From positions 62,001 to 126,000 of the forward strand of contig VGMX01000004.1 of assembly GCA_016866305.1 (NCBI GenBank): DNA of 64,000 bases, given 5' to 3'. The first letter of the stretch is position 1. The number at the start of each line of letters is the position of its first letter. Source of the DNA: Chlorobiota bacterium (GTDB taxonomy: Bacteria > Bacteroidota > Chlorobiia > Chlorobiales > Chlorobiaceae). The notes under the pieces were generated by a model, which had not been told where the DNA came from, did no database searches, and saw only the letters and a list, made by a program, of their open reading frames with translations. A program made the position numbers and the translations under genes. This document shows, piece after piece, positions 1 through 64,000 of the stretch.

Positions 1-2
1 GC

Positions 3-593
3 AGAGGTGCTGGTTACGGTGCTGCGACCGGCGGCCTGCTCGGCGGAATCATCGGCAGCAGATCGGGAAGCTGGGCAAAAGGCGCGCTCCTTGGCGCGGT
101 AATCGGCGGTGCAGCCGGTGCGCTTATCGGCAACTATATGGATAAACAGGCTGCCGAAATCGACAGAAGTGTAGATGGTGCTACCGTCGAGCGTGTCGGC
201 GAAGGTATCCGGGTTGTGTTCGATTCGGGCATTCTTTTCTCGACAGGCTCATCGACCATCACCTCGACAAGCCGCTACAATCTTGAAAAACTCGCCGGCA
301 TTCTCAAACGGTATGACGACACCAACGTAGTGATCGAGGGCCATACCGACAGCGTTGGCAGTGATTACACCAACCAGACGCTTTCCGAGCGCCGCGCCCA
401 GTCTGTCTCGAACCTGCTTCGTGCCTATGGCGTCGAAGGCAACAGGCTTTCCGCTGTCGGTTATGGCGAAACCAGACCCGTGGCAACGAACGAGACCGAA
501 TCCGGACGTCGCCTGAACCGTCGCGTCGAAGTGCTGATCTACGCGAACAACGAACTGAAGCGTCAGGCCCAGAGCGGCGAACTGAGGATGTAA
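3..593 (+). CDS. OmpA-family outer-membrane protein with glycine-zipper segment (5' end outside window)
   Basis: The reading frame is open from the first bases of the window, so the N-terminus, probably a lipoprotein signal, is missing. The first ~45 visible residues are a Gly/Ala-rich glycine-zipper-like membrane segment (GAATGGLLGG, AVIGGAAGALIG). A C-terminal OmpA-like domain of ~120 residues follows, with the motif GHTDSVG followed by N-x2-LSERRA, whose Asp and Arg bind diaminopimelate in peptidoglycan. Proteins of this build tether the outer membrane to the cell wall. An ATG at 138 lies inside the zipper/OmpA linker and is unlikely to be the start. A strong terminator follows the stop codon. 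Confidence 0.9.
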   Translation, partial: RGAGYGAATGGLLGGIIGSRSGSWAKGALLGAVIGGAAGALIGNYMDKQAAEIDRSVDGATVERVGEGIRVVFDSGILFSTGSSTITSTSRYNLEKLAGILKRYDDTNVVIEGHTDSVGSDYTNQTLSERRAQSVSNLLRAYGVEGNRLSAVGYGETRPVATNETESGRRLNRRVEVLIYANNELKRQAQSGELRM

Positions 594-630
594 TCCTCTC
601 TGCGTTCGCATGTTGAAAAACCAATAAAAA

Positions 631-656
631 ATCCTGGATGCCTCGGCATCCAGGAT
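631..656 (+). terminator. Rho-independent terminator after the OmpA-family gene
   Basis: A 12-bp perfect inverted repeat (ATCCTGGATGCC / GGCATCCAGGAT) with a minimal loop is followed by a run of T. It is also preceded by a run of A, so it could act on both strands. Confidence 0.9.
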
Positions 657-767
657 TTTTTATTGCCTTGATGAAAAACAGGGAATATATTTGTACATTT
701 TCGACTCACCGGATGTACCGGCTCACCCGGTCATCTCAACAGGCTGCTGAAACAACGTTTTTTCATC

Positions 768-1160
768 ATGCTTTTCAACAATCCAGAAGAAGTACTGTCC
801 CAGTGGGTTTCACGGGTGTGCTGCGGAAACCCTGATGACATTGCAGCGCTCTACCATGAACAAGCCGTGCTGATTCCTACCTTTTCTCCCCATACGGTAA
901 CCACCATGGAAGGCATAAAAGGTTATTTCGAGCAGCTTGCCACAAGAGACGGCCTTGGCGTAAGGCTGCATAACAAGGCCCTGAGAAAACAGCCCCTGAG
1001 CGAAAACCTTCATACCCTGAGCGGCATTTACTCCTTTGAATTCGAGGTCGATCAGGTGCTGCTGAGTTTTCCCTCCAGATTCAGCTTCGTAATCGATATC
1101 GCCAGCGAACGCCCCATCGTGCACCACCACTCCTCGCAGGTACCCAGAAACCTGTCATGA
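768..1160 (+). CDS. SnoaL/NTF2-like small protein
   Basis: The 130-residue product has the size and layout of the NTF2/SnoaL superfamily: an N-terminal helix (EEVLSQWVSRVCCGNPDDIAAL), an 'LYHEQAVLIPTFSP' strand-turn, an 'IKGYFEQLA' helix, then beta strands ending with a His-rich tail (IVHHHSSQVP). Family members range from ketosteroid-isomerase-like enzymes to binding or association domains, so the function is unknown. No clear Shine-Dalgarno precedes the ATG, which leaves the start uncertain. It lies between a terminator and the convergent lpxD and appears monocistronic. Confidence 0.7.
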   Translation: MLFNNPEEVLSQWVSRVCCGNPDDIAALYHEQAVLIPTFSPHTVTTMEGIKGYFEQLATRDGLGVRLHNKALRKQPLSENLHTLSGIYSFEFEVDQVLLSFPSRFSFVIDIASERPIVHHHSSQVPRNLS

Positions 1161-1242
1161 ACGGGAAAACTTCCTGAGCGGAAAAACAAACCAACCGCTC
1201 AGGAAGCAAACAGGATCAATGCAGCCGGAATGCGCGCCGTGT

Positions 1243-2295
1243 TCAGCCCTGCCTTATGCGACGAAGCTCGGCTTCAAGCATCTCAAGACGCTCTTTCATC
1301 GAACCGAGACCTCTCACCAGCGCCTCTTGCTTCAACTGATCGCGCATGGGTTGAGCCGGAGTGCCCCGCAATGTAATGCCTGCATCGGAAAATGACTTGG
1401 AAAGACCTGATTTTGCGGCCACCTGGATACGATCGGCAAGTTCGAGATGACCGGCAAACCCTGCTTGTCCGCCGATCATACAGTACCTACCCACCGTCAC
1501 ACTGCCGGAAATCCCGGCCTGGGCTGCAATGACGGTATGATCACCGATCCGGCAGTTGTGGGCGATCTGGACAAGATTGTCGATCTTCACCCCCTTGCCT
1601 ATCACGGTTCTGCCCATGGTGGCACGATCAATGGTGGTGTTGGCGCCGATTTCGCAATCGTCACCGATTTCAACGACACCGAGCTGCGGGATTTTCAGGT
1701 ACGAACCATCCTCCTGCGGAGCGAAACCGAAACCGTCCGAACCAAGAACGCTGCCGGAATGAATGGTGACCCTGCTGCCGATGATTGTCCCTTCGTAACA
1801 GGTCACGCGAGGAAAGACCGTCGTATCGGAACCCACACAAACATCGCGCAGCAGCACCGAATGGGAACCGATCACCGAATGGTCGCCGACAGAACATCCG
1901 TCACCGATAACCGCGTATTCACCGATCGAGACCCCCCTGCCGATCCTCACTCCCTTGCCGATTACGGCTGTCGGAGCGATGCCCGGTTCGGCAATCACTC
2001 TCGGTCCGGCAAATTTCTGCAGCAGCAGCATGAATGCGGTGTAAGGATCGCTCACCCTGATAAACGAGGTGCCTGTACGGTACTCCCCGATACCGACAGA
2101 ACTGCCTACAATAACCAGAGAAGCTTTTGTTGCTTCGAGATACCTGAGATACTTCTCGTTGGAAACGAATGAAACATGCCCTTCCGAGGCTTCTTCGATT
2201 TTTGCTGGTCCGGTAATGACGACGCCGCTCGCACCATACAGTTCAACGTTTCCGAAAAACCGTTCAAGATAATCCCTTATTTCGCTAATCAGCAT
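1243..2295 (-). CDS. lpxD: UDP-3-O-acylglucosamine N-acyltransferase
   Basis: LpxD transfers a 3-hydroxyacyl chain from acyl-ACP to UDP-3-O-acylglucosamine, the third step of lipid A synthesis in the cytoplasm. The 350-residue protein has an N-terminal uridine-binding domain (~1-100) and then a long left-handed beta-helix of hexapeptide repeats (IGKGVRIGRGVSIGEYAVIG and many more). The expected catalytic His lies in the segment QIAHNCRIGDHTVIAAQAG, and a C-terminal helix (~320-350) closes the trimer. Length is normal for the family. It is divergent from prs, with an AT-rich 170-bp gap holding the promoters of both. Confidence 0.95.
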   Translation of the reverse strand: MLISEIRDYLERFFGNVELYGASGVVITGPAKIEEASEGHVSFVSNEKYLRYLEATKASLVIVGSSVGIGEYRTGTSFIRVSDPYTAFMLLLQKFAGPRVIAEPGIAPTAVIGKGVRIGRGVSIGEYAVIGDGCSVGDHSVIGSHSVLLRDVCVGSDTTVFPRVTCYEGTIIGSRVTIHSGSVLGSDGFGFAPQEDGSYLKIPQLGVVEIGDDCEIGANTTIDRATMGRTVIGKGVKIDNLVQIAHNCRIGDHTVIAAQAGISGSVTVGRYCMIGGQAGFAGHLELADRIQVAAKSGLSKSFSDAGITLRGTPAQPMRDQLKQEALVRGLGSMKERLEMLEAELRRIRQG

Positions 2296-2476
2296 ATTTT
2301 ATAAAGAGATAAAAACTCCTTTGAAAGAGGAAAAAATTAATTAACTTTTCTGCCTTTTTCATTATATTTAAAGTTCTGATTGCATTGATTCCGGCAAGGG
2401 AAAAAAGGATCAACCGCCCAGGGGATCAGAAATACTGCCATAATATAACCCGTTTCATCTGAAAATGCAGGACGCA

Positions 2477-3448
2477 ATGGCAAAACCAATCAAAATCTTC
2501 GCAGGTCGCAGCAACCCGGCAATAGCAGAAAAAATTGCGCATTATCTCGGCATGCCGCTCTGCAATGCAAAAGTTGAAAATTTTTCCGACGGGGAGATTT
2601 CCGTCAACTATTTCGAGTCGATCAGAGGTTCGGACATGTTCATCATCCAGTCCACCAATCCTCCGGCAGACAGCCTCATGGAACTGCTGATCATGATCGA
2701 CGCCGCCCGGCGTTCCTCCGCAGCAAGAATTACGGCAGTTATCCCTTACTACGGTTACGCACGACAGGACAGAAAGGACAAGCCGAGAGTCGCCATCACC
2801 GCCAAGCTTGTTGCTAATCTCCTGACCGAAGCCGGTGCAAACCGCATCCTGACCATGGACCTTCACGCCCCACAGATACAGGGCTTTTTTGATATTCCGT
2901 TCGACCATCTCTATTCGAGCGTCGTGCTCATCGACCATATCCGCCACCGGGAGTTCCGCGACAACCTTGTCGTCGCTTCCCCGGACGTGGGCGGCGTCAA
3001 GCTCGCCCGGAAGTTCGCCGAAGAACTCGGCACGGACCTCGTCATTGTTGACAAACGGCGACCGAAAGCAAACGTGGCCGAGGTGATGAACATTATCGGC
3101 GATGTGAACGGAAGAAACGTGCTGCTGGTGGACGACATGATCGACACTGCCGGCACGCTGGTCAATGCAGCCAAAGCCATCAGGGAGGCCGGCGGCCTCA
3201 AGGTCTATGCCGCAGCGACACACCCGATCCTCTCAGGACCGGCCATCGAGCGTCTCAACGCCTCGGTGATTGAAAAGGTCATTGTCACCGACTCGGTCGT
3301 GACCGGCCATGACTACTCTCCGAAAATTGAAACCGTTTCGGTCAGCGGCCTGTTTGGTGAAGCCATCAAACGCATCTACGAAGACGATTCGGTGAGCTGC
3401 CTTTTCGACAGCAAGAATATCAGTCAAAAAATCACGAACAATCATTAA
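2477..3448 (+). CDS. prs: Ribose-phosphate pyrophosphokinase (PRPP synthetase)
   Basis: The enzyme makes PRPP from ribose 5-phosphate and ATP for purine, pyrimidine, His, Trp and NAD synthesis. The typical start PIKIFAGRSNP, the ATP/flexible-loop region YYGYARQDRKDKPR and the PRPP-binding signature VDDMIDTAGT are all present. The ATG at 2477 is preferred over the in-frame ATG at 2465 because AGGA lies a few bases before it and the product (323 residues) then starts like other Prs proteins. rplY follows after 32 bp, so the two are probably cotranscribed. Confidence 0.95.
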   Translation: MAKPIKIFAGRSNPAIAEKIAHYLGMPLCNAKVENFSDGEISVNYFESIRGSDMFIIQSTNPPADSLMELLIMIDAARRSSAARITAVIPYYGYARQDRKDKPRVAITAKLVANLLTEAGANRILTMDLHAPQIQGFFDIPFDHLYSSVVLIDHIRHREFRDNLVVASPDVGGVKLARKFAEELGTDLVIVDKRRPKANVAEVMNIIGDVNGRNVLLVDDMIDTAGTLVNAAKAIREAGGLKVYAAATHPILSGPAIERLNASVIEKVIVTDSVVTGHDYSPKIETVSVSGLFGEAIKRIYEDDSVSCLFDSKNISQKITNNH

Positions 3449-3480
3449 ACTCACAAGCAGAAAAGAGATAAGGGAAGAGC

Positions 3481-4074
3481 ATGGAAACAATTGCATTAGG
3501 GGTAGAACCTCGCCGGATAAGTAAAAACGGAGCCTCAAAACTGCGCAAAAGCGGCATCGTTCCTGCCATTATCTATCATAAAGGTGAAGAAACCGTCGCG
3601 GTGGGCGTCAACGAAATCACCCTGAACAAACTCGTGCATTCAGCTGAATCACACATCATCGACCTGCAGTTTCCTGACGGCAGGACAATGCGCTCCTTCA
3701 TCAAGGATGTCCAGTTCGATCCGGTTACCGACCGCATCATCCACACCGACTTCCAGCTTTTTGCGGCTGATGAAGTCGTCGAAATGGATGTGCCTGTAGC
3801 GGTAAGCGGGCAAGCGACCGGTGTCGAGAAAGGCGGAAAACTGCAGATTCTGCGGCACGCACTGACCATCAAGGGCCAGCCTGCCGACATGCCCGATCAC
3901 ATTACCATCGACGTCACCACTCTTGAGATCGGCCATACCATCCACGTCAAGGAGATCCCGATGAACGCCTATCCGGGCCTCACCCTCATGGATGAACCGG
4001 ATACTCCGGTGGTTGTGGTCATCGCTCCGAGGAAGGAAGCCGAGTCAGGAGCAGAAGCGGCTGCCGAAGCCTGA
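3481..4074 (+). CDS. rplY: 50S ribosomal protein L25/general stress protein Ctc
   Basis: The 197-residue protein is the long (TL5/Ctc) form of L25 that binds 5S rRNA. The N-terminal L25 domain (~1-92) is followed by the C-terminal beta domain (~95-185, including HTIHVKEIPMN) and a short acidic Ala/Glu tail. A GGGAAGAG ribosome-binding site precedes the ATG. The prs-rplY pair is a common arrangement in bacteria. A strong terminator lies 46 bp after the stop. Confidence 0.95.
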   Translation: METIALGVEPRRISKNGASKLRKSGIVPAIIYHKGEETVAVGVNEITLNKLVHSAESHIIDLQFPDGRTMRSFIKDVQFDPVTDRIIHTDFQLFAADEVVEMDVPVAVSGQATGVEKGGKLQILRHALTIKGQPADMPDHITIDVTTLEIGHTIHVKEIPMNAYPGLTLMDEPDTPVVVVIAPRKEAESGAEAAAEA

Positions 4075-4120
4075 TGCCCTGCGGGGTCGGCCCGATGGAA
4101 AAACGATTTCCTGCATATGA

Positions 4121-4152
4121 AAAGCAGCTTTCCGTTTCCGGAAAGCTGCTTT
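4121..4152 (+). terminator. Rho-independent terminator of prs-rplY
   Basis: A 14-bp perfect stem (AAAGCAGCTTTCCG / CGGAAAGCTGCTTT) with a TTTC loop runs into a seven-T tract. Confidence 0.93.
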
Positions 4153-4186
4153 TTTTGTTGCCCTCCCTGTTTTACCCTCGCATGTA

Positions 4187-5689
4187 TTGTTTTTTCCGGT
4201 AATTGAAACAATATTGACAATTGGATTATCAGAACCATTAAACCGATACCGAGCATTGCCGCTTCTCAATTTCATCCCCGGAATGGCTCTTCTCCGCCGG
4301 AAAAGAACCGGACATGGTCTTTTTCTGCTGCTTTCCTTTGTCGCCTACATACTGATCCTTGCCCTGCAATGGGATCTGGTGCTCATCAGTTACCGCTCAC
4401 TTGCCTCCGCAGCGGCACTGCTTTTCCTATCGCCAGGCAAGCTCGGGGAAGTTTTCAGCATGGATATCGTCGAGTTCTGGGTTGCCTCCATTGCGCTGGT
4501 CGCCGTTCCGCTCGTTCTTGTATCTGTTTCAGGACGGTCATCAAGCCAGAAAACCGCTAAAAACCTTCATGCATCAAGCCTTGGAAGCATCAGTCTGCAG
4601 GCCTTCATGCGCAACACCATAGCCCAGGCCGCTTCGGTAATCGTTTTCGTGCTTTACTCCATAGCATTTCTCGCTCCGCTGCTTGCGCCATTCAGCCCCT
4701 ACGACCAGCAGGACTTCCTGGTCACCGCCTACAAGCCGCCTCTGACCCGCCTGCAGGCCCTGGTGCTTGAACAACCGAAAATACAGGCATTACAGGCCGA
4801 ATCAGCAACCGGAATCCAGGACCGACTCTCCGGGTCCCTGATCGGCGATCTCCGGACCCTGAAAACACGCAACGAACCCCATGCGCTGAAATTCATAGAC
4901 AGCTACCGCATCGAAAAAGGCACGGTTTTCTACCGGCAAGGCATACGTGAACGATCCATGCCGAGCACGGAGCTTGCCGACCCTGCGGGAAAGAGTGCAG
5001 CCGTCACCCGAACCTTCGTGCTGGGCACCGACCAGTACGGACGCGACATTCTCAGCCGGGTGATCTACGGCTCCCGTATCTCGCTTTCCATCGGCTTTCT
5101 GGTAGTGCTGATCTCGGTAACACTGGGAACGATCATCGGTATTTCATCCGGCTACTTCGGAGGATGGATCGATGCCGTGCTGATGAGGATTGTCGATGTG
5201 CTGATCGCATTTCCTGCCCTGTTCCTGATCCTCATCATCATCGCGGCATTCGGCAACTCGATCTACCTGATCGTCATCACGCTCTCCTTTACCGGATGGA
5301 TGGGCGTATCACGCATTGTCAGAAGCCAGGTACTCTCGCTCAAGGAGCAGGAGTTCATCCTGGCGGCCAAAGCGCTCGGATTGTCGAACATGCGGATCAT
5401 TTTCCGCCACCTTGCACCAAATACCCTTACGCCGGTCATCATCGCCGCAACCCTCAGGATCGGAAGCATTATCCTCACCGAAGCCGGACTTTCGTTTCTC
5501 GGTCTCGGCGTGCAGCCACCCACGCCAAGCTGGGGCAACATCATCAACGAGGGACGTGACAGCCTCCTGAACCACTGGTGGATATCCACGTTTCCCGGCA
5601 TTGCCATTCTCACCACGGTGGTCTGCTTCAACCTGATCGGCGATGGCGTCCGAGACGCGCTGGATCCGAGAATGCGGGGTCAGTCATGA
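4187..5689 (+). CDS. OppC/DppC-type ABC transporter permease with extra N-terminal membrane domain
   Basis: The C-terminal ~220 residues form a BPD-transporter permease domain of the peptide/nickel class, with the loop that contacts the ATPase (EFILAAKALGLSNMRIIFRH, then LAPN) and the typical ending LSFLGLGVQPPTPSWG. The protein is 500 residues against ~300 for usual OppC. The excess is two extra hydrophobic segments (residues ~40-60 and ~100-120) before the normal first helix (~150) and a ~100-residue presumed periplasmic insert (~175-285). No binding protein, partner permease or ATPase lies beside it, so the substrate is unknown. The stop codon overlaps the NUDIX start (ATGA), so the two are coupled. 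Confidence 0.85.
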   Translation: MFFPVIETILTIGLSEPLNRYRALPLLNFIPGMALLRRKRTGHGLFLLLSFVAYILILALQWDLVLISYRSLASAAALLFLSPGKLGEVFSMDIVEFWVASIALVAVPLVLVSVSGRSSSQKTAKNLHASSLGSISLQAFMRNTIAQAASVIVFVLYSIAFLAPLLAPFSPYDQQDFLVTAYKPPLTRLQALVLEQPKIQALQAESATGIQDRLSGSLIGDLRTLKTRNEPHALKFIDSYRIEKGTVFYRQGIRERSMPSTELADPAGKSAAVTRTFVLGTDQYGRDILSRVIYGSRISLSIGFLVVLISVTLGTIIGISSGYFGGWIDAVLMRIVDVLIAFPALFLILIIIAAFGNSIYLIVITLSFTGWMGVSRIVRSQVLSLKEQEFILAAKALGLSNMRIIFRHLAPNTLTPVIIAATLRIGSIILTEAGLSFLGLGVQPPTPSWGNIINEGRDSLLNHWWISTFPGIAILTTVVCFNLIGDGVRDALDPRMRGQS

Positions 5690-6249
5690 AGAGTGACCAG
5701 CAGGAACCCGGCATATGGTCCACACTCGGCACCGAGTACCTGTACCGCCGTACGTGGCTCACCATGCGCCAGGACAGGGTCCTTCTTCCAAACGGCAGGA
5801 TCATTGACGACTACTACGTCTGGGAATTTCCTCCCTGGATCAATGTGCTGGCAATGACGCGGAGCCGTCAGGCACTCCTGATCCGCCAGTACCGGCATGG
5901 AATCGGAAAGGTGCACTGGGAACTTCCCGCAGGAGTGCATGACAAACCCGGGGAATCCCTGCTTGAGGCAGCTCAGAGGGAACTGCTCGAGGAAACCGGC
6001 TTCGGAGGCGGCACCTGGAAACCCTGGATGGAGCTCTCGGCAAACCCTGCGCTGCAGAACAACCTGACCTGCACCTTTCTTGCAGAAGATGTCCGGCAGT
6101 TGGACAAGCAGCGGCTCGACGCGACCGAAGAGATTTCCGTGCACCTCGTTGGCCTCGACGAACTGGAAAAGATCGTCCTCGGCGGAGAAATGCTCCAGTC
6201 GCTTCACGCCGCACCCATCCTGAAGTACCTCCTGCTTCACCGGAGCTGA
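5686..6249 (+). CDS. NUDIX hydrolase, ADP-ribose pyrophosphatase-like
   Basis: The start was moved to the ATG at 5686, which overlaps the permease stop as ATGA. The 36 extra upstream residues of the open frame are a shadow of the permease. The 187-residue product has the ADP-ribose/nucleoside-diphosphate-sugar hydrolase layout: LLIRQYRHGIG, the segment WELPAG, then a Nudix box at residues 83-106 ending RELLEETGF. The box has one extra residue between the first Gly and Glu (GVHDKPGE) relative to the canonical Gx5E. The box binds the Mg2+ ions for pyrophosphate cleavage. The true substrate is unknown. Confidence 0.88.
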   Translation: MKSDQQEPGIWSTLGTEYLYRRTWLTMRQDRVLLPNGRIIDDYYVWEFPPWINVLAMTRSRQALLIRQYRHGIGKVHWELPAGVHDKPGESLLEAAQRELLEETGFGGGTWKPWMELSANPALQNNLTCTFLAEDVRQLDKQRLDATEEISVHLVGLDELEKIVLGGEMLQSLHAAPILKYLLLHRS

Positions 6250-6269
6250 AAACCAACCCTGCCGGCCCC

Positions 6270-6548
6270 ATGAAAAAAACCGCTCAGCTCGTCCTGCTCG
6301 AAAACACGGTGAAGAAACTCGGCTACACACTGCGTTACGAAAAAGGAAACTTCCTCGGCGGCGAGTGCCGCCTGAGGGAAGACAACGTGGTGGTTGTCAA
6401 CAAGTTCCTGCCGCTCGAAGGCAAGCTCTATACTCTCGCCCAGGTCATCAGCCGCCTGAATCCGGCCGGCCTGTCGCCCGAGATCGCCAGAATCATCGAC
6501 AAGCTGGTCGTCAACAACCTTTTTACCGGCGGAAACGAGAACGGGTAG
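6270..6548 (+). CDS. Small hypothetical protein
   Basis: A 92-residue cytoplasmic protein begins 20 bp after the NUDIX stop and is probably the last intact gene of that transcript. It has a basic N-terminal half (KKLGYTLRYEKGNFLGGECR), a strand DNVVVVNKFLPLEGKLYTLAQVI, and a C-terminal helix EIARIIDKLVVNNLF. Its single Cys and lack of repeats or membrane segments give no functional clue. The codon use and unbroken frame suggest a real gene. Confidence 0.65.
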   Translation: MKKTAQLVLLENTVKKLGYTLRYEKGNFLGGECRLREDNVVVVNKFLPLEGKLYTLAQVISRLNPAGLSPEIARIIDKLVVNNLFTGGNENG

Positions 6549-6558
6549 GCAGGAAAAT

Positions 6559-6885
6559 ATGGCAGCGAGCCTGCCGAGCGAAGCTCCACGAGTTTTCAAT
6601 TCGTATCGAGAATCGACGGGAACACCTTTTTCATAAAGGCATCGGGTTTCGACGAAAACCTTGAAGAGGTCGAAGCCTATGCTGCAAAAATCATCAAGGC
6701 AGCACTCCGGCTCGGGGCTCCCCGTGTGCTTTGCGAAGAAAGTCGCAGGAATCGCAATCGCCTGCAATCCGGCTTTCATTGCCGATGCTCGCTTCTTCGA
6801 AAACATCGTCGTCAGCCGCGGCCTCATCCTCGGCATGTTCACCGACACCGAATCGGCCAGAAGCTGGCTGATGGGAATAAAGTGA
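6559..6885 (+). pseudogene. Decayed gene with several frame breaks (resembles small STAS/SpoIIAA-like proteins)
   Basis: Coding-quality sequence continues across this stretch but hops frames. A start ATG at 6559 (MAAS) is followed in another frame by HEFSIRIE, in a third by DGNTFFIKASGFDENLEEVE through APRVLCEE (ending near 6740), and then in the first frame again by VAGIAIACNPAFIADARFFE to SARSWLMGIK and a stop at 6885. Joined together these read as one ~110-residue protein. The conserved-looking end (VVSRGLILGMFTDTESARSWL) is like small STAS/SpoIIAA-type proteins that end 'RGL...FTD..A..WL'. The jump from LCEE to VAGI also looks like an internal deletion of some tens of residues. Sequencing error cannot be excluded, but at least three breaks make decay more likely. 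Confidence 0.6.
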
Positions 6886-6935
6886 CGGCAGAGAAGCATG
6901 AATTTGATTTCCCTGCAATCACAAGACAAAATTAA

Positions 6936-7334
6936 TCAGCGAATATCCACCGGAGCGCAATCAGCATCTCCTTCATCGCAAGTCATACAGGCATCCTTGC
7001 CTGTACCGCAATCTCCGTCCATCGCGTCACAGTTATCGCAACTGTCTTTCGGCGCATCACAATACGTGCAGACCTGGTCGCCTTCATCACAGGTCACACA
7101 TGGCGTCGGCGGATTGAGCCAGTCCGAAGCGTCACAGCTGTTGCATGTGTCATTGGGAACATCGCAAAGAGTACAAGCATCAGCTCGAGGTGCAGCAAGA
7201 CCGGCCTGCATGCGAAAAGCCTCCAACTGTCCTGCCGAGACATTAAAAGCTCTCCCGTTTATTCTCTCAAGATCAAAAAGAATAACCGATGCATTCTCTG
7301 TCAGGGATTGTAAGTTTGAATTATTTTCGTTCAT
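6936..7334 (-). CDS. Cys-rich CxxCD-repeat peptide, probable RiPP precursor
   Basis: The 132-residue product has two parts. Residues 1-53 contain no Cys and look like a leader (SVILFDLERINGRAFNVSAG then QLEAFRMQAGLAAPRADA). Residues 54-132 hold 14 Cys (54, 57, 64, 67, 79, 82, 89, 92, 99, 102, 109, 116, 119, 126), 12 of them as six CxxC pairs, each followed by Asp (CTLCD, CNSCD, CVTCD, CTYCD, CDNCD, CMTCD). Pairs recur at a ten-residue period, interrupted by longer spacers of 15 and 17. The region has about 18 Asp and two Lys. It starts 12 bp after the stop of the radical SAM gene. Its Shine-Dalgarno (AAGGAT) overlaps that stop, so the genes are translationally coupled. Modification by the neighbour is inferred. 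A metal-binding peptide is an alternative. Confidence 0.75.
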   Translation of the reverse strand: MNENNSNLQSLTENASVILFDLERINGRAFNVSAGQLEAFRMQAGLAAPRADACTLCDVPNDTCNSCDASDWLNPPTPCVTCDEGDQVCTYCDAPKDSCDNCDAMDGDCGTGKDACMTCDEGDADCAPVDIR

Positions 7335-7346
7335 GATTTTATCCTT

Positions 7347-8510
7347 TTAGTTTTCACTGGCCAATATACGTCCGGTGTTTTCATAATCCTGTAAGTCACC
7401 AAAAACCGTAAGACAAGCCGATGCCGCAACCTGAGCGAGCAAGCGGTTCACTGGAGAAGCCTTTACCGGACTTCCGGTTGTTACCGCATTCACTGCCATG
7501 CACCCTGCATGGCAAACAGGAAAAAGCAGACAGTTGCCGCAATGCTGTAGTCGGCTTTCTGTGCCCTCAGCATAAATACCCGATCCGCATGTCTCCGAAT
7601 TCTCCAGTCTGCTGTACGACATATACTTGGCCCTGCTTGGCGGGTCGATACCATCAAATACAGTCCCGATACGGGACTCCTGACTTTTTCCGAAATATCC
7701 GAAGAATCGCTGACATGGATAAAGATTGCCGCTGGCATCAATAGCCACGAGATTTCGCGAAGCACCACAACCATAATGCCTTGAATGCCCTTTCCGTAAG
7801 CGGTCGAAGTCCCTTGCAAGATTTTTAATCTTTGCTTTTTTCCGGGAGTTCTGCTTCTGAAATGCATGCAAATCCTTGTATGCATCATAGAGTGCCGAGA
7901 GGCTGTATGCAGACCAGTTTGCCTCAACAACAGGAGAAAAAAAGATACTTTCGAAGCCGTTATCAAGAAGCCAGTGCACCGAATGAGAGAGCAAAGGGGC
8001 AGTATCGGGAGATACAGTCAGTCTCACTGAGACATACGGTAAACTCCTGATAAGGTCAATATTATTCTCGATAAGCCTGAAAGAGCCTCGACCGTCGGTT
8101 TGTTTCCGGTGGCGATCCTGGGCTTCCCCGGCACCATCAATGCTGAGATTGACCTTTATCCGAAAAAGTTTGATGAGTTCTGCCCGTGTCTGGTCAATAA
8201 GTGTACCGTTTGAGGTCATGGAAAAACGGATTTCACGATTTTCGACTTTCGCCCGTTCAAGTACCCGAAAACATATATCTTCGATGACTTCTGGCACCAT
8301 AAGAGGCTCACCGCCAAAAAAACAAAGTGACAACGGCAAAGTTTCGTTATTTTCACACGTTTGGCCAAACATGAAATCCAAGGATTTCGCGATCACATCT
8401 TCACCAATCCGTTGCGGATTGGATACCATGTAACAGTAATCGCACCGCAGGTTACACTCTTCGGTGACCATGAGAATGAAATTACTGAAAACAGGTTCTT
8501 GACGATGCAT
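7347..8510 (-). CDS. Radical SAM/SPASM peptide-maturase-like enzyme
   Basis: The 387-residue protein carries the radical SAM cluster motif CNLRCDYC (Cys 19, 23, 26) and the SAM-binding GGEP (66-69). Its C-terminal SPASM domain matches the full pattern: C248-x12-G-x4-C266, then C324-x2-C327-x5-C333-x3-C337 and a final C366, enough for two auxiliary 4Fe-4S clusters. C308 is extra. SPASM enzymes of this size usually modify ribosomal peptides or activate enzymes in trans. The ATG at 8510 is chosen because the 38 upstream residues of the open frame lack family features and precede the motif unusually far. The gene lies upstream of, and coupled to, the CxxCD-repeat peptide, its most likely substrate. 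By hand count two of its lines are 40-45% G+C against 55% in comEC, which hints at transfer. Confidence 0.88.
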   Translation of the reverse strand: MHRQEPVFSNFILMVTEECNLRCDYCYMVSNPQRIGEDVIAKSLDFMFGQTCENNETLPLSLCFFGGEPLMVPEVIEDICFRVLERAKVENREIRFSMTSNGTLIDQTRAELIKLFRIKVNLSIDGAGEAQDRHRKQTDGRGSFRLIENNIDLIRSLPYVSVRLTVSPDTAPLLSHSVHWLLDNGFESIFFSPVVEANWSAYSLSALYDAYKDLHAFQKQNSRKKAKIKNLARDFDRLRKGHSRHYGCGASRNLVAIDASGNLYPCQRFFGYFGKSQESRIGTVFDGIDPPSRAKYMSYSRLENSETCGSGIYAEGTESRLQHCGNCLLFPVCHAGCMAVNAVTTGSPVKASPVNRLLAQVAASACLTVFGDLQDYENTGRILASEN

Positions 8511-8614
8511 TATCAGAATACTCTTTTTGCTGTTGATTCCGGACAACAAGCCCCTTGGTTTTCCGATTCCGGAATAACAGGTTTTATTGATTTTGCTTGA
8601 TCTGGGGTTTAAAA

Positions 8615-8620
8615 AATATA
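8615..8620 (-). promoter_or_regulatory. Possible -10 element upstream of the radical SAM cassette
   Basis: On the minus strand the only clearly AT-rich stretch in the 273-bp gap before the radical SAM gene contains TATATT here. No convincing -35 hexamer accompanies it, so this is tentative. Confidence 0.2.
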
Positions 8621-8783
8621 GCAAAAAACATTTAACTCTTTTGCCGGAAAGGGTATCGGCACGCTCCCTCCTGTAGTTTTCATCCCGGCTGCCATCCCTG
8701 TCGTGTATGTACGGAGCTCAACCGGACATCAGAAGAATCAACCCTGTCATAATGATTTTTTCATTGTCTCCTCCCGTTGGTTG

Positions 8784-10991
8784 CTACGGAATCACGATCT
8801 GACGGTCGGGTTCGCGGATTTCTGTATCCGGGCGACGGGTGGCGAAACGGTACAGCGCAGCTTTGTCCTGCTGCGTGAGAAAGGAGCCTGCCAGCAGGAT
8901 GCAGCGCTTCGGCTTCACGTAACCGAGCCAGCTTTCGATCTGCCGCTGCTGTTTTTCCCGGAAGCGGTACACCGCGAGAATAACCACATCGGCTTTCCAT
9001 GCCGGCTCCTCGCGCAAACGGCTTGTCCCCGAAAGGTAAAGCAGGGAACGTTCCCGGGTACGGATTGAAAGGACCTTCTCCATGGGCCTCCCGATAACCA
9101 TCGAGGAGAGCGCAAGCCGCTTTTCATGCTGCATCATGCGTTTCGGAACCGGAAGCGTCGAGAGCAGGGAGTCCTTCGAGAAGAACTGCACCGCGGCGAC
9201 AGGCGGGGGAAACCGGTACTCGCCGATCTGGTGCATGATGCGCTCAGCGTCCCGAGCGTTCCGGCCTCCATCGACGATCACGGTTTCGCTCCCTGTGGCG
9301 TAGAGCAGGGAAAGGTTCCTGCCGAGATTCACCGTAACAAGCCCCCTTCCCCGCTCGGCAGGTTTCGCCATGCCATACCATACAAACACATTCAGGCCGA
9401 CAAGCAAAGCAATGGCAAGCTTTCCCCAGGCTCTTCGCCTGAAAAACACGGTGGCAACGACCACGAGGAGATAGTAGGACGATACTTCGACAAGATCGGG
9501 CCTGAGGGAAACGGAGGCGAACGGCACCTTGCTGAAAAAAAGCGCCGATTCAAGCGTGAGACGGGCCAGGAACCAGCTGCTCGTGGCGAAAAATCCGGCG
9601 AGATATCCGGCAAACAGGTTGAAGAACAGCATCGGCATGAGGGAGTACATCATCACCGTTGAAAAAAACACCACCGGCAGATTCGCCGCAAGACTGATCA
9701 CGGAAAAGGTGCCAAAATAGTATGCAATCACCGGCGAGACTCCGATTATGGCGGCAAGGCTCACAAAAAAACTGCCGGACAGGAACCGCAGGGCGGCACG
9801 GAGGAGAGACTTTTCCTTATGCCCTGGAGGGTAGAGCAGCGGATAGACCAGCAGAATGGCGAGCACCGCAGCATTGGTCATGAGAAAGCCGGGATTGAAC
9901 AGGTCGAAGGGATCGAAAAGCAGGATCAGGATGTCGGAAACGGCAAGCGAGTTCACCCCGTAAGCCCTTCTGCCGAGGGTTTCACCTCCGAACAGCACCA
10001 TCGACATGATCGCCGCGCGCTTCACCGAAGGTGAGTTCCCTGTAACATAACTGAATACCAGAAGCACCACGGCGATCAGCGCAAACGCGAACCACCGGCC
10101 CGCCGTGGTAACCTTGAAACGTTGCAGCAACACATGGATACCGAGTGCAAGCAAACCGACATTGAGACCCGAAACGGCAAGCACATGTGCGGTGCCGGTT
10201 GTCTTGAAGGCCTCGAAAACCTCCCGGTCGAGCACCTCCCGTTCGCCGAGCAGCACCCCCCTGACCAGCTTGCGCTCTCCGCCTTCAGGAACCAGGCTGT
10301 CGACCGTTGCGACAATGTAGTCGTAAACCGGAGCAACCACAAACCGCTCGAAGAAATTGAGATCGGTTTTGCCGGTACGCTCCATATGCCATGGCCCTGC
10401 ACAGAAAAGCTGAACATGGGTGCCATGCATCCTGGCGTAACGGCGGGGATCGAACTCTCCCCTGTTTGCGGCTTCGGGTATAAGCTGCAGCATGCCTTTG
10501 ACGCGCACCATATCGCCGTTATGAAGCTCCACGGAAAGCCCGCCAGACCCGTTCCGCATGAATATCCTCGCACGATCGGCAAGCTCTACCGACCTGCCCC
10601 TGAAAAACACCTCCTGCGCTTCGAGCGTCCAGCCCACCCCTTTTTCGTAGCGCGAAGGTCTGCCGTCTACCCTGCCGTAAAGCAGTACGGGGTTGCCGGT
10701 GTAGTCGAGAAGCGTGTGTTCGGGCACGGTATTGAACCGGTAATGGCTGCCGGCGGCAAACGCGCTGAAAACGAACAGCAGATACACAACCGATGTTACC
10801 GCATGCGGAAAGGGATTTGCTTTTCTTTGGAAAAACTCGAAACCCAGAGCGCAGGCAAGCAATACGGAAAACAGAAGGGAAAAAAACAGCAAGGTATCGA
10901 GCGGCGTCAGCGATGCCGTTCCGGCAAGAATTCCCCCCACCACGAACAGCAGGAGTCGCAGGGCGGGATATGGGGCTAAAAGATGCCGCAA
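8784..10991 (-). CDS. comEC: ComEC/Rec2-family membrane channel protein with degenerate C-terminal domain
   Basis: ComEC proteins move single-stranded DNA across the inner membrane during natural transformation. The 735 residues comprise N-terminal helices (1-80), an OB-like soluble domain (~95-200) and the Competence domain with the hallmark TGTAHVLAVSGLNVGL (265-280) followed by multiple membrane helices to ~550. The C-terminal ~180 residues sit where a metallo-beta-lactamase domain is usual. Here the start is only a faint echo (TVNLGRNLSLLYATGSETVI) and no HxHxDH motif is seen, so the nuclease-like site is probably lost. No other competence genes are nearby. Confidence 0.87.
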   Translation of the reverse strand: MRHLLAPYPALRLLLFVVGGILAGTASLTPLDTLLFFSLLFSVLLACALGFEFFQRKANPFPHAVTSVVYLLFVFSAFAAGSHYRFNTVPEHTLLDYTGNPVLLYGRVDGRPSRYEKGVGWTLEAQEVFFRGRSVELADRARIFMRNGSGGLSVELHNGDMVRVKGMLQLIPEAANRGEFDPRRYARMHGTHVQLFCAGPWHMERTGKTDLNFFERFVVAPVYDYIVATVDSLVPEGGERKLVRGVLLGEREVLDREVFEAFKTTGTAHVLAVSGLNVGLLALGIHVLLQRFKVTTAGRWFAFALIAVVLLVFSYVTGNSPSVKRAAIMSMVLFGGETLGRRAYGVNSLAVSDILILLFDPFDLFNPGFLMTNAAVLAILLVYPLLYPPGHKEKSLLRAALRFLSGSFFVSLAAIIGVSPVIAYYFGTFSVISLAANLPVVFFSTVMMYSLMPMLFFNLFAGYLAGFFATSSWFLARLTLESALFFSKVPFASVSLRPDLVEVSSYYLLVVVATVFFRRRAWGKLAIALLVGLNVFVWYGMAKPAERGRGLVTVNLGRNLSLLYATGSETVIVDGGRNARDAERIMHQIGEYRFPPPVAAVQFFSKDSLLSTLPVPKRMMQHEKRLALSSMVIGRPMEKVLSIRTRERSLLYLSGTSRLREEPAWKADVVILAVYRFREKQQRQIESWLGYVKPKRCILLAGSFLTQQDKAALYRFATRRPDTEIREPDRQIVIP

Positions 10992-11083
10992 TGGAGAACC
11001 AGGGCTTAATTAATTAACTTAAGCAAATCATTGTTTTTGTATATTCTTTTCTTTTGAAAAACCCGTAAACGCGCATTTTCTTC

Positions 11084-11956
11084 ATGCTTGTCCGAGAGAT
11101 CCTGAGTGCCGCCCATGAACCAGTCTTCAGCTTTGAATTCTTTCCTCCGAAAAGAGACGAAGAATGGGAAACGCTGTTCGAGACCATCGCGAACCTGAAC
11201 CACCTGCAACCCTCCTACGTGAGTGTAACCTATGGCGCCGGAGGCTCGACCCGTTCGAGAACCCATGATCTCGTTACGAAAATACAGAAGGAAACCGGAC
11301 TGACCGTGGTATCGCACCTGACCTGTATCTGTTCGGACAGGAATGAAACCTCGTCAATACTCGAGCACTATCTCGAACACGGCATCACCAACGTGCTGGC
11401 CCTCAGGGGCGACAAGCCCGCCGGAACCGCCACGCTTGCCGAAGCCATCAAGGACTTTCCGCACGCCGTCGATCTGGTGCGATTCATCAAAAAGAACTTT
11501 CCCGCCATCGGTGTCGGTGTTGCAGGTTTTCCAGAAGGACATCCGGAAACCCCGAACCGCCTGAAAGAGATCGAGTACCTGAAGGAAAAGGTTGATGCCG
11601 GTGCCGACTACATCGTAACCCAGCTCTTTTTCGACAACCGGGACTACTTCGATTTCGTTGAACGCTGCCGGATAGCGGGCATCGATGTGCCGGTCATCGC
11701 CGGCATCATGCCGGTCACCACAAAAAAAGGCATGATCAGGATGTCCGAACTGGCTCTGGGAGCACGCATTCCCTCCCGGCTCCTGAAACAGGTGCTCGGA
11801 GCCGCAAATGACGGCGACGTGGCGAAAATAGGCATAGATTGGGCTACCGCCCAGGTTCAGGAGCTGATCGACCGACAGGTCAGGGGCATCCATTTCTACA
11901 CCCTGAACCTTGCCGACGCCACCATGAAAATCTTCGAAGCCATCGATAAAAGGTAA
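11084..11956 (+). CDS. metF: 5,10-methylenetetrahydrofolate reductase
   Basis: MetF reduces methylene-THF to methyl-THF for methionine synthesis. The 290-residue protein is a single TIM barrel of normal length with family landmarks: FSFEFFPPKRDEEWETLF near the N-terminus (the FEFFPPK signature), VTYGAGGSTR, NVLALRGDKP, and VAGFPEGHPE followed by DYIVTQLFFD. No strong Shine-Dalgarno precedes the ATG. The gene is divergent from comEC, with an AT-rich 92-bp gap between them. Confidence 0.95.
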   Translation: MLVREILSAAHEPVFSFEFFPPKRDEEWETLFETIANLNHLQPSYVSVTYGAGGSTRSRTHDLVTKIQKETGLTVVSHLTCICSDRNETSSILEHYLEHGITNVLALRGDKPAGTATLAEAIKDFPHAVDLVRFIKKNFPAIGVGVAGFPEGHPETPNRLKEIEYLKEKVDAGADYIVTQLFFDNRDYFDFVERCRIAGIDVPVIAGIMPVTTKKGMIRMSELALGARIPSRLLKQVLGAANDGDVAKIGIDWATAQVQELIDRQVRGIHFYTLNLADATMKIFEAIDKR

Positions 11957-11997
11957 AAAGCCCCCGCTCCGGCAAGAGAAGTTGACGCGGAACGGCC

Positions 11998-13251
11998 CTA
12001 GGGGGTCTCGTTCTCCACAAGCTGCCCGAAGGTCTCCCGCCTGCGAATCACCCTCACTTCGCTCCCCTCAACCATCACCTCGGCAGGACGCAGTCGTCCG
12101 TTATAGTTGCTGCCCATCACGGCCGCATAGGCTCCTGACGACATGACGGCCAGCAACTCCCCTTCCGCAGCATCGTCGATGGTGCGCTGCCGGGCGAAAA
12201 AGTCGCTCGACTCGCAGATCGGCCCGACAATGTCGGCTACAACGGTGGCATCGTGGCGGATGACGGAAAGCACTTCATGATGCGACTGGTAAAGCGCTGG
12301 ACGGATCAGTTCCGTGAGGCCGGCGTCAACGATGAAAAACTGCTTTCCGGTATGGTTGCGCTTTCTGTAAAGAAGCCTCGTAAGCAGAACAGATGCGTTC
12401 GCCACAAGAAAACGGCCAGGCTCGAAAATCACCTTCACGCCTGAGGGTGCAAGCAGCGGCACGAGCTTGTCGGCAAAATGCCCGATCGGGGTGGCAGGTT
12501 TTCGTGCGTCGTAGGTTACGGGAAATCCGCCTCCGATATCGAGATAGTCTATTGAAAAGCCAAGGCTCCTTGCGGTTTCGAAAATATCAAGCAGCACAGT
12601 GGTCGCGGCAACATAGTATTCCGGATCGAAAATCTGGGAACCGATATGCATGTCGAGAGCGACAAGCCGGACATGCCGGAGGGAACGCAGCATCGAGAAC
12701 GCCTCTTCGAGGCCCGCCTCGTCGATGCCGAATTTCTCCTTGCTGTCGCCGGTCGTGATATAGGGATGGGTTTCTGCGGTAACGTTGGGATTGATTCTCA
12801 GCGCAACAGGAGCCACCACCCCTTTGTCGCCTGCAATGCGATCGATGGCGCGAAGCTCCGAAAGGGATTCCACCTTCAGCATGAGCACTCCGGCATCAAG
12901 CGCATAGGCTATCTCATCGGCTCTCTTGCCTACACCGGCAAAAATGATCTTCCCTGCCTCAACCCCAGCCTTGAGCGCGCGGAAAAGCTCACCGCCCGAA
13001 TTGACATCGCATCCGTATCCCTTCTCCGCAAAAGTACGGATGACGCTGAGATTGAAATTCGCCTTGACCGAATAACAGGTGAGATGCGGAAGAGCGGCAA
13101 ATGCCTCCTCGAACTCCCGGCTGCTCTCCACGAGGCTCCTCTTCGAGGTAACGAACAGAGGCGTTCCGTAGGTTTCGGCAAGTTCATCGAACCGGACATT
13201 CTCGCACAGGAGAACATTGTCCATATAATGAAAAACGGTACGTTCGCTCAC
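11998..13251 (-). CDS. lysA: Diaminopimelate decarboxylase
   Basis: LysA decarboxylates meso-diaminopimelate to lysine using PLP. The 417-residue fold-type III enzyme has the PLP lysine in CYSVKANFN, the glycine-rich phosphate loop in LDIGGGFPV, the FEPGRFLVANA segment and the substrate-binding CESSDFF near the C-terminus. Length is normal. It converges on metF with a 41-bp gap and is divergent from rpmG. Confidence 0.95.
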   Translation of the reverse strand: MSERTVFHYMDNVLLCENVRFDELAETYGTPLFVTSKRSLVESSREFEEAFAALPHLTCYSVKANFNLSVIRTFAEKGYGCDVNSGGELFRALKAGVEAGKIIFAGVGKRADEIAYALDAGVLMLKVESLSELRAIDRIAGDKGVVAPVALRINPNVTAETHPYITTGDSKEKFGIDEAGLEEAFSMLRSLRHVRLVALDMHIGSQIFDPEYYVAATTVLLDIFETARSLGFSIDYLDIGGGFPVTYDARKPATPIGHFADKLVPLLAPSGVKVIFEPGRFLVANASVLLTRLLYRKRNHTGKQFFIVDAGLTELIRPALYQSHHEVLSVIRHDATVVADIVGPICESSDFFARQRTIDDAAEGELLAVMSSGAYAAVMGSNYNGRLRPAEVMVEGSEVRVIRRRETFGQLVENETP

Positions 13252-13336
13252 GGATTCTACTGGTATGGTTATCGTAGATGCAAAGGCCTACAGTATAGTG
13301 TTTCTCGGTAAAGAAGCGAAACAAAAAACCGGATAC

Positions 13337-13365
13337 TTGCAAATTCACTCCCGGGGCCTTATATT
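13337..13365 (+). promoter_or_regulatory. Predicted sigma-70 promoter of rpmG
   Basis: TTGCAA (13337-13342) and TATATT (13360-13365) are separated by exactly 17 bp and lie just upstream of rpmG. The match is good, but this is inference from sequence alone. Confidence 0.6.
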
Positions 13366-13403
13366 CATGCCTCTTAACTCACTATTACACTACAGAGGTT
13401 CTG

Positions 13404-13586
13404 ATGGCAAAAGGAAAAGAAAACAGAATTATCATCACACTTGAGTGCACCGAGGCGAAAAAGGAAGGCAAGCCTGTTTCACGGTACACCACAACCAAAA
13501 ACAAGAAGAACACCACTGACCGTCTCATTCTGAAAAAGTACAATCCCAACCTGCAGCGCCACACCCTGCACAAGGAGATTAAATAA
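13404..13586 (+). CDS. rpmG: 50S ribosomal protein L33
   Basis: The 60-residue basic protein begins [20 protein letters not shown] and continues [12 protein letters not shown] then [18 protein letters not shown], typical of bacterial L33. The zinc-ligand CxxC pairs are missing (only one Cys), so this is the zinc-independent form. It precedes tRNA-Leu by 66 bp. Confidence 0.95.
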
Positions 13587-13595
13587 CTTTGGTTT

Positions 13596-13623
13596 TTGAC
13601 ATTAGGTCAAAAAAGAGTTAATT
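13596..13623 (+). promoter_or_regulatory. Predicted promoter of tRNA-Leu
   Basis: TTGACA (13596-13601) and TTAATT (13618-13623) with a 16-bp spacer end 29 bp before the tRNA. TATTCT at a longer spacing is an alternative -10. Confidence 0.4.
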
Positions 13624-13652
13624 GTATTCTGGTCTGGTTATAACTCTGCAAT

Positions 13653-13737
13653 GCCCGAATGGCGGAACTGGTAGACGCACTCGTTTCAGGGACGAGCGCC
13701 GCGAGGTGTAGGAGTTCGAATCTCCTTTCGGGCACCA
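13653..13737 (+). tRNA. tRNA-Leu (anticodon CAG), CCA encoded
   Basis: The 7-bp acceptor stem GCCCGAA/TTCGGGC closes an 85-base class II tRNA with a short variable arm. The anticodon stem CTCGT/ACGAG encloses the loop TT-CAG-GG, and the T-arm loop contains GTTCGAATC. ACCA is encoded at the 3' end. Confidence 0.97.
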
Positions 13738-13830
13738 AAATTCTTCTACCGCAAGATGCAGATCACGGCAGACAACCGTACCGCAGAGAACAATTCAGCC
13801 GGCCAACGACATAGAGCTTAATCAAGGTAT

Positions 13831-13851
13831 GCACCTTTCGGGAGAAGGTGC
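13831..13851 (+). terminator. Rho-independent terminator after tRNA-Leu
   Basis: GCACCTT/AAGGTGC with a seven-base loop is followed by a run of T. It lies about 95 bp after the tRNA. Confidence 0.75.
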
Positions 13852-13888
13852 TTTTTTTATGCTTTAATAATACAAAACCAAGGCAATA

Positions 13889-14689
13889 GTGGATCATACA
13901 AAAATCAACCTTCTTGTCAGGCTTCAGCACCTTGACAACCAGATCGAGAACATTATCAGCCTTCAGAAAGGTTTACCGGAAGAAATCAACGCCCTCGAGG
14001 AAGACCTTGCCTTCACCGGACGACAGATCGAGGCCAGGAAAAAAGTAGCCGAAGATCACCTGAAACTCCGCCAGCGTCTCAACGAAACCATCAGTGATTG
14101 CCGCGGCAAGATCAAGAGCTTCAAGGAAAAACAGACCCTTGCGCGCAACAACAAGGAGTACGACGCACTTTCCAAACAGATAGAGTACGAAGAAAAAGAG
14201 ATCGCCCAGGCCGAGATACAGCTTCAGGACATCGCCCATGCAGAACAGCGCAGCCTTGAGATACAGCAGAAAGGCCGCCAGCTCATCGACGAGAACCGTT
14301 ACGACGAGATGACCGAGGATATGATGCCCGACGACGTGCTGCAGCAGCAGCTCGAAGACCTGAACAGGCAGGTTGACCAGAAAAAAGAGGAGCTGGAGAG
14401 CATCGTGGTGGAAACCGCAGATGAAGTGGAGGACCTGAACCGGAAAATCGATGAGCAGCGGGAAATCATCGAGAAAGAGGCGAAACGGCTGCTTGACAAA
14501 TATGATCATCTCAGAAGCGGCATCATCCATAACGCCGTTGTTAAACTGAACCGTAATGCATGTTCCGGCTGCAACACCAGAGTGCCCACAAACCGGCACA
14601 CCATGATCGTGCAGGGCGGATTCTACCTGTGTGAATCCTGCGGCAGGATCGTCGTGCATGAACGGCTGTTCGAGGAAGCCGAGCAATGA
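13889..14689 (+). CDS. Coiled-coil protein with C-terminal C4 zinc ribbon (DUF164-like)
   Basis: The 266-residue protein starts at a GTG. Residues ~1-205 are a long antiparallel coiled coil (EINALEEDLAFTGRQIEARK; QKKEELESIVVETADEVEDL). The C-terminus is a zinc ribbon with two CxxC pairs: CSGC in NRNACSGCNTRVP and CESC in FYLCESCGRIV. This architecture is widespread in Bacteroidetes/Chlorobi, often called 'C4-type zinc ribbon domain-containing protein', and is thought to bind nucleic acid. Its exact role is not established. rnpB follows immediately. Confidence 0.85.
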   Translation: MDHTKINLLVRLQHLDNQIENIISLQKGLPEEINALEEDLAFTGRQIEARKKVAEDHLKLRQRLNETISDCRGKIKSFKEKQTLARNNKEYDALSKQIEYEEKEIAQAEIQLQDIAHAEQRSLEIQQKGRQLIDENRYDEMTEDMMPDDVLQQQLEDLNRQVDQKKEELESIVVETADEVEDLNRKIDEQREIIEKEAKRLLDKYDHLRSGIIHNAVVKLNRNACSGCNTRVPTNRHTMIVQGGFYLCESCGRIVVHERLFEEAEQ

Positions 14690-14799
14690 GACTGCCCTGC
14701 AAGACTCATCAGTCCTGACGCACAGGGCCGGTGTGCCTGGTATGAAACAAACGCATTGCCGAGCACCTGAACTTTTTACAGGCGCTTCTGTGTTCCTTG

Positions 14800-15232
14800 A
14801 TAAGCTGGAATCGCAAGTGTGCAGCCGCTGTATAACTTCGGGTTATGCAGAGGAAAGTCCGAACTTCACAGGGCAGGGTGCCGGTCGAGAAGTGGAAGAT
14901 GACGGTGCAAACCGTAACCTTTTGCAATCAAGCCCGGGGATGGCGGGGAAAACCTGCCGTCACAGACAGTGCAACAGAGAACAGACCGCTCCGGGCAACC
15001 GGAGTAAGGGTGAAACGGCGGTGTAAGAGACCACCGGATATTCCGGTAACGGGATATGCCTGGCAAACCTCCCCGAAGCAAGGCTAAATAGGAAAGCTTT
15101 TCTCCCCTGGAGAAAGAGAGCGGCCCGTTCAATTCCCTCAACGGGAGAGTTTTCGGGTAAGCCGCACCAGATAAATGGCTGCAGTTTCACCATCCACGGA
15201 GGTGATTCACAGAATTCGGCTTACAGCTTCGG
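14800..15232 (+). ncRNA. rnpB: RNase P RNA
   Basis: The catalytic RNA of RNase P, which removes tRNA 5' leaders, is recognised from the universally conserved block GAGGAAAGTCCGAACTTCAC near 14850, the downstream GGGCAGGGTGCCGG, an ACAGA-type segment (CAACAGAGAACAGACCG), and the 3' signature GATTCACAGAATTCGGCTTA. The 5' AAGCTG (14802-14807) pairs with CAGCTT (15224-15229) as helix P1, which sets the ends to within a few bases. A weak hairpin followed by a T7 tract at 15240-15246 probably terminates it. The gene for the zinc-ribbon protein ends 110 bp upstream. Confidence 0.93.
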
Positions 15233-15244
15233 TTCCGGCTTTTT

Positions 15245-15436
15245 TTATTCGTCGTTCCCGTGAGTTTCCGCGCGGATGATCCCGTCGTCTTCAACCCTCA
15301 CCACAACAGAAACCGGTCTGCAGCAGATCGAGCAGTCTTCCACAAATTCCTGCAACCCCTGCAGCAAATCCACGGTAATGATGAACATCGCGCCGCAGTA
15401 GGGACACTGCACTTCGGTATTCTCGGAAATGTTCAT
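15245..15436 (-). CDS. CPxCG-motif Cys-rich small protein
   Basis: The 63-residue protein has two Cys clusters: QCPYCGAMF at residues 10-18 and DCSICCRPV at ~34-42. This is the pattern of the 'CPXCG motif-containing cysteine-rich protein' family, presumed zinc- or metal-binding. The acidic tail (RVEDDGIIRAETHGNDE) is typical. Function is unknown. It is tail to tail with rnpB. Confidence 0.8.
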   Translation of the reverse strand: MNISENTEVQCPYCGAMFIITVDLLQGLQEFVEDCSICCRPVSVVVRVEDDGIIRAETHGNDE

Positions 15437-15472
15437 GGCATGCCTCCCCTGATGTGTAAATTATTCCTGCCG

Positions 15473-16294
15473 TCACTGAAACACAACGTTAACCTCGCGC
15501 TTCGACTCTCCCTTCATTCCGGGAACACGGTTCAGCATCTCCTTGGGTATGTCGGGTGAAGACCCGTAGCCGGAGAGATTCAAGAGCGTCTTGTCGTCTC
15601 CGGCTTCAAGTACCCGGTCGAAATCCACATCGGCCAGGATGATCTGCGAACCCTCGCGGCATGCCGCGTCAGTCCTTACGATAGTGCCGCCTACCTCGAC
15701 CGCAAGCGTGATGCGGGTACCCCTGAAAAATTCCCGCATGATTGCAAGCGATAGCTTCTGCTGTTCCGCGGTCGGGGGCTGCTTCGGAGTATCGGCGGGT
15801 TTCGGGGAACCCAGGACGGCATTTTCTGCAGGCAAAACGATCACCAGCTGCGACGGCTCTCCTCCGGAAAACCTGAAAGAGATCCGCTCCTTCCGCGAAG
15901 GGGAGATGCTGCCTGCACGGAGCGAATCCACCGATGCCTTATCGTCAGGAGTGCCGGAAACCCTGACCTTTGTGATATCCCTGAAGTGATACTTCGCCTC
16001 GTAACCCTCGAATCCGCCCTCGATGTATTTCCGCACGCTCTTCAGCCTGACGCCCTCTCCCATATCCTTGGCATTCTTCTCCAGCGACTTCCTGTCGGGC
16101 ATCGACCCCGGAGCACGATTCTCCCCTTCTTTGGAGCTGGTTGCAATGGCCTTCAGCAAAGGGGTGTTCATCAGCACGCGCTCGGTAACCGTGCCTGACC
16201 CGTTCTTCATGACCGTGATATGCGTACTGACCCTGATGCAACCGCCAAGAAAGACCGCCAGCACCACGATAAAAAAAGAAACAACACGTCGCAT
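15473..16294 (-). CDS. Predicted lipoprotein of unknown function
   Basis: The 273-residue protein has an N-terminal signal with a lipobox (VVLAVFLGGC, Cys ~19) and is exported. Early residues RVSTHITVMKNGSGTVTERV resemble the beta-rich start of LppM-like lipoproteins, and the centre has basic and proline-rich linkers (GSPKPADTPKQPPTAEQQ). No catalytic motif was recognised. Transcribed before the CPxCG gene with a 36-bp gap, so they may share a transcript. Confidence 0.75.
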   Translation of the reverse strand: MRRVVSFFIVVLAVFLGGCIRVSTHITVMKNGSGTVTERVLMNTPLLKAIATSSKEGENRAPGSMPDRKSLEKNAKDMGEGVRLKSVRKYIEGGFEGYEAKYHFRDITKVRVSGTPDDKASVDSLRAGSISPSRKERISFRFSGGEPSQLVIVLPAENAVLGSPKPADTPKQPPTAEQQKLSLAIMREFFRGTRITLAVEVGGTIVRTDAACREGSQIILADVDFDRVLEAGDDKTLLNLSGYGSSPDIPKEMLNRVPGMKGESKREVNVVFQ

Positions 16295-16399
16295 TCCCGC
16301 TCCTTTTTGTCTGAAGAATTGAGAGCACAGAGGTTCTCCTCCCTTTGTCCATGTAACAAGAGATCTCTTCCGGGATGTTCCCCAAATGGAAAGAAAACA

Positions 16400-17566
16400 T
16401 CACCCCGTGCGCCGTAGCCGGGATAAACGGCTGCATGCCTCATCGAGAACCGCATCGTCCTTGGCAAAACAGAAGCGCACAAGATTTTCTCCCCGGCCGC
16501 CGCTGAAAAAGGCGCTGCCGGGCACGCTTGCCACACCTGTTTTTTCAAGAATGTACATGGCCCGCCGTGAGGCGGAGTCTCCGGGAAGGTTCCCGGTATC
16601 GGCAAGCACGTAGTAAGCTCCTTCCGGCACATGCGGACAGAGCCCTGCATCTGCAAGGGCGTCGCAGAACCGGTCGCGCTTGTTCCGGTACTCTGAGGAG
16701 AGATGACGATAGTAGCTGTCATCGAGCATCCGCATGCCTTCGGCAACTCCTGCCTGCAGGGGCGCTGGAGCGCAGACGTAGACAAGATCGTTGAAAGAGC
16801 CGATCGCCTGGGCCCACCGCGCGTCACAGATTGCGTAACCAAGCCGCCAGCCGGTAATACTGAATGTTTTCGAAAATCCCGAAACCGTAATGGTGCGGGC
16901 TTTCATGCCGGGCAGAGAACCGAAAGAGCAGTGCATGTTTCCCCCATAGACGAAATGCTCGTAGATCTCGTCGGTAAACACGAAAAGATCGTATTGTTCG
17001 GCAAAACCTGCAATCACTTCCATCTCCGTGCGGCTGAACACCTTGCCGGAAGGATTTGCCGGAGTGTTCAGGATGATGCCCCTGGTTTTCGGGGTCACGG
17101 CACATTCGAGATCATGCGCCGTGAAGGTCCACCCGGGCAGGGTGAGCGGCACATAAACCGGAACCACCTCGGCGGCCGCAAGCGTGCTGACATGGTATCC
17201 GTAGAAGGGTTCAAACACGATCACTTCGTCTCCCGGACTGAGCAACGCCTGGAAAGCGCAATACATGGCTCCCGTCGCACCGGCACTCACGATGATTTCG
17301 TTTTCAGGATCGGCATCGAGACCGGTGAACCGCTTCTGCTTGGAGGCGATTGATTGACGAAGCATACCCAGACCTGCGAAATGGGTATAGGTATTGAACC
17401 CGTTTCTGATAGCTTCGGCAGTACATTCGACCACCCCTTCGGGAACCGGCGTATCGCACACACCCTGGGAAAGGTTTATGCCTCCCGCCTTGGCGCAGGC
17501 AATCGACATGGTGCGGATTTCCGACTGCATCACGCACCCGTGCCGGGTGCCGAGAGTGAGACTCAT
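16400..17566 (-). CDS. Class I/II aminotransferase
   Basis: The start is set at the ATG at 17566 (MSLTLGTRHG). The 57 extra upstream residues are out of frame with the small membrane protein there and have no family character. The 388-residue fold-type I PLP enzyme has NLSQGVCDTPVPEG, the LNTPANPSGKVF loop, the DEIYEHFVYGG segment with its Asp, and the Schiff-base lysine in SGFSKTFSITGWRLGY. It resembles aspartate/aromatic or methionine aminotransferases. Substrate cannot be settled from sequence. Confidence 0.9.
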   Translation of the reverse strand: MSLTLGTRHGCVMQSEIRTMSIACAKAGGINLSQGVCDTPVPEGVVECTAEAIRNGFNTYTHFAGLGMLRQSIASKQKRFTGLDADPENEIIVSAGATGAMYCAFQALLSPGDEVIVFEPFYGYHVSTLAAAEVVPVYVPLTLPGWTFTAHDLECAVTPKTRGIILNTPANPSGKVFSRTEMEVIAGFAEQYDLFVFTDEIYEHFVYGGNMHCSFGSLPGMKARTITVSGFSKTFSITGWRLGYAICDARWAQAIGSFNDLVYVCAPAPLQAGVAEGMRMLDDSYYRHLSSEYRNKRDRFCDALADAGLCPHVPEGAYYVLADTGNLPGDSASRRAMYILEKTGVASVPGSAFFSGGRGENLVRFCFAKDDAVLDEACSRLSRLRRTG

Positions 17567-17601
17567 TGCATCGAAAAGTAAAGATTTCTTGAAAAATCGG
17601 C

Positions 17602-17826
17602 TCAGAACGATGGACCGCCATGCTCGAACATCCCCTGCATGTTCCACACCGAACCGGTCAGGGCCATAACGGCAAGCATCAGAATCGTCATGACCAGCGA
17701 CAGTACGATCATTGCCGGAATGCTGGCAAAGACCCATTTGATCATGAAAACGACCATCGACCAGAACGGCATGCGGATATCGGTCACGATGACCCGCTGT
17801 CCCGCTTCCCTGTTTTTCTCTTCCAT
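17602..17826 (-). CDS. Small membrane protein
   Basis: A 74-residue protein with a charged N-terminus (MEEKNREAGQRVIVTDIRMP) and two closely spaced hydrophobic helices (FWSMVVFMIKWVFASIPAMI; VLSLVMTILMLAVMALTGSV). It starts upstream of the aminotransferase with a 35-bp gap and could be cotranscribed. No known family was recognised. Confidence 0.65.
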   Translation of the reverse strand: MEEKNREAGQRVIVTDIRMPFWSMVVFMIKWVFASIPAMIVLSLVMTILMLAVMALTGSVWNMQGMFEHGGPSF

Positions 17827-17898
17827 TGCTCGATCCTGTTTATGGTTAAGCGTTCTTTCCTTCCTGAATCGGCGAACTCCTGCGATAATGACGTAAAC

Positions 17899-18402
17899 TC
17901 AGAAAAAACGTGCAAATACAAACACACCAGCCATGGCAAATGCAAGAGCGATTTTCACTGCCGCTCCAGCCACGAGACCAAGCCACGCGCCCAGACCTGC
18001 AAAACCTGCTGTACGGAGATCCCTGCGTGCAAACAGCTCACCTGCGACCGCCCCGAGAAAAGGACCGGCAACAAGTCCCGGCAATCCGAGAAAAAGTCCG
18101 ATGACACTTCCTGCTGCCGCGCCGAGAAGACCGTACCGGCCGGCACCGAAACGCCTGGCACCCACAACTCCGGCTACCGCATCGAACAGGTAAGCCACAA
18201 CACAAAGCAGCGCAAGCGCCGTTATGGCGCCCCATCCGACATAGACGAACCCCTCCGCCCAGGCTGCCGTTACGAAACCGGCAAAAATCAGCACGATACC
18301 AGGCAAGGCAGGCACGACAAGACCTGCAAAACCGGTAACGATGAGCAGTGCTGACGCGATCCAGAGCAGTACCGTTGTCTCCATGTTCAGTAAATCATTC
18401 AC
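17899..18402 (-). CDS. DUF456-family membrane protein
   Basis: The 167-residue, highly hydrophobic protein follows the DUF456 layout: an N-terminal hairpin (FAGLVVPALPGIVLIFAGF), then WAEGFVYVGWGAI, a Gly-rich segment (RFGAGRYGLLGAAAGSVIG) and GLPGLVAGPFLGAVAGELFA. About five membrane helices are expected. The family has no established function. An internal ATG (METTV) six residues downstream is an alternative start; neither has a strong Shine-Dalgarno. Confidence 0.85.
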   Translation of the reverse strand: MNDLLNMETTVLLWIASALLIVTGFAGLVVPALPGIVLIFAGFVTAAWAEGFVYVGWGAITALALLCVVAYLFDAVAGVVGARRFGAGRYGLLGAAAGSVIGLFLGLPGLVAGPFLGAVAGELFARRDLRTAGFAGLGAWLGLVAGAAVKIALAFAMAGVFVFARFF

Positions 18403-18711
18403 ATTGGCTTATGCCATGAAACTGCCTTAAAAAAGCGATTAATGCAACAGGCAAGACGAAATGATCTCGCATTCCGATTTATTCCTGATTCGTCTGAATA
18501 AAAATTTTTTGTCTCAGAAGGTCATCTCTGAAAAAATCATGAGCGGCCTGAGAGAAAGCGGAACGCGCAATACCTTTTCAGAGATGCAGCGATTCATTAT
18601 GGTTTCGGAACATCCTGCCTGCATCAACCCGACTGTCTGAAAACCGGGCGGGTATGTAAAAAAGCCCCCGTTTGCAGCGGGGGCTCAAAAAAACCGGGAA
18701 AAAGGCCCTTT
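18403..18711. other. 309-bp gap: promoter region, terminator and one doubtful short ORF
   Basis: The gap holds the terminator of the ferredoxin-DUF4332 gene (18663-18685) and, at 18461-18640 on the plus strand, an unsupported 59-codon ORF (MISHSDLFLIRLNKNFLSQK...). The ORF has no Shine-Dalgarno, no recognisable family and no clear coding bias. Nothing else stands out. Confidence 0.5.
18663..18685 (-). terminator. Rho-independent terminator of the ferredoxin-DUF4332 gene
   Basis: An 8-bp GC stem (AGCCCCCG/CGGGGGCT) with a seven-base loop is followed on the minus strand by TTTTTTA, 27 bp after the stop codon. The plus strand also has a run of A after it, so it may be bidirectional. Confidence 0.88.
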
Positions 18712-19839
18712 TCAGTAGGTCACGACGCGGGCAAGCGATTTTGCCTGCTCCACCCACTCCCTCACCTGCACCTGGGAAGGAAGCTGCTGGACAAAATTGC
18801 GCCCGGAGTTGACTTCCTGGATTTTTGCATGCAGATTGCCGGGATTACGCTGTGCGAGTTCGGGTACGGTATCAACGCCAGCAGCTTCGAGCAGTTCCGA
18901 ATATGCCGCACCGATGCCCTTGATCCTTGCAAGATCGGCACGATTCACCAGCGTCAGCACCTCCTCCTCTTCCAGACCGGTCGAGGCGGCAAGCGATTTG
19001 CGCCCGGCACGATCGCGCCCTTTTTCAAGCAGGCTGCCGAAGTTCCTGACTCCCGCCCTGATGAGCTTCATCGCATGAGCTTCCGGAACACCCTCGAAGG
19101 AAGCGACATCCGGAGCAGAATCGCCGGAAGATTCCCCTGCAACAGGATTTGCCTGTAACAGTTCGGGAGCCTTTGCGCTGACGGTAAGGGAGATTCGTTC
19201 GGGTTTCGCTGCCGGCTTCGGCATCGCAAGGAACGGCACCTTGACGGGCAACGCACCGAGCAGCGCCATGAACTGTTCCCTCAGCGGTATCATTTTCGGC
19301 CCTTCGCTGAGAGCCAGCTGCACTGCTGCGCCTGCTGACTCGAGTACATCCCCCAGAGCTCCCGGACCGCCAAGCTCGCCCCGCTGTATCCTTCCGGCAA
19401 GGTTGGCGACTCCCGGCACAATCCTTGAAGCCGCATCACGCCCCATTTCGGCCCCGTAAGCGAACAGTCCCGGAGGATTCGAAAAGAGCAGGCGCTTTAC
19501 CTCCTCGGGACGCGAGATCACCCTGACTGTGCCCTCTCCGATGATGGCAGCCTGACAGGCAAGCCGTCCTCCGGCCTCTATCTGACGCTCGGAAAGGAAT
19601 GCCTTCTCGACATCGGAGAGCGAGGAGAGCTGGTCGCCCCCTTCCTGTACCGTCACGTAACAGGCCTGACAGATGCCATGCCCGCCGCATACGTAACCCA
19701 CATGGCTGTGATTAAGTCTCGCGGCCTTGCCGAGAGTCTGCCCCGCCGAAACCTCGCACGGGATATCGTTGATATAGAGGTTCATGGTGTCGAAATTGTT
19801 GGTTGTTGGATAGCAATCGGGCTCTACATAATCCGGCAT
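18712..19839 (-). CDS. 2Fe-2S ferredoxin-like protein (CsmI/J/X-type) fused to a DUF4332 helix-hairpin-helix domain
   Basis: Residues ~19-105 form a 2Fe-2S domain with ligands C51-x5-C57-x2-C60 and C95 (YVCGGHGICQACYV; GRLACQAA). This domain and the following ~90 residues (GLFAYGAEMGRDAASRIV...) resemble the chlorosome envelope Fe-S proteins CsmI, CsmJ and CsmX, which shuttle electrons that relieve oxidative quenching in chlorosomes. Unlike those (~220-245 residues), this 375-residue protein continues with a linker and a C-terminal DUF4332/helix-hairpin-helix region (~255-350; ADLARIKGIGAAYSELLEAA). The ATG at 19839 is chosen because AAGGG lies six bases before it and overlaps the stop of the upstream gene. 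The ATG at 19785 (MNLYINDIPC) would match Csm proteins better. Confidence 0.8.
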   Translation of the reverse strand: MPDYVEPDCYPTTNNFDTMNLYINDIPCEVSAGQTLGKAARLNHSHVGYVCGGHGICQACYVTVQEGGDQLSSLSDVEKAFLSERQIEAGGRLACQAAIIGEGTVRVISRPEEVKRLLFSNPPGLFAYGAEMGRDAASRIVPGVANLAGRIQRGELGGPGALGDVLESAGAAVQLALSEGPKMIPLREQFMALLGALPVKVPFLAMPKPAAKPERISLTVSAKAPELLQANPVAGESSGDSAPDVASFEGVPEAHAMKLIRAGVRNFGSLLEKGRDRAGRKSLAASTGLEEEEVLTLVNRADLARIKGIGAAYSELLEAAGVDTVPELAQRNPGNLHAKIQEVNSGRNFVQQLPSQVQVREWVEQAKSLARVVTY

Positions 19840-19848
19840 CGGCAACCC

Positions 19849-20676
19849 TTACTGGCCCTGCTGCGCCTTCATCTTCTCCCTCATCTGTTTCATCATCGCC
19901 TCCACCTCTTCGCGCTGTTTTGGAGAGGCTTCGTAATTCATGGTCGGCAACTCGGTTTTCGTGTAGCCTGCGGGCACCTCGAAAAGCGATGCGTCGAGCC
20001 CCTTTTTGTCGACACTGACCAGTTCGGTGGTGACGTTGGAGGGTGACTGCACCATCTTTACCGGAAAACCGTCATAACCGGCATCTTTCATCCGCTTGGC
20101 GAATTCCGGCATATCCTTTTCGCGCGTGCTCTGCATCCTCGCGAAGGTGGCATAGTCGAGCACATCCTTCGACACCCACATATCCGAAACGTTCTCGCCG
20201 TTGGTCACTCGGACATGCGTGCAGGAATAGCCGTTGACGGTCTCCTGGCCGAGATTCTCGATTTTCGCATTCTTGTAGAAATCGGAGTAGCCCTCCTGGG
20301 CAACCTCTTTTTTCATCTCGTCGGTATCGATGACCGTGTAGGTTTTGTTGGCTTCATTCACGATATAGACAAGATTCGGCGTTTTGGAGGGAGAAACGAT
20401 CACCGTCTGCATGCCCGCAGGCATATTCCTGATGTTCGAAGTGCTCTCCATACGCACCCCTTCCTTGGCAATAAACATTCTCGTCTCGGTGGTTCCCGCC
20501 TCGGGAATGGTGGTTTTCATGGTGAGCACGCCCTCGAACTCACGGGAAAACGGCAGAATCGAACCGCCACCGCTCTCCGCCGCCGGCTTTTTACCTTCTT
20601 TCTGCTGGTTGCCGCACGCACCCAGCGAAAGAAGGGCGCAGATGGCAAGGAACACGACGGGAATAAGTTTACGCAT
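19849..20676 (-). CDS. DUF4412-like outer-membrane/periplasmic lipoprotein
   Basis: The start is placed at the ATG at 20676, giving a 275-residue protein with a classic lipoprotein signal (MRKLIPVVFLAICALLSLGA then Cys). The mature part begins with a beta segment typical of LolA/LolB-like or DUF4412 proteins (FEGVLTMKTTIPEAGTTETR; YIVNEANKTYTVIDTDEM), then VNGYSCTHVRV and a Met-rich C-terminus (REEVEAMMKQMREKMKAQ). Such proteins probably bind hydrophobic ligands, but the function is undetermined. The stop is coupled to the start of the ferredoxin-DUF4332 gene. Confidence 0.75.
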   Translation of the reverse strand: MRKLIPVVFLAICALLSLGACGNQQKEGKKPAAESGGGSILPFSREFEGVLTMKTTIPEAGTTETRMFIAKEGVRMESTSNIRNMPAGMQTVIVSPSKTPNLVYIVNEANKTYTVIDTDEMKKEVAQEGYSDFYKNAKIENLGQETVNGYSCTHVRVTNGENVSDMWVSKDVLDYATFARMQSTREKDMPEFAKRMKDAGYDGFPVKMVQSPSNVTTELVSVDKKGLDASLFEVPAGYTKTELPTMNYEASPKQREEVEAMMKQMREKMKAQQGQ

Positions 20677-20729
20677 GGTCGTATGATGTTTGAAGTTAGA
20701 GAAAGAAAAGCCGAAGCGCAACCGCTTGC

Positions 20730-21302
20730 TCAGGGACCGGAAAGGCGCTCGAACGAGTACACGAACGCAATGGTGCCGATCCGCGCGTTCAGCCCCATGA
20801 CCGGTACGAGAAACAGGCTGCTGCCCTTTGCAAGAGGATAGGAAACAACCTGTTGCGACGAACTGTCCATACCGGGATAGAGCCCCGAAAACGCGCTTCC
20901 CTGAAGCTTCCTGTCCGAAGCAATCCGTACCGTACCTTCAGGATCGAGCAGCATGAGCACCTTGAACTGCTTTTTCCGTACCAGTTCGCTGAAATATTCG
21001 TCGATCTGCCCGTAATTTTCCTGCATCAGCTCCCTGCGCACCGCCCAAGCCAGAGGAACTGCAAAAAGCCTGATATCCGCGCGCTGCACCTCAATCGAGC
21101 GATCATCGAGGGAACGCTCGTACCGCTGCTTTTCAAGAGCCGCCTCTTCGGCGGCTTGTTTCACCTTCTGCTCTCCAAGAAAGTACACGACTGCGACGGC
21201 TCCGCAGAGCAGCAGCAGAAGCACCGGAACGGCAACGGAAAAGAAACGCTTCAACGGCAAATGTTTTACCGGCGGCGAAACAGAGAGATCCTTGTTATCC
21301 AT
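20730..21302 (-). CDS. Membrane-anchored periplasmic protein with Cache/PAS-like sensor region
   Basis: The ATG at 21302 (MDNKDLSVSPP) is used; longer versions of the frame are shadows of ybeY. The 190-residue protein has a cytoplasmic tail, one membrane helix (~22-45), a charged coiled-coil stretch (EEAALEKQRYERSLDDRSIE) and a domain with 'IDEYFSELVRKKQFKVLMLL' and 'DPEGTVRIASDRKLQGS', like the extracytoplasmic sensors of chemoreceptors and kinases. No output domain is attached. It follows ybeY by 20 bp. Confidence 0.7.
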   Translation of the reverse strand: MDNKDLSVSPPVKHLPLKRFFSVAVPVLLLLLCGAVAVVYFLGEQKVKQAAEEAALEKQRYERSLDDRSIEVQRADIRLFAVPLAWAVRRELMQENYGQIDEYFSELVRKKQFKVLMLLDPEGTVRIASDRKLQGSAFSGLYPGMDSSSQQVVSYPLAKGSSLFLVPVMGLNARIGTIAFVYSFERLSGP

Positions 21303-21322
21303 GACGCAAAGGGCTTTACAGG

Positions 21323-21757
21323 TTAGCGAACAGGCAGACGGGCCAGGTAATACTCTTCCTTCTCCTGCATGAGGCGCCGCTCTTCCTCTGTCCGGTCGTC
21401 GTATCCGATCAGGTGGAGAGCGGAATGCACGCTCACACGCAGCAACTCCTGCAGGCCGTCCGTACCGAATCTCCTGGCGTTCTCCTCGACAACATCGAGC
21501 GAAATGTAGAACTCTCCCTCGATCCCGGCCTCTGAAGCGTCGCTGTAACGGAACGTGATGGTGTCGGTAGCGTAATCGTGCTGCAGGAACTCCCGGTTGA
21601 TGCTTCGGATCATCTTTTTTCCGCAATAGACCGCAACAACATCCACCGGCGTGAACCCCTCCGCAGCCAGAACCCCCTCAACCAGTCTGCCGAGCAGCGC
21701 TTCGGGCAGCGGCTTCCTGGTAGTGTTAAAGATCTGCAGCGGCATAAGCAGTGCCAT
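21323..21757 (-). CDS. ybeY: rRNA maturation endoribonuclease YbeY
   Basis: YbeY is a zinc-dependent RNase needed for 16S rRNA 3'-end processing and ribosome quality control. The 144-residue protein has the family strand ATDTITFRY and the metal motif HSALHLIGYDD. The third ligand, usually His (HxxxHxxxxxH), is Asp here, as I recall for Bacteroidetes/Chlorobi homologues. The start overlaps the end of hflX by 32 bp; the ATG at 21745 would reduce this. Confidence 0.9.
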   Translation of the reverse strand: MALLMPLQIFNTTRKPLPEALLGRLVEGVLAAEGFTPVDVVAVYCGKKMIRSINREFLQHDYATDTITFRYSDASEAGIEGEFYISLDVVEENARRFGTDGLQELLRVSVHSALHLIGYDDRTEEERRLMQEKEEYYLARLPVR

Positions 21758-23030
21758 GGCAGGTGTTGATGAACGCGTCGATATGCTTGATACGGTTTTT
21801 ATGAACCCTGAAGATCAGCTCGACCTCTTCATCAAGATAATGCTTTTCAATCACTTCTGCATGCTTGTAAAGATAGCCGATCAGCTTGTTGTTCGAAACG
21901 TGGGTACGGACTTTCCGCTCGACGAAATCCTGCGCAAGATGGTCGCTGATCACCTCTTTCAGGGCGGAGAGGTTGATGCCTCTCGACGCTGAAATGAATA
22001 CCGCATCAGGATGGTTCCTGCGAAGCTCCCTGATCATTCCCGGATCCTCCAGGGCATCGATCTTGTTGAACACCTCGATAATGTTCTCGTGTTCGACACC
22101 GATCTCCCTGAGGGTTTCTCGGACCACCTGCATCTGTTCTCCGAAACCGGGATGACTCGCATCGACCACATGCAGGAGAAAATCGGCCTGCAGCACTTCG
22201 TCGAGCGTGGAGCGGAAACTCTCCACGAGATTATGAGGAAGCTTGCGAATGAAGCCTACCGTGTCGGAAAGCAGCACCAGTTTGTTGATCTTCAGTTCCA
22301 GACGCCTGGTCTTGGTATCAAGCGTGGCGAACAGGCGGTTCTCGGCAAACGCCTCCGCCTCAGGACAGAGCGCATTCATCAGCGTGGACTTGCCTGCATT
22401 GGTGTAACCCACCAGTGCTACGCCGGGAATCAAGCGGCGGCCGCGTGTCTGGGTATCGTGCTGCAGCGAAACCTCCCGCAGCTTTTTCTTCAGCCACGAA
22501 ATCCTGTTGCGCACCAGCCTTCGGTCGGTTTCGATCTGCGTTTCACCGGGACCCTTGGTGCCGATGCCTCCCTTCTGTTTCGACAGATGGGTCCACTGTC
22601 CCGAAAGCCGGGGCAGCATGTACTCGAGCTGTGCGAGTTCGACCTGCATTTTCGCGCGTGCGGATTTCGCGCGTATGGCGAAAATCTGCAGGATGAGGCC
22701 GGTCCGGTCGATCACCTTGCACTCGAAAACCCGTTCGAGATTCCTCGCCTGAACCGGAGAAAGGTCATCGTCGACAATGACGATATCAACCTCCTTCTCC
22801 TGTATGAGCGAGACCAGCTCATCGACCTTGCCCTTGCCGATGTAGTAAGCCGGATCGCGCTGCCGCCTCTCCTGGATGATGGAAGCAAGCACGTCCGCCC
22901 CTGCAGTATCGGCAAGAAAGGAGAGCTCTGAGAGGTACTCCTCGACTTGCTGACGCGGAACCTCCGGGGGTGAACATAAACCAAGAAGCACCGCCCGTTC
23001 ACGGGGACGGTCAAGCCGGGATGTATTCAA
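21726..23030 (-). CDS. hflX: Ribosome-associated GTPase HflX
   Basis: HflX binds and splits stalled ribosomes. The 434-residue protein has the HflX N-terminal domain (SELSFLADTAGADV; YYIGKGKVDEL), a helical linker (AQLEYMLPRLSGQWTHLSKQ followed by GGIGTKGPGETQIETDRR) and a G domain with P-loop GYTNAGKSTLM, switch region SDTVGFIRKLPH, and NKID specificity motif. It heads a minus-strand run hflX-ybeY-membrane sensor-DUF4412-ferredoxin. Confidence 0.95.
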   Translation of the reverse strand: MNTSRLDRPRERAVLLGLCSPPEVPRQQVEEYLSELSFLADTAGADVLASIIQERRQRDPAYYIGKGKVDELVSLIQEKEVDIVIVDDDLSPVQARNLERVFECKVIDRTGLILQIFAIRAKSARAKMQVELAQLEYMLPRLSGQWTHLSKQKGGIGTKGPGETQIETDRRLVRNRISWLKKKLREVSLQHDTQTRGRRLIPGVALVGYTNAGKSTLMNALCPEAEAFAENRLFATLDTKTRRLELKINKLVLLSDTVGFIRKLPHNLVESFRSTLDEVLQADFLLHVVDASHPGFGEQMQVVRETLREIGVEHENIIEVFNKIDALEDPGMIRELRRNHPDAVFISASRGINLSALKEVISDHLAQDFVERKVRTHVSNNKLIGYLYKHAEVIEKHYLDEEVELIFRVHKNRIKHIDAFINTCHGTAYAAADL

Positions 23031-23116
23031 TATGATCGGTAAGCGGTTAGGTAACTACAGAAAATACAAGACGCTGTTATTATGGCGTTTTGCGATATTT
23101 GACGCATTGTTTTATC

Positions 23117-23145
23117 TTGACACGACATCGAGAAAAACGTTTCAC
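23117..23145 (+). promoter_or_regulatory. Possible promoter of crtB
   Basis: A perfect -35 TTGACA (23117-23122) is followed after 17 bp by TTTCAC (23140-23145); TATCAT lies a little further on. The -10 match is poor, and the distance to the crtB ATG (~150 bp) leaves a long leader. Confidence 0.3.
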
Positions 23146-23291
23146 TATCATTAAAAGTTACACATTTTTGCTCTCATATGCACTCGGGGGTCTGCCCGCA
23201 TGAACGGCATCGACCGATGTCCGGGCATGTTTATTCACCGGAGCATCTATGGGAACAGGGTGGTGGGTGAACCACAAAGCAGGAACGTTGC

Positions 23292-24221
23292 ATGAATTAC
23301 CGATATAACGGACAAACTGCCGTGCAGGGCACAAAAGGAGCGCTCACCATCGAGAACGCATACCGGTATTGCCGCCAGATATCGAAACACCATGCGAAAA
23401 CCTTCTATCTGGCCACGCTGTTCCTTCCGAAACGCCAGCAGAATCCGATTTTTGCGATTTATGCCCTGCTCCGGACCGTTGACGACCTCGTCGATCTGGC
23501 CGAGGACAAGCTCACCAACGGACTGATCACCCGGCAGGAGATCAACGGCATGCTGGAAAGCTGGAAAACCAGGCTGAAAAGCTGTTACCGGGGCGAGGTC
23601 GCCAACGACCCGATCATGATGGCGTGGCACGACACCCTGAAAACCTATCCCATACCGATCGAACTGCCGCTCGACCTCATGGACGGTGTGGCCATGGACA
23701 TTGAGTTCAGAACATTCGAGACCTTCGACGATCTCTACGTCTACTGCTACAAGGTTGCATCGGTGGTGGGACTCATGACATCCGAGATTTTCGGTTACAG
23801 CAACCGGCAGGCGCTGCAGCACGCCATCGACCTCGGTATCGCCATGCAGCTCACCAACATCCTGCGCGACATCGGCGAGGATATCGACCGGGGCAGAATC
23901 TATCTCCCCATGGAGGACCTGCGGCGTTTCAGCTACAGTGAAGAGGAGTTCAAGCAGAAAACCATGAACCGGAACTTCGTCGAGCTCATGAAGTTCCAGA
24001 TCGAACGTGCAAGAGGCTATTACCGCTCTTCGGAAAAAGGCATCCCCATGCTTGAAAGGGAGAGCCGTTTTGCCGTCATGGTCAGCAGTGAAAACTACAG
24101 CAACATCCTCAAGGCCATCGAGGAGAACAATTACGATGTCTTTTCCCGCAGGGCATACCGCTCGTTCTACCAGAAAATCAGCACGATTCCGGCGATCTGG
24201 TATAAAACGAGAGTATCGTAA
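23292..24221 (+). CDS. crtB: Phytoene synthase (squalene/phytoene synthase family)
   Basis: The enzyme joins two geranylgeranyl diphosphates to phytoene, the first committed step of carotenoid (chlorobactene/isorenieratene) synthesis. The 309-residue all-helical protein has both Asp-rich motifs: RTVDDLVDLAED (residues ~60-71) and the second in NILRDIGEDIDRGRIYLP, plus QISKHHAKTFYLATLFLP near the N-terminus. AGGA lies seven bases before the ATG. Squalene synthase is the closest alternative, but context (phototroph) and sequence style favour phytoene synthase. It precedes lysS by 73 bp. Confidence 0.88.
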   Translation: MNYRYNGQTAVQGTKGALTIENAYRYCRQISKHHAKTFYLATLFLPKRQQNPIFAIYALLRTVDDLVDLAEDKLTNGLITRQEINGMLESWKTRLKSCYRGEVANDPIMMAWHDTLKTYPIPIELPLDLMDGVAMDIEFRTFETFDDLYVYCYKVASVVGLMTSEIFGYSNRQALQHAIDLGIAMQLTNILRDIGEDIDRGRIYLPMEDLRRFSYSEEEFKQKTMNRNFVELMKFQIERARGYYRSSEKGIPMLERESRFAVMVSSENYSNILKAIEENNYDVFSRRAYRSFYQKISTIPAIWYKTRVS

Positions 24222-24294
24222 CGCCCCGTCACCCGCAAAACCTTCAGGCTTTCGCCCTTGAGAAGAATTACCCTTATTCATTTCAACCGTCATC

Positions 24295-25818
24295 ATGCCG
24301 AAAGAGAACCAGCAACAGGAACAACCACAGCAGCTTTCCCTCAACGACCAGATGCAGCGCCGCCACGAGGAGCGCCGGCACCTGATGGAATCGGGAGTAA
24401 ACCCCTACCCCTGCACCTTCGATGTTACCGCATATGCCGCCGATGTCCTGGCTACCTTCCGGGAAGAGGAACAGCTGCCCGTCTCGGTTGCCGGGAGAAT
24501 CATGACCATCCGCAAGATGGGCAAGGCATCGTTCTTCCATATCCAGGACGCCACGGGACGTATCCAGATCTATCTGAAAAAGGACGAGGTGGGCGAGAAG
24601 GCATACAGCACGTTCAAACTGCTCGACATCGGGGACATCGTCGGCGTCAAAGGGTACAGCTTCAGGACGAAAACCGGCGAGATATCGGTGCATGCACAGG
24701 CGTTCGAGCTGCTCAGCAAATCGCTGCGCCCCATACCGGTAGCCAAGGAAAAGGAGGTCGACGGACAGAAGGTGGTGTATGACGCCTTCAGCGACAAGGA
24801 GCTTCGCTACCGCCAGCGCTACGTCGACCTCATCGTGAACCCCGAAGTACGCCAGACCTTCATCAGGCGTTCTGCCATCGTCGCTTTCATTCGCCAGTTC
24901 TTCACCTCGAAAGGGTGGCTCGAAGTGGAAACCCCGATCCTGCAGCCGATCTACGGCGGGGCGGCAGCAAGACCGTTCACCACCCATCACAACGCGCTCG
25001 ACATGCAGCTTTACCTGCGCATCGCAAACGAGCTGTACCTGAAGCGACTGATCGTGGGCGGCTTCGACGGGGTGTTCGAGTTCGCCAAGGATTTCCGTAA
25101 CGAAGGCATCGACCGTTTTCACAACCCGGAGTTCACCCAGGTCGAGCTGTATGTTGCCTACAAGGACTACAACTGGATGATGGAGCAGGTAGAGGAACTG
25201 CTCTACCGCACCGCGCTCGCCGTGAACGGATGCGATACCGTGAGCTTCCTCGGAAGCGAGATTTCGCTGAAACCCCCCTTTCGCCGGCTCACCATCGCCG
25301 ACTCGATCAGGGAGTATTGCGGTGTTGATATCGACGGGAAAAACGAACAGGAGTTGCGCTCGACCGCAAAGGATCTCGGCCTTGAACTCGATCCGAAAAT
25401 CGGATCGGGAAAAATCATCGACGAAATCTTCGGGGAGTTCGTTGAACCCAGGCTCATCCAGCCGACCTTCATCACCGACTACCCCACTGAAATGTCGCCT
25501 CTGGCCAAGGAGCACCGCTCGAAACCTGGCCTTGTGGAGCGGTTCGAACTGATCGCGGGGGGCAAGGAGCTGTGCAACTCCTTCTCGGAGCTGAACGACC
25601 CGGTCATCCAGCGCGAACGACTCGAAGCCCAGGCAAAGCTTCGCCTTCGCGGCGACGATGAAGCCATGATCGTGGATGAGGACTTCCTCAGAGCGCTCGA
25701 ATACGGCATGCCGCCCTGCGCTGGCCTCGGCATAGGCATTGACCGGATGGTGATGGTGCTCTGCGGCCAGGAGTCGATACGCGACGTCATTTTCTTCCCG
25801 CATCTGAAACCGGAGTGA
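24295..25818 (+). CDS. lysS: Lysyl-tRNA synthetase, class II
   Basis: LysS charges tRNA-Lys. The 507-residue protein has an N-terminal OB-fold anticodon-binding domain ([20 protein letters not shown]), class II motif 2 ([20 protein letters not shown]), and motif 3 ([13 protein letters not shown]) at the C-terminus. Length is normal. An acidic/Gln-rich N-terminus ([13 protein letters not shown]) precedes the usual start region. Confidence 0.96.
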
Positions 25819-25871
25819 GAGGCGGCCTTCACATCACAAGCAAACCCGGCCTCAGCTCCTGCTGATTACCT

Positions 25872-25899
25872 GCACACCCCGGCAAATACCGGGGTGTGC
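25872..25899 (+). terminator. Hairpin after lysS, probable terminator
   Basis: An 11-bp perfect stem (GCACACCCCGG/CCGGGGTGTGC) with a CAAATA loop lies 54 bp after the lysS stop. The following T-run is short (GCATTTC), so termination may be weak. Confidence 0.55.
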
Positions 25900-25967
25900 G
25901 CATTTCAGGCACTCCCGCCCCAGGAACTCTGTACAACCGTTTTGAGCCTTCATAAACAGGAGTGCAC

Positions 25968-26831
25968 ATGAAACCTTACAAGACGGAGAGGATCATGACA
26001 TCGACATTATCGGATTATTCCGGGCTTATTATTGCAGCACACGAACCGCCATGCCTCTCGATCTACCAGAAAACCCACCGCTCTCATCGCGACAAGGTGC
26101 GATTCTATACCGGCACAAAACATGCCCTCGATCGTGTCGATCTGGCCGGCTCCGTTCCGCAGACCCTGGTCGAGGCTCTCGGAGAAGAGATAACCCCGCC
26201 ACACCAGACCGTAGCTTCTTACGGGGGCACCAAAGGTAACGCCATGCATCATGGACACGGCTCGAGGAAAGACGAGGAGGAGATCGATACCCTGCGATTT
26301 TTCCGGATGGTGGACAAAAGCGTGCTTGAACATCATTCGCAGCGCTCGCAACTGCCGCTTATTCTCGCCGCCCTGCCGGAAAATCAGGGTCGTTTCCGCC
26401 GTATCAGCCAGAACACCTTGCTTCTCGACGATGGCATCGCAACGAATCCCGACAGCATTCACGATAATGCGTTCCATGAACAGGCCTGGGCCATTATCGA
26501 ACCGCAACTGCAACACCGGCTCCATGCAATGCTCGAAGAGTATTCGGAGGCCCTCCCGAAAGGCATTGGCTCCGAAGATCTCGAAAAAATAGCTGCTGCT
26601 GCGGCAGCCGGCAGGGTCTCGGTGTTGTTCATCAACAACGATGTCAGGATTGCGGGGCTTCTTGACAGGCAAACGGGAGTGATTTCGGTGGACAGGCAGG
26701 AACTCCACGGTGCAAGTGACCTGCTTGATGACCTCGGTGAACTGGTGCTCAGAAACGGCGGGAAAGTAGTTGTCCTGCCATCTGAAAAGATGCCTGCCGA
26801 AGCGGGTTTCGCGGCAACGTTCCGCTATTAG
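25968..26831 (+). CDS. Shortened bacterial eRF1-like (baeRF3-type) protein with internal deletion
   Basis: The ATG at 25968 is preferred because GGAG lies six bases upstream. The 287-residue product matches my recollection of the baeRF3 family ('bacterial archaeo-eukaryotic release factor family 3') in its second half: VASYGGTKGNAMHHGHGSRK, DEEEIDTLRFFRMVDKSVLE, LPLILAALPE, and the end DLLDDLGELVLRNGGKVVVL. The N-terminal EPPCLSIYQKTHRSH (~26-40) is also family-like. It then jumps directly to RDKVRFYTGTKHALDRVDLA, where intact homologues have roughly 90-100 more residues, so an in-frame deletion removed most of the N-terminal domain. Biological role of the family is unsettled (proposed ribosome rescue or hibernation). 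The product may be non-functional. Confidence 0.7.
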   Translation: MKPYKTERIMTSTLSDYSGLIIAAHEPPCLSIYQKTHRSHRDKVRFYTGTKHALDRVDLAGSVPQTLVEALGEEITPPHQTVASYGGTKGNAMHHGHGSRKDEEEIDTLRFFRMVDKSVLEHHSQRSQLPLILAALPENQGRFRRISQNTLLLDDGIATNPDSIHDNAFHEQAWAIIEPQLQHRLHAMLEEYSEALPKGIGSEDLEKIAAAAAAGRVSVLFINNDVRIAGLLDRQTGVISVDRQELHGASDLLDDLGELVLRNGGKVVVLPSEKMPAEAGFAATFRY

Positions 26832-26966
26832 GCCGAAACCCCGGGTCCGCCCCCTGCAGAAACGTTGCGGTACGGCAAAATCCGGCTTTTTGTGGTTATA
26901 TTGTCAGAATGAATCGTCGAGGCCGGCAAGGTTCCACTACTCCACTCAACGCCAGTAGCGGAAAAC

Positions 26967-27701
26967 ATGTCAATGCTGACGAGCTCCCTTCAACATCCAG
27001 ACCAGGCCCTTATGAACCCGTTCTGGTACCGTTTCCAGCAGCTCTCGCTCCCTGAACTTGTCGCCGGGGGTGAAAACGAGCAGACCGAGTTCAAGAGACT
27101 CGTGCACTCTCCGTCGAAAATCGCCAAACCCATCACGGCTTTCGCCAACAGCACGGGAGGCGTCATCCTGATCGGGGTGGACGACGACAGGCGAATCGTC
27201 GGCATTCACAGCGAGAAGGAAACCCTTGAAATCATCCATGAAGCCTTCCGGTTCCACATCGATCCGGAACCGGAAATCGACATCTACGTCGAGGAGTTCA
27301 AACGCCGGCTTGTACTCATGGTGTTCGTACCCGAAAGCCCCGACAAGCCGCACTACCATATCGAGCGCACCACCGACCCCCGAACCCGGATACCTGTAAC
27401 GGAAAAACGGGTCTACACCCGCGAAGGAAGCCGCAACCGCTCCCTGTGCGACGACAGGATCGCACTCATGCAGTCGAAGAAAAATCCCCTGAAACTTTCG
27501 TTCGGCGCCGGAGAAAAGCAGCTCTTCGGCTACCTTCGGGAGCACCGGCAGATAACCGCGGAGGGCTACGCAGAAATAGCCGGCATATCGCTCCGGAAAG
27601 CAAGGGAAATCCTTATCGCGCTGGTGCGCTCGGGGGCGATCGTGCTCCTCAGCGAGGGAAAACGGAGCTATTACGCGCTGACGGCTCAGGCGATGCCGTA
27701 A
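26967..27701 (+). CDS. AlbA_2 (Schlafen-like) DNA-binding domain protein
   Basis: The 244-residue protein contains the AlbA_2/divergent-AAA_4 signature: [20 protein letters not shown], then [20 protein letters not shown] and [15 protein letters not shown]-terminal winged-helix segment follows ([20 protein letters not shown]...[15 protein letters not shown]). Such proteins usually act as transcription regulators. The start is uncertain: ATG 26967 lacks a clear Shine-Dalgarno and ATG 27012 (MNPFWYRF) is possible. Its 3' end overlaps the convergent epimerase by 16 bp. Confidence 0.85.
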
Positions 27702-28696
27702 TAGCCGCGATACCACTCGACAAACCGCCTCACCCCGTCCTCAACCGGTGTTTCCGGCTTGTAGTGCACATCCTGCATCAGTTGCCCGACATCGGCATAG
27801 GTATCGGGCACATCGCCAGGCTGCATGGGCAGGAACTCCTTTTCAGCGGTTTTGCCGAGCTCGCGTTCAAGCGCTCCGATGTAGTCCATCAGGTTGACCG
27901 GCTTGCTGTTGCCGATGTTGTACACCCTCCAGGGAGCACGGCTCGAACCGGGATCGGGATGCAGCCCTGTCCACTCGGGGTTGCATTCCGCCGTGTGGTC
28001 GAGCGTGCGGATCACCCCCTCGACGATATCGTCGATGTAGGTGAAGTCGCGCCGGTGTTTTCCGTAGTTGAACACCTTGATGGGCCTGCCGCCGAGAATG
28101 GCGTCGGTAAAGAGAAAAAGCGCCATATCGGGGCGACCCCAGGGACCGTAAACGGTAAAGAAGCGCAGTCCGGTTGCGGGAATATTGTAGAGATGGCTGT
28201 AGGTGTGCGCCATCAGCTCGTTGGCTTTCTTGCTGGCCGCATAGAGGGAGAGCGGATGATCGACGTTGTCATGCACGGAAAAGGGCATGGTTTCGTTGGC
28301 ACCGTAAACCGAACTCGACGAGGCGTACACAAGATGCTGTACCCCGTTGTGTCGGCACCCTTCGAGAATGTTCAGGAAGCCCTGGATGTTGCTGTCGATG
28401 TAGGCGTGCGGATTCTGGAGCGAATAACGCACCCCGGCTTGCGCCGCGAGGTTGACCACCTTGTCGAATTTCCCGTCGCGGAACAGCCTTTCCATCTCCT
28501 GCCGGTCGGCAAGATCGGTTTTCACGAACCGGAAATCCGCGTGCGTCTGAAGCAGCCCGAGCCGGGCCTCTTTCAGGCTCACGTCGTAGTAGTCGTTCAT
28601 GTTGTCAAGACCTGTGACACAGTCCCCTCTTTCAAGAAGCCGCCGGCAGACATGAAAACCGATAAAACCCGCAGCACCGGTAACAAGAACATTCAT
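27686..28696 (-). CDS. NAD-dependent UDP-sugar epimerase (UDP-glucuronate 4-epimerase type)
   Basis: The ATG at 28696 ([13 protein letters not shown]) is used. The 336-residue extended SDR has the NAD motif GAAGFIG, the YAASKKA (YxxxK) catalytic pair, and the segments [20 protein letters not shown] and [17 protein letters not shown]. These are characteristic of UDP-glucuronate 4-epimerases (CapI/LspL) feeding polysaccharide or LPS synthesis in the cytoplasm. Length is normal. No glycosyltransferase cluster adjoins it. Confidence 0.88.
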
Positions 28697-28924
28697 CGTT
28701 AACAGCATTAATGGTGAAACAAGCCGGGATCAGTTCCCGAATTTCAGGAAAATAAAAAAAGAACCCGCCATTTTTTCCGCAAAGAAAAAAAGCTCTCATC
28801 CGCAGAGACCTCAAAGGGTCGAAAAATGCCAGAAAATCAAACCCGGACACAAAACACAAAACTTGACTCTATCCTCACGATGAACTATCATGCAGGAAAA
28901 AAACCTGACCTGAGAGAAGAGCAT

Positions 28925-29260
28925 ATGACCGGTCGCAGGAAAAACCGCCTGAAGCTTTTTGCCCTGCCGCTCACGCTGCTGCTTTGCGGAGCCGCCGATC
29001 CGGAGAAGGCGAAAACCGCGGAGGATTACTACTGGAGCGCAAAGAACAAATACCACAACGGCGAGTTCATGGAAGCGGTAGAGGATTACGACAAGGCCGC
29101 CGAACTGGCTCCCGGCGTGGCGAAAATCTACGGCAGCCGGGCTGCTGCCAAACGCAAGCTCGGCGACAGGGAGGGAGCGCTCTCCGATGCACGCACCGCC
29201 GCCCGGCTCGGCGACAGGGACGCCCAGCGCATCCTGCGCACGCTCGGCTACGACTGGTAG
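28925..29260 (+). CDS. Small secreted TPR-like protein
   Basis: The start at 28925 gives a 111-residue protein with a signal peptide (KNRLKLFALPLTLLLCGAAD); residues upstream of it in the open frame are unlikely to be coding. The mature part holds about two TPR-type helix pairs (DYYWSAKNKYHNGEFMEAVE; AKIYGSRAAAKRKLGDREGA). TPR repeats mediate protein-protein contacts. It probably acts in the periplasm or envelope; partner unknown. Confidence 0.75.
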   Translation: MTGRRKNRLKLFALPLTLLLCGAADPEKAKTAEDYYWSAKNKYHNGEFMEAVEDYDKAAELAPGVAKIYGSRAAAKRKLGDREGALSDARTAARLGDRDAQRILRTLGYDW

Positions 29261-30490
<1,230 letters not shown>

Positions 30491-30494
30491 TATC

Positions 30495-31784
30495 ATGCGA
30501 AAAGTCTTTCTCCTGAGCCTCGGCTGCTCGAAAAACACCATCGATTCCGAGCGCCTCATGGCACAGGCCACAGCGAGCGGCATGAGCTTCAGCGACTTGC
30601 CGGACGATGCCGACATCATCATCATCAACACCTGCGGCTTCATCCGGGACGCCAAGGAGGAATCCATATCGGAAACCCTTGCGGCCATCCGGAAGAAAGA
30701 GGAGGGCAAGGTGCAAAAAGTGTACGTGATGGGGTGCCTGCCGGAGCTGTACCGCAGAGAACTCAGGGAGGAGATGCCCGAAGTTGACGGATTCTTCGGC
30801 ACGCGAGAGCTGCCGGAGGTACTTGCCGCCATCGGAGCCGGGTACCGCGAGGAGCTTCTTGACAGCCGGATTCTGCTCACACCGCCCCACTACACCTTTC
30901 TGAAAATCGCCGAAGGATGCAACCGGCAGTGCTCCTTCTGCTCGATCCCGAAAATCCGCGGACACTACCGGAGCCAGTCGCCCGACCAGCTCCTGCGCGA
31001 AGCATCACTGCTTGAAAAGCAGGGTGTCAAGGAACTGAACCTCATCGCACAGGACATCAGCATGTACGGGTATGATCTCGAAGGGAAATCCCTATTGAAC
31101 GATCTCGTTTTGCAGCTTTCGGACATGGAGTTCCGGCGCATCCGCCTGCTCTACGCCTACCCGCTGAACTTCCCGATGGAGGTGATCGACACCATGCATG
31201 AGCGGAAAAACATCTGCAACTACCTCGACATGCCGCTGCAGCATATCAATGACCGCATCCTGCGCTCCATGAACCGGGGCATCGATTGTGCCGGAACCCT
31301 CCGGCTGCTCGAATCCATACGCGAACGGAACCCCGGCATCCGGCTCCGCACCACCATGATCGTGGGCTACCCCGGAGAAACCCGCGAGGAGTTCCGTGAA
31401 CTGCTGCGGTTCGTCGAAGAGAGCCGCTTCGACCGACTCGGCTGCTTTCCCTACTGCCACGAGGAGTACTCGCCCGCATACCTGCTCGAAGACGATGTGA
31501 GCCCCGAAGAAAAACAGGATCGCGTGGCGGAACTCATGGAGCTGCAGGAATCCATTTCGCAGAAGAAGAACCGGGAGTACGAGGGCCGGGAAATCGAGGT
31601 GCTGGTGGACCAGATTGAGGACAGTATGGCCTTCGGACGCACCGAGTACGACGCACCCGAAGTGGATAACGAATGCATACTCGAAACCGCCGGTTTTGAC
31701 GTCCGGCCCGGCATGTTCTGCCGGGCAATGATTACTGATTCAACGCCATACGATCTCGAAGGCGAGGTTACGGAAATCGGATAG
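30495..31784 (+). CDS. rimO: Ribosomal protein S12 methylthiotransferase RimO
   Basis: RimO methylthiolates Asp of ribosomal protein S12. The 429-residue protein has the UPF0004 N-terminal domain (SLGCSKNTIDSERL, NTCGFI, MGCLPE supplying cluster Cys), a radical SAM domain with CNRQCSFC (in AEGCNRQCSFCSIPKIRGHY), and a TRAM domain at the end (REIEVLVDQIEDSMAFGRTE). The ATG at 30495, four bases after the tgt stop, is the proper start. It forms an operon with tgt. Confidence 0.95.
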   Translation: MRKVFLLSLGCSKNTIDSERLMAQATASGMSFSDLPDDADIIIINTCGFIRDAKEESISETLAAIRKKEEGKVQKVYVMGCLPELYRRELREEMPEVDGFFGTRELPEVLAAIGAGYREELLDSRILLTPPHYTFLKIAEGCNRQCSFCSIPKIRGHYRSQSPDQLLREASLLEKQGVKELNLIAQDISMYGYDLEGKSLLNDLVLQLSDMEFRRIRLLYAYPLNFPMEVIDTMHERKNICNYLDMPLQHINDRILRSMNRGIDCAGTLRLLESIRERNPGIRLRTTMIVGYPGETREEFRELLRFVEESRFDRLGCFPYCHEEYSPAYLLEDDVSPEEKQDRVAELMELQESISQKKNREYEGREIEVLVDQIEDSMAFGRTEYDAPEVDNECILETAGFDVRPGMFCRAMITDSTPYDLEGEVTEIG

Positions 31785-31799
31785 CCCTTCGCATCGGGA

Positions 31800-32064
31800 G
31801 CAGGTGCCGGCTTCAACCCGGGCCGCTGACTCCAGTATGGAGTTCACGGCAAACGCCCGCAACGAGTCGCTCGCAAGATTGCCGCTCTCGTCGAACAGGT
31901 TCGCGACATTGCCGATATGTCCCGTGGGCTGCTGCATGACCGGAACATTCAAGCCTTTCAATCCGTGACCAATATCTTTTGTCCCACGTCACCAGTTCAC
32001 CAGAAACATATCGAGAGTAACCGGTTCGAATGGAACAATCTTTCCTGTCGAGAATTACCTTCAC
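31800..32064 (-). pseudogene. Gene remnant, possibly the C-terminus of an NADPH-dependent FMN reductase
   Basis: Two minus-strand frames carry plausible coding fragments that do not join without a frame change or stop: 'GKIVPFEPVTLDMFLVNW' then a stop near 31985, and in another frame 'HGLKGLNVPVMQQPTGHIGN' followed by VANLFDESGNLASDSLRAFA. The second resembles by eye the conserved end of NADPH-dependent FMN reductases (IGN-x3-LFDE-x-G-x-L). No start or complete domain remains, and the frame runs on into the convergent rimO end. Family assignment is weak; decay is better supported. Confidence 0.3.
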
Positions 32065-32348
32065 TTGCGTTCTTTCAGCTTTTCAATATTCTCCAGCAAC
32101 TCGTCGTTGCCGAGCCCTTCGAGCGGGAGATGCAGCCATTCGGGCTCGTGCCTGTCGGGGCGGATGAACTCGACCCGCATGACGGGCGGACGCTGTCCTG
32201 TCGGGTCGATGTCGAAACCGACACTCCTGATGAACTCGGCGGTTGACTCTGCAAGGCGCATCTGTGCTTCGCATGCGGCCTGGAGCGGCCCGCCGATAAG
32301 ATCCGCCATCGGCAGTCCCCTGAATTGATCTTCCATATTTACAAGCAT
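32061..32348 (-). CDS. DUF2589-like short protein
   Basis: The 95-residue protein begins DQFRGLPMADLIGGPLQAAC and EAQMRLAESTAEFIRSVGFD, which matches the N-terminal helices of DUF2589 proteins ('LIGGPL..A..AQ..A...T..FI..VGF'). DUF2589 proteins are usually ~150-200 residues, so this one appears short. The remainder (PPVMRVEFIRPDRHEPEWLH; GNDELLENIEKLKERK) is charged. The ATG at 32336 is an alternative start. Its stop overlaps a GTG in the downstream remnant. Function unknown. Confidence 0.55.
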   Translation of the reverse strand: MLVNMEDQFRGLPMADLIGGPLQAACEAQMRLAESTAEFIRSVGFDIDPTGQRPPVMRVEFIRPDRHEPEWLHLPLEGLGNDELLENIEKLKERK

Positions 32349-32505
32349 TGCGGTTCATGGTTTGGGGTTCCCTGAATGCAGACACGAACTTCAACGATAT
32401 TTTTCAGGAAGTTACGGCGTATTCCCGTCATGAACAAGCCGATACGAACGCGAAACGCGAGGTTCTCACCCTGCGCTGCCGATATGCCTCCCCCTACAAA
32501 AAAAA

Positions 32506-32524
32506 TCCCGGCATGCAGCCGGGA
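32506..32524 (-). terminator. Rho-independent terminator of the 102-residue hypothetical gene
   Basis: TCCCGGC/GCCGGGA with a five-base loop is followed on the minus strand by a run of at least eight T, 27 bp after the stop at 32552. Confidence 0.88.
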
Positions 32525-32551
32525 GTCGCAGAAAACCTTTCAGCGCCTGAA

Positions 32552-32860
32552 TCATTCGCCCTCGCCCACCGGCTCCGTTGAGGTGGAGAGGAATCCCCTG
32601 CCCTGTGCGAAATAGATGTAAAGTGGCTTTTCGTTGCGCAACACATCGATGACGTTCCCGAACATGGATGAGGGCAGATGCATGCGGATGATGCCTCCGC
32701 TCTCGTAATCGTTCTCGAAGGTCATGCCTGGATCGTTGAAGCGAACATACGCCGCAGTCTTGCCATCCGGCCCGTACAGGGAAATCTGTGCTCGGTTGGT
32801 CTGGTAGCCGTCAGGGCTGCCGTAGAACAGCACATGGTAGTTTTTGATTTCGATGGTCAT
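32552..32860 (-). CDS. Small hypothetical protein
   Basis: A 102-residue soluble protein with an excellent Shine-Dalgarno (AGGAGG, nine bases before the ATG) and its own terminator, so it is almost certainly expressed. The sequence reads as a beta-rich single domain (MTIEIKNYHVLFYGSPDGYQ; KTAAYVRFNDPGMTFENDYE; GIIRMHLPSSMFGNVIDVLR; PLYIYFAQGRGFLSTSTEP). No known family recognised. It lies in a region of decaying genes but is itself intact. Confidence 0.75.
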   Translation of the reverse strand: MTIEIKNYHVLFYGSPDGYQTNRAQISLYGPDGKTAAYVRFNDPGMTFENDYESGGIIRMHLPSSMFGNVIDVLRNEKPLYIYFAQGRGFLSTSTEPVGEGE

Positions 32861-32974
32861 GGCGGGGGTCCTCCTGTTTTACCGTTTAGGGGAAATCGGT
32901 CATACTTCGGAAACTACAGGAAAAGGGAGTTGGTGCTCCTGATTGCAAAGTAATCATAAAAACAGAGAAGGCAA

Positions 32975-33979
32975 TCACAACAGCGGCATGAGAATCCGAA
33001 ATGTCGGGGGAAGCGACCAGAAGCAGGAGAGCGCCGACATGATGCCTGCCGTGGCTACCGAAAGCGCCGGAATGCCGGGCCACCCTGCGGCGAACGGCAT
33101 GGCCGAGATCGCGAACGCTGCCGCAGCAAGAAAAGAGGGCCCGGCGACATGCCAGCGCCGCTCCAGCGTTCGGTCGGAGTGCATGCCGTTGAGCACCATC
33201 ACCACAAGAAAATACACCCCGCTGAACCCCCATACTTTCGGGTTTTTCATGGCCGAGCCTACCGTATGCGATGCATGTCCCCTTCGGCGCAAATCCTCCT
33301 CACGAGCCGCCCTCTCCATCATCAGATCCTTTTCCTCGCACGTGAGCCAGGCTGCTTCCGCCGGTCTGTCGTCAAGCCAGAAAAGCACCACGATGCCCAT
33401 CACTGTCGAGGGCATCCCTTCGAGCAGGAACAGCCACTGCCAACCCTGCAGCCTGCCGAAACCATCAAGCCCGTCGAGAATCGCCCCGGAAACCGGGCCG
33501 CCAACCACACCGGCTACAGCCACCGCGGTCATGAACCATGCCACCATCCTTGCCCGGTACTCCGACGGAAACCAGTTGGTGAGGGAGAGAATGATGCCGG
33601 GAAAGAAACCTGCTTCTGCCACTCCGAGCAGGAAGCGCAGCAGGTAGAACATGTGCTCGTTTGCCACGAACAGCTGCAGACTGGCCACAATGCCCCAGGT
33701 GATCATGATCCGCGCGATCCAGATTCGCGCACCGACTCTTGATAGAATGATGTTGCTCGGCACTTCGAAAATGAGGTAACCGATAAAGAAGATGCCCGCT
33801 CCGGTGCCATAGGCGATGTCGCCGATGCCGAGGTCGGAGGACATTTGCAGCTTAGCAAAGCCAACGTTCACGCGATCAAGGTAGGCAAGGATGTAGCAGA
33901 AAAAGAGAAACGGCAAGAGCCGCCTTGCAGCCTTTCGATAGGCCGCCTGTTCGAGTGCCGGTGGTGAAAAGGAATGCAT
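32975..33979 (-). pseudogene. MFS transporter (anion:cation symporter type), truncated and internally deleted
   Basis: The first ~240 residues are a normal ACS-family MFS half: LAYLDRVNVGFAKLQMSSDL, the helix EVPSNIILSRVGARIWIARI, and LGVAEAGFFPGIILSLTNWF, like hydroxyphenylacetate/phthalate/tartrate permeases. After WGFSGVYFLVVMVLNG the sequence jumps to MHSDRTLERRWHVAGPSFLA, which belongs one to two helices later, so ~35 residues are missing. It then ends after LSCFWSLPPTFRILMPLL, about 100 residues short of the usual ~430. The frame is open (334 residues), but with lost helices transport is unlikely. Confidence 0.65.
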
Positions 33980-34021
33980 GACAGGGGGCAGGAGGGTTAT
34001 GGTTATCGGGAAAACGGATCG

Positions 34022-34699
34022 CTACAGCGCCCGGTTGAGAAAATCCACCATCGGTTTCACGGTGCGGTACAGTACCGCAAGCCCCGGTGCGAAACCTGCC
34101 GAGGTTACTTCAGTATCGCTGAAAAACCGTTGGGTGTAATACCCCTTGTATTTGAGGAATTCGATGGCCGGGTCGTCGGCATCGTACCCTTTCGGAGGCC
34201 GTTTCAGCAGTCCGGAAGGCAGCACTCCACCGGGAAATTCATGACGGAACGATTCCTGCGAAATGATCGAGCGCCACTCACCGAACTGCCCGCCGATCTC
34301 TTCGCGCAGGCGATCCAGCACAACGGGCTCCGGCATGTAGACACCGCCGCCCGCAAACGACTCTCCGTCAGGGCCGACATGCACGTAGTAGCCACCGAAC
34401 GGACTCTTGCGTCCTCCCCGGTTAATAAACACGAAAAAGTTGGTTTTGTAGGGCGATTTGTCGCGGGAGAAGCGCACGTCGCGATAAATGCGCATGATGC
34501 AGTTTTTGGGATCGAGACCCGACGCGGCGACGGTGCTGTCGAAGCCCGAAATTTCCCTGAGCAGATGCGCCGCGAGGCCCAGTACCTCCCCGTACGCATC
34601 CTGGTACTCCGGCTTGTGCAGCTCGAACCACTCGCGGGTGTTGGCTGCCTTCAGGCTTCGGAGAAACGAGAGTGTCGATGGTGTTATCATGGCATCCAT
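34022..34699 (-). CDS. DUF2461-family protein
   Basis: The 225-residue protein matches DUF2461 throughout: FLRSLKAANTREWFELHKPE, the core IMRIYRDVRFSRDKSPYKTN followed by FFVFINRGG, GGYYVHVGPDGESFAGGGVY, and a C-terminal LYRTVKPMVDFLNRAL. The family is widespread and uncharacterised. It lies 30 bp downstream of the TIR gene and is probably cotranscribed, though DUF2461 has no known link to TIR signalling. Confidence 0.88.
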   Translation of the reverse strand: MDAMITPSTLSFLRSLKAANTREWFELHKPEYQDAYGEVLGLAAHLLREISGFDSTVAASGLDPKNCIMRIYRDVRFSRDKSPYKTNFFVFINRGGRKSPFGGYYVHVGPDGESFAGGGVYMPEPVVLDRLREEIGGQFGEWRSIISQESFRHEFPGGVLPSGLLKRPPKGYDADDPAIEFLKYKGYYTQRFFSDTEVTSAGFAPGLAVLYRTVKPMVDFLNRAL

Positions 34700-34729
34700 A
34701 TCACGAAAATTGACCTGTGCAAAATGGTT

Positions 34730-36262
34730 TCAGGAGCCCTGCAGGGATTTCTGTCTCAACACAACGTTATCAAAAGCCACGGAAACCTGCATGGGATTCC
34801 AGGCGGATATCTCAATGCCGGTTACACCTGACAGACTGGAGCTGTCCAGCACTTCCCCGACTTTTGTGCCGTTAATAAAGACAGAAATTCTCGAACCTTC
34901 GGCAAGAATGCCGATTCGGTTCTTCTGGAACGGATTGAAGTTTTCAATATGCGTCCAGTTAATCAGGTCCCGGAAAACACCGTTCGCATTGTAGCAAAGC
35001 GTATATTGGCCGTTATCTGCTGCCCTCAGAACATAATAACCGTTTCCGTCAGCACGGAAATACAACCCCGCACTGACGCTCTGACTGTTTGTCGATATGA
35101 TCTGCACCTGGGCCTCGAGATAGAAATCATTCACCGGCGAGTACGGTGAAGGTATCCTGAAGATATCCGGCTGTCCGAAATTGACGGCGACCATATATTG
35201 ACCCCCAAGCTGGCTCGTCTGTGCAGTCAGCAGATTTCCCGAATAGGGGCCGCAATACCATCTGCAGGGCAGAACGGAAAAATCGTCCCCGGCGGTTACC
35301 GCCCATTGTGGTGGAGCAGGTATGACTGCCCCGGTCGAGTCTGCCGTGTGGTCCGAGCCACTGTACTCGCTCCCCGGATTGAAAAACATGTACAACACCC
35401 CGGCCAGCACGACAATAACGGCTGCAGCGGCAAACAGCACCGCCCGGTTCTTCCTGTTTATCTCTTTGTCCGTGCCGGGGTTCTTCTCTCCTGAATCGGC
35501 ACGAAAGGACTCTTCTCCGAACCGGCTGGAGAGGCGTTCTTCCTGCTTTTCCTCTGCTGAAAACAGCGCCTGCTTCCTGGCACCCGGCCCGACTTTCCCT
35601 GCAACGCCATCTGTTTCAGAGGCAAGGATATCGGCGACCTGGTTTCCGATCTTGCTGTACAGATCATCCCTGTCCCGGAGTTTTTCAAGCAGCTTGATGG
35701 CATCCTGCCGTTCACTTTCCGAATGCAGTTTCTCTTTCAGCTTCACCAGGATCGAGGCCTGCTGTTCGAACGACATGGGATCTGAAGACCTGATGACGGA
35801 AAAAAGCTCATCGATATACGAAACCGGCACCTCCGGCTCTTCAGGCATGACTTCGGGCAGGGCAGTGCTCTCCGGCAGGGAGTCAAGAGCCGAGACGAGC
35901 CTCATGAAGGCATGTTTGTCCGCCGCGCGGTAATCGACGAACTGCACCTCTTTCAGTTCCTTCGGAAGCAGGTTGATGGCAACACCGTCCGCCACGAGCA
36001 CCGGAAGGATGTTCTTGCCGAGCCCGTAGGCATAGATGTACTCGCGGGAACAGGCTTCCGACTCCAGAGACTCTGCAGAGAGCGCGAAGAGAAACACGTC
36101 GCACTCCCGGATATTTTTCAGTATCTCGTTCCACCACTGCTGGCCGCCCGTCAGCTTCTGGTCGATCCACAGCTCGTAATTCGAAAGCTCCTTCAGATCG
36201 GCGATCAGTGCCTGCAGCGTCTCCTTTCTGCGTTCACTGTAACTGAAAAAGATTTTTTTCAT
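34730..36262 (-). CDS. TIR-domain membrane protein with C-terminal beta-sandwich
   Basis: The ATG at 36262 (MKKIFFSYSE) has AGGGA eight bases upstream. Residues 1-125 are a TIR domain (FFSYSERRKETLQALIADL; DVFLFALSAESLESEACSRE), with E74 at the position of the catalytic Glu of NAD-cleaving TIRs. A ~145-residue charged, partly coiled-coil linker follows, then a single membrane helix (273-294, LFAAAAVIVVLAGVLYMFF) and an exported domain (~340-505) of LamG/DUF1080-like style (FYLEAQVQIISTNSQSVSAG; RIGILAEGSRISVFINGTKV). TIR inside and a lectin-like domain outside suggest a receptor or defence sensor; this is inference. Confidence 0.82.
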   Translation of the reverse strand: MKKIFFSYSERRKETLQALIADLKELSNYELWIDQKLTGGQQWWNEILKNIRECDVFLFALSAESLESEACSREYIYAYGLGKNILPVLVADGVAINLLPKELKEVQFVDYRAADKHAFMRLVSALDSLPESTALPEVMPEEPEVPVSYIDELFSVIRSSDPMSFEQQASILVKLKEKLHSESERQDAIKLLEKLRDRDDLYSKIGNQVADILASETDGVAGKVGPGARKQALFSAEEKQEERLSSRFGEESFRADSGEKNPGTDKEINRKNRAVLFAAAAVIVVLAGVLYMFFNPGSEYSGSDHTADSTGAVIPAPPQWAVTAGDDFSVLPCRWYCGPYSGNLLTAQTSQLGGQYMVAVNFGQPDIFRIPSPYSPVNDFYLEAQVQIISTNSQSVSAGLYFRADGNGYYVLRAADNGQYTLCYNANGVFRDLINWTHIENFNPFQKNRIGILAEGSRISVFINGTKVGEVLDSSSLSGVTGIEISAWNPMQVSVAFDNVVLRQKSLQGS

Positions 36263-36290
36263 GATGCCCATCCCTGGTTAAAAAGAAATC

Positions 36291-36704
36291 TCAAACGACA
36301 GATATGCGGAAAACCTCATGGGGAAACGTGCTGAAAGCGAAATCATCCGATCCGCACCCCTGCGCCAATGTGCATAAGCCAATCGTGCAGCCGTTCGAAC
36401 CCGCTCCACAGTTCACCGGAAACACCGGTAACGGTAAAAAAAACGCCACCGGACCGGAAACGACCAAAACGAATACAAGAAACACGGCAATGCTTTTGAG
36501 CGACATCGAGACACGTTTTCCGGAGAGCACGATATCTCTGACCCATAAAAATGAGATATGCAGCGCTGCGGTAACTCCCGCAATACTCAGGCCAAGACGC
36601 TGTACATGCTCATTCAAAAAGAGAAAACCGGCAGCAAGCAGCAGCATCTCGAAAAGATAGAGAAGCTTGAGCCAGTGTTTGAATACAAGGCTGCACAAGT
36701 GCAT
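36291..36704 (-). CDS. Small multi-helix membrane protein upstream of the TIR gene
   Basis: Using the ATG at 36704 the product has 137 residues with three hydrophobic helices (WLKLLYLFEMLLLAAGFLFL; LSIAGVTAALHISFLWV; SIAVFLVFVLVVSGPVAFFL) and a Cys-containing periplasmic C-terminus (VNCGAGSNGCTIGLCTLAQG then CG) with four Cys in the loop. A GTG at 36764 is an alternative start, but it would extend over the hairpin at 36724-36750. It ends 28 bp before the TIR gene and is likely in its operon. Family unknown. Confidence 0.6.
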   Translation of the reverse strand: MHLCSLVFKHWLKLLYLFEMLLLAAGFLFLNEHVQRLGLSIAGVTAALHISFLWVRDIVLSGKRVSMSLKSIAVFLVFVLVVSGPVAFFLPLPVFPVNCGAGSNGCTIGLCTLAQGCGSDDFAFSTFPHEVFRISVV

Positions 36705-36723
36705 GGTGCAGCTCAACGAACTT

Positions 36724-36750
36724 TTCCGGCGGACAGTTTGTCCGCCGGAA
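36724..36750 (-). terminator. Strong hairpin after the amino acid permease (no T-run)
   Basis: An 11-bp perfect inverted repeat (TTCCGGCGGAC/GTCCGCCGGAA) around a five-base loop lies just after the permease stop codon. Without a T tract it may be an imperfect terminator or an mRNA-stabilising hairpin. Confidence 0.4.
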
Positions 36751-36760
36751 CCTACAGGAA

Positions 36761-38245
36761 TCACTGTTCCCGGTTCAGCCGGCTATGGTGCCGACCATAA
36801 AAAAAGTAGATGGCTATGCCGATGAGCAGCCAGACCAGCAGCCTGATCCAGTTTTCGGCGGGCAGCGCGAACATCAGCATGAGGCAGGTGAGAATGCCGG
36901 CTATCGGCACGAAGGGTACGAACGGAACCCTGAAGGGACGCTCGGCTTCGGGGTGCTTGCGGCGCATGATGAGCACTGCGGAGCAGACCACCACAAATGC
37001 GAAAAGCGTGCCGATGTTGACCAGTTCGGCAAGCAGGCGAAGCGGAAGCAGTCCCCCCATGATGGCCACGAACATTCCGGTGAGAATGGTTGATTTCCAG
37101 GGTGTGCGGAATTTCTCGTGAATCGCGCCAAAGATGTTTTTCGGCAGCAGTCCGTCGCGCGCCATGGCAAGAAAGATGCGTGGCTGGCTGAGCATCATGA
37201 CGAGCAGCACGGAGGTGATGCCCGCAATCGCGCCGAGCGAAATGATGAAGTGCGCCCAACCCAGACCAACGCGACTGAAGGCGTTCGAAACCGGAGCGTC
37301 GATATTGATTTCATTGTAGGGCACCATGCCGGTAATGACCGCTGCGACAGCGATATAGAGTACCGTGCAGATGATGAGGGATGCAATGATGCCGGTAGGG
37401 ATGTCTTTCTGGGGATTGCGCGCCTCTTCGGCATGGGTGGAGATTGAATCGAAGCCGATATAGGCAAAAAAAATCATCGCCGCTCCGGCCAGCACGCCGA
37501 CAGGAGCCCCTCCAATTCCGGGGTCGCCAAGCACGATGTGGCCGAAAACGCTCAGACCCGCATAACCGAAAGGAGCGAACGGCTGCCAGTTCTCAGGGTT
37601 CACATACTGCGCACCCAGAACGATGACAAGCAGCACGATGGCCACCTTGACGATTACCATTGCGGTATTGAATCCGGAGCTCTCCCTGATGCCCTTGACG
37701 AGAATCACCGTGATGATCCCGGCTATCAGCACCGCCGGCAGATCGAAAAGCGAGCCGGTCAGGGCAAGTGCTCCGGAATCGGGGTTGAAATCGAGCGGCG
37801 CACGGGAAAAAAGTTCGGGCACACCGAGCCCGAAAATACCGATGAAGTCCTGGAAGTAGTGCGACCAGCCGTGTGCCACGGTGGCCGATGCGACGGCGTA
37901 TTCAAGAATCAGGTCCCAGCCGATGATCCATGCGAACAGCTCCCCGAGCGTGGCATAGGCATAGGTGTAGGCCGAACCGGCTACCGGCACCATGGAGGCG
38001 AACTCGGCATAGCAGAGCGCAGCGAAAATGCAGGCGAGTCCGGCGACAGCGAAAGAGAGCGTGACGGCGGGACCTGCCTTGTCGTGAGCAGCCACGCCGA
38101 TCAGCACGAAAATGCCGGTGCCGATGATGGCCCCGACACCAAGACTGGTAAGCGCCGCGGGACCGAGAATCCTGTTCAGGCGGTGTTCGCCTTTCATCTC
38201 TTCGAGCAGCAGCGCAAGCGGTTTTTTCCTGAAACTGTTCTTCAA
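36761..38245 (-). CDS. APC-family amino acid permease
   Basis: The 494-residue protein is an APC superfamily transporter of the cationic-amino-acid/YfnA type: LTSLGVGAIIGTGIFVLIGV (helix 1, GxGxxxG substrate loop), FAALCYAEFASMVPVAGSAY (helix 3), MIFFAYIGFDSISTHAEEAR (helix 6), then LIMRRKHPEAERPFRVPFVP before the last helices. Expected in the inner membrane importing amino acids by cation symport or exchange; substrate not predictable. Confidence 0.92.
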   Translation of the reverse strand: MKNSFRKKPLALLLEEMKGEHRLNRILGPAALTSLGVGAIIGTGIFVLIGVAAHDKAGPAVTLSFAVAGLACIFAALCYAEFASMVPVAGSAYTYAYATLGELFAWIIGWDLILEYAVASATVAHGWSHYFQDFIGIFGLGVPELFSRAPLDFNPDSGALALTGSLFDLPAVLIAGIITVILVKGIRESSGFNTAMVIVKVAIVLLVIVLGAQYVNPENWQPFAPFGYAGLSVFGHIVLGDPGIGGAPVGVLAGAAMIFFAYIGFDSISTHAEEARNPQKDIPTGIIASLIICTVLYIAVAAVITGMVPYNEINIDAPVSNAFSRVGLGWAHFIISLGAIAGITSVLLVMMLSQPRIFLAMARDGLLPKNIFGAIHEKFRTPWKSTILTGMFVAIMGGLLPLRLLAELVNIGTLFAFVVVCSAVLIMRRKHPEAERPFRVPFVPFVPIAGILTCLMLMFALPAENWIRLLVWLLIGIAIYFFYGRHHSRLNREQ

Positions 38246-38370
38246 GGGTGTTCTGCAATTATGTTGATGGTCGAAAAGCCGGTGTACAAGCCGTAATTAA
38301 CGCATTTTCAGGCTATCGGCCTAAAAAGTGCCGGAGAAAACGAACAGGATACCAGAACGGGATACATCTC

Positions 38371-41028
38371 CTACAGCACTTTTTTGCGAATAAGCAGCTT
38401 GACCAGCTCGATTGCAGGAATGACGGTGAGGGATGCGAGCAGCACGACAAGCCAGTCCTCGGGGGTGAGGAAAAAGGTGCTGAACACCCGTTCAAGAAAC
38501 GGCACGGTGATGATGCAGGCAAGCAACACCAGTTCCCACAGGATGGCGACATTCAGCCATCGGTTCGCGAACGGACTGTGGTAGATCGGTTTCGTTTCAG
38601 AACGGAAGTTGTACGCCTTGAAAAACTGGATCAGTACAAGCGACACGAAGGTCATTGTCATGGCTTCCTGCAGGGAGCGGCCGGAATGGAGCGCCCAGTG
38701 GAAAAGCGACATGTTCACTACGGTGGACCAGATGCCGCCGGCAAGCATGAGCGCGAGAACGGGACGGGTGAAGATGCCCTGCCGGGGATCGTTGGGACGG
38801 CGTTGCATGATCCCTTTTTCGGGAGGATCAACAGCGAGAGCGAGCGCGGGCAGACCGTCCGTGGCGAGATTGACGTAGAGTATCTGTACTGCTGTGAGCG
38901 GAAGAGGAAGACCGAAAAGCGAAGCGCCTGCCATAAGCCCGAGTTCACCGATGTTCGAGGACAGCAGATAGGTCAGGTATTTCTTGATATTGTCGTAGAT
39001 CCCCCGCCCCTCTTCTATGGCGGCCACAATTGAGGCGAAATTGTCGTCGGTCAGCATCATGGCCGAAGCCTCCTTCGAGACGTCGGTACCGGTTATACCC
39101 ATCGAAATGCCGATGTCGGCTTTTTTCAGTGCCGGAGCATCGTTAACGCCGTCACCGGTCATGGCCACAATTTCACCGTTCTTCTGCAGCGCCTCGACGA
39201 TCCGCAGCTTGTGCTCGGGAGCGACGCGGGCAAAGACGCTGATACCCCCAACTGAACGCCGCAGTTCGTCGTTATCCATCTCCTGGAGCACCGCGCCGGT
39301 CATCACTCTGCCGTCACGCAGGATACCGAGCTCGCGGGCGATGGCTTCGGCTGTGACCGGATGATCGCCGGTGATCATGACCGGGCGGATACCGGCCTCG
39401 ATGCTGTGCTGCACCGCACCGGCGGCCTCTGGACGGGGAGGATCGATCATACCGGCGAGGCCCAGAAAAACCAGATTCCCGGAAGCCTCCTGAAGCCTTG
39501 CACCGGGCTTTTCGGCCAGAGCGAGAACCCGCAGCGCCCTGCGACCCATGGCTTCGGCCTCGGCAAGCACTTGCGCCCTCCTGACGGTATCGAGAGGATG
39601 CAGACCGTCGCCATCGAGATATCCGGTACAATCATCGAGGAGAACCTCAGGCGCACCCTTGACGAATGCATTCGGTTCGCCCTGGTCATCATGCACCGTG
39701 ACCATGCGCTTCGTCTCGGATGAGAACGGCAGTTCTTCAATGCGGGGAAAGCGATTTTTCACCTCTGCGATGTCAAACCCGGCCTTTGCGGCAGCCACAA
39801 GCAGCGCTCCCTCGGTGGGGTCACCGGTTATCTCCCAATGGCCTTCCGGGTTTTTCCGGAGCCGGGAGTCGTTGCAGAGCACTCCGGCAGTGAGCAGGCG
39901 CTGCAGGGTACCGGGAACGGGACCTCCTCCCTGAGCCGTGAATGAGCCTTCGGGAATGTAACCCGAACCGCTTACATCGATCGTGATGCCGGAAATGTGA
40001 ATAACGCGGATGGTCATTTCGTCTCGCGTCAGCGTGCCGGTCTTGTCGGAACAGATCACCGTGGTGCTGCCGAGCGTCTCGACAACCGGCAGACGCCGCA
40101 TGAGCGCGTTTCGCCTCACCATGCGCTGCACACCGAGGGCCAGCGAGATGGTCACCACTGCCGGGAGTGCCTCGGGAACGACGGCCACGGCAAGTGCTAT
40201 GCCGAAAATCAGCATCTCGATGAAAGACTGACCCCGGAAAAGGCCGAGCGCCACGATGACGAGTACGATCACCAGCGCGGCGCGGGCAAGGGCCGCACCG
40301 ACCTTGTCGAGGTTTTTCTGCAGCGGGGTTTTTTCGGTCTCGACCTGCTGGAGCAGCGTGGCGATCCTGCCGAACTCGGTCTGCATGCCGGTTGAGGCCA
40401 CGACCGCCGATCCCCTGCCGTAACTCACCGTGGTTCCGGCAAACACCATGTTCCTGCGGTCTCCGGGTCCTGCATGTGCAGGAAGCCGCACTGCAGCGTC
40501 TTTTTCTGAAGGAAGCGACTCGCCGGTGAGAGGAGCCTCCTCGACCTGCAGGTTGACCGCGGTCAACAGACGCGCATCAGCCGGAATGCGGTCGCCTGCT
40601 GCAAGCAGCACAATGTCTCCCGGTACCACATCGGAAGCTGCAACAAGCTGTTCCCTGCCGTCACGCATCACCCTGGCCTGGGGGGCAGCCATGCTGCGGA
40701 GCGCGTCGATGGCTTTTTCGGCCCTGTATTCCTGGATGAATCCGAGCAGTACGGCGAACAACACAATCACCGCTATGGCCGCAGCCTCGATCCCGTGGCC
40801 AAGAAAAACCGACAGAACGGTGGCAAGCAGCAGTGTCAGGATCAGAACGTTCCTGAACTGGTCGAAGAGCAGCTTCCAGGGGCTTGCCGCCTTCCCTGGC
40901 TGCAGCACGTTCGGTCCGTAGGTTCCGAGACGTCGTGAAGCTTCGGCGGCACTCAGGCCTTCTGGCGATGCCGAGAGTCTTTCAAGCGTTTCATCCGGTG
41001 AGAGCGTATGCCATTGTGCGTCCATCAT
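38371..41028 (-). CDS. Cation-translocating P-type ATPase (Ca2+/Mn2+ type IIA/B)
   Basis: The 885-residue pump has all P-ATPase hallmarks: the N-terminal cation ATPase domain ([20 protein letters not shown]), LTGESLP in the actuator domain, the phosphorylated Asp in [14 protein letters not shown], and [20 protein letters not shown] in the hinge. Helix 4 reads [20 protein letters not shown] and helix 6 [19 protein letters not shown], as in SERCA/PMR1-type Ca2+ pumps. It probably exports Ca2+ or Mn2+ from the cytoplasm. Confidence 0.92.
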
Positions 41029-41074
41029 AAACCCCTTTCTTGCAGTTCATCGTATCCACGCCGAAGGACAAGGA

Positions 41075-44000
41075 TCAGAAACTCACCGCCGAGGCTCCTG
41101 CGGTCTCCTGCTGCAGCTTCTCTTGCCACCCCTCCCCCGAAAGCTTTTCGGCAAGCGCCACGACGAGATGTTTGGGCTCGACACCAAGGTCGAGGTTCCT
41201 GCCGAGCCCCTGCACGCATGAAGGGCAGTTGGTCAGCATGACTTTTCTTCCTGATCCGTTCATGGCTTCGCGGATGGCGTCGCGCTTGCGATGCAGCATG
41301 GCATCGGTGATATCCGGTCGCGAAAGCGCAAGGGTGCCTGCTTCTGAACAGCAGTGCGGCACGGGTTTCACGGTGCCGAACCCGCCAATCTTCCTGAGCA
41401 TGTCGAGGGCTTTGCCGTCCAGTGAGTCATGGCATGGCGCGTGATAGAGGCAGCTGCCGTCGCCTTCCAGCCCGAGTCCCTTTTCAAGAGCATAAGCTGC
41501 AGTATCCATGATGCGTCCGCCGAACAGCTTGCCGGTCTCGATGGCATCGAGACCTTCCAGACAGGTACCGCAGGTCACCACACAGGCATCGAAATCGAGG
41601 TAGGAGAACATCTCTCGAATCTGGCTGAACAGCACGGTATTGCGCAGGACGATGCTCGAATACTGGTCGTTCTTTGCGTTGACATGAGCGGGGAAACCGC
41701 AGCAGAGGAATGGCGGGGGCAGAATGACCCGTGTTCCGGTTTCAAGCAGCACATGCAGCGCAGCCATTGCAATCGTGGAGTTCAGACGCTCGGAACCGCA
41801 CCCCGGAAAGTAAAAGACGGTACTTTTGATCTCTCCAGAGGGCTCGAACATCAGCACCTGGTCCTGACCGCACTCCGGAAGCACATCGCGAAGGGTATTT
41901 TCCGGAACCGGCGGCACTGAAGAGCGCAGCAGCCGGAGCGGATAGAAAGCCGGGGGATCATCTTCCGGCTGGAGTGGAGCGGTGATCCTGCTCCCCGCAC
42001 GCTGCGCCGCACCGCCAAGGCGCAGTACGGCGTTGCGGAACACCTTGTTGAAAAAGGGCGATCGGCTGTCGAGATAACGCAGGGTCATCTCGGTGACCGG
42101 CGAGGAGTGCTTGAACCCCCTTGCAGCAAGCAGTTCGCGTTCGATCACGGAAACCTCCCCGGTATCGATGTCAACCGGGCAGGGTTTCAGGCACTTGTGG
42201 CAGATGGTGCAGTGATCGGCCACCTCATCGAGCCACTGCAGCAGTTCGAAATCGGTGGAGCGCTCGCGCTGCGCGTCGAACAGCAGCGCCTCGATAAGCG
42301 AACCGATAGCAAGGTTCTTGTTGCGCGGGTGGTAAAACATGCCCCGTGCAGGATAGTAGACACAGCAGTCGGTCTTGCACTTGCCGCACCGGATGCAGTA
42401 GTCGACTTTTTTGGAAAGCTCCTCGATCTTCGCTCTCTTGAGGATGTGCGCCTCAAGCTCCAGCAGATTGAATGACGGCGTGAAAATATGGTCGAGAGCC
42501 TCGAAATCCTCCAGCTTGCCGGGATTCATGATGCCTTTGGAATCGACTTTTTTCCGGTAGCCGGCGAGTTCCCTGACGATGGCCTCATCGAGGTATTTCA
42601 GCTTGGTGACACCGATGCCGTGCTCGCCCGAAACCACGCCGCCGAGGCAAATCACCTTCTCCATCACCTGATCGACCACCTTGTCGGCGCGCTCAAGCAT
42701 GGCCCGGTCGTTGGAGAGCACGGGAATGTTCACATGCACATTTCCATCTCCGGCATGCATGTGGGTGGCGATGGCGATGCGGCTGTTCCTGGTATAATGG
42801 TTGGCCTGTTCAACCGCTCCCTGGATTTTCGGATAACCCTGGAGCAGTTCGGCCAGTTCCCGGCAAAGCTCATGCAGGATATCCAGCGAACGCACCGCAT
42901 CGTCGGAAGCAGCAAGCAGCCGTTCACGGAACGACCGGCAGAGATCGAGACCCGCAGGCACTTTTGAGGCAAACTGTCCGCCATCCTCGTTCACGATCGC
43001 CGTTTTCAGGATCTCCCCTGCCCGTTCCATGAAAAGAAGCTGCGAATGCCGCTCCTCGGCAATATTGAGGTGATCGATGAACCGGGCAAACTCGGCAAGC
43101 GCTTCAAGAGGAATAACGATATCCTCGTTCAGCTTGAAAGCGTTGGTCCTTCGGGCGATGGCGCCGAGTTTCTTGCGGTCGGTCCAGAAACGTACCGACT
43201 CAGCATTGTCGCGTGCGACAAACATCAGGGTATTCGGATAGCGCCCGAGCAGCTCCTCGATTTTTCTCACTCCCCGCTCCACCTCGGAAGCCGTCCTGGC
43301 GGCAATGTCGATAAGCAATACCGCCTTGGGCGTCTGCGGACGGGGCGCCTTGACCTTGTAGTCAATTGCCCGAACATATTCGTCATCGAAATGCTCGAGC
43401 GCAAGCAGCGCCTCCTCATCGTCGAACGGAAGCGGAAATATCCTCGAGAGTTCCACAATCACCCTGCTGGCTTCGTCCATGTCGTGACCGAAAAACTCCA
43501 GGCATATGGTCTTCTTCTCGGGATACTCGGGGTAGAGTACAAACACCGCGGAGGTTATCACGCCGTCGGTGCCCTCCTTCTGGAGACCGGGAACACCGCC
43601 AAGCGCCTTGTTGGTGATATCTTTCCAGAGCCCTTTCTTGCGGATGTCGGTACCGCGAAGCTCGATGCGTTCGAGCCTCCTGCCGGACTCGTCGAGCACC
43701 TCGAAGGCAACGGGATCCTCGTGCAGAATCTTGCGGAGCTGATGGTCGGTGCGTTTGATTGTCCACCGTTCACCGGAAGGCATGGCCATACGCCATTCGA
43801 GCAGGTTGTCGATGCAGGTGCCCCAGCGCACCGCCATCTTGCCGCCCGCGTTTTCAGCGATGTTGCCGCCGATCGTGCATGACCACTCGCTGGTGGGATC
43901 GGTAGCGAAGACAAGTCCCTCTCCTTCGGCCTCGTGCATGGCTTTCTCGGTTACCACTCCCGCCTCCACCTCGATGACCCGCGCCTGGCGCACGGAACCG

Positions 44001-44731
44001 TCGGCCATATGGAAATCCCGCAGGGATATGCCCCTGATGCGGTTCAGCTTCTCCATGTTGATGATGACGCAGCGAGAACGCAGCGGTACCGCTCCACCGG
44101 TAAGCCCCGTGCCGGCTCCCCTTGGAATGATCTTGAGGCCGAGATTGGCAATGGCAGTGACAAGCGGGGCTACCTGCTGCTCCTCGGACGGCGTCACAAC
44201 AGCGACCGGCAGGTGCAGCCGCCAGTCGGTGGCGTCGGTCGCATGCGCGGCAAGGGAGAAGGGGTCGAACAGCACGTTTTTTACCCCGACCACCGCACCG
44301 AGTTCCCGCTTCAGCCTGCGCCGGAGTTCGGGGGTGTTCTCGACAGCGGACCGGAACCGTTCGAGCTGTTCGCGGACTGCTGCCACCACGGTGATCACCC
44401 GGCTTTCACCGTTGGCGGATCCGGCTATGATATCGAGATCCTTTGCTGCGCGGTCGAACAGCCGCTGGCGTCGCTGGGGCGAATCCACCAGTTCCTGGAA
44501 CAGATAGGGATTCCGGCGGTGGATGAGAATTTCACCGATACCTCCCATGAGCAACCGGGCCGAACGACCGGTAACGCGGTGCTCGCGAAGGTCATCGAGG
44601 ATTTTGACAATATCGCCGCCAAGCAGGGAGGAGATGGCCTGCCGGTCATCGGCCGACGTATAGTTGAACGGTATTTCCCTGGGAACGGCATGCGATACAA
44701 TCGCGGTTTCAGGGATGGTCTTTAACATCAT
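41075..44731 (-). CDS. Giant FAD/Fe-S oxidoreductase (GlcD-like plus CCG domains, DUF3683 N-terminus)
   Basis: The 1218-residue protein fuses what are usually separate subunits. After a DUF3683-like start (FNYTSADDRQAISSLLGGDI) comes an FAD PCMH domain (VAVVTPSEEQQVAPLVTAIA; IIPRGAGTGLTGGAVPLRSR), an FAD-oxidase C-terminal domain (~370-740; IATHMHAGDGNVHVNIPV), two 4Fe-4S motifs (YCIRCGKCKTDCCVYYP; CTICHKCLKPCPVD), then two CCG domains (FPGCGSERLN, CCGFPAHVN, CGTCLEGL; YHAPCHDSL, CCSEAGT, NCPSC). This is the layout of D-lactate/glycolate-type dehydrogenases passing electrons to quinone. Probably a 2-hydroxyacid dehydrogenase at the inner membrane; substrate unknown. Confidence 0.88.
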   Translation of the reverse strand: MMLKTIPETAIVSHAVPREIPFNYTSADDRQAISSLLGGDIVKILDDLREHRVTGRSARLLMGGIGEILIHRRNPYLFQELVDSPQRRQRLFDRAAKDLDIIAGSANGESRVITVVAAVREQLERFRSAVENTPELRRRLKRELGAVVGVKNVLFDPFSLAAHATDATDWRLHLPVAVVTPSEEQQVAPLVTAIANLGLKIIPRGAGTGLTGGAVPLRSRCVIINMEKLNRIRGISLRDFHMADGSVRQARVIEVEAGVVTEKAMHEAEGEGLVFATDPTSEWSCTIGGNIAENAGGKMAVRWGTCIDNLLEWRMAMPSGERWTIKRTDHQLRKILHEDPVAFEVLDESGRRLERIELRGTDIRKKGLWKDITNKALGGVPGLQKEGTDGVITSAVFVLYPEYPEKKTICLEFFGHDMDEASRVIVELSRIFPLPFDDEEALLALEHFDDEYVRAIDYKVKAPRPQTPKAVLLIDIAARTASEVERGVRKIEELLGRYPNTLMFVARDNAESVRFWTDRKKLGAIARRTNAFKLNEDIVIPLEALAEFARFIDHLNIAEERHSQLLFMERAGEILKTAIVNEDGGQFASKVPAGLDLCRSFRERLLAASDDAVRSLDILHELCRELAELLQGYPKIQGAVEQANHYTRNSRIAIATHMHAGDGNVHVNIPVLSNDRAMLERADKVVDQVMEKVICLGGVVSGEHGIGVTKLKYLDEAIVRELAGYRKKVDSKGIMNPGKLEDFEALDHIFTPSFNLLELEAHILKRAKIEELSKKVDYCIRCGKCKTDCCVYYPARGMFYHPRNKNLAIGSLIEALLFDAQRERSTDFELLQWLDEVADHCTICHKCLKPCPVDIDTGEVSVIERELLAARGFKHSSPVTEMTLRYLDSRSPFFNKVFRNAVLRLGGAAQRAGSRITAPLQPEDDPPAFYPLRLLRSSVPPVPENTLRDVLPECGQDQVLMFEPSGEIKSTVFYFPGCGSERLNSTIAMAALHVLLETGTRVILPPPFLCCGFPAHVNAKNDQYSSIVLRNTVLFSQIREMFSYLDFDACVVTCGTCLEGLDAIETGKLFGGRIMDTAAYALEKGLGLEGDGSCLYHAPCHDSLDGKALDMLRKIGGFGTVKPVPHCCSEAGTLALSRPDITDAMLHRKRDAIREAMNGSGRKVMLTNCPSCVQGLGRNLDLGVEPKHLVVALAEKLSGEGWQEKLQQETAGASAVSF

Positions 44732-44945
44732 GGCAAATAAAACCTTAAAGCTTGATCACACTCGTTTGCCACCCCGGAGGCGGCGCTGTTGAGTGGAAAG
44801 TACAAATAATTTCAATTCCGACATGGAATCGGAAAGGGTGACGTTGGCTTGCTGCCACCATCAGGTGATCTTACTAACCTTTCAGCGCTTCTGAGAATTC
44901 CGCTGAAACGCGGATACCGGAGAAAAGATATTAAACTGCTGCCGC

Positions 44946-44987
44946 CCTCCTGACCTGCAGAAACACAAAACAGTACCGGTCAGGAGG
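44946..44987. repeat. Inverted repeat, 10-bp arms, after the alpha/beta hydrolase
   Basis: CCTCCTGACC (44946-44955) and GGTCAGGAGG (44978-44987) are perfect complements around a 22-base loop. There is no T-run on either strand, so it could be a weak terminator or a protein site. Confidence 0.55.
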
Positions 44988-45002
44988 TTGCAGACAGTTT
45001 CA

Positions 45003-46238
45003 TTACCTGGCAAAATCGATGTACTGGCCATCAGGGAATGGAACCAGTGCGATCTTGCCATCAGGTCGTTCCCTGTTCAGCCATGTCATGAAATCGCTCC
45101 CTTTCCACTCTTCGAAACCGCCCTTGAAACCATCGTGCCCGGAATACAGATTGATATATCTTCTGAACAGTTCGATCGTGAATGCCGTTTCTGCTCCTTC
45201 GGGCTTGTAGGTTTGCGTGCCGGGACAAAGGGCGCATTCCGAGGGTTTGTCCGCCTGGCTGCAGAACCAGCTCTCTTCGGTAAGGTAACCGCAGTGGCCT
45301 CCCTTTTCAATGCGCGCTACCGCTGCCCAGCTTCGGGAAGAGGATAACTGGCTGAACTGGGTGGCGGCACCGGCATTCTCCGACCAGGAAGGAGGGCTGG
45401 AGTTCTCGAGGGTGGCGCAATCACACTGCCCGATCACCATGAGCGATGGCATCTGTGCTTCAGAAAGCACCTCCCGGTAAGGCTGCATGCCCGGGGCGAG
45501 AACGGGAACCTTCATATCGACCGGCGAAAGCTGGACCAGGCCGACGGGATTGGCCCGGTCTTTCGGATCCCACTCTTCCATTCGGGCGGAGTAGGCGGGA
45601 AGAATCTCCCGGTCGTAGATGACCGGATTGAAGGGACGAAAGGTTTTTTTGCCGATCTCCCTCAGCTTTTCGAACCCTGTTGCTGCAACCTGGGCATGAG
45701 CGCCCCCGACGGAGTGGCCGGCAAAAATCACGTTGTTGCCCTTCATGAAGCGGGTCCTGTTCCCGATCTCCCGGTCATAAAAGCCTTTGTTTCTGTTATG
45801 CTCGTCGATCTTGTAGAACTCGTCGGTGGCACCGTATTTGACGAGGTACGATGCTGCGGCATAGGCATCCTGTCCAACACGAGGGTTTCCGCCGAAATCA
45901 ACCCAGGGCATGGCCAGCGACTGCATATGCGATGCAGTGACAAAAGCCATCGCCCAGTTCCTTTCAACAATCGCCTGGCTGTAGTTGTAGTAGGCCGACG
46001 GATTGATACCGAAAAGCGGGTTGTCGTTGAGAAAGGCGCCTGCGATCTTTTTGGGATAGTACAGTAAATCGTTGCCGATAAGAAAGCCATGACTGAACAT
46101 CACAAGACCGTTGGCATCGAGATTCTTCGGATAGAACACTTCAATAACCAGTTCGACAAACTGCGGAATCCGCCAGTCGTACTGCAACCAGATGTGAACT
46201 CGGTCGAAACAGTAGTTGTTGATGCAGATAGGTTTCAT
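45003..46238 (-). CDS. Alpha/beta hydrolase
   Basis: The 411-residue protein has the nucleophile elbow GHSVGGAHAQ (Ser ~175-180) and an oxyanion/strand region VMFSHGFLIGNDLLYYPKKI. A late KGGHCGYLTEES probably supplies the catalytic His, and an Asp is likely among SLMVIGQCDCATLE. No signal peptide is evident. It resembles esterases or dienelactone-hydrolase-like proteins, including plant chlorophyllase-type folds, but no specific substrate can be named. It is transcribed after the Nif11-type peptide gene, 65 bp downstream. Confidence 0.75.
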   Translation of the reverse strand: MKPICINNYCFDRVHIWLQYDWRIPQFVELVIEVFYPKNLDANGLVMFSHGFLIGNDLLYYPKKIAGAFLNDNPLFGINPSAYYNYSQAIVERNWAMAFVTASHMQSLAMPWVDFGGNPRVGQDAYAAASYLVKYGATDEFYKIDEHNRNKGFYDREIGNRTRFMKGNNVIFAGHSVGGAHAQVAATGFEKLREIGKKTFRPFNPVIYDREILPAYSARMEEWDPKDRANPVGLVQLSPVDMKVPVLAPGMQPYREVLSEAQMPSLMVIGQCDCATLENSSPPSWSENAGAATQFSQLSSSRSWAAVARIEKGGHCGYLTEESWFCSQADKPSECALCPGTQTYKPEGAETAFTIELFRRYINLYSGHDGFKGGFEEWKGSDFMTWLNRERPDGKIALVPFPDGQYIDFAR

Positions 46239-46303
46239 ATGCGGAGGGGGGATAAATGGTTAGAAAAATACCTGAACCCTAAACGGTATCCGGTCTCGAC
46301 AGC

Positions 46304-46567
46304 TCAATGCCACAGACCTCCTCCACACCTCCGGCCGCGAACCCGGGTTGTTTCGTTGTCCACATCGCAGAACCATCCGGCCACGTGACCGAGGGCTCCG
46401 GGCGAAAGCGTGGATTTGGCCTCCTCAAGCTCCTCTTCGGTAAAATCGTACCCTGCTTCGGCAACCAGCTCGCGACGTTTTTGGGCAAGCCTGCGGGTAA
46501 GGGAACTGCAGAAATCCTGATCTTCAGTGAGCTTCACGAGAAACTGCCTGGCGGACTCGATGGACAT
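46304..46567 (-). CDS. Nif11-type leader peptide (RiPP precursor-like)
   Basis: The ATG at 46567 is fixed by a perfect AAGGAGG eight bases upstream. The 87-residue peptide opens MSIESARQFLVKLTEDQDFC and includes REL-VAEAGYDFTEEELEEA, the hallmark of Nif11-class leaders that guide modification of natural-product peptides. The expected GG cleavage site is replaced by GHVAGW, followed by a core of ~22 residues (FCDVDNETTRVRGRRCGGGL, WH) with two Cys, three Arg and a GGG. No LanM, cyclodehydratase or radical SAM gene is adjacent; the nearest enzymes are an SDR upstream and an alpha/beta hydrolase downstream. Confidence 0.8.
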   Translation of the reverse strand: MSIESARQFLVKLTEDQDFCSSLTRRLAQKRRELVAEAGYDFTEEELEEAKSTLSPGALGHVAGWFCDVDNETTRVRGRRCGGGLWH

Positions 46568-46689
46568 GATACAGCCTCCTTGTAATTGGTAAAAAAGATA
46601 TCCTAAAGGTAATACCTTCAAATATAGGCATTTATCATAAATCTTGCATATCCGGGGAACGAACTTGCACAGAAAACAGCCACACCCTC

Positions 46690-47448
46690 TTACAGCCTCG
46701 CTCCTCCGGAAATTTCAAGAATCTGACCGGTAATGAAGGCAGCATCATCCGAAGCGAGAAACAGTGCGGCCCTGGCGACATCGATCGGATGAGCGATTCT
46801 TTTGAGCGGATAGCGGGATGCACTTTCCCGGACAAGCGCATCCCATCGCTCCTGGCCAAGAGTCTTACGGAACACCGGCACATCGACCAGCGAAGGTGCA
46901 AGCGCGTTTACCGTAATATTGAAGGTGCCGAGCGACATGGCAAGAGAACGCGTGAACGCCGCAATGCCGCCCTTGGCGGCAGCATAGGAAAACTGGCCCT
47001 GAGCACCCCGGTACACCAGGGAACTCATGGTGACAATCCTTCCGTATTCCTGGGACTTCATGAGCCGGGCAGCTTCCCTGCAGCAAATCATGCAGGAGCG
47101 GAGATTGAGCGCGAGATTGCGGTCTATCATGTCGCTGCTGATCCCATCAGCCGGACTGAACGGGTCGAGATCACCTCCGGCGATGGTAACGAGAATATCC
47201 AGCCTGCCAGACTGTTCACGCAAGGATGCGAAAAGCGCTGAAACCATCTCCTCACTGGTCACGTCCACGCCGAACCACGAGGCACGCCCGCCTCGATCCC
47301 TGATCTCGGCACAAAGGGCATCACAACCGGCGGTATCGGTATCGGCAAGAATGACTTCGGCCCCCTCATCCGCGAAAATGAGAGCTGTCGCACGCCCGAT
47401 ACCTCCTGCCGCTCCGGTAATAAGAGCGGTCTTCCCGTGTAGTCTCAT
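46690..47448 (-). CDS. Short-chain dehydrogenase/reductase (FabG-like)
   Basis: The 252-residue classical SDR has the cofactor motif [10 protein letters not shown], a D at the end of strand 2 (VILADTD) favouring NAD, the catalytic Ser-Tyr-Lys ([20 protein letters not shown]), and a C-terminal [17 protein letters not shown]. 'VTIAGG' replaces the usual NNAG, which is a noticeable variant. Substrate unknown. It overlaps the glycosyltransferase gene by four bases, so they are coupled. Confidence 0.88.
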
Positions 47449-48302
47449 CGGTTTTCCTTCAGTTCAGGGTTGGCAAACAGTTTAAAGCCCATGAGACTGG
47501 TCATGGACTGAACCGCGCTGTTGATGCGTCCGATAAAAAGATCGAGATCGGTCACTTCATGGCTTTTGTCGGATGCTGCCTGTTCCATGAATTCAAGAAA
47601 CTGGCGATGCCGCATCTCTCCGATCCTCGAAGACCAGGAAAGGTTCGAAATCCGGAAAGCACAAAGCGGTTCGTCGATCATGTAAAGATCACCGTGTTTG
47701 AGCAACTGTATCCAGAAATCCAGATCGATGGTATAGGGAACCACGGCACTGTAGCCTCTTGTTTTCGATATAAGTTCTGCAGGATACAGGCCGCAGACCG
47801 GTTCTCCGATGATGTTCGTGCCCATCCTGATCATTTTTCTGATCACATCGACAGGCTCGATACGGCCGCCGGGAACGAAGTTGACTTTTTTGATGAGTGG
47901 CTTTCCCTCGGGATCGATGATGGTTCTCTGGCAACTGACGAGACTTATGCCGGCATGGCGTGAATATTCAAGGACATCGACCTGCTTTTCGATACATTCC
48001 GGAAAAAGGATGTCGTCGCCACAGACCAGCTTGACGTATTTGCCTCTCACGTCGCAGATCGCCCTGTTCCAGTTCTTTTCGGGCCCGAGATTGACCGGGC
48101 TGGGAAATAGCCGTATGCGGGAATCTGAAAAAGAGGAGGCAATCTCCAGTGACTCATCGGTTGAATGATCATCATAGATCAGAAGCTCGAAATCGGTGAA
48201 CGACTGCTCCAGGATCGAACGGATGGTTTCAGCGATAAACCGGGCATTATTGTACATCGGTACGGTAACCGATACCAATGGCCTGTTTTTTGAACTAATC
48301 AT
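47445..48302 (-). CDS. Family 2 glycosyltransferase
   Basis: The 285-residue protein has the GT-A start [20 protein letters not shown], then [20 protein letters not shown], the diphospho-sugar-binding [10 protein letters not shown] and no membrane helix. It likely transfers a sugar to a surface glycan or lipid. Overlapped by the SDR gene (ATGA-like), suggesting a joint role in sugar or glycolipid modification. Confidence 0.88.
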
Positions 48303-48340
48303 AACTTCCCTGTGTAATAAAAAATCGTTACCGCATGAGG

Positions 48341-49576
48341 CTATTCCTGAATAAAGAGCGCTTCATGCCGAACTGCCCATTCAGGCGTAGCTTTCTTGCC
48401 GGAATCAAGCACCGTCGTGCCGGAAACCCTGACTCCGGTCAGGCGCGCATGGCTGAGATTGGCCCGCCAGAGATTGGCATTTCTGAGATCGGTGCCGCCA
48501 AGATCGGCTTTTTCAAGATTTGCTTCACGCAGATCACAGCCGGAAAGATCGGCATGACGCAGATCAGCATCGAACAGATCGGCTTTCCTGAAACTCGCAC
48601 CCCGAAGATTTGCTCGGGCAAGATCGGCATAACTCAGGTTTTTCTGATCGAAACTCGCCTGATGCAGGTCTATCGGCATACCCCGGTCACGTTTACGCAT
48701 GTCATTCCAGGCGAATACCCCGGATTTCAGTTTTTTGTACAGCACGTCGTCATATGCGGCACGGATGTTTCCGGACCTGCGCCAGGGATTCTCCCCGGCT
48801 CCGGCTGTTCTCGTCCGGAGGGGGCCCTGGTTACCGGAATCCGTCAGAGCAGCCTGACCGGCATCTGAAACTCCCGGAACAGCCGAAACCGGTTCTGGGC
48901 TGTCGGCAACGAAAACCGCATGATGCTCTCCTGCCCAGACCGGCGTCGCATAACTGCCGGAAGCCAGCACGGTAGTGCCTGAAACCCTTGCACCGGAAAT
49001 TTCTGCATGGCTTATGTCGGCACGCCAGAGGTATGCGGAACGAAGATCGCAGCCTGAAAGAACGGAACCGGCAAGGCCGGCTTCACGGAAATTCGTTTCC
49101 CGCAGATCGGCGCCGCTGAAATCGGCATTCGAACAATCGGATTTCTTGAGAACTGCGGCACACAGAACAGCGCCTTTGAGCGACGCGTTATCAAGCAAGG
49201 CGTCTTCAAGGTCTGCGGACTGAAGACGGGCGTTATCAAGAGATGCTCTTGAGAGTATCGACGAGCGCAGTATGGCGGCGTCGAGCCGGGCATGTTCAAG
49301 CCGGGCTCCGGAAAGATCACTGTTGCCGAAATCGGCGCGGGAGAGATCGGCATAACGGAAATCGGCTCGTTTGAGGTTCATTCCTTTGAGCACAGCTCCG
49401 GAGAGATCGGCCACGCTCTTCGGATTGGCTGCCCTGTAGCTGTTCCATGATTTCACTCCGGCCTTCAGTTCCTTGAGGTGCGCGGCATTATATGCCAGCG
49501 CGTCGTGCCTGGCAGTGGAAAAAAAAGCAAGAAAAACCAGACACGAGTGAATAAAAAATTCTTTGTTATTTCGCAT
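48341..49576 (-). CDS. Exported pentapeptide-repeat protein with two duplicated halves
   Basis: Start placed at the ATG at 49576 ([20 protein letters not shown]), which gives a 411-residue protein with a signal peptide. It contains two right-handed quadrilateral beta-helices of A(D/N)LxX repeats (for example [20 protein letters not shown] and [20 protein letters not shown]). Each half opens with a Lys-rich helix ([28 protein letters not shown]) and closes with nearly the same cap ([13 protein letters not shown]...[18 protein letters not shown]...TPEWA), so the gene arose by internal duplication. Overlaps the heme-copper-oxidase-like gene by 11 bp. Function unknown. Confidence 0.88.
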
Positions 49577-50879
49577 GCCCTGAAAGATTGGTGAGTGTTT
49601 CACGATAAAGTTCAGGATCAAGATTCCTGATCAGGTAGGCAACGCCAAGCCCGAAAAGCATGCCTGCCCCGCCGAGCAGCAAATCGTTTTCAAGGAAAAA
49701 AGCAAGAAGGATAGCGGTTGCGGCAAGCAGGAGAAAAGTAAGCTGTCCGAATGCTTTTTTCATGGTCACCTGGCCAAGTATTGCGGAAAGCGCACGGTCG
49801 GCTCCGAGCTTGTCGAGCGAAGCCGTCCTTGCAATTGAAGGAACGACAATGTAGATCATTCCGATAAAGGAAAAGGTAATCCATCCAAGCAATGCGGCAT
49901 GCGTATGGGAATGATAGATCCACATCCTGTCAATTCGGATTGGAGGAAGGGATCCGAAAGGAATTCCCTTGATGTAATAGATGTTCATGATCCCGTAGGC
50001 ACTGGTGGCGAAGAGCAGGGCGAGTCCGCTGAGCAGAAAGGCGAGGGCGGGATGGGGAAAGTTGGTCCTGAAAAAATTGTACAGGTAGCGGGCAAATCCC
50101 CCGAGCATGGCCATGACTCCGAACAGCAGAATATGGCTCACGAGCATCATGCCAAAATAGTAGCCGAGAAGAATCACGACAAGAAAAATCAGCACGCCTC
50201 CGACGAAAATGTAGAACCAGAGGCTGAAAAGGGTTTTCATCAGTTCGCGTTTCGACGAGCTCCGCCATGCGTAAGTGTACAGAAAGCCCATGACGCTGAT
50301 GCTCAGCGGAAACGAGGAGCCCAGAAAATAGGACGACTGCGTCACGAAAAACGGGATGATGCCGCTGTCGGGGAAGGACTCTTTCAGGCCAAGCGTGAAG
50401 AGACCGAGATTTGCGTTCAGGAGAAAGAGCACGTCGAAAATATAGTAGCGTACCGATACCTCTTTCCAAATCTTTCCAATGGAGAGTGTGGAAAAAATCT
50501 CACGGAGCGGACCGGCTACAACCACCATGAGAAAAAATCCGGTAGCAGCCTTCAGAAGCGGCCACTCCAGCAGCACGGCAACGGTTATGGCCGCAAGTGC
50601 ACCGAGCACTGAAACAATGTAACGCATCTGTTTACGCGGGTCGACAGCAAGCTCGGGGTAAATTGCAGCCGTCAGGTAGCGGTTGAGCAGCAGGATCGCC
50701 AGATTGCCGAACCCGATAAAAAAGATATAGGGGTGGAGACGGTGCAGGTGGTGGCTGCCGGTGAAAGCGCCCGCTGCGCCGAGAAAAGCCGCAACGGCGA
50801 TAACCGAAACGGACACCCTGAAAAACCGTTGCACAACGCGTTCAAGCCCGGCACCGGCATGAAGGTCTTGCATGAACAT
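49566..50879 (-). CDS. Twelve-helix membrane protein related to heme-copper oxidase subunit I
   Basis: The 437-residue polytopic protein has ~12 helices. HSHTHAALLGWITFSFIGMI followed by YIVVP near residue 320 and the N-terminal HHLHRLHPYIFFIGFGNLAI resemble His-rich helices of heme-copper oxidase subunit I and NnrS-like proteins. The complete Cu-B His set is not evident. Heme binding is plausible, catalysis is not established. Its start is coupled to the DoxX-like gene's stop (TGATG), and its stop overlaps the pentapeptide gene, so the three form an operon. Confidence 0.65.
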   Translation of the reverse strand: MFMQDLHAGAGLERVVQRFFRVSVSVIAVAAFLGAAGAFTGSHHLHRLHPYIFFIGFGNLAILLLNRYLTAAIYPELAVDPRKQMRYIVSVLGALAAITVAVLLEWPLLKAATGFFLMVVVAGPLREIFSTLSIGKIWKEVSVRYYIFDVLFLLNANLGLFTLGLKESFPDSGIIPFFVTQSSYFLGSSFPLSISVMGFLYTYAWRSSSKRELMKTLFSLWFYIFVGGVLIFLVVILLGYYFGMMLVSHILLFGVMAMLGGFARYLYNFFRTNFPHPALAFLLSGLALLFATSAYGIMNIYYIKGIPFGSLPPIRIDRMWIYHSHTHAALLGWITFSFIGMIYIVVPSIARTASLDKLGADRALSAILGQVTMKKAFGQLTFLLLAATAILLAFFLENDLLLGGAGMLFGLGVAYLIRNLDPELYRETLTNLSGHAK

Positions 50880-51271
50880 CAGTGTTTTGTGGTTTTCAAT
50901 TCATTGATGGCGATCAGCGAAAGCGCAATCAGCGAAACATTCAGCGTCAGCGGATTGAACGGTTCGGTAAACAGTCCCGCCTCGAAAAGCAGCACGTAAG
51001 CCAGCAGAAAAAGCAGGACTGCAATATTGAGCCGGAACACCCATGCCTGACGAGCCGCGAGCAGCAGAAGGCCGAAAGCGATCTCCGCACCCCCCATCCA
51101 TCCGACGGCTGCACATGCCCACTGGTAAACAGGAATGACATGGCCCAGCAGTTCGATCTCCCCTTCGCTTCTGCAGACAAGTTTGGGTACGGCACCCTGG
51201 TAGATCCATGAAAACGCGAGGACTGTCCGGCTGAGAAACAGAACAGGGTTCTTTGCAAACAGTGACTTCAT
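50879..51271 (-). CDS. DoxX-like membrane protein
   Basis: Using the ATG at 51271 (MKSLFAKNPV) the protein has 130 residues and four helices: LSRTVLAFSWIYQGAVPKLV, the helix VYQWACAAVGWMGGAEIAFG, NIAVLLFLLAYVLLF and PLTLNVSLIALSLIAINEL. The 'YQGAVPKL' then 'AEIAFGLLLL' pattern is that of the DoxX-like (DoxX_3) family, small quinone-associated membrane proteins. It is the first gene of the overlapping trio with the oxidase-like and pentapeptide genes. Confidence 0.8.
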   Translation of the reverse strand: MKSLFAKNPVLFLSRTVLAFSWIYQGAVPKLVCRSEGEIELLGHVIPVYQWACAAVGWMGGAEIAFGLLLLAARQAWVFRLNIAVLLFLLAYVLLFEAGLFTEPFNPLTLNVSLIALSLIAINELKTTKH

Positions 51272-51401
51272 AAGGCCAGAATCAGGTAAAAATGCAGGAC
51301 GTTTCGACAAGATAACAGTTCCGGAGCAAAGGTGCCCTCACAAACAGAACCGGAATACCCGGAATTCCGCCGAAAGTCCGCTAAAGCCGGACAGCACTGC
51401 T

Positions 51402-54400
51402 TCACGACTTCTCCGCCGGACGCATCTTTTCCACGATCCGGGCGAACCTGCCCCTGAACCTGTCGAACCCGACATACACCACAGGAATCACCAGCAACGT
51501 GAGAAACATGGAGCTCGCAAGCCCGCCGATTAGCGCAACAGCAAGTCCTGACTTCCACTCGGAGCCAGAACTTCCCGACATGGCGATCGGCATAAGCCCG
51601 AAAATCAGGGTGAACGTGGTCATGAGAATAGGGCGCAGCCGCTCGCGGCCAGATTCGACAATGGCCGAATGCAGCTCCATGCCTTCCTCGCGGAACCTCG
51701 TGATGAAATCCACCAGAAGAATCGCATTTTTTCCGACAAGACCGACCAGCATGATGATACCAAGTATTGTGAAGATGCTGAGCGACTTGCCAAAAAATGC
51801 AAGCGCGAAAAGCGCACCGATCACGGCCAGAGGAATGGAAAACATCACCACCATTGGCCAGATGTATGAATCGTAGAGCGCTACCATGATAAGATAGACG
51901 AAAACGATGGCTACGAGAAAAGCAAGAAGCAGCGTGGAAAAAGATTCGCCCTGACGTTTCAGGTCGGACTCGTACGCATGGGAAACCCTGGGAGGCATGA
52001 CCCCGTCCTTTTTCATTGCTGCGATGATGCGCTCGATATCCTGTCCGACACTGCCGACCGGACGTCCGATGACCTGGGCTTTGACCCACACGGCACTGTT
52101 GCGGTTCTTTCGCTGCAGCTGCGTATAGCCCCGGTCCTGGACGAAACTTACGAACTGGCCAAGGCGCACAAGCTCCCCGCCTGGTGTCCTGAACGTGATA
52201 TTTTCAATACTGCGGGTATGTTTCCGATAATACTCGTCAAGCATGACGCGAATATCATACTCATCATCTCCTTCCCGGAACCTGCCTGCCTCGTCTCCGG
52301 CATAAGCTGTCCGGAGAGCAGCACCGACATCGGCTATGGTGAGACCGAACGAGGCCATTTTTTCCCGGTTGACGACAGCCCTGACTTCCGGGCTGCCAAG
52401 CGAGGAGGTGAGTTTCACATCGGCGGTACCCGGAACAAGACGGAGGCTGTCGCGCAACGCCTCGGCTGAAAGCAATACTTCGTTGCGGAAAGGTCCGCTG
52501 AAAATAACCATTACCGGGGTCTCGTTGGCAGTACCGAAAATACCGATGGGGTTGATGCTCGCCTTCAGTCCGGGAATGTCGCGCAGAAGATTACGGACTT
52601 CCTGCATGAAACCATCAGTGGATATGGCACGCTGCTCCTTCGGAACAAGACGCACGTTCAGCTCGGAAACGTTATCCGCACTCTCCGTGAAAAATCCCTC
52701 CGTGGATGCTCCGACGTTGGCAAGCACTTTCTCAACCTCGGGACTGGCGGCAATCCGGCGCTCGATCTCCTGTGTGATCCGGTCGGTCTCCTCGATCACT
52801 GTTCCCGGTTCGTATTCCATCATCACGGAAAATTCTCCACGGTCCGATACCTCAATGAACTCGCCGCCGATAAAACCGAAAACAAGGAGACTGAAGGAAA
52901 GGAAAAGCAGAACGGTCGAGGCGGCGATAACCGTCTTTCCGTGACGGAGACTCCAGAGAAGCATCTCGCCGTACCAGTCTCGCAATCGCTGGAAATTCTG
53001 CTCGAAACCTATGGCGAACCGGGAAAAAACGTTGTCGGGACGAAGATGCTCCGCTTTTGAAAAGCGCGATGCCAGAAGAGGCGTCACGGTAAAGGAAACA
53101 AAAAGACTCACCATGGTGGATATCACCATGACGATGGAAAACTCGCGAAGGATATTGCCAACAATTCCGCTGACAAGCGAGAGGGGCAGAAACACCACTA
53201 CATCGACCAGCGTGATGGAGAGCGCTGTAAACCCTATCTCGTTCCTGCCTCGAAGCGCCGCATCGTGAGCATCCTCTCCTTGCTCAAGGTGGCGGTAGAT
53301 GTTCTCCAGAACGACAATCGAATCATCGACAAGAATACCCACCACGAGGGAAAGGGCAAGCAGTGTCATGAGATTCAGTGAGAAATCGAAAAGGTACATC
53401 CCGATGAAGGTGGTGACCAGCGATGTCGGAATGGAAACCATGACAATGAGGGAATTGCGAAGGCTGTGCAGAAACAGCAGCATGACCAGCGCGACAAGCA
53501 TGACGGCGATCAGGAGGTCATGCTGTACGGCACTGACGGCCTCGACCGTGAACGTTGAGGCATCCTGGGCAATATCGAAACCGAGCTTGTCTTCCTGGTA
53601 AAGCGTTTCGAGCGTGTTCAGCTTCTCGCGAACCAGCCTGCTCACATCGACCGTATTGGCGTCGCTCTGCTTCATGATGACGATTCCGACCGCATTTTTA
53701 CCGTTGATGCGGGTTATGGTCGTGACATCCCTGAAACCGTCGCGCACTTCGGCTACATCACCAAGGCGTACGACTCCCCCTTCGGGGTCTGAACGCAACA
53801 CAAGTGCCCTGAGCTCGTCAAGCGATGCAAATTTCCCTGCAAGCCGAACCACGAACTGACGGTCACTGGCGTCAACGGTTCCGGTCGGAAAATCGAGATT
53901 CGCCCGGCTTACCGCACCCAGCACCTCGGTTATTGTGAGACCGTATGACTCGAGCCTTCCAGGATCGAGGTTCACCCGGATCTCACGTTCCCGCCCTCCG
54001 GTCAGGTAAACCTGGCCAACCCCGGCAACGCTTGAGAGCTGCGGCTTGATCTTGTCCTTGAGAAGCTGGAAAAACGAGGCATCGGACAACGACGACGTGG
54101 CTCCGAGCCGCAGAACAGGAACCTCGTCGAGCGCGAACTTGCTTATCACCGGCTCCTTGGTCTCATCAGGAAGCTGGTTGCTGATTTCGTTGACTTTCCG
54201 TTGAGCATCCTGCAGGGACTTGTCGATATCCGCATCATTGGCAAACTCCACCGTTACAACGGACAAGCCCTCAGAAGAGGTGGACGAAACCGACGCGATC
54301 TTTTCAAGCGCGGAGACCGACTCCTCCACAGGTCTTGTCACCGAGGTTTCAACCTCACCCGGAGATGCTCCGGGATACTGGACGGAAACCGAGACAACAG

Positions 54401-54527
54401 GAGGAGTCATCTTCGGCAGAAGCTCATACTGCAACTGCCCATAGCTGAAAAGCCCAAGGATACCAAGCACCGAAAAAAGCACGACAACAAGGCTGGGCCG
54501 CTTGATGGCAAGTTCGGTCAGCGTCAT
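51402..54527 (-). CDS. RND-family efflux pump, inner-membrane permease
   Basis: The 1041-residue AcrB/MexB-type permease has the two large periplasmic loops and 12 helices. The proton-relay Asp pair is in LSLVVGILVDDSIVVLENIY, with the N-terminal ITELAIKRPSLVVVLFSVLG style start (TLTELAIKRPSLVVVL) and the QYPGASPGEVETSVTRPVEE signature. It exports drugs or hydrophobic compounds by proton antiport together with the adaptor encoded just upstream (ATGA overlap). No TolC-type outer-membrane gene is in the window. Confidence 0.95.
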   Translation of the reverse strand: MTLTELAIKRPSLVVVLFSVLGILGLFSYGQLQYELLPKMTPPVVSVSVQYPGASPGEVETSVTRPVEESVSALEKIASVSSTSSEGLSVVTVEFANDADIDKSLQDAQRKVNEISNQLPDETKEPVISKFALDEVPVLRLGATSSLSDASFFQLLKDKIKPQLSSVAGVGQVYLTGGREREIRVNLDPGRLESYGLTITEVLGAVSRANLDFPTGTVDASDRQFVVRLAGKFASLDELRALVLRSDPEGGVVRLGDVAEVRDGFRDVTTITRINGKNAVGIVIMKQSDANTVDVSRLVREKLNTLETLYQEDKLGFDIAQDASTFTVEAVSAVQHDLLIAVMLVALVMLLFLHSLRNSLIVMVSIPTSLVTTFIGMYLFDFSLNLMTLLALSLVVGILVDDSIVVLENIYRHLEQGEDAHDAALRGRNEIGFTALSITLVDVVVFLPLSLVSGIVGNILREFSIVMVISTMVSLFVSFTVTPLLASRFSKAEHLRPDNVFSRFAIGFEQNFQRLRDWYGEMLLWSLRHGKTVIAASTVLLFLSFSLLVFGFIGGEFIEVSDRGEFSVMMEYEPGTVIEETDRITQEIERRIAASPEVEKVLANVGASTEGFFTESADNVSELNVRLVPKEQRAISTDGFMQEVRNLLRDIPGLKASINPIGIFGTANETPVMVIFSGPFRNEVLLSAEALRDSLRLVPGTADVKLTSSLGSPEVRAVVNREKMASFGLTIADVGAALRTAYAGDEAGRFREGDDEYDIRVMLDEYYRKHTRSIENITFRTPGGELVRLGQFVSFVQDRGYTQLQRKNRNSAVWVKAQVIGRPVGSVGQDIERIIAAMKKDGVMPPRVSHAYESDLKRQGESFSTLLLAFLVAIVFVYLIMVALYDSYIWPMVVMFSIPLAVIGALFALAFFGKSLSIFTILGIIMLVGLVGKNAILLVDFITRFREEGMELHSAIVESGRERLRPILMTTFTLIFGLMPIAMSGSSGSEWKSGLAVALIGGLASSMFLTLLVIPVVYVGFDRFRGRFARIVEKMRPAEKS

Positions 54528-55630
54528 GGCGAGCGTTGGGGAGTTTGCTGCGGAATCACCCTGACGGCAGAGCCATCCCTCAGTTGGTTCTGGCCGTTGG
54601 TGACGACCTGTTCACCCGCACGAAGCCCGGCAAGGATCTCAAGCTGGTCTCCATACTCCCTGCCCGCAGTAATATGGCGCAACCTGGCCTTCCCGTCCTG
54701 GACAACATAGACCTCCGGTTTCATGAAGCTTCCTGCAAGCGCCGTCCTGGGAATCACCAGGGCATTGCGGCTGTCCTTTCCGGTCAGAGTCACCCGGACA
54801 AACAGACCGCCTCTCCATGGCTCGGCGCCCGGGTTCTCAAGCACCGCTTCAGCCTCGTAGGTGCGATCCTTGCCGGCCTTGCCGCTGATCGTGGCAAGCG
54901 CTCCCCGGAGCACCCTGCCGGGATAGGCGTCACTGCTTACCGAAACTGGATAACCAGGCTCAATACCCGGCACATCCTTTTCGCCGAGAAAAAACCTGAT
55001 GCGCAATCGTGAAAGATCGACAAGGTTCGCTACTTTCATCCCCGGCTGAACCATTTCACCCTCATCAACCAGCTTGCGGGCTACGGTACCGGCAACAGGA
55101 GCAACAATACGGGTATCCCGGAACTGTTTTCTTGCCGCAACCATATCCGTCTCGGTCTCATCCCGCTTCAGACGCATGGATTCAAGTGCCGAAAAAGAAA
55201 CCGCTCCTTCCCGCTGAAGAGCGAGATAGCGCCTGTAGTCGAGAGCGGCCTTGTCGTAGGCTGCAAGGGCTTTTTTCAGGGCTGATTGCTGCAGCTCGTT
55301 TTCCAGGACGAAAAGCATATCTCCAGCCTGCTTGCGTGCCCCCACTTCCGCAGAAGCCTTCCTGACCAGGCCGGAGGTCTCCGAATAGACATCGACATCC
55401 CGAACCGCTTCGGTGGTCCCGGTTACCGTAAGCGAATCGCGCACGGCTGAGTCGCGGACAGCCACGGTTGTGACGGGGACCGTGTTGTCGTATGCAGATA
55501 CCTGCCGGTCCTGAGTGCCCTGATGCTGAAACCACCAGAACACACTCGAAAGCAGGACCATGGCGGCAATGACAAGTGCAAGTTTTTTCTGTTTCACCCT
55601 ACCATTTCCCTTCTGCTCCATACGCAGCAA
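54524..55630 (-). CDS. RND-family efflux periplasmic adaptor (MFP)
   Basis: The 368-residue adaptor has an N-terminal anchor (LALVIAAMVLLSSVFWWFQH), a lipoyl/barrel-sandwich half (TVTGTTEAVRDVDVYSETSG; FRDTRIVAPVAGTVARKLVD), an alpha-hairpin (LQQSALKKALAAYDKAALDY) and beta-barrel domains (GLFVRVTLTGKDSRNALVIP). It bridges the RND pump to an outer-membrane channel. Its stop overlaps the permease start by four bases (ATGA). MLRMEQ gives two possible starts at 55630 and 55621. Confidence 0.92.
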   Translation of the reverse strand: MLRMEQKGNGRVKQKKLALVIAAMVLLSSVFWWFQHQGTQDRQVSAYDNTVPVTTVAVRDSAVRDSLTVTGTTEAVRDVDVYSETSGLVRKASAEVGARKQAGDMLFVLENELQQSALKKALAAYDKAALDYRRYLALQREGAVSFSALESMRLKRDETETDMVAARKQFRDTRIVAPVAGTVARKLVDEGEMVQPGMKVANLVDLSRLRIRFFLGEKDVPGIEPGYPVSVSSDAYPGRVLRGALATISGKAGKDRTYEAEAVLENPGAEPWRGGLFVRVTLTGKDSRNALVIPRTALAGSFMKPEVYVVQDGKARLRHITAGREYGDQLEILAGLRAGEQVVTNGQNQLRDGSAVRVIPQQTPQRSP

Positions 55631-55651
55631 TCATTGCTTCTCATAACAAGA

Positions 55652-55675
55652 AAGGCGGAACCAACGCTCCGCCTT
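55652..55675 (-). terminator. Terminator of the PhoU-like gene at the end of the phosphate locus
   Basis: AAGGCGGA/TCCGCCTT with an eight-base loop is followed on the minus strand by TTTCTTGTT, 32 bp after the stop codon. Confidence 0.65.
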
Positions 55676-55707
55676 CCCAGAATAAATCAACACATCCGGA
55701 CCCGTTC

Positions 55708-56439
55708 TTAGCAGAAATTGCTCGATATCGAGCATGAAATATCGGCAGAAGCCTTTACATGATCCAGAATCGAGAGAACCCCGGTCAGATTGGTGATATT
55801 CTGGTCATTGACCGAAGACTTGATCTTGAGCACCGCCTTGTCGTAAAGCTCCTGTATCTCTTTCATCATGTCGAGCGTCTCCCGGGCGTGTTTCGAATTT
55901 CCGCTCACAAACGCCTCCACAGCTTTCTTGATCATCTCAGCGGTAATATCTCCCATCGGCTTAAGTCCGTACTCGTCCTTGTGCAAATCCTGAACATTGG
56001 CGAACTGGACATACTCGGTCTTGTCGGCAATGTTGAGCGCGAACTGTGCGATCCGTTCGAGTTCCTGCAGGATCATGCGTGCGTTTCGCACGACACCGAG
56101 CTGCTCTTCCCCGAGGTCCTGGAACGAAGCGTAGGCAAGCGTGAGGTATTCGACTTCGAACTTGCCTTTCTGGATATACTCTTCATCGAACTTGAATGCA
56201 GAAGCGGCAAGCTCGATATTTCTCTTTGTCGCAGCACGGATGCTCAGCATCAGATTGTTCTCAACGTTGGACGAAAGCTTGGTAAGCTTCTGCTTGAGCG
56301 ATTCGAGCTGGATATGAACCGGGCCCTGAGGCTTTGTGGAAAGGTTGAACTTTGCCGGATCAATCTGGATGGTGAATGCTTTCGGAGTTTCGGCGGATTT
56401 CGGAGCATCTCCGAAAAACTTGCCAAGAAGTTTAGCCAT
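55708..56439 (-). CDS. PhoU-domain protein (second PhoU)
   Basis: The 243-residue helical protein has two PhoU-like halves (ENNLMLSIRAATKRNIELAA; ITAEMIKKAVEAFVSGNSKH followed by ARETLDMMKEIQELYDKAV) and a short N-terminal extension (MAKLLGKFFGDAPKSAETPK). The signature E-x2-D metal loop is partly kept (DEEYIQKGKFEVEYL). It lies last in the phosphate locus, 127 bp after canonical phoU and separated from it by a terminator, so it may be independently transcribed. Possible role: a regulator of phosphate uptake or another Na/Pi transporter. Confidence 0.8.
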   Translation of the reverse strand: MAKLLGKFFGDAPKSAETPKAFTIQIDPAKFNLSTKPQGPVHIQLESLKQKLTKLSSNVENNLMLSIRAATKRNIELAASAFKFDEEYIQKGKFEVEYLTLAYASFQDLGEEQLGVVRNARMILQELERIAQFALNIADKTEYVQFANVQDLHKDEYGLKPMGDITAEMIKKAVEAFVSGNSKHARETLDMMKEIQELYDKAVLKIKSSVNDQNITNLTGVLSILDHVKASADISCSISSNFC

Positions 56440-56534
56440 ATTGATTACAAATCCATGCTTGTTAATGAAAAACCTGCTTTGAAATGCTCGTTAATTTACC
56501 CAACGAAAAAGGTTTATTCAAAAAAAAACATCCC

Positions 56535-56553
56535 GGCGGCACTTCTGGCCGCC
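56535..56553 (-). terminator. Probable terminator after phoU
   Basis: On the minus strand GGCGGC/GCCGCC around a seven-base loop is followed by GGGATG and nine T. The T-run is offset by six bases, which weakens the call. Confidence 0.5.
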
Positions 56554-56566
56554 TGCACGAACGATA

Positions 56567-57253
56567 TCAGTCCTTCAGCGATTGAATGAGTTTTTCATAC
56601 CCGCTGTCAGAATGACGGGTAATTTCTCCGGTCACCAGGTAGATCACTTCGCCTGCGATCCTCGTTGCGTGATCAGCCATCCGCTCGATATAGCGTGAAA
56701 TACTCAGTGCTGCAATAAGCTGGTCGATGTCCGCGTCGGAATCCTTCATCTGTCGGGCAACCTTCTTGAACACGGCACTGTGCATGGCGTCGATCTCCTC
56801 GTCCATTGCCTCCACCCGGTCGGCAAGGATGCGGTCCTTGTTCACAAACGCCTCGATGGACTTTGCGGTCATTTCACCGGCATGATGCCCCATGATCTCG
56901 AAATCGAACTTTTCGAGTATGTCCGGACTGACCTCCGGCATACGCTCGATGATATGCACGGCCAGATCTCCGATCCGCTCGAGATCGTCGTTGATCTTCA
57001 TGATGGTCACGATGGTGCGCAGGTCACGGGCAACCGGTTGCTGCAAGGCAAGAAAGGCAAGACACCGCTCCTCGAGTCTGACTTCAGTGAGATCAATTTC
57101 ATCGTCCATGAGCCTTATCGCCCTGGCCCGCTCTTCATCCTGATGCTTGACGGCATGCAGCGCATCATAAAAATTCTGAAGAACCTTGTCGGAAAGCTGA
57201 ACAAGCGCCTCTGACAGTTCTCTGATATGTTCGTGGACCGGCCTGTCTGACAT
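56567..57253 (-). CDS. phoU: Phosphate signalling complex protein PhoU
   Basis: PhoU is a negative regulator linking Pst uptake to the PhoR/PhoB system. The 228-residue protein has the two three-helix halves and metal-binding loops (RLMDDEIDLTEVRLEERCLA; RVEAMDEEIDAMHSAVF) and the signature LERIGDLAVHIIERMPEVSP / YIERMADHATRIAGEVIYLV. It follows pstB by 18 bp in the phosphate operon. Confidence 0.95.
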   Translation of the reverse strand: MSDRPVHEHIRELSEALVQLSDKVLQNFYDALHAVKHQDEERARAIRLMDDEIDLTEVRLEERCLAFLALQQPVARDLRTIVTIMKINDDLERIGDLAVHIIERMPEVSPDILEKFDFEIMGHHAGEMTAKSIEAFVNKDRILADRVEAMDEEIDAMHSAVFKKVARQMKDSDADIDQLIAALSISRYIERMADHATRIAGEVIYLVTGEITRHSDSGYEKLIQSLKD

Positions 57254-57271
57254 GGCGGTAAAATGGTTTCG

Positions 57272-58132
57272 TTAGCTGAATCTTCCGGTAATGTAATCTT
57301 CGGTCATCCTGTCTTTCGGATTGGTGAACAACTGCGCTGTCGGTGCATATTCCACAAGCACACCCTCATAGAAAAACATGGTGTAGTCCGAAACCCTCGA
57401 TGCCTGCTGCATGTTGTGGGTAACGATCATGATGGTATAACTTCCGCGCAACTCCTGGATGAGATCCTCGATTTTTGCTGTCGCTTTTGGATCAAGTGCC
57501 GACGTTGGCTCGTCAAGCAAAAGAATTTCCGGTTCTACGGCAAGAGCACGGGCGACACACAGCCGCTGCTGCTGACCGCCGCTCAGACCAAGGGCATTCC
57601 TGTCGAGCCGGTCGCTCACTTCATCCCAAAGTGCTGCCTTGCGCAGGCTGCGCTCCACGACCTCGGCAAGTTGCTTGCGGTCGTTCATGCCATGAAGCCG
57701 GGGCCCGTAAGCGATATTATCGAAAATGGATTTCGGAAACGGATTCGGCTTCTGGAATACCATGCCGATTTTCTTGCGCAGCAGTACCTCGTCGGTGAAT
57801 TTACCATAAATGTCCTCGCCGTCAAAGAGCAGGGCGCCTGTTGTACGACAGCTCGAAATAAGGTCGTTCATCCGGTTGATTGCCCTGAGAAAGGTGCTCT
57901 TGCCGCATCCGCTCGGCCCGATGATGGCTGTCACATATTTTGAAAGGATGTCGGCGTTGACCTTCTTGACCGCCTCGAACTCTCCGTAATAGATGGAAAA
58001 ATCCTTTGCCTGCACATGCGGGGTTCCGCCGCCGGATATCTTTTTTCTTTCTGAAGGCAGATAAATGTCACGAGTTGCGGTTTTCACTGGCTCTTTCGAT
58101 GATGTTTCGCGGCCATCAGCTGTCATTTGCAT
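57272..58132 (-). CDS. pstB: Phosphate ABC transporter ATPase
   Basis: The 286-residue ATPase has Walker [10 protein letters not shown], the signature [20 protein letters not shown], Walker [14 protein letters not shown] and the switch His in [14 protein letters not shown]. The PstB-typical [18 protein letters not shown] is present. It has a ~45-residue N-terminal extension beyond usual PstB ([20 protein letters not shown]...). It powers PstC/PstA. Confidence 0.97.
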
Positions 58133-58137
58133 GGTCC

Positions 58138-59484
58138 TCAGCCTTTTAATTTTTTTGATATGCGCGCTCTCAGAAGAATCGCCGAAAGGTTCAGCAAGAG
58201 AACGATGCCTACAAGGGCAAGCACCATACCATACTGAACGTGCCGTATTTCGGCGGCCGCTTCATGTTCGCTTGCCAGATTGTAGATATTCCAGGAAAGT
58301 GCTGGAGTGGGTGATGAAAAAACGTCAGCAAGACCGATCGCAGAGCCAACGCTCACCGCAGCGGTAAAGATGATCGGCGCGGTCTCGCCCGCGGCACGAC
58401 CGAGACTGATCACCCCGCCGGTAAGGATTCCGGGTAGCGCGGCAGGCAGGATAACGGTCATGATGGTGTTCCACTTTGTCGATCCAAGGCTCAGTGAGGC
58501 CTCCTTGTAGGTCTTCGGAACGGAAAGAATTGCCTCTTCGGCGGCGCGGATGATGGTGGGCAATATCATGATGGCAAGCGTGAGAGAACCTGCCAGCACG
58601 CTCTTTGACTCGGAGACTTTCAGGGTATTGATAAAAAACGCAAGACCGAACAGACCGAACACGATGCTCGGAACTCCCGCAAGGGTGCTGTTCGCGCTGC
58701 GAAGCATGCTGGTAAAGAAACCGTCCTGGGCATATTCCGTGAAATAGACCGCGGCGATAACACCAAGCGGAAAAGCAAACAGCATGGCGCCGACGGCAAG
58801 GAAAAAGGTGCCCTGGATTTCAGGCCAGATGCCCCCGAATATATGGGAATCGACTGAACTGTCCGTGAGGAACCCCCAGTATACGGTGAACTCCGGACGA
58901 AGCAACCTGTCGAGATTTTTCTCGACATACGGAAAAAGCTTCACCAGCGACGTGCCTTCAAAGCCGGCTGCTCTGCTGACAAAATACTCCTTTGCCATGG
59001 CATTGGGATCGGAGTAGTCCCACTTGGCCTCGTACAGGAACTCGTGCAGCTTTTCCTGCGCCTTGTCCCATCGGGTCTGTCCGTATTTGTACCGGGTAAG
59101 CACCGCCTCCGGATCGCCCGGCAGCGGGCCGAAAAGCGCCTGCAGCGCCGTGCGCACCGGACCGTACTGAGCGCGGAGCTCCTGCTGCTTTTCGGGTTCC
59201 ATGGATTCAAGTTCAGCCTCGAATTTCGAGAGCATCGAGTAGATCTCCCTGCGGTATGCCCCCGCAGCGGCATTCTCCCTGGCAAGCACATCACTGTTCC
59301 CCTTGCCGAACTCATTGTAGAGCATATTGCGATGCTCAATCGTGCCGGTAAAGAATACCGAGCCCATGCCATTGAAGACGATCGGCACAATGACGATCAG
59401 CAGGGCAATACCCATGACCACGATCGAGCCGATCCCCACAGCGGTAAATGAACGGTCAAGGATTTTTCTTGTTCCAACATTCAT
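58138..59484 (-). CDS. pstA: Phosphate ABC transporter permease PstA with a large periplasmic insert
   Basis: The 448-residue protein contains the PstA permease domain with the ATPase-contact loop ([20 protein letters not shown]), [16 protein letters not shown] and the last helices. Usual PstA is ~280-300 residues; here ~150 residues are inserted after the first helix (about 45-195). The insert is charged and helical ([40 protein letters not shown]) and should face the periplasm, perhaps contacting PstS. Located 5 bp before pstB and 52 bp after pstC. Confidence 0.93.
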
Positions 59485-59536
59485 GACTGCTTGTTCTGAT
59501 TACGAAAACAACCGTTTGTTTCATGAAACGGCATGA

Positions 59537-60703
59537 TTACTGCCCGGAAAGAATCTTTCTCTGGCGCACCACGATTCGCTCACTGATGAGGTTGCTGAAA
59601 AAGCTGATGACGAGAAGCAGCAGACCCATTGCGAAAAGCACATGGTAACGCGCCGAACCGGTCACCTGATCCGCTTCGCCCATATCGCCGGCGATGGTGG
59701 CCGTCAGGGTCCTGACCGCTTCGAGATAGTTGAACCACGGTTCGGGAATATGCGACGAGTTGCCGGAAGCCATCCACACCACCATGGTTTCGCCAAGCGC
59801 GCGCATGACGCCGAGAATCACCGCGGCAAGAATACCGCTGCTCGCAGCCGGAAGAATGGTTTTCACGAGGGTTTCGGCCCGGGTCGCGCCGAGAGCGTAG
59901 CTCCCCTCACGAAGTTCACGGCCGACAGCCTGCAGGGCGTCTTCGGAGACGCTGACGATGGTCGGCAACGCCATGAAGCTCAGAATGATCGACACGTTCA
60001 GCGCATTCGTTCCGGTAATGATCTCCAGTCCCCGAAGCACCGAACCGACCCAGTACAGGAAAGCCAGTGCTCCGATACCGAAAACCGCGAGCAGCACCAT
60101 CGAAAGCTGCTGGCGTTTGTTCTGATCCTCGATTTTCGCCGTCAGCAGGTCGGAAACGACGATTATGGCCAGAAGCAGGAACGGTGCGGCAAGCACCCAC
60201 CATGCCCACATGAGAATGGGACCTCCCTGTGTCTGAAGCAGCGGAGCGAATATGACAAGCGCGAAAAAACCGAAGGCTACCGAAGGAATGGCGGCAAGCA
60301 TCTCGATGACCGGTTTGGCATACTGTCTGACCGAAAACGGGAGAATATCACTGAGGCATACGGCGGCAGCGATGCCCATCGGCACGGAAAGCAGGGTCGA
60401 ACCCAGCGTGACCATGAGGCTGCCGTAAATGATGGCCAGCGCACCGAACTCTCCGGGTTCGTCTGCCGGATACCAGCTGGAGCTGGTGAAAAATTCGCTG
60501 AAACCGCGCAACTGGAAATAGGGAACAGCATCGACCGCCACGAAATAAAAAATGAAAAGCACGACAATGGCGACAAACGACGCTATGAGAAGCAGCGCCG
60601 ACTCCCCTGCCTTCTGGACGGCTCTCTGCAGCTTTCTTTTCCTGGCGCTGATGATAAAGGCTCCCGAACGCCCGCCCGCCTTGCTCACTTCTTCTGCACG
60701 CAT
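59537..60703 (-). CDS. pstC: Phosphate ABC transporter permease PstC
   Basis: The 388-residue protein has the PstC permease architecture: IASFVAIVVLFIFYFVAVDA, the segment FGALAIIYGSLMVTLGSTLL, AIPSVAFGFFALVIFAPLLQ, and the EAA loop RELREGSYALGATRAETLVK. An insertion of helices and charged residues around ~180-230 (ILMWAWWVLAAPFLLLAIIV; DLLTAKIEDQNKRQQLSMVL) makes it longer than the ~300-residue norm. Works with PstA as the inner-membrane channel. Confidence 0.95.
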   Translation of the reverse strand: MRAEEVSKAGGRSGAFIISARKRKLQRAVQKAGESALLLIASFVAIVVLFIFYFVAVDAVPYFQLRGFSEFFTSSSWYPADEPGEFGALAIIYGSLMVTLGSTLLSVPMGIAAAVCLSDILPFSVRQYAKPVIEMLAAIPSVAFGFFALVIFAPLLQTQGGPILMWAWWVLAAPFLLLAIIVVSDLLTAKIEDQNKRQQLSMVLLAVFGIGALAFLYWVGSVLRGLEIITGTNALNVSIILSFMALPTIVSVSEDALQAVGRELREGSYALGATRAETLVKTILPAASSGILAAVILGVMRALGETMVVWMASGNSSHIPEPWFNYLEAVRTLTATIAGDMGEADQVTGSARYHVLFAMGLLLLVISFFSNLISERIVVRQRKILSGQ

Positions 60704-60846
60704 AAGACTTTATCTGGTGTTTATTCCACTGACCGAACCGGAGCTGTTCCGGACGCCCTGATGACCGTCCTAATCTATTTCCTTTCCTTCAGGAAAAAAA
60801 CAGGATTATGTTACAACTTTGCAACAATTCCGGGCGAAAACAAAAA

Positions 60847-60878
60847 AGCCGGCACCACGATTCAACGCGGCCCGGCTT
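60847..60878 (-). terminator. Terminator or attenuator between pstS and pstC
   Basis: AAGCCGG/CCGGCTT with an 18-base loop is followed on the minus strand by TTTTTTG. It lies ~38 bp after the pstS stop, so it should limit read-through into pstCAB and raise the ratio of binding protein to channel. Confidence 0.7.
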
Positions 60879-60915
60879 CCTGGAAAAAAAGCAGTTTCGA
60901 CACCCGTGGACCTGC

Positions 60916-61734
60916 TTATTTGACGACAAAGCCCAGTTCGGCGACCATTCTTTTCCCGTCGGGGGTCTTCGACAGGTCGATGAATTTTTTCACATTACCA
61001 GCAGGCTGCCCGTTGGTATAGAAGTACAGCGGCCGGGAAACCTGGTATTTTCCGCTCTTGACGGATGCCGCCGAAGGAAGAACCCCGTTCACCGCAACCG
61101 GCTTTACCGAACGGTCGACAAAACCGAGCCCGACAAAACCGATCGCCGAACGGGTAGACGAGACCCGGTTCTTTATCGCACCGTTGCTTGCCTGTGTTTC
61201 GGCGGTTTTCGATATCTGGGCGCTCTTTCCCATGATCAGCTCCTTGAAGGCTTCCTGGGTACCGCTGTTCGATTCACGCTGGATCACCACAATGCGGGAG
61301 TTCGGGCCGCCGACCTGGTTCCAGTTGGTAACCCGCCCCTTGTAGATATCGGCAATCTGCGCTTTCGTCAGGGTTCTGACCGGATTGCCCGGATGCACGA
61401 CCATGGCGATGCCGTCAAGCGCCACGGTATGCTGCACCGGGCTGACGCCTTTCTGCCTTGCAGCGGCAAGCTCCTGGGGCTTCATGGCACGGGACATGCT
61501 TGCAATGTCGCAGGTCTTGTTGATAAGGCTTTTCGCGCCGTTCCCGCTGCCCGACTCGCTGACCGTGACTTTCACGCCATACTTTTTCATGAAGTACGCG
61601 GCAAATGACTTGGCAATGGGCCCGACCGTGGTGGATCCGTCGAGCACGATACTCTTGCCTGCGGCAAAAGCCGGAGCGCAAAGCGCTACTGCGAACATGG
61701 TGACCAGCAGCAGGACATGTTTCATCGGTTTCAT
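60916..61734 (-). CDS. pstS: Phosphate-binding periplasmic protein PstS (copy nearer pstC)
   Basis: The 272-residue protein has a Sec signal (HVLLLVTMFAVALCAPAFAA), then the phosphate-binding loops LDGSTTVGPI, VSESGSGNGAKSLINKTCDI, IVVIQRESNSGTQEAFKEL and AIGFVGLGFV. It delivers phosphate to PstCA. It is clearly a paralogue of the gene just upstream (same order of motifs throughout), differing mostly in the signal and in positions such as KPQELAAARQKG. Confidence 0.95.
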   Translation of the reverse strand: MKPMKHVLLLVTMFAVALCAPAFAAGKSIVLDGSTTVGPIAKSFAAYFMKKYGVKVTVSESGSGNGAKSLINKTCDIASMSRAMKPQELAAARQKGVSPVQHTVALDGIAMVVHPGNPVRTLTKAQIADIYKGRVTNWNQVGGPNSRIVVIQRESNSGTQEAFKELIMGKSAQISKTAETQASNGAIKNRVSSTRSAIGFVGLGFVDRSVKPVAVNGVLPSAASVKSGKYQVSRPLYFYTNGQPAGNVKKFIDLSKTPDGKRMVAELGFVVK

Positions 61735-61817
61735 CGTGGTATTCGTTGGTTGATGGTGTCTTTCACTGACAGTAAAGGTATGAAAAGACTCCCGATTTTG
61801 AAAAATCCGGAAACAGG

Positions 61818-61844
61818 AAAAGCCGCCTCGAAACGACGGCTTTT
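61818..61844 (-). terminator. Weak hairpin between the two pstS genes
   Basis: AAAAGCCG/CGGCTTTT encloses an 11-base loop. On the minus strand the stem itself ends in TTTT, then CC, so termination is probably partial. Confidence 0.5.
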
Positions 61845-61881
61845 CACAAGAAAGAACAGGGAAGAAAACAAGAGAAAACAG

Positions 61882-62700
61882 TTACCGGTTCACGAAACCC
61901 AGTTCGCTGATCATGCGCTTGCCTTCAGGCGTGTTCTTCAGGTCGATGAACTGCTTAACAACACCGGTAGCAGGCCCGTTCGTATACATGAAGAGCGGGC
62001 GGGTGATCGGGTAGGAGCCATTCTTGACGGTCATTTCATCAGGTTCGACGCCATCGACCTTGAGCGCCTTGACGGCATTGTCAACGAAACCGAGACCGAT
62101 GAAACCGACAGCAGCAGGAGTCGATCCGACACGGTTTTTAACGGCGCCGTTACTGGCCTGCGTTTCGGCATTCTTGGTGATCGGCGTTTCCTTGCCCATC
62201 ACCAGCTCCTTGAAGGAGTCCTGGGTTCCGCTGTTCGATTCGCGCTGGATCACCACGATTTTCGCGTTCGGACCCCCGACCTCGCTCCAGTTGGTGTACT
62301 TGCCCTGGTAGATGCCGCGGATCTGTGCACGCGAAAGCGCGTTGACCCGGTTGCCCGGATGATGCACGACAACAGCCATACCGTCAAGCGCCACGATGTG
62401 CTCGACAGGATTGACCCCCTTGGCTCTGGCAGCGGCGATCTCCTTGTCCTTCATCTCGCGCGACATGTTGGCGATGTCGCAGGTCTTGTTGATGAGGCTC
62501 TTGGCGCCGTTACCGGAACCGGACTCACTGACGGTAACCTGAACGCCGGTGGTTTTGGTGAAATAAGCCGCGAATGATTTTGCGATAGGACCGACCGTGG
62601 TCGAGCCGTCCATGACGATCTTGCCGGCGGCCTCTGCTGTTCCACCTGACATGAGACCGAGAACAGCTGCACTGAAAAGGATTTTCCTGAAAAAGTTCAT
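61882..62700 (-). CDS. pstS: Phosphate-binding periplasmic protein PstS (copy nearer the porin)
   Basis: The ATG at 62700 (MNFFRKILFSAAVLGLMSGG) gives a 272-residue protein with a signal peptide. The longer frame upstream is not coding. Phosphate-site motifs MDGSTTVGPI, VSESGSGNGAKSLINKTCDI, VVIQRESNSGTQDSFKELVM and AVGFIGLGFV are intact. The near identity of many blocks to the second copy shows a recent tandem duplication. The two could differ in affinity or expression. Confidence 0.95.
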   Translation of the reverse strand: MNFFRKILFSAAVLGLMSGGTAEAAGKIVMDGSTTVGPIAKSFAAYFTKTTGVQVTVSESGSGNGAKSLINKTCDIANMSREMKDKEIAAARAKGVNPVEHIVALDGMAVVVHHPGNRVNALSRAQIRGIYQGKYTNWSEVGGPNAKIVVIQRESNSGTQDSFKELVMGKETPITKNAETQASNGAVKNRVGSTPAAVGFIGLGFVDNAVKALKVDGVEPDEMTVKNGSYPITRPLFMYTNGPATGVVKQFIDLKNTPEGKRMISELGFVNR

Positions 62701-62769
62701 GATTGCATAAAGGTTAATTGATTGAAATCGTACTGATAACATGGAGCAGGAACTCTCCGGTATCCAGCC

Positions 62770-62792
62770 GGCTGCCTGCCCAACAGGCAGCC
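62770..62792 (-). repeat. Hairpin between the porin and pstS genes
   Basis: A perfect 9-bp repeat GGCTGCCTG/CAGGCAGCC has a five-base loop and no T-run. It may stabilise the 3' end of the porin message or attenuate transcription. Confidence 0.5.
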
Positions 62793-62858
62793 ACGCTGAA
62801 AAAAGAACAGCCACACAACACAACTGACCGGAGAAAAAAGAACAACCACACAAAAACG

Positions 62859-63980
62859 TCAGAACTTCACGACAACATCAGCCTGGAACAGGTGATTGGT
62901 CGGATCATCCTTATCCATCTGGGTGAAATTGTAATAGGTGGCACCAAGCATCATATTCTGGACAAGGTGATAGGTTGCGCCGACCTTGAAGCCTTCAAGA
63001 TCGGTACCGGAACCTCCGTTACGGTCTGAATCGGAAAGAACCGTGACGGCATCCTTTTCGATTCTGACATATTCACCGCTCACCGACCACTGGCCAGGAT
63101 TCTTGGCGTTGCCTATCTGCAGACCAACGAGATAGGCATCCCTTTTGTCATTATCGATTTTGTACCGTTCGATATGACCGGAATCGTGCGATGCCGTGTT
63201 GTGGGCATACTGACCATAGATCTTCCACGGAATGGTTTCGGTAATCGGTCCGCCAAAGCTTCCGAAGAATTCGAGGATATTGAAATCCTTGCCGACATAG
63301 TCAAAAGCAGGCTTGTAGGTGCTTCCGGTATTTTTGTAATCCAGATTTACCAGATCATAGTAGCCGGTACCAAGGGAAAAACCGAAGTCATTGATCTCCC
63401 CCTTGTAGGCGAGCTGTCCGGCAAAGAGATAGGCATCCTGTTCGTCGGTGGTGGTGTTCACTTCGTTCATAGCATAGTAACCGACAACAGCATTGATACC
63501 GTCCTTTTCCTTGCCATCGGCATCCTTGCCGTACTGCAGGGTTGCGCCTTCAAGCGTGATATCACTGTCCCAGACCAGATCCTTCGTCATGATCAGGGTC
63601 TTTGCCACATCCCGCTTGCCAAGCAGAACGTTGACCTGCCCGTCAAGAAACATCGGATGATAATCGATGAATGCTTCGTTCAGCCAGATATCGTCAGCGA
63701 TGAACGCGTCATCGAAAGTTTCGTTGCGCGAGGTTGTTTCGTTGCCGCCTGTCGAAAGCTGCACCCCCGCTGAAAGCTCTTCGGTAATCCAGGGATACAC
63801 ACCGAGACGCACACGCAGGCGGTGACGGTCGCGGCTGTGTTCATCGTTTTTGGAATCGGTGTCCTTGAACTGTGATTCGTAACGGTAACGGATATCCCCT
63901 TTCCAGTTCCAGTCAACAGCCTCCGCATTGTTGAAGCCGAGAGCGGCAGCCAGACCGACCAGCAAAGTGATTTTTTTCAT
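62859..63980 (-). CDS. Putative outer-membrane porin of the phosphate locus
   Basis: The 373-residue protein has a clear signal peptide (KKITLLVGLAAALGFNNAEA) and a mature part of alternating amphipathic strands ending in the outer-membrane signature VVVKF. Strands such as DIRYRYESQFKDTDSKNDEH and RLRVRLGVYPWITEELSAGV fit a 16-18-strand barrel. It is the first gene of the phosphate locus and so probably admits phosphate across the outer membrane, like phosphate-selective porins (OprP/OprO); this is context-based. The ATG at 63980 has only 20 bases of upstream sequence, so its promoter lies outside the window. Confidence 0.8.
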   Translation of the reverse strand: MKKITLLVGLAAALGFNNAEAVDWNWKGDIRYRYESQFKDTDSKNDEHSRDRHRLRVRLGVYPWITEELSAGVQLSTGGNETTSRNETFDDAFIADDIWLNEAFIDYHPMFLDGQVNVLLGKRDVAKTLIMTKDLVWDSDITLEGATLQYGKDADGKEKDGINAVVGYYAMNEVNTTTDEQDAYLFAGQLAYKGEINDFGFSLGTGYYDLVNLDYKNTGSTYKPAFDYVGKDFNILEFFGSFGGPITETIPWKIYGQYAHNTASHDSGHIERYKIDNDKRDAYLVGLQIGNAKNPGQWSVSGEYVRIEKDAVTVLSDSDRNGGSGTDLEGFKVGATYHLVQNMMLGATYYNFTQMDKDDPTNHLFQADVVVKF

Positions 63981-64000
63981 AATAAAACGGTATTGGTTAG

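Follow-up and report, generated by a model that had tools for sequence, protein, structure and literature searches.

A two-gene cassette, most probably for a ranthipeptide of the freyrasin (PapA/PapB) type, in a Chlorobiaceae genome

The enzyme-peptide locus

The window analysed here, a stretch of 64,000 nucleotides from a Chlorobiota bacterium of the Chlorobiaceae, carries on its reverse strand a gene for a SPASM radical SAM enzyme followed directly by a gene for a small Cys-rich peptide (Table 1). The TAA stop of the enzyme lies at 7349-7347 and the ATG of the peptide at 7334, leaving a gap of 12 bp, and across this junction (GAAAACTAAAAGGATAAAATCATG) the AAAAGGA sequence of the peptide gene and the stop codon of the enzyme share two bases. 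An earlier note on this DNA had described a 387-residue SPASM radical SAM enzyme, a 132-residue peptide 12 bp further on with a Cys-free leader-like part and a 14-Cys core, and a peptide Shine-Dalgarno overlapping the enzyme stop; all of this was borne out, with the CX3CX2C motif at 19/23/26, SPASM Cys at 248, 266, 324, 327, 333 and 337, residues 1-53 of the peptide free of Cys, and the two-base overlap by AAAAGGA.

Table 1. Features of the locus (positions in the window; one-letter residue numbering within each protein)
Feature	Position	Strand	Basis
Predicted SPASM radical SAM maturase, PapB-type, 387 aa	7347..8510	-	ATG start; NF047865 match and clade
CX3CX2C motif (C19, C23, C26), predicted SAM-binding cluster	8433..8456	-	sequence; invariant in alignment
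SPASM auxiliary-cluster region, C248/C266/R268/C308/C324/C327/C333/C337	7500..7769	-	spacing compared with PapB; C308 invariance
Shine-Dalgarno-like AAAAGGA of the peptide gene	7342..7348	-	overlaps enzyme stop codon
Predicted precursor peptide, 132 aa, 14 Cys	6936..7334	-	sequence; weak NF037957 match
Cys-free leader, residues 1-53	7176..7334	-	sequence
Core repeat unit 1 (CTLCDVPNDTCNSCDASD...CVTCDEGD), residues 54-86	7077..7175	-	internal duplication
Core repeat unit 2 (CTYCDAPKDSCDNCDAMD...CMTCDEGD), residues 89-123	6966..7070	-	internal duplication
Insertion carrying the pair, approximate limits	6886..8650		absent at the same place in two related genomes (G052, G295)

Among the neighbours of the locus, no dedicated exporter or protease directly adjoins the enzyme-peptide pair, and searches of the whole genome found neither a C39 leader peptidase nor a PqqD-like stand-alone recognition protein. 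An OppC-type peptide permease gene is found at 4187-5689, about 1.2 kb from the pair, and since a relative with the empty site has this permease too, the gene does not belong to the cassette. Promoter and terminator scans stayed near chance level.

The precursor peptide and its Cys-X3-Asp motifs

All 14 Cys of the peptide fall within residues 54-126, that is, inside the C-terminal 79 residues, the first of them being residue 54. Every one of them is followed by an Asp at a fixed short distance, at X3 for 11 of the 14 and at X4 for the other 3, so that no Cys is left without an Asp, and the CX3D count of 11 compares with 2.9 ± 1.4 in shuffled cores, none of 100,000 shuffles reaching 11. The recurring CxxCDxxD element consists of two overlapping motifs, in which the first Cys pairs at X3 with the Asp just behind the second Cys, and the second Cys pairs with an Asp at X3 or X4. 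The core arose by internal duplication, its two units aligning in the DNA with 67 of 106 columns identical (z of about 8 against codon shuffles), and the relatives described below have a single unit.

The freyrasin_like model NF037957 matches the peptide with 20.6 bits over the core only, below its cutoff of 30. Aligned with those of four relatives, the leader shows no detectable homology (alignment p of 0.12-0.54), whereas among these four the leaders of Methylocystis, Trujillonella and Planobispora match one another with z of 11-15.

The maturase and its cluster ligands

Searched against 18,950 NCBIfam models, the enzyme has NF047865 (rSAM_PapB) as its top family by a factor of two, with 330.4 bits and an E value of 1e-98, 10 bits short of the curated cutoff of 340. 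The runner-up models were the nif11 maturase (156 bits), quinohemoprotein maturation (137) and CXXX-repeat (124) families, and with 121.8 bits against a cutoff of 425 the enzyme falls far short of the SCIFF maturase model TIGR03974. Among solved structures, the best sequence match was 5wgg, the radical SAM protein CteB (E 1.5e-28).

In PapB of Paenibacillus polymyxa, the radical SAM (RS) cluster ligands have been assigned to C119/C123/C126, those of auxiliary cluster 1 (AC1) to C352/C370/C421, and those of auxiliary cluster 2 (AC2) to C408/C411/C417 together with C440 (Eastman et al. 2023, PMC10470005). The corresponding residues of the Chlorobiaceae enzyme are C19/C23/C26 for the RS cluster, C248/C266/C337 for AC1 and C324/C327/C333 for AC2, with the same spacing in C248-X17-C266 as in C352/C370, and in C333/C337 as in C417/C421. 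Mutation of Arg372 abolished crosslinking by PapB (PMC9413430), and R268 stands two residues past C266, just as R372 stands two past the AC1 ligand C370; given that this Arg is also found in other aligned SPASM enzymes, R268 fits PapB but is not diagnostic of it. At the place corresponding to the AC2 ligand C440, the enzyme has no Cys. C308 is invariant across the five-member clade in our alignment and may stand in for C440 as the AC2 ligand, C366 being another candidate, which is not conserved. With nine sequences as input, AlphaFold2 gave a model of the barrel but none of the SPASM part, pLDDT being about 25-45 beyond residue 300.

A further difference lies at the N terminus, where 18 residues precede the first cluster Cys in this enzyme and 16-35 in four relatives, compared with 118 in P. 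polymyxa PapB, whose extension would be expected to hold the leader-binding recognition domain (PMC9413430, PMC10470005). The enzyme lacks this extension, and therefore its leader binding must differ from that of P. polymyxa PapB. The short N terminus is shared by three clade members scoring above the cutoff, which means that the extension does not define the NF047865 profile family.

We weighed the alternative that the pair belongs to the same superfamily of RiPP systems and makes a different crosslink, at Cα as in sactipeptides, at Cγ as in SCIFF peptides, or as mixed thioethers to residues other than Asp. The CxR and cluster motifs are indeed common to SPASM thioether enzymes and the enzyme remains under the PapB cutoff, but the Asp at X3 or X4 of every Cys goes far beyond chance, the SCIFF, nif11 and quinohemoprotein models reach less than half of the PapB score, and the partners of the enzymes in its clade are CX3D peptides, and thus we regard such other crosslinks as unlikely.

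Relatives and the conserved gene pairing

A search of genome contigs with the enzyme sequence alone gave no matches, and relatives surfaced there only through an alignment of the C-terminal part. This alignment brought out similar enzymes in Trujillonella endophytica and Planobispora longispora and on two Novosphingobium/Pseudomonadota MAG contigs, and a further one lies on a Methylocystis iwaonis plasmid. We looked for homologous enzymes lacking the peptide partner, which the earlier note had named as contrary evidence, and found in 5/5 relative loci a gene for a CX3D peptide 3' of the enzyme gene on the same strand, either overlapping it or at most about 130 bp apart. The peptide of Methylocystis, which RefSeq labels "freyrasin family ranthipeptide", has 7/7 Cys in CX3D, and that of Trujillonella 6/6. 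The peptides of three relatives exceed the NF037957 cutoff (70.8, 126.9 and 87.9 bits), and three enzymes (P0004, P0007 and P0008) exceed the PapB cutoff with 412, 409 and 423 bits. In Novosphingobium, the enzyme (285 bits with the PapB model) and its peptide (no match) both stay under the cutoffs, like the Chlorobiaceae pair. The core and the Novosphingobium peptide have CDAPxDxCDxCDxMD in common, in a match of 62% over 21 residues that falls in repeat unit 2 (E 3e-7, as a single comparison).

A tree built from 21 SPASM enzymes, P. polymyxa PapB not among them, places the Chlorobiaceae enzyme in one clade with P0004, P0007, P0008 and P0006, with support 96/92. The pairing holds in every member of this supported clade that we found, across three phyla, and so the earlier reading of a radical SAM RiPP maturase translated together with its precursor gains support. 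The surroundings are mobilisation and IS66 genes in Methylocystis, MreB and NAD-epimerase genes in Trujillonella, YjbR and MarR genes in Planobispora, and UvrD and DEAD-box helicase genes in Novosphingobium. Among the genes examined at the relatives' loci there was no dedicated exporter and no leader protease, and hence the absence of a transporter or protease alongside the pair, pointed out before for this DNA, extends to these relatives. On a Bradyrhizobium septentrionale plasmid (L083:2776-5507), we also observed a radical SAM gene resembling those of quinohemoprotein maturases that adjoins a gene for a tryptophan 7-halogenase and has one for a ferritin-like protein in its vicinity.

The pairing bears on whether the peptide, rich in Cys and Asp, could serve in metal binding or Fe-S storage and have a radical SAM gene as its neighbour by coincidence. 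Cys and Asp are indeed highly abundant in the core, and it is generally known that CxxC pairs can bind metal. Against this, the enzyme-then-peptide order is common to five taxa of three phyla with unrelated surroundings, a single insertion brought in both genes, no peptide copy without the enzyme was found among 296 genomes of the phylum, and the peptide matches none of the Pfam metal-binding families. We consider a metal-binding peptide exceedingly improbable, and a coincidental neighbourhood was rejected, given that the pairing is kept while the surroundings vary among loci.

Distribution in the phylum and origin of the pair

Only 1 of 86 Chlorobiaceae genomes encodes an enzyme that comes close to the PapB cutoff, the runner-up reaching 268 bits and grouping with a nif11 maturase in the tree. 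A search of 394 genomes of the phylum with an enzyme profile (A4) found no other clade member, the next best score being 222 bits vs. 575, and a search with the peptide through plasmids and 296 genomes of the phylum matched nothing except its own genome. Other Chlorobiaceae enzymes (at most 268 bits with the PapB model) were rejected as orthologues, as those included in the tree fall outside the clade, and where their neighbours were listed, no CX3D peptide was seen beside them. Viral and phage collections yielded only distant SPASM proteins.

Two other arrangements were seen in these genomes. In several congeneric genomes, small peptides with a GGQCLSGCKDECITVSK-type Cys-rich tail (L036:955-1239, L038:1162-1362 and L039:2635-2841) sit just upstream of a different SPASM radical SAM gene, forming a second, separate RiPP-like pair. 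In genome G060, a 60-residue peptide ending in AACSLSCKICQCMECAKIPGGDV and having no CX3D motifs (L031:2607-2789) adjoins a SPASM enzyme (L031:1354-2529) that scores 262 bits with the PapB model, has a Cys in the C308 column, and forms a long branch near the clade with unsupported placement.

Two related genomes (G295 and G052), whose comEC is about 73-75% identical, lack the pair at this place, which lies between comEC and the NUDIX-side genes. The GC content of the pair is 47.6% against a window mean of 55.1%, and its GC3 is 0.45-0.46 compared with 0.65-0.68 for the neighbouring genes. Being an insertion of lower GC that is missing from close relatives, the pair was probably acquired by horizontal transfer, and probably as a unit. 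No convincing repeats marking a mobile element were found at the insertion ends.

Next to the insertion, at 6560-6885 (+), there is a small-gene remnant that seems frameshifted, through decay or possibly an assembly error; its counterpart in G052 is an intact ORF of 125 residues (L056:650-1027). We also considered whether the pair itself might be a decaying, non-functional cassette left over from transfer, as its presence in 1/86 Chlorobiaceae genomes and the frameshifted look of the adjoining small gene could suggest. Nevertheless, both frames are open, the catalytic residues are all present, Asp is kept for 14/14 Cys and the translational junction is intact, which makes decay very improbable.

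Proposed identity, chemistry and function

Taking all of this together, we consider it highly probable that the two genes were acquired horizontally and make up a ranthipeptide cassette of the freyrasin (PapA/PapB) type, which would form thioethers from Cys-S to Asp-Cβ. The sequence basis of this proposal is the family assignment, the conserved pairing, the motif geometry, the cluster ligands and the PapB-required Arg, from which we infer the reaction, the ring pattern and a leader recognition that works without the N-terminal extension. Counted in favour of a PapB-type enzyme are a score of 330 bits, over twice that of the next family, with relatives at 409-423 bits on the same model; the 96/92 clade, with a CX3D peptide after each enzyme and, here, Asp for 14/14 Cys; and a ligand spacing that, together with R268, matches PapB. 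Counted against it are the scores of both proteins under the curated cutoffs (330.4/340 and 20.6/30), the lack of an N-terminal extension and of a C440 counterpart, and a leader having no detectable homology. The class would thus not be "likely undescribed", as had been proposed before, since the enzyme is of PapB type, and the CxxCD core that had seemed to match no family corresponds in CxxCD(xxD) to the freyrasin CX3D crosslinking motif.

PapB joins Cys to the β-carbon of Asp in Cys-X3-Asp, giving rings that are nested or in line, and it tolerates spacings from X0 to X6 in vitro (PMC9413430). An earlier test, as reported in a review, had left X4 unmodified in PapA (PMC8172795). By this chemistry, the radical SAM cluster would cleave SAM, and the thiolate of the Cys four residues upstream, bound on auxiliary cluster 1, would attack, giving a Cys-S to Asp-Cβ thioether with a change of -2 Da each. 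With the overlapping CX3D pairs of CxxCDxxD, repeated action of the enzyme would produce 11 rings at CX3D, or as many as 14 were the three CX4D sites also used, for a total of about -22 to -28 Da. More tentatively, the locus may represent a short PapB lineage having no fused leader-binding domain, in which a cluster ligand has moved to C308 and a duplicated core carries up to 14 nested thioethers; we regard this fuller picture as possible and rather doubtful.

As for function, the core contains 17 Asp and 2 Glu among its 79 residues, and such acidity would make a membrane-active cationic antimicrobial unlikely. The product may stay inside the cell or exit by general routes, a suggestion we make with low confidence. 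SCIFF ranthipeptides have been linked to clostridial quorum sensing (Chen et al. 2020, as cited in PMC8326336), and this link could serve as a lead only for the function of the product. The class is already known, and its interest is accordingly moderate; what the pair adds is a variant form and a new host group, which would extend freyrasin-type chemistry to green sulfur bacteria in a small system that has no exporter and carries roughly double the usual number of motifs. Should the short enzymes work in the absence of the N-terminal extension, they would reveal how a leader is recognised when no recognition domain is fused to the enzyme, and could serve as compact tools for the synthesis of thioether peptides with many rings.

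Comparison with known systems

The freyrasin system PapA-PapB of P. polymyxa resembles the Chlorobiaceae pair in its adjoining precursor and SPASM genes and its CX3D motifs (PMC10470005, PMC9413430), and PapB also in the RS, AC1 and most of the AC2 ligand spacing and in the required Arg. It differs in that freyrasin has six crosslinks, compared with 14 Cys in a duplicated core here, and in that PapB has an N-terminal extension of about 100 residues and C440, while the Chlorobiaceae enzyme has neither and carries the clade-specific C308.

The SCIFF/CteB, nif11/NlpM and quinohemoprotein (QhpD/PeaB) maturases are also SPASM enzymes of RiPP systems, thioether-forming or related, with a shared ligand pattern, and differ in their model scores (at most 156 bits) and in their substrates. 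In those of NlpM and PeaB type that were examined, about 90-119 residues stand ahead of the cluster motif.

Among the relatives, the Novosphingobium MAG contig JACKKX010000002 (L052), together with a near-copy (L050), holds an unannotated pair with the core CIECDAPQDICDSCDVMD (62% over 21 residues). Its enzyme is 35% identical and also below the PapB cutoff, and its peptide differs in having one core unit with 6 Cys, 3 of them in CX3D, and no family match. The pair of the M. iwaonis plasmid pSS37A-Re-2 (WP_281932655 / WP_350356532) likewise has a short PapB-type enzyme (378 residues, 35% identical), with the peptide directly after it and no exporter or protease. Its peptide differs by a single-unit core with 7 Cys, all in CX3D, and by a leader that matches freyrasin_like with 70.8 bits, unlike the Chlorobiaceae leader, which has no such match.
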